This document shows positions 1 to 8,370 of a stretch of 8,370 nucleotides of DNA, piece by piece. The DNA lies in contig JACZVB010000044.1 of the NCBI GenBank assembly GCA_022572865.1, positions 1 through 8,370 of the forward strand. Reading direction: 5' to 3'. Origin of the DNA: Chloroflexota bacterium (lineage in GTDB: Bacteria; Chloroflexota; Dehalococcoidia; Plut-88900). Position 1 is the stretch's first letter; every line of letters starts with the position of its first letter. The notes below the pieces were generated by a model. The model did no database searches. It had not been told where the DNA came from and worked only from the letters and a program-made list of their open reading frames with translations. The position numbers and the translations under genes were made by a program.

Positions 1-1471
1 GATGACCGGACTGATAACGGTAACGGTGCCCTTCGCCTTCGCCATGGGTGCATTGTTGGCGGGCAGGACGGGGGACGATTGGGTCGATACCGGGCGCACC
101 TGGGCACTGATCTCCTGGGGCATTCTGGGCACGGGGTTGCTCCTGGGAGGGTGGTGGGCCTACACCATCCTCGGCTGGGGCGGCTTCTGGGCCTGGGACC
201 CGGTGGAGAACGCAGGCCTCATGCCCTGGCTGGTCTTGACCGCCTTCATCCACTCCATCATGGTCCAGAAACGCAGGGGTATGTTTCGGGTATGGAACAT
301 CGCCCTGATCAACGTAGCCTTCACCTCTGCCCTTCTGGGAATGTTCATCAACAGGGGAGGCCCAACGCCCTCGGTCCACTCCTTCGCGCAGTCGATTCTG
401 GGTTGGGTGTTTCTGGCCTTCATGGCGGTCACCGCCCTCTTCTCCTTCGGACTTATGGTCCACCGTATGCCGGCCCTGAAAAACTCCCAGAGCCTGGAGT
501 CCAAACTGTCCCGGGAGACGGCTTTCCTGGTCAATAACGTCCTCTTTCTCGCCATGGCCTTCGTCATCATCTGGGGCCAGCTCTTCCCGATAATCTCAGA
601 CATGGTGACAGGCGTCTCCATTACCGTAGGAGAACCGTTCTACAACCGGGTGAACGGCCCCCTGCTCCTGGCGGTGATATTTCTCATGGGAATCGGCCCC
701 ATGATCCCCTGGAGGCACGCTTCCCTGGCCCAGCTGCGTAAAGCTCTTCTGTTGCCTCTCCTGGTGGCCCTGGGCCTGGACTTGACGCTTCTAGGGCTGG
801 GAGTGACAAAGGTATTTCCCTTGATGGCCTTTGGCCTGTGCGCCATGGTGGGCACGGGCATCCTCCGGGAATGGACCCGGGGGACCAGGGCCCGTCACCG
901 AAAGGGAGAGAGCTATCCGTTGGCCTTCTGCAAACTGCTTGCTGCCAACAGACCCCGATACGGGGGATACGTGGTGCACCTGGCCGTGGTGATGATGGCC
1001 CTGGCCATCATCGGCACTTACTTCTTCGATACTCAGCGGGACGTAGTGCTGTCACCCGGAGAGCAGGTGACCGTAGGGGGTTACCAGATCACCTATATCG
1101 ATGCCCAGCAAATCCAGCATCCGGACCACCTCCAGTCGGTGGCCACGGTGGTGGTGGAAAGAGACGGCAAATCCCTGGGCACCTATTCACCCTGGCAGGA
1201 CTTCTATCCAAGCTTCAGCCTGAGGCCGGCTCGGGCCGCCATCAGGTCCACCCCTATAGAGGACCTCTACATCATCCCCAACGACTTTTTCCAGGACGGC
1301 AGCGTAGGCTTCCGCATTCTGATAAACCCCCTGGTGATGTGGATGTGGATCGCCGGGCCGGTCCTGGTCCTGGGAACCGTTATCGCCCTATGGCCCCAGC
1401 GGAAGCGGGCCCTCACCCGAGAAGCTATCCCACAGGTTCTTCGCCCCACCTACGCCCCGGCTGTGGAGTGA
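1..1471 (+). CDS. ccmF: Cytochrome c haem lyase subunit CcmF (5'-truncated by window edge)
   Basis: CcmF is the polytopic membrane core of the System I cytochrome c synthetase, moving haem from CcmE to apocytochrome c on the outer face of the membrane. The first whole codon is at 2; 489 residues are visible against roughly 650 for the family. The ATG at 2 lies within a transmembrane stretch matching the middle of CcmF, so the gene starts outside the window. The WWD domain lies at visible residues 50-76 (GGWWAYTILGWGGFWAWDP then ENAGLMPW). Expected haem-ligand histidines are all present: H84 (TAFIHS) and H126 (PTPSVHSF) flanking the WWD site, and H326 (YGGYVVHLA) in the second pair; the fourth would be upstream. 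A periplasmic soluble segment (about residues 345-435) precedes a last membrane helix (about 445-465). The stop is 13 nt before the next gene, which indicates one operon. Identification is secure. Confidence 0.96.
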   Translation, partial: MTGLITVTVPFAFAMGALLAGRTGDDWVDTGRTWALISWGILGTGLLLGGWWAYTILGWGGFWAWDPVENAGLMPWLVLTAFIHSIMVQKRRGMFRVWNIALINVAFTSALLGMFINRGGPTPSVHSFAQSILGWVFLAFMAVTALFSFGLMVHRMPALKNSQSLESKLSRETAFLVNNVLFLAMAFVIIWGQLFPIISDMVTGVSITVGEPFYNRVNGPLLLAVIFLMGIGPMIPWRHASLAQLRKALLLPLLVALGLDLTLLGLGVTKVFPLMAFGLCAMVGTGILREWTRGTRARHRKGESYPLAFCKLLAANRPRYGGYVVHLAVVMMALAIIGTYFFDTQRDVVLSPGEQVTVGGYQITYIDAQQIQHPDHLQSVATVVVERDGKSLGTYSPWQDFYPSFSLRPARAAIRSTPIEDLYIIPNDFFQDGSVGFRILINPLVMWMWIAGPVLVLGTVIALWPQRKRALTREAIPQVLRPTYAPAVE

Positions 1472-1473
1472 CC

Positions 1474-1479
1474 AGGAGG
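1474..1479 (+). promoter_or_regulatory. Shine-Dalgarno site deciding a TTG start
   Basis: A perfect AGGAGG lies 5 nt before the TTG at 1485, right after the ccmF stop. No ATG or GTG of the downstream frame lies at a usable distance, so this site is the main reason to start the next gene at TTG. Confidence 0.75.
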
Positions 1480-1484
1480 AGACC

Positions 1485-1952
1485 TTGGTTATCGCCATCG
1501 GCATTCTACTTTCCTTAGTGTGCCTGGTCATCGTGGCCATCCCCTTCCTCAGGCACAGGCACTCCCTACAGCCGGTCAACCCACTGGATATGATCGAAGA
1601 GCTTGCTCGTGGCCGCCAGCAGATCTACCAGGAGCTTATGACCCTGAAAGAGAGCCACCAGTTGGGCAACGTCCCGGAGGCCGAGTTCCAGGCCCTATCC
1701 ATGAACCTGAGAAGGAGAGCGGCGGAGAACCTGTGGTTGCAGAAGCGATGGGAAGAGCGGCTAGACTCCCTGGACGAAGCCATAGAGGGACAGGTGCTGG
1801 CCTTACGCGAGGCGATAAAGGAACGGACCCGGACCGTGACCTGTCCCGAGTGCGATGCTGCGGCTCCAGCCACCGAGTCCAGCTGCCCGGTCTGCGGGAC
1901 GCCCCTGACGCCCCGCCAAGCTGTATTGTCTGGCCGGGGAGAGGCAGGGTGA
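1485..1952 (+). CDS. CcmI-like membrane protein with coiled coil and C-terminal zinc ribbon
   Basis: 155 residues from a TTG start. Residues 2-21 form one membrane helix (VIAIGILLSLVCLVIVAIPF) followed by RHRH, so by the positive-inside rule the rest is cytosolic. Residues 30-110 are a charged helical/coiled-coil region with the pattern seen at the N-terminal end of CcmI proteins (GNVPEAEFQALSMNLRRRAAENL is similar to the usual G-x-L-x-E-E-x-E-x-x-R-x-E-L-x-R-R-L; shown here in pieces: GNVPEAEF, then LRRRAAENL). C120/C123 and C134/C137 form a CPEC...CPVCG double-knuckle zinc ribbon. CcmI normally chaperones apocytochromes to CcmF/CcmH through a periplasmic TPR domain; no TPR is present here. 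The position directly after ccmF supports a role in haem ligation, but the exact job is inferred. The stop overlaps the next start (GTGA at 1949-1952). Confidence 0.85.
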   Translation: MVIAIGILLSLVCLVIVAIPFLRHRHSLQPVNPLDMIEELARGRQQIYQELMTLKESHQLGNVPEAEFQALSMNLRRRAAENLWLQKRWEERLDSLDEAIEGQVLALREAIKERTRTVTCPECDAAAPATESSCPVCGTPLTPRQAVLSGRGEAG

Positions 1953-3166
1953 AAAGAGCCTTTCTGCTGCCTGTGCTGGCCCTGGTCCTGGGTCTGGGGG
2001 TGCTGGCCCTGGGCCCGTCGCAGGCTTCAGCCGACTCTCACGATCTCGTCGAAGGACAGGTGACCAACAGTACTCCGGGAGCGACGGTCCCCATCGACCT
2101 CGGGGTGATTCTCATCGTCTTTCAGGGCGATGCCTCCATCGATCAGTTCATCACCTTTACGGATTCAGAGGGCGGGTTCAGATTCGGCAATGTGCCCCTG
2201 GGCCCAGGCCTCACTTACGTAGTCAGCGTCGAGCACCAGGGGGCTATTTACCAGGCCGAGGCATCCCCCGGCCCGGGCGCGTCCACCGGCCTGGAGATAT
2301 ACGAAAGCTCCTCTTTGGACGAGTCTATAGTGGTGCTGGACGACACCATAATGCTGACCCGTGGCGATGATGAGTTCGCCGAGCTGCTGGTCCGACAGGT
2401 GGTCCGGGTCCGCAACGATGGACAGCGCACCTTCGTCCCCGCCTTTGGAGAAGACGGCCAGGGGGTCATGAGTTTCCTTCGTTTCTCCCTGCCCATCGGG
2501 TATCAGGACCTGACCGTGAGAAGCGACCTCCTGGGCGGCCAAATCATACCAATCGATCGGGGGGTGGGTATAACCGCGCCCCTCCCCCCGGGCATACACG
2601 CCCTGGTGCTGGCCTATACAGTGCCCTACGAAGGGACAACTCTGGTCTTCGAGCCGTTGTATCCCTTCGGTGCGGAGCTGGTCAGGGTACTCATCAGGGA
2701 GGACGTGGGAAGGCTCATAGGGTCAGACCTGGTGGAGAAGGCCCCCATCAGCGTGAGCGGCAACGATTTCAAGGTATACGAAATATCGGACATAGCCGCG
2801 GAAGATAGGGTAACCCTCGGCTTCACAGACCTGCCCCAGGCCTCCTGGGCCCAGCGGGTGTGGAACGCCATCAGCAACGAGTGGGAGCTGACCATGGTGA
2901 TACCCGGAGTTACGGCGATTTTGTTGCTGGTCCTGTTGGCCTACGCCTGGAGGCTCCGCCACCGAAGGCCCCAGGCCGTGGCCCCTGAGACCCTCACCAA
3001 GAATATTCAGCGGCAGCCCGCTCAGTTAAAGCTGGTGGAAGCCATAGCCCGGCTGGACGAGGAGATGAGTCAGGGAGAGGTCTCAGAGGAAGAGTACGAA
3101 GCCCAGCGTCTGGACCTGAAGCAGGCCCTCATGAGGCTGGCCCTAAGAGACGCTAGGTCTGTGTGA
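1949..3166 (+). CDS. Secreted-domain, membrane-anchored protein of unknown function with CcmI-like tail
   Basis: 405 residues from GTG 1949, which overlaps the previous stop as GTGA and follows GAGAGG at 1939-1944. The frame stays open further upstream, but only in the shadow of the zinc-ribbon gene. Residues 1-28 are a clear signal peptide (KRAFLLPVLAL... ending ASA before D29). Residues about 33-95 resemble a carboxypeptidase-regulatory-like beta-sandwich (VEGQVTNSTPG, then DSEGGFRFGNVPLGPG). Residues about 100-310 look like further extracytoplasmic beta structure. A single membrane helix lies at about 314-338, followed by RLRHRR, placing the tail inside. Residues about 360-400 form a helical hairpin with QGEVSEEEYEAQRLDLK, similar to the CcmI/SHOCT-type pattern and to the preceding protein. 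I do not recognise a named family for the whole. Location suggests a partner of CcmF on the outer face, perhaps holding apocytochrome; that is inference. Confidence 0.88.
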   Translation: MKRAFLLPVLALVLGLGVLALGPSQASADSHDLVEGQVTNSTPGATVPIDLGVILIVFQGDASIDQFITFTDSEGGFRFGNVPLGPGLTYVVSVEHQGAIYQAEASPGPGASTGLEIYESSSLDESIVVLDDTIMLTRGDDEFAELLVRQVVRVRNDGQRTFVPAFGEDGQGVMSFLRFSLPIGYQDLTVRSDLLGGQIIPIDRGVGITAPLPPGIHALVLAYTVPYEGTTLVFEPLYPFGAELVRVLIREDVGRLIGSDLVEKAPISVSGNDFKVYEISDIAAEDRVTLGFTDLPQASWAQRVWNAISNEWELTMVIPGVTAILLLVLLAYAWRLRHRRPQAVAPETLTKNIQRQPAQLKLVEAIARLDEEMSQGEVSEEEYEAQRLDLKQALMRLALRDARSV

Positions 3167-3214
3167 CGCAATAAGGCCAGAGGGCCCTAGACATGGCTGA
3201 AAGAGAACCCTGCT

Positions 3215-3739
3215 TTGTGGGACCTATTCGATATTCTGAATGTAGCAGTTCGTTGGATCCACGCGGCCTCCGCCGTGCTGTGGATAGGAGGGAGCATCTT
3301 CTTTCTGGTTGCCCTCAGACCCGCATTGCGAGATGCAGAAAAGAGAGAACCTTCAATAAGCAGGCTCATACCGTCCCTGGTGACGGCCCACTTCCGAGAG
3401 TGGGTCCACCTGAGCATGGTGGCGCTCCTGATCAGCGGGGCCATCCTGACCTTCGACAGGCTGACGGAACCTTCCACCTCGCCGGCCTACGTCGGGACGC
3501 TGGTCGCCAAGATCGCGTTATCCTTCTGGCTCTTTGCAATAGGCACCGCTACCTACAGGAAAAAGGTGATAGAGCGAGCGGCCGTCGAGGAGCGCGTGGG
3601 AACGGGTCGAAGCGATACCAGCAGCCTTTACCGGTGGCTCAGGCCCCTGGCCTCGCCTTCGATGGTAGTGTATGGCGGCCTCGTAGTGGTGCTGCTCAGC
3701 GACATCCTGAAGATAGTCTTCGAAAAGGGCATATCCTAA
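3215..3739 (+). CDS. CopD-like four-helix integral membrane protein
   Basis: 174 residues with four predicted membrane helices at about 8-34, 64-82, 90-111 and 148-166. The first helix, VRWIHAASAVLWIGGSIFF, and the third, YVGTLVAKIALSFWL, are typical of CopD/YcnJ-type and related small membrane proteins. H16, H59 and H65 could bind a metal or haem. The start is chosen as TTG 3215 because conserved sequence begins a few codons later; the frame opens after a stop at 3188-3190, offering only CTG 3197 as an alternative, and no strong ribosome binding site is visible. The ATG at 3193 is in another frame. The 48-nt gap after the previous gene fits the same operon. CopD proteins are linked to copper passage, and copper is needed by haem-copper oxidases, but function here is open. 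Confidence 0.82.
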   Translation: MWDLFDILNVAVRWIHAASAVLWIGGSIFFLVALRPALRDAEKREPSISRLIPSLVTAHFREWVHLSMVALLISGAILTFDRLTEPSTSPAYVGTLVAKIALSFWLFAIGTATYRKKVIERAAVEERVGTGRSDTSSLYRWLRPLASPSMVVYGGLVVVLLSDILKIVFEKGIS

Positions 3740-3784
3740 CCTCACCCAGCCGTTTAATAAGCCCTATAAAGCAGGAAGTGCAGA

Positions 3785-3831
3785 GGGGCGGAGCCCCCGT
3801 TCGTGGTGAGCTTGTCGAATCATGCCGGGGG
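3785..3831. repeat. Palindromic interspersed repeat, copy 1
   Basis: Two overlapping hairpins. GGGGC (3785-3789) pairs with GCCCC (3793-3797) around GGA. CCCCCG (3794-3799) pairs with CGGGGG (3826-3831), and CGTGGT (3802-3807) pairs with ATCATG (3819-3824) with two G-T pairs. The loop-side core TGAGCTTGTCGAA (3807-3819) is the exact reverse complement of 8110-8122 and differs by one base from 8151-8163. It lies only in non-coding DNA, like a REP-type element. No run of T follows, so it is not a classical terminator, although it could protect or end the upstream transcript. Confidence 0.7.
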
Positions 3832-3854
3832 TTTGTCCCCATTCCTGGCCAGGC

Positions 3855-3888
3855 CTGTCCTGAGTCCCATCGAAGGGATGGTCGAAGG
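3855..3888. repeat. Degenerate second palindromic repeat
   Basis: CTGTCCTGAG is followed by a small hairpin TCCC/GGGA (3865-3868 with 3875-3878) and two direct copies of TCGAAGG (3870-3876 and 3882-3888). The TGAG...TCGAA spacing motif resembles the core of the neighbouring repeat, as if a related unit had acquired an insert. Assigned by pattern only. Confidence 0.45.
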
Positions 3889-3918
3889 TTGTTATTAAAC
3901 ACTCTCACCTCACCTTTC

Positions 3919-3947
3919 TTGAATAGGCCGCCGAAAACCACTATGAT
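3919..3947 (+). promoter_or_regulatory. Sigma70-type promoter for the ccmABCDE block
   Basis: TTGAAT (3919-3924, 4 of 6 consensus) and TATGAT (3942-3947, 5 of 6) are separated by exactly 17 nt in an AT-richer part of the gap. Transcription would begin near 3953-3955, which is the GTG start of ccmA itself. It would therefore give either a leaderless message or one translated from the later in-frame GTG at 3993. Confidence 0.55.
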
Positions 3948-3953
3948 TGGTTA

Positions 3954-4688
3954 GTGACGGCAATCACCAACGGAAGCAATGGGAAAATACCTGTGGAACA
4001 CCCAGCCATAGAGGCACGGGGCCTTAGCCGTAGCTATGGGCGGGTGAAGGCCATATCAAACCTGGGACTAACCATCGCCCCTGGCGAGAAGGTGGTGCTC
4101 ATAGGGCCCAACGGCTCAGGGAAGACCACTCTCATCAAGCTCCTCTCCACACTTATAAGACCCACCTCCGGCACGCTGAAACTCTTCGGCAAAGACACCG
4201 CCTCCCATGGGGCCCAGCTCAGGCGAAGGGTGGGCGTCCTCCTCCACGAACCGTTGCTCTACAACCGCCTGACCGCCCTGGAGAACCTGCAGTTCTACTC
4301 CAAGATGTTTAACGTCCCCAACGAAGACCAGCGGATATGGGAGCTGGCAGAGGAGATGGAGATAGGCGGCCTCCTCAAGACCAGGGTGGATTCCCTCTCT
4401 CACGGCCAGCGAAAACGGGTGTCGATCCTACGAGCCTTGCTCCACGATCCCTCCATCCTCCTTCTGGACGAGCCCGATGCGGGCCTGGACCAGACCGCAG
4501 TCCAAGGGCTGGTGAAGCTGGTCTCACGAAACGGCAGGACGGTGGTCATGTCTACCCACAATCTGGAGAGCGGCCTCAGTATGGCGCAGCGGGTGATAGT
4601 CCTCAAGAAGGGGAAAGTGATCATGGACGTGGACAGGGAGGTCCTGGACCGGGCCGACCTGGGGTATGAGGCCCTGGTAACGGGATGA
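3954..4688 (+). CDS. ccmA: Haem exporter ABC ATPase CcmA
   Basis: CcmA is the cytosolic ATPase of the CcmABCD complex; ATP hydrolysis releases haem-loaded CcmE from CcmC. 244 residues with a complete nucleotide-binding domain: Walker A GPNGSGKT (51-58, K57), CcmA-type Q-loop region GVLLHEPLLYNRLTALENL, signature LSHGQ (148-152), Walker B ILLLDEP (168-174, E173), D-loop GLD (177-179) and switch H202. It is followed by ccmB with only a 10-nt gap, which excludes most other ABC ATPase types. The start is uncertain. GTG 3954 gives a 17-residue N-terminal extension (rich in N, G, S) and no ribosome binding site; GTG 3993, preceded by GGGAAA at 3981-3986, gives a start (VEHPAIEARGLSRSYG) closer to the usual family beginning. 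The promoter at 3919-3947 is compatible with either. Confidence 0.93.
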   Translation: MTAITNGSNGKIPVEHPAIEARGLSRSYGRVKAISNLGLTIAPGEKVVLIGPNGSGKTTLIKLLSTLIRPTSGTLKLFGKDTASHGAQLRRRVGVLLHEPLLYNRLTALENLQFYSKMFNVPNEDQRIWELAEEMEIGGLLKTRVDSLSHGQRKRVSILRALLHDPSILLLDEPDAGLDQTAVQGLVKLVSRNGRTVVMSTHNLESGLSMAQRVIVLKKGKVIMDVDREVLDRADLGYEALVTG

Positions 4689-4698
4689 GGGTGTAGAA

Positions 4699-5370
4699 GT
4701 GTCTTACTGGCGGTCGGTTGCGACCATAGTTCGGAAAGACCTCCTGGTCGAGTTGCGGGGCAAGGAGATAATCCTCTCCGTAAGCTTCTTCGTTTTCCTG
4801 ATGGTCTTCATCTTCAACTTCGCCTTCAAGCCCGGCACGATTCCCCTGGAGGTGATGACCCCCGGGGTCCTGTGGTTCACCTTCCTGTTCGCCGGGATGC
4901 TCAGCTTCCAGCGGGTGGTCTCCACCGAACAGGAGAACGGCTGCCTCGATGGGCTGATGCTGTGCCCCCACGGCAGGGACGTAATATTCGTCTCCAAGAC
5001 CATCAGCAGCTTCCTCTTCGTCCTGGCGGTCGAGGTGATATCACTGCCCTTCTTCGCCGTGGTCTTCAACCTATCGTTTTTCCCAGTCGAGCTGTTGCTG
5101 ATCATTCCCCTGGCTACCCTGGGGATATCTATAATTGGGACCCTCCTTGCGGCCCTCTCCATGAACACCCGGCTCCGAGAGGTGATGCTGCCCATTCTGC
5201 TGATACCCCTGGTGGTCCCGGTGGTCATCGCCGCCGTAGAATCGACCGGCAATGCCCTGAGCGGGGAGGGCTGGGCAGCCGTTCAGCCCTGGATTTGGGT
5301 CATGGTGATATTCGACATAGTCTTCCTGGTCATCGGCCTGCTCACCTTCGAGCATGTCATCGAGGAATAA
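4699..5370 (+). CDS. ccmB: Haem exporter membrane subunit CcmB
   Basis: CcmB is the membrane partner of CcmA in the CcmABCD complex. 223 residues, the usual length for the family, with about six membrane helices (about 22-42, 52-72, 98-120, 124-150, 158-180 and 193-216). Family features are visible: the N-terminal amphipathic segment VRKDLLVELRGKE, then F-A-G-M-L-S-F-Q-R with EQENGCLDGLML on the cytosolic side, and RLREVMLPILLIPLVVPVV in the second half. The GTG start is preceded by GAGGG at 4687-4691, 7 nt away and overlapping the ccmA stop, so translation is probably coupled to ccmA. The next gene begins 9 nt after the stop. Confidence 0.95.
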   Translation: MSYWRSVATIVRKDLLVELRGKEIILSVSFFVFLMVFIFNFAFKPGTIPLEVMTPGVLWFTFLFAGMLSFQRVVSTEQENGCLDGLMLCPHGRDVIFVSKTISSFLFVLAVEVISLPFFAVVFNLSFFPVELLLIIPLATLGISIIGTLLAALSMNTRLREVMLPILLIPLVVPVVIAAVESTGNALSGEGWAAVQPWIWVMVIFDIVFLVIGLLTFEHVIEE

Positions 5371-5379
5371 GGGCCTGAG

Positions 5380-6114
5380 ATGAACGAAGCCAAGCCGATA
5401 AAGGCCGAGTCCACCAGATCGATCATGCCCAGGCTCACCTGGCTGGATGGGCTTTTCTGGGTCACCGCCGTCGCCATCTTCGTAGACCTCTACCTGATCT
5501 TCCTCTGGGTGCCCAAGGAGGCAATTCAGGGCAACGTGCAGCGGATCTTCTACTTTCACGTGCCCGCCGCCTGGATAGCCTATCTAGCCTTCTTCCTGGT
5601 GTTCCTGTTCGGCATCTTTCATCTTCGGACCAGGAAGCCCAGGTGGGACCACTACGCATATTCAGCGGCGGAGCTCGGGGTGGTGTTCACCTCGGTCACC
5701 CTCGTCACCGGCATAATCTGGGCCAAGCCAATCTTCGGGGTATGGTGGGTTTGGGACGCCAGGCTAACCACCACGGCCCTCCTCTGGCTCGTCTACGTAG
5801 GATACCTGATGGTGGGAGCATATGCCGTCAGCGAGGATAAGGCCTCACGCCTCAGGTCTGCGGTGGGTATCCTCGGCTTCGCCGTGGTGCCCATAAACTT
5901 CCTATCCGTTAGCCTCTGGGACACGGTCCACATCGAGCCTGTAGTGGCCGGTGATGATGCTCTCCTCAACGCTGATATGAAGTTCACTCTATTCTTTAGC
6001 CTGGCCACCTTTACCGCTCTCTTTATCTTCCTGCTGGTCGTCAGGATCATGCTGAGGGAGAGCGAGGCGGCCGTGGAGGAGCTGGACCAGGAAGTAGAAG
6101 CGGCGCAGAGTTGA
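5380..6114 (+). CDS. ccmC: Haem-handling membrane protein CcmC
   Basis: CcmC binds haem at the outer membrane face and loads it onto CcmE. 244 residues with six membrane helices. The WWD motif lies at 114-126 (WAKPIFGVWWVWD, then ARLT). The two haem-ligand histidines are H60 (FYFHVPAAW) and H184 (WDTVHIEP); these fall at the same numbers as in E. coli CcmC, showing a near-canonical spacing. The C-terminal tail after about residue 225 is acidic and helical. The ATG follows the ccmB stop by 9 nt, with GGG/GAG as a modest ribosome binding site. All residues needed for haem loading onto CcmE are visible, which makes the altered CcmE downstream more striking. Confidence 0.96.
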   Translation: MNEAKPIKAESTRSIMPRLTWLDGLFWVTAVAIFVDLYLIFLWVPKEAIQGNVQRIFYFHVPAAWIAYLAFFLVFLFGIFHLRTRKPRWDHYAYSAAELGVVFTSVTLVTGIIWAKPIFGVWWVWDARLTTTALLWLVYVGYLMVGAYAVSEDKASRLRSAVGILGFAVVPINFLSVSLWDTVHIEPVVAGDDALLNADMKFTLFFSLATFTALFIFLLVVRIMLRESEAAVEELDQEVEAAQS

Positions 6115-6164
6115 CTAAAATTCATTATGCTGACTTCAGCACCAAGGAGAATACAAATCCAGTT

Positions 6165-6179
6165 CGCTCGTGGTGAGCG
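6165..6179. repeat. Short palindrome sharing 12 bases with the 8141-8173 repeat
   Basis: CGCTC (6165-6169) pairs with GAGCG (6175-6179) around GTGGT. The 12 bases CTCGTGGTGAGC (6167-6178) also occur at 8144-8155 inside the 3' repeat, so this looks like a truncated or decayed copy. It sits in the 86-nt gap before ccmD, downstream of an unused AAGGAGA at 6144-6150. Confidence 0.4.
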
Positions 6180-6200
6180 TATCTAATCGTTTCAATTATC

Positions 6201-6356
6201 ATGGAAGACAATTTCGGGTATCTGTTAGCAGGTTTCAGCATAGGATGGGCGTTGTTCATGGGCCTGGCCTACTGGACCTACCGGAAGGTGATGAGGGTCC
6301 GGCAGGACATCGACGATCTGAAACGGGCCAGGAACCCCCGCCCCGAGGATGGCTGA
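6201..6356 (+). CDS. ccmD: Small CcmD-like membrane protein
   Basis: A 51-codon gene with a short aromatic N-terminus (MEDNFGYL), one membrane helix at about residues 7-26 (LLAGFSIGWALFMGLAYW) and a basic, charged cytosolic tail (YRKVMRVRQDIDDLKRAR). This matches CcmD, the small subunit needed to release haem-loaded CcmE from CcmABC, in size, topology (N-out, C-in) and position between ccmC and ccmE. CcmD is poorly conserved, so the name rests on these traits rather than sequence identity. ATG 6201 is the only ATG/GTG/TTG start in frame after a stop at 6174-6176; no ribosome binding site is obvious. Its end overlaps the ccmE start by 8 nt (6349-6356), pointing to translational coupling. Confidence 0.78.
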   Translation: MEDNFGYLLAGFSIGWALFMGLAYWTYRKVMRVRQDIDDLKRARNPRPEDG

Positions 6357-6822
6357 CCGAGATATGGCTGGAGAGCAGCAGGTCGACGCGGCCATCGAGG
6401 TCTACAATCCCTGGCTCACCCCCAGGAAGAAGCTGATCGCCGGCGGCATCGTGCTGGCGGTGGCCTTCGCATCCATCATCTACGTCGTCACCGTGAACAC
6501 GGGCCAGTTCTTCCTGGACGTCAGCGAGGTGCAGCAGAAGGGGTCTCTCCTATTTGGCAAGGATATCAGGGTCAACGGGATCGTGGTGCCCGGCTCCATC
6601 GTCTATGGAGAGGAAAAGGGCGTCTCCTTCCAGGTCCTGGATACCAAGAAGAAGTCCGGCCCGCCCCTGGATGTGGTCTTTCCGGGAGTGCCACCGGGGC
6701 AGTTCGACGTGCCTTCCGTGGAGGTGGTCCTGGAGGGACGGCTGGAGGCGGACAAGGTTTTCCACCTAACCAGCATCATCACCCGGGAGTCTCGTAAGTA
6801 CATCCCCATCACAGAAGAGTGA
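6349..6822 (+). CDS. ccmE: Divergent haem chaperone CcmE lacking the haem-binding His/Cys
   Basis: CcmE carries haem from CcmC to CcmF on the outer face of the membrane. 157 residues: a short cytosolic N-terminus (1-28), one membrane anchor (29-49), then an OB-fold domain (about 50-145) with family features YVVTVNTGQFF, VRVNG-like DIRVNGIVVPGSI, VSFQVLD, and VVFPGVPPGQF followed by VVLEGRL. At the C-terminal end the usual L-A-K-H-D-E-N-Y (E. coli) or A-K-C-P-S-K-Y (CXXXY type) is ITRESRKY: the covalent haem residue is replaced by E147, while Y151 is kept. The only histidine is H139 (VFHLTS), eight residues earlier, and there is no cysteine. The segment PDLFREG is changed to PGQFDVP. The ATG lies inside the ccmD end; ATG 6364 (M6) is an alternative. 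Family assignment by fold pattern and context is strong; haem-binding chemistry is uncertain. Confidence 0.9.
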   Translation: MADRDMAGEQQVDAAIEVYNPWLTPRKKLIAGGIVLAVAFASIIYVVTVNTGQFFLDVSEVQQKGSLLFGKDIRVNGIVVPGSIVYGEEKGVSFQVLDTKKKSGPPLDVVFPGVPPGQFDVPSVEVVLEGRLEADKVFHLTSIITRESRKYIPITEE

Positions 6823-6920
6823 CCCTGGCCCTCTGCTCCCTTCTTCACCTCCTCCCCCGTTCTTGACCTTCAATACCGGGCCTCAGCCGCCAACACCAGA
6901 CCAGAAAGGGCGATAGCGTC

Positions 6921-8060
6921 ATGAAAGCAGTCCAGCTCACCACCAGCGGCGATTACTTTTCCCACTATCTGATAGACGACCACGAGACGTGGCAGAAGGA
7001 GGTGCGCATCCACGAAGGGCTGAGCCTGGAGCGGTTCCAGTACCGGGATATCCCTGTGCCGGCGCCGGGCCCCGGTGATGTCCTGGTGGAGGTGAGGGGC
7101 TGCGGCCTGAACCATCTGGACGCCTGGGCCGCCAAGGCGCCGCCCTCCAACAAGCGCTCTGAGCCCGTAACCCCCGGCGCCGATATCGCGGGGGTGGTGA
7201 AGGGGGTGGGCGAGGAGGTGACGGGGGTAAAGCCGGGGGACCGGGTCCTCATCCATCCCTCGGTCTCGTGTCTCGACTGTGACTTCTGCCTTACGGGCAG
7301 GGACAATCTGTGTCAGTCCAAGGACGGATTCGGCGGGTCTCGGGACGGGGGCCTGGCGGAGTACACCCTGGCCCCCAAATGGTGCGTCATACCCCTGCCC
7401 GATACCATCTCTCTCATCGATGCGGCCTCCCTGCCAATAGTCTTCATCACCACCTGGCACATGCTGGTGGCCAGGGCCCGGGTGCAGCCCGGGGACACGG
7501 TGCTGGTCAACGCAGCCGGCAGCGGTGTGGGCATAGCGGCGATACAGATAGCCAAGCTGTTCCACGCCAGGGTAATAGCCAGTGCCGGCTCCGAGCCCAA
7601 GCTGGAGAAGGCCCGAAGCCTCGGGGCCGACGAGGTGATCAACTACACCACCCATTCCCTTCACGACGAGGCGATGCGCCTCTCCAATGGGCGGGGGTTG
7701 GACATCGTCATCGATAGCCTATCCGGAGACCTGGCAGAGCAGAGCATCGAGGCTCTGGCCCCCGGGGGCCGTTTCGTCAACTGCGGCTGCACCCTGGGCA
7801 ACTGGGCCCGGGTCAACGTGGCCCGGCTGCTTTTCAAGGAGGCATCGGTCATGGGGTCCGTCATGGGCACCAAGCGGGAGATGATGCGGGTGGTGGACCT
7901 GGTGGGGGAGGGCAAGCTCAAGGCCGTGGTGGACAGGGTCTTCCCCCTGTCCCAGACCCGAGAGGCGGTGGCTTACCTGGCTGACCGGAAGCAGTTCGGC
8001 AAGGTGATGGTGGTGCCCGACGCCCATTACCCGTCTGTCGAGGGATACTCCACCCTCTAG
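6921..8060 (+). CDS. Zinc-binding medium-chain dehydrogenase/reductase (quinone reductase/alcohol dehydrogenase-like)
   Basis: 379 residues; an NAD(P)-dependent oxidoreductase with the MDR two-domain plan. The GroES-like domain includes GCGLNHLDAW (C61) and PGADIAGVV (86-94). A structural zinc loop is intact: C117, C120, C123 and C131. The Rossmann domain has AAGSGVGIAAIQIAK (198-212) and later GGRFVNCG. The catalytic zinc site seems incomplete: the usual G-H-E is G86-A-D88 and no third Cys stands at the expected place after ASLP, so it may act as a reductase without catalytic zinc. About 20 extra residues, rich in H and acidic residues, lie between MKAVQLTTSG and the normal DIPVPAPGPGDVLVEV. 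AAAGGG-like AAAGGG at 6905-6910 precedes the ATG by 10 nt. The 98-nt gap from ccmE suggests a separate role; substrate unknown. Confidence 0.92.
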   Translation: MKAVQLTTSGDYFSHYLIDDHETWQKEVRIHEGLSLERFQYRDIPVPAPGPGDVLVEVRGCGLNHLDAWAAKAPPSNKRSEPVTPGADIAGVVKGVGEEVTGVKPGDRVLIHPSVSCLDCDFCLTGRDNLCQSKDGFGGSRDGGLAEYTLAPKWCVIPLPDTISLIDAASLPIVFITTWHMLVARARVQPGDTVLVNAAGSGVGIAAIQIAKLFHARVIASAGSEPKLEKARSLGADEVINYTTHSLHDEAMRLSNGRGLDIVIDSLSGDLAEQSIEALAPGGRFVNCGCTLGNWARVNVARLLFKEASVMGSVMGTKREMMRVVDLVGEGKLKAVVDRVFPLSQTREAVAYLADRKQFGKVMVVPDAHYPSVEGYSTL

Positions 8061-8082
8061 CAGGCGAATAGAGAATTGGTTG

Positions 8083-8101
8083 GGGTGCAGTGAATGCACC
8101 C
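8083..8101 (+). terminator. Hairpin after the dehydrogenase, possible terminator without T-run
   Basis: GGGTGCA (8083-8089) and TGCACCC (8095-8101) form a perfect 7-bp stem around a GTGAA loop, 22 nt after the stop codon. No T-rich tract follows (the next bases are GCCCGCCC), so it would be an imperfect intrinsic terminator or an mRNA-stabilising hairpin. Confidence 0.4.
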
Positions 8102-8106
8102 GCCCG

Positions 8107-8173
8107 CCCTTCGACAAGCTCAGGGTGAACGGAATATTAACCGCTCGTGGTGAGCCTGTCGAACCATGAGCGG
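8107..8173. repeat. Inverted pair of the palindromic repeat, copies 2 and 3
   Basis: TTCGACAAGCTCA (8110-8122) and TGAGCCTGTCGAA (8151-8163) are inverted copies with one mismatch, 28 nt apart. The right-hand unit is itself a hairpin: CCGCTCGTGGT (8141-8151) pairs with ACCATGAGCGG (8163-8173), with one G-T pair, around an 11-nt loop. The left core is the exact reverse complement of 3807-3819. This fits a REP/BIME-like intergenic element. Confidence 0.7.
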
Positions 8174-8370
8174 GAGCAGTGGTCAGTTTATTGGGTTGAT
8201 GACCATCTGCCCCCTTAGAGATCTTCCATTCAGATGATGTCAACAGAGCCGGATGGGGACTACCCCCCAGCAACTTCGGCGGTGGAGGGCAGGTTAAAAG
8301 CGGGCATCACCTCTCTGTCGCTGCTTCGAATTGCCCCCTGCTCAGACCAGTTTGTCGAAGAATAGACGCT

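Follow-up and report, generated by a model that had tools for sequence, protein, structure and literature searches.

An old puzzle of System I is that CcmE bonds haem covalently and that this bond is then broken again. Two types of CcmE are distinguished by the residue that makes the bond, the HXXXY type, represented in E. coli by H130 and Y134 (residue names as in PMC6204919), and the CXXXY type of System I*. In E. coli, changing this His to Ala is reported to stop cytochrome c formation (PMC3601427). Exchange of His for Cys, or of Cys for His, is described as tolerated by neither type in the systems tested (PMC3601427, PMC9084895). One review terms the CcmE His essential, yet notes that some systems have Cys instead and that neither tolerates the switch (PMC3601427). 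For an archaeal CcmE, a C120H variant is reported as not detected, and the same paper describes the CXXXY motif as necessary for attaching haem (PMC9084895). The E. coli H130A protein still binds haem non-covalently in vitro; this haem is placed close to R149, far along the C-terminus, and hardly touches residues 130-133, and no haem pocket is described on the core of either apo- or holo-CcmE (PMC6204919). In E. coli, attachment of haem to CcmE reportedly involves oxidation of the haem (PMC12077264). The literature searched, which left subscription papers mostly outside, names only the His and Cys types and contains no report of a CcmE with Glu at this position.

A CcmE of that kind is encoded in a stretch of 8,370 nucleotides of Chloroflexota DNA, here called the window, as the last gene of a System I operon. 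The features of the operon are as follows.

2..1471, plus strand: ccmF, cut by the window start (PF16327, 198.5 bits; a full-length relative on the orthologous contig L033 was aligned to CcmF 6zmq_A)
1485..1952, plus strand: small membrane protein with a zinc ribbon and a weakly CcmI-like N-terminus (TIGR03142, 20.4 bits, below its cut-off of 29.3; zinc-ribbon matches also below cut-off)
3954..4688, plus strand: ccmA-type ABC ATPase (PF00005, 121.7 bits; TIGR01189 for ccmA, 127.4 bits, just below its cut-off of 131.6; place in the operon)
4699..5370, plus strand: ccmB (PF03379, 114.7 bits)
5380..6114, plus strand: ccmC (PF01578, 98.9 bits; alignment to E. coli CcmC 7f02_C)
6201..6356, plus strand: ccmD-like open reading frame between ccmC and ccmE (51 amino acids, one hydrophobic stretch and a basic tail; named from position and make-up, with no Pfam or NCBIfam match)
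6349..6822, plus strand: ccmE of the Glu type (PF03100, 57.2 bits against a cut-off of 24.6; best PDB match of its model is CcmE 8ce8_E)
6763..6765, plus strand: H139, the sole His of this CcmE, not fixed in its clade
6781..6807, plus strand: TRESRKYIP motif, in which E147 replaces E. coli H130 and Y151 corresponds to Y134

The plus strand also encodes a zinc-type alcohol dehydrogenase, listed after ccmE. Two further proteins lie between ccmF and ccmA, and both recur on L033. The one at 1952-3166 has a beta-rich start, a hydrophobic stretch near its C-terminus and no Pfam or NCBIfam match, and the other, at 3215-3739, is a CopD-like membrane protein that scores below the Pfam cut-off.

By Pfam profile, fold and operon the window protein belongs to CcmE; it lacks the His or Cys of the family and fails the NCBIfam cut-offs. 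Six NCBIfam CcmE models match it, each below equivalog level (best NF009727, 61 bits against 126). An AlphaFold2 model built from 54 rows (mean pLDDT 80.5, pTM 0.62) has the expected membrane helix (residues 25-50) followed by an OB barrel, whose last strand spans 138-146, and a loose, low-confidence tail. Its best Foldseek match (E 4e-7, TM 0.54) is 8ce8_E, a CcmE chain from the CcmABCDE complex of E. coli, and CcmE structures also hold ranks 2, 4, 5 and 6; most of the 45 chains that pass E 0.001 are other OB-fold proteins.

The open reading frame at 6349-6822 (plus strand) ends in ...FHLTSIITRESRKYIPITEE. Translation probably starts at M6 (codon 6364), because 19 of 20 full-length relatives begin there, and the Glu site would then be E142. 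A profile of the group aligns with E. coli CcmE (8ce8_E, 1sr3_A) without a gap across the motif and places E147 (GAG, 6787-6789) on H130 and Y151 (6799-6801) on Y134. This bears out the preliminary description of the window, which had put Glu at the haem-bonding column with Tyr kept at +4. The same description gave the protein no Cys and a single His, and a residue count agrees.

Like the HXXXY proteins, the window CcmE has an N-terminal membrane helix, an OB barrel, a tail that aligns without gaps and a Tyr at +4, and it is encoded together with ccmA, B, C, F and H. It differs in having Glu for the haem-bonding His and in its shorter tail, which ends at the equivalent of about E. coli residue 140; the stretch that holds E. 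coli R149 is absent. In E. coli, R73, D101 and E105 are contact residues, and the window protein has Y86, G117 and P122 in their places; these columns differ in the Glu type but are also variable among Cys and His types. With the CXXXY proteins of System I*, which mostly read CPSKY and occur in archaea, Desulfovibrio and 183 of 256 distinct Chloroflexota sequences, it shares the family, the operon type and the replacement of His, but it has no Cys, and E-S-R stands in place of C-P-S. CcmH is present in G001, a related 2.4 Mb draft genome, whereas it is missing in archaea; about a third of Cys-type bacteria are reported to have it as well (PMC3601427).

The Glu motif is fixed in the relatives of the window protein. 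A first homologue search returned 22 proteins, which with the window make 23 rows, and TRESR-x-Y stands in all 22 rows that hold the motif, window included; the remaining row, P0023, is frameshifted ahead of the motif. Alignment at the Glu column, proposed as a check when the residue was first noticed, thus gave TRESR throughout, and Cys is absent from all 22 of these sequences. A profile search added a fragment (P0024) that carries the motif, a truncated protein (P0025) and a mosaic (P0026), and the next five matches, at 43 to 49 bits, are all His or Cys types. The motif also stands in L001, a GenBank assembly sequence from a related genome, whose CcmE is 97% identical to that of the window and uses the same GAG codon. 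Between these two orthologues there are 13 synonymous and 5 non-synonymous changes, for a dN/dS of 0.12 in this one pair.

Among 22 long members (the window, 20 database proteins and L001), pairwise identity falls as low as 50%. T145, R146, E147, S148, R149, Y151 and P153 are nevertheless invariant in all 22, so that Glu fills the haem-bonding position and Tyr the +4 position in every one. The fixed tail reads TRESR[K/Q/R]Y[I/V]P, and its conservation is among the highest in the protein. His or Cys at this column in the relatives would have pointed to an error in the window, but every clade member that holds the column has Glu.

A tree was built from 119 other CcmE proteins and the 12 Glu types kept after thinning, on 92 columns with residue 146 onward removed, and in it the Glu types form one clade with an SH-aLRT of 100. 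The branches around it mix Cys and His types, with supports of 73 to 85 from the 92 columns. Glu may derive from either type, and the tree does not decide between them.

The sole His of the window protein had been put forward as a substitute attachment residue, a suggestion that the clade does not uphold. At the column of H139, 20 of 22 members have His, P0011 has Tyr and P0021 has Gln. H139 was rejected as a shared attachment residue on this basis and because P0011 has no His anywhere. None of the alignments made moved H139, or any residue other than E147, into the canonical site, and His occurs at the same column in 16 of 101 Cys-type proteins. Since P0011 contains neither His nor Cys at any position, its composition excludes His- or Cys-based attachment for this protein outright and, if the members work alike, for the whole clade.

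The genes around the Glu-type ccmE are those of System I. CcmC keeps H60 (5557), H184 (5929) and the WWVWD motif (5743) in alignment with E. coli CcmC 7f02_C. CcmF has three His in the window (251, 377 and 977) and a WWD region, and the fourth His, which lies upstream of the window, is kept in the full-length relative on L033 when compared with 6zmq_A. We take these CcmF His to be haem-binding, and with that assignment the earlier statement that CcmC and CcmF keep their haem-ligand residues holds. On L033 the gene order is molybdopterin and Fe-S subunits, two NrfD-like proteins (one by Pfam, one by eye), ActD, a CSMCH cytochrome c, a CcmH with a CPVC motif and CcmF, followed by the same order as in the window through to CcmE. 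We read this arrangement as a cluster for alternative complex III with System I behind it. The co-encoded set thus comprises ccmA, B, C, D, F and H, with ccmH and complete ccmF taken from L033 and ccmD assigned by position only.

The draft G001 contains one CcmE and one CcmH, and its PF01578 matches are CcmC and CcmF only. Neither ResB of System II nor a second ccmE, which would have spoken against a third class of CcmE, was found in this draft, the one related genome searched. G001 also has five Cytochrome_CBB3 matches; every one lies on an open reading frame with CXXCH, and one resembles CoxB by eye.

Given the kept operon, the kept CcmC and CcmF residues, and the lack of a ResB or second CcmE match in the draft G001, the Glu-type protein is probably a working CcmE that is unable to use a His or Cys bond. 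Glu cannot make the known vinyl-His or vinyl-Cys bonds. We tentatively favour non-covalent carriage, in which Y151 would ligate the iron; a Glu-haem ester is the bolder alternative. The bonding His or Cys would have been replaced once by Glu, in one Chloroflexota clade and within a new fixed tail. On the outer face, CcmE would receive haem from CcmC and hold it with neither of the two vinyl bonds. Most likely the haem would be bound non-covalently, with Y151 on the iron, while R146, E147 and R149 would contact either the propionates or CcmC and CcmF as partners. The haem would then move on to CcmF-CcmH and be attached to CXXCH, and this lineage could do without a covalent CcmE-haem intermediate.

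Several observations argue for a working CcmE with non-covalent carriage. They include the invariant motif, its confinement to a single clade, the dN/dS of 0.12 and the composition of P0011. They also include the clustering of ccmH, F, A, B, C, a ccmD-like frame and ccmE downstream of a CSMCH cytochrome and the genes for alternative complex III, the gene content of G001, and the haem still held by E. coli H130A (PMC6204919). Against it, E. coli fails to form cytochrome c once this His is changed to Ala, and His and Cys are not swappable in the systems tested (PMC3601427, PMC9084895). The haem of H130A is reported near R149 (PMC6204919), in the stretch that the window CcmE lacks. A strictly fixed Glu is equally expected if Glu made the bond, and G001, the sole genome behind the single CcmE, is a draft.

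The alternative that takes the fixed Glu most literally is that the E147 carboxylate forms an ester with a vinyl or methyl carbon of haem, as a labile covalent intermediate. This would place Glu exactly at the attachment column, as is found in 22 of 22 members, but we regard it as unlikely. Haem esters of peroxidases form in an enclosed site. Asp/Glu-haem esters are described for lactoperoxidase, eosinophil peroxidase and myeloperoxidase and proposed for peroxidasin, but these peroxidase esters sit at haem methyls and form autocatalytically (PMC5377774). The likeness to lactoperoxidase and myeloperoxidase is chemical only, one of carboxylate-haem bonds in unrelated proteins. The haem oxidation reported for attachment in E. 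coli (PMC12077264) might favour ester chemistry, but the core of E. coli CcmE, as described, offers no haem pocket (PMC6204919). No paper in the literature searched combines CcmE, heme and 'ester bond'.

A further alternative is that a different protein, either a second CcmE or another carrier missed in draft assemblies, delivers haem while the Glu-type CcmE serves as a scaffold. The draft state of G001 leaves room for this, and two or three CcmE matches do occur in some genomes of the class. We regard this as improbable, as G001 has one CcmE beside the only CcmC and CcmF found, and few parts of the protein are as conserved as the tail motif. It is more doubtful still that another CcmE residue bonds haem covalently, whether Y151, S148 or, where present, H139. 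R146, S148, R149 and Y151 are invariant, but H139 is missing in two of 22 members, P0011 is devoid of both His and Cys, and no CcmE bonded through Tyr, Ser or Lys was met in the literature searched.

Loss of the known bonding residue might also mean that System I serves another purpose or is decaying, with the site no longer needed. This is very improbable beside the dN/dS of 0.12 between two orthologues, the invariant replacement motif, the kept CcmC and CcmF residues and, in the draft G001, CXXCH proteins without a ResB match. A sequencing or assembly error at 6787-6789, conceivable when Glu had been noticed in a single window, is ruled out by the same residue in 21 homologues and in the assembly sequence L001, and the substitution is genuine.

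The preliminary description had raised a possible third class of CcmE. At the attachment column such a class exists, with Glu fixed in one clade. Probably it is also a third class in the way haem is held, either through a labile Glu-haem ester or in a System I without any covalent CcmE-haem intermediate. A conserved natural CcmE that lacks His and Cys at the site means either that System I can do without the covalent intermediate or that the bond can be made by a carboxylate, and P0011, with neither amino acid anywhere, sharpens this choice. The conserved Glu of this uncultured Chloroflexota group suggests haem carriage of a kind not yet described, and a Glu-haem ester, if true, would be a new kind of covalent haem-chaperone bond.

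Glu-type CcmE is rare among the Chloroflexota sequences examined. Among 256 distinct Chloroflexota CcmE sequences, 252 have Cys or His (183 and 69), one has Glu and three have no assignable residue. In the class, a Pfam CcmE match occurs in 151 of 393 genomes, of which 143 were examined and eight left out, and G001 alone among these 143 has the Glu type. The class set of 149 distinct open reading frames comprises 101 Cys, 44 His, one Glu (L001), one truncated (L057) and two odd copies ending in CXXCH; a looser alignment of this set scored these two as Cys, and in the count of 256 they are not assignable. The phylum search matched 149 of 400 genomes, with G001 at 276 bits and the next genome at 75.5 bits. 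From 110 loci examined, it added 107 distinct proteins (82 Cys and 25 His), and together with the class set it covers 114 of the 149 genomes. No open reading frame of either set is contained in another. The order-level set consists of G001 only, and the search for further Glu-type genomes among relatives gave 1 of 294 at E 1e-25; the class, order, phylum and relatives draws overlap. A broad protein search supplied the best 120 of 7993 matches, mostly near copies. Among the matches listed from this and the profile search together, the 126 proteins P0024-P0149 comprise 110 with His, 13 with Cys, one with Glu (P0024) and two without the motif (P0025 and P0026).

The survey also brought out variation among the other CcmE types. 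In the 44 His-type proteins of the class (loci L034-L141), the +4 residue is Phe in 40, Met in four and Tyr in none, and HXXXF is thus the rule there. The two copies ending in CXXCH are additional CcmE-like proteins in the drafts G365 and G009 (L061:5998-6411 and L044:5324-5734, both minus strand), with the tails FCSVCH and LCKTCHPGG, respectively, in place of CPSKY. Each adjoins a small membrane protein (by eye), and L061 has a P-type-ATPase-like open reading frame with CASC motifs nearby. CcmE open reading frames of 236 amino acids occur at L044:14358-15065 (minus strand) and L045:324-1031 (plus strand), and the former appears by eye to carry an extra OB-like stretch ahead of the usual domain.
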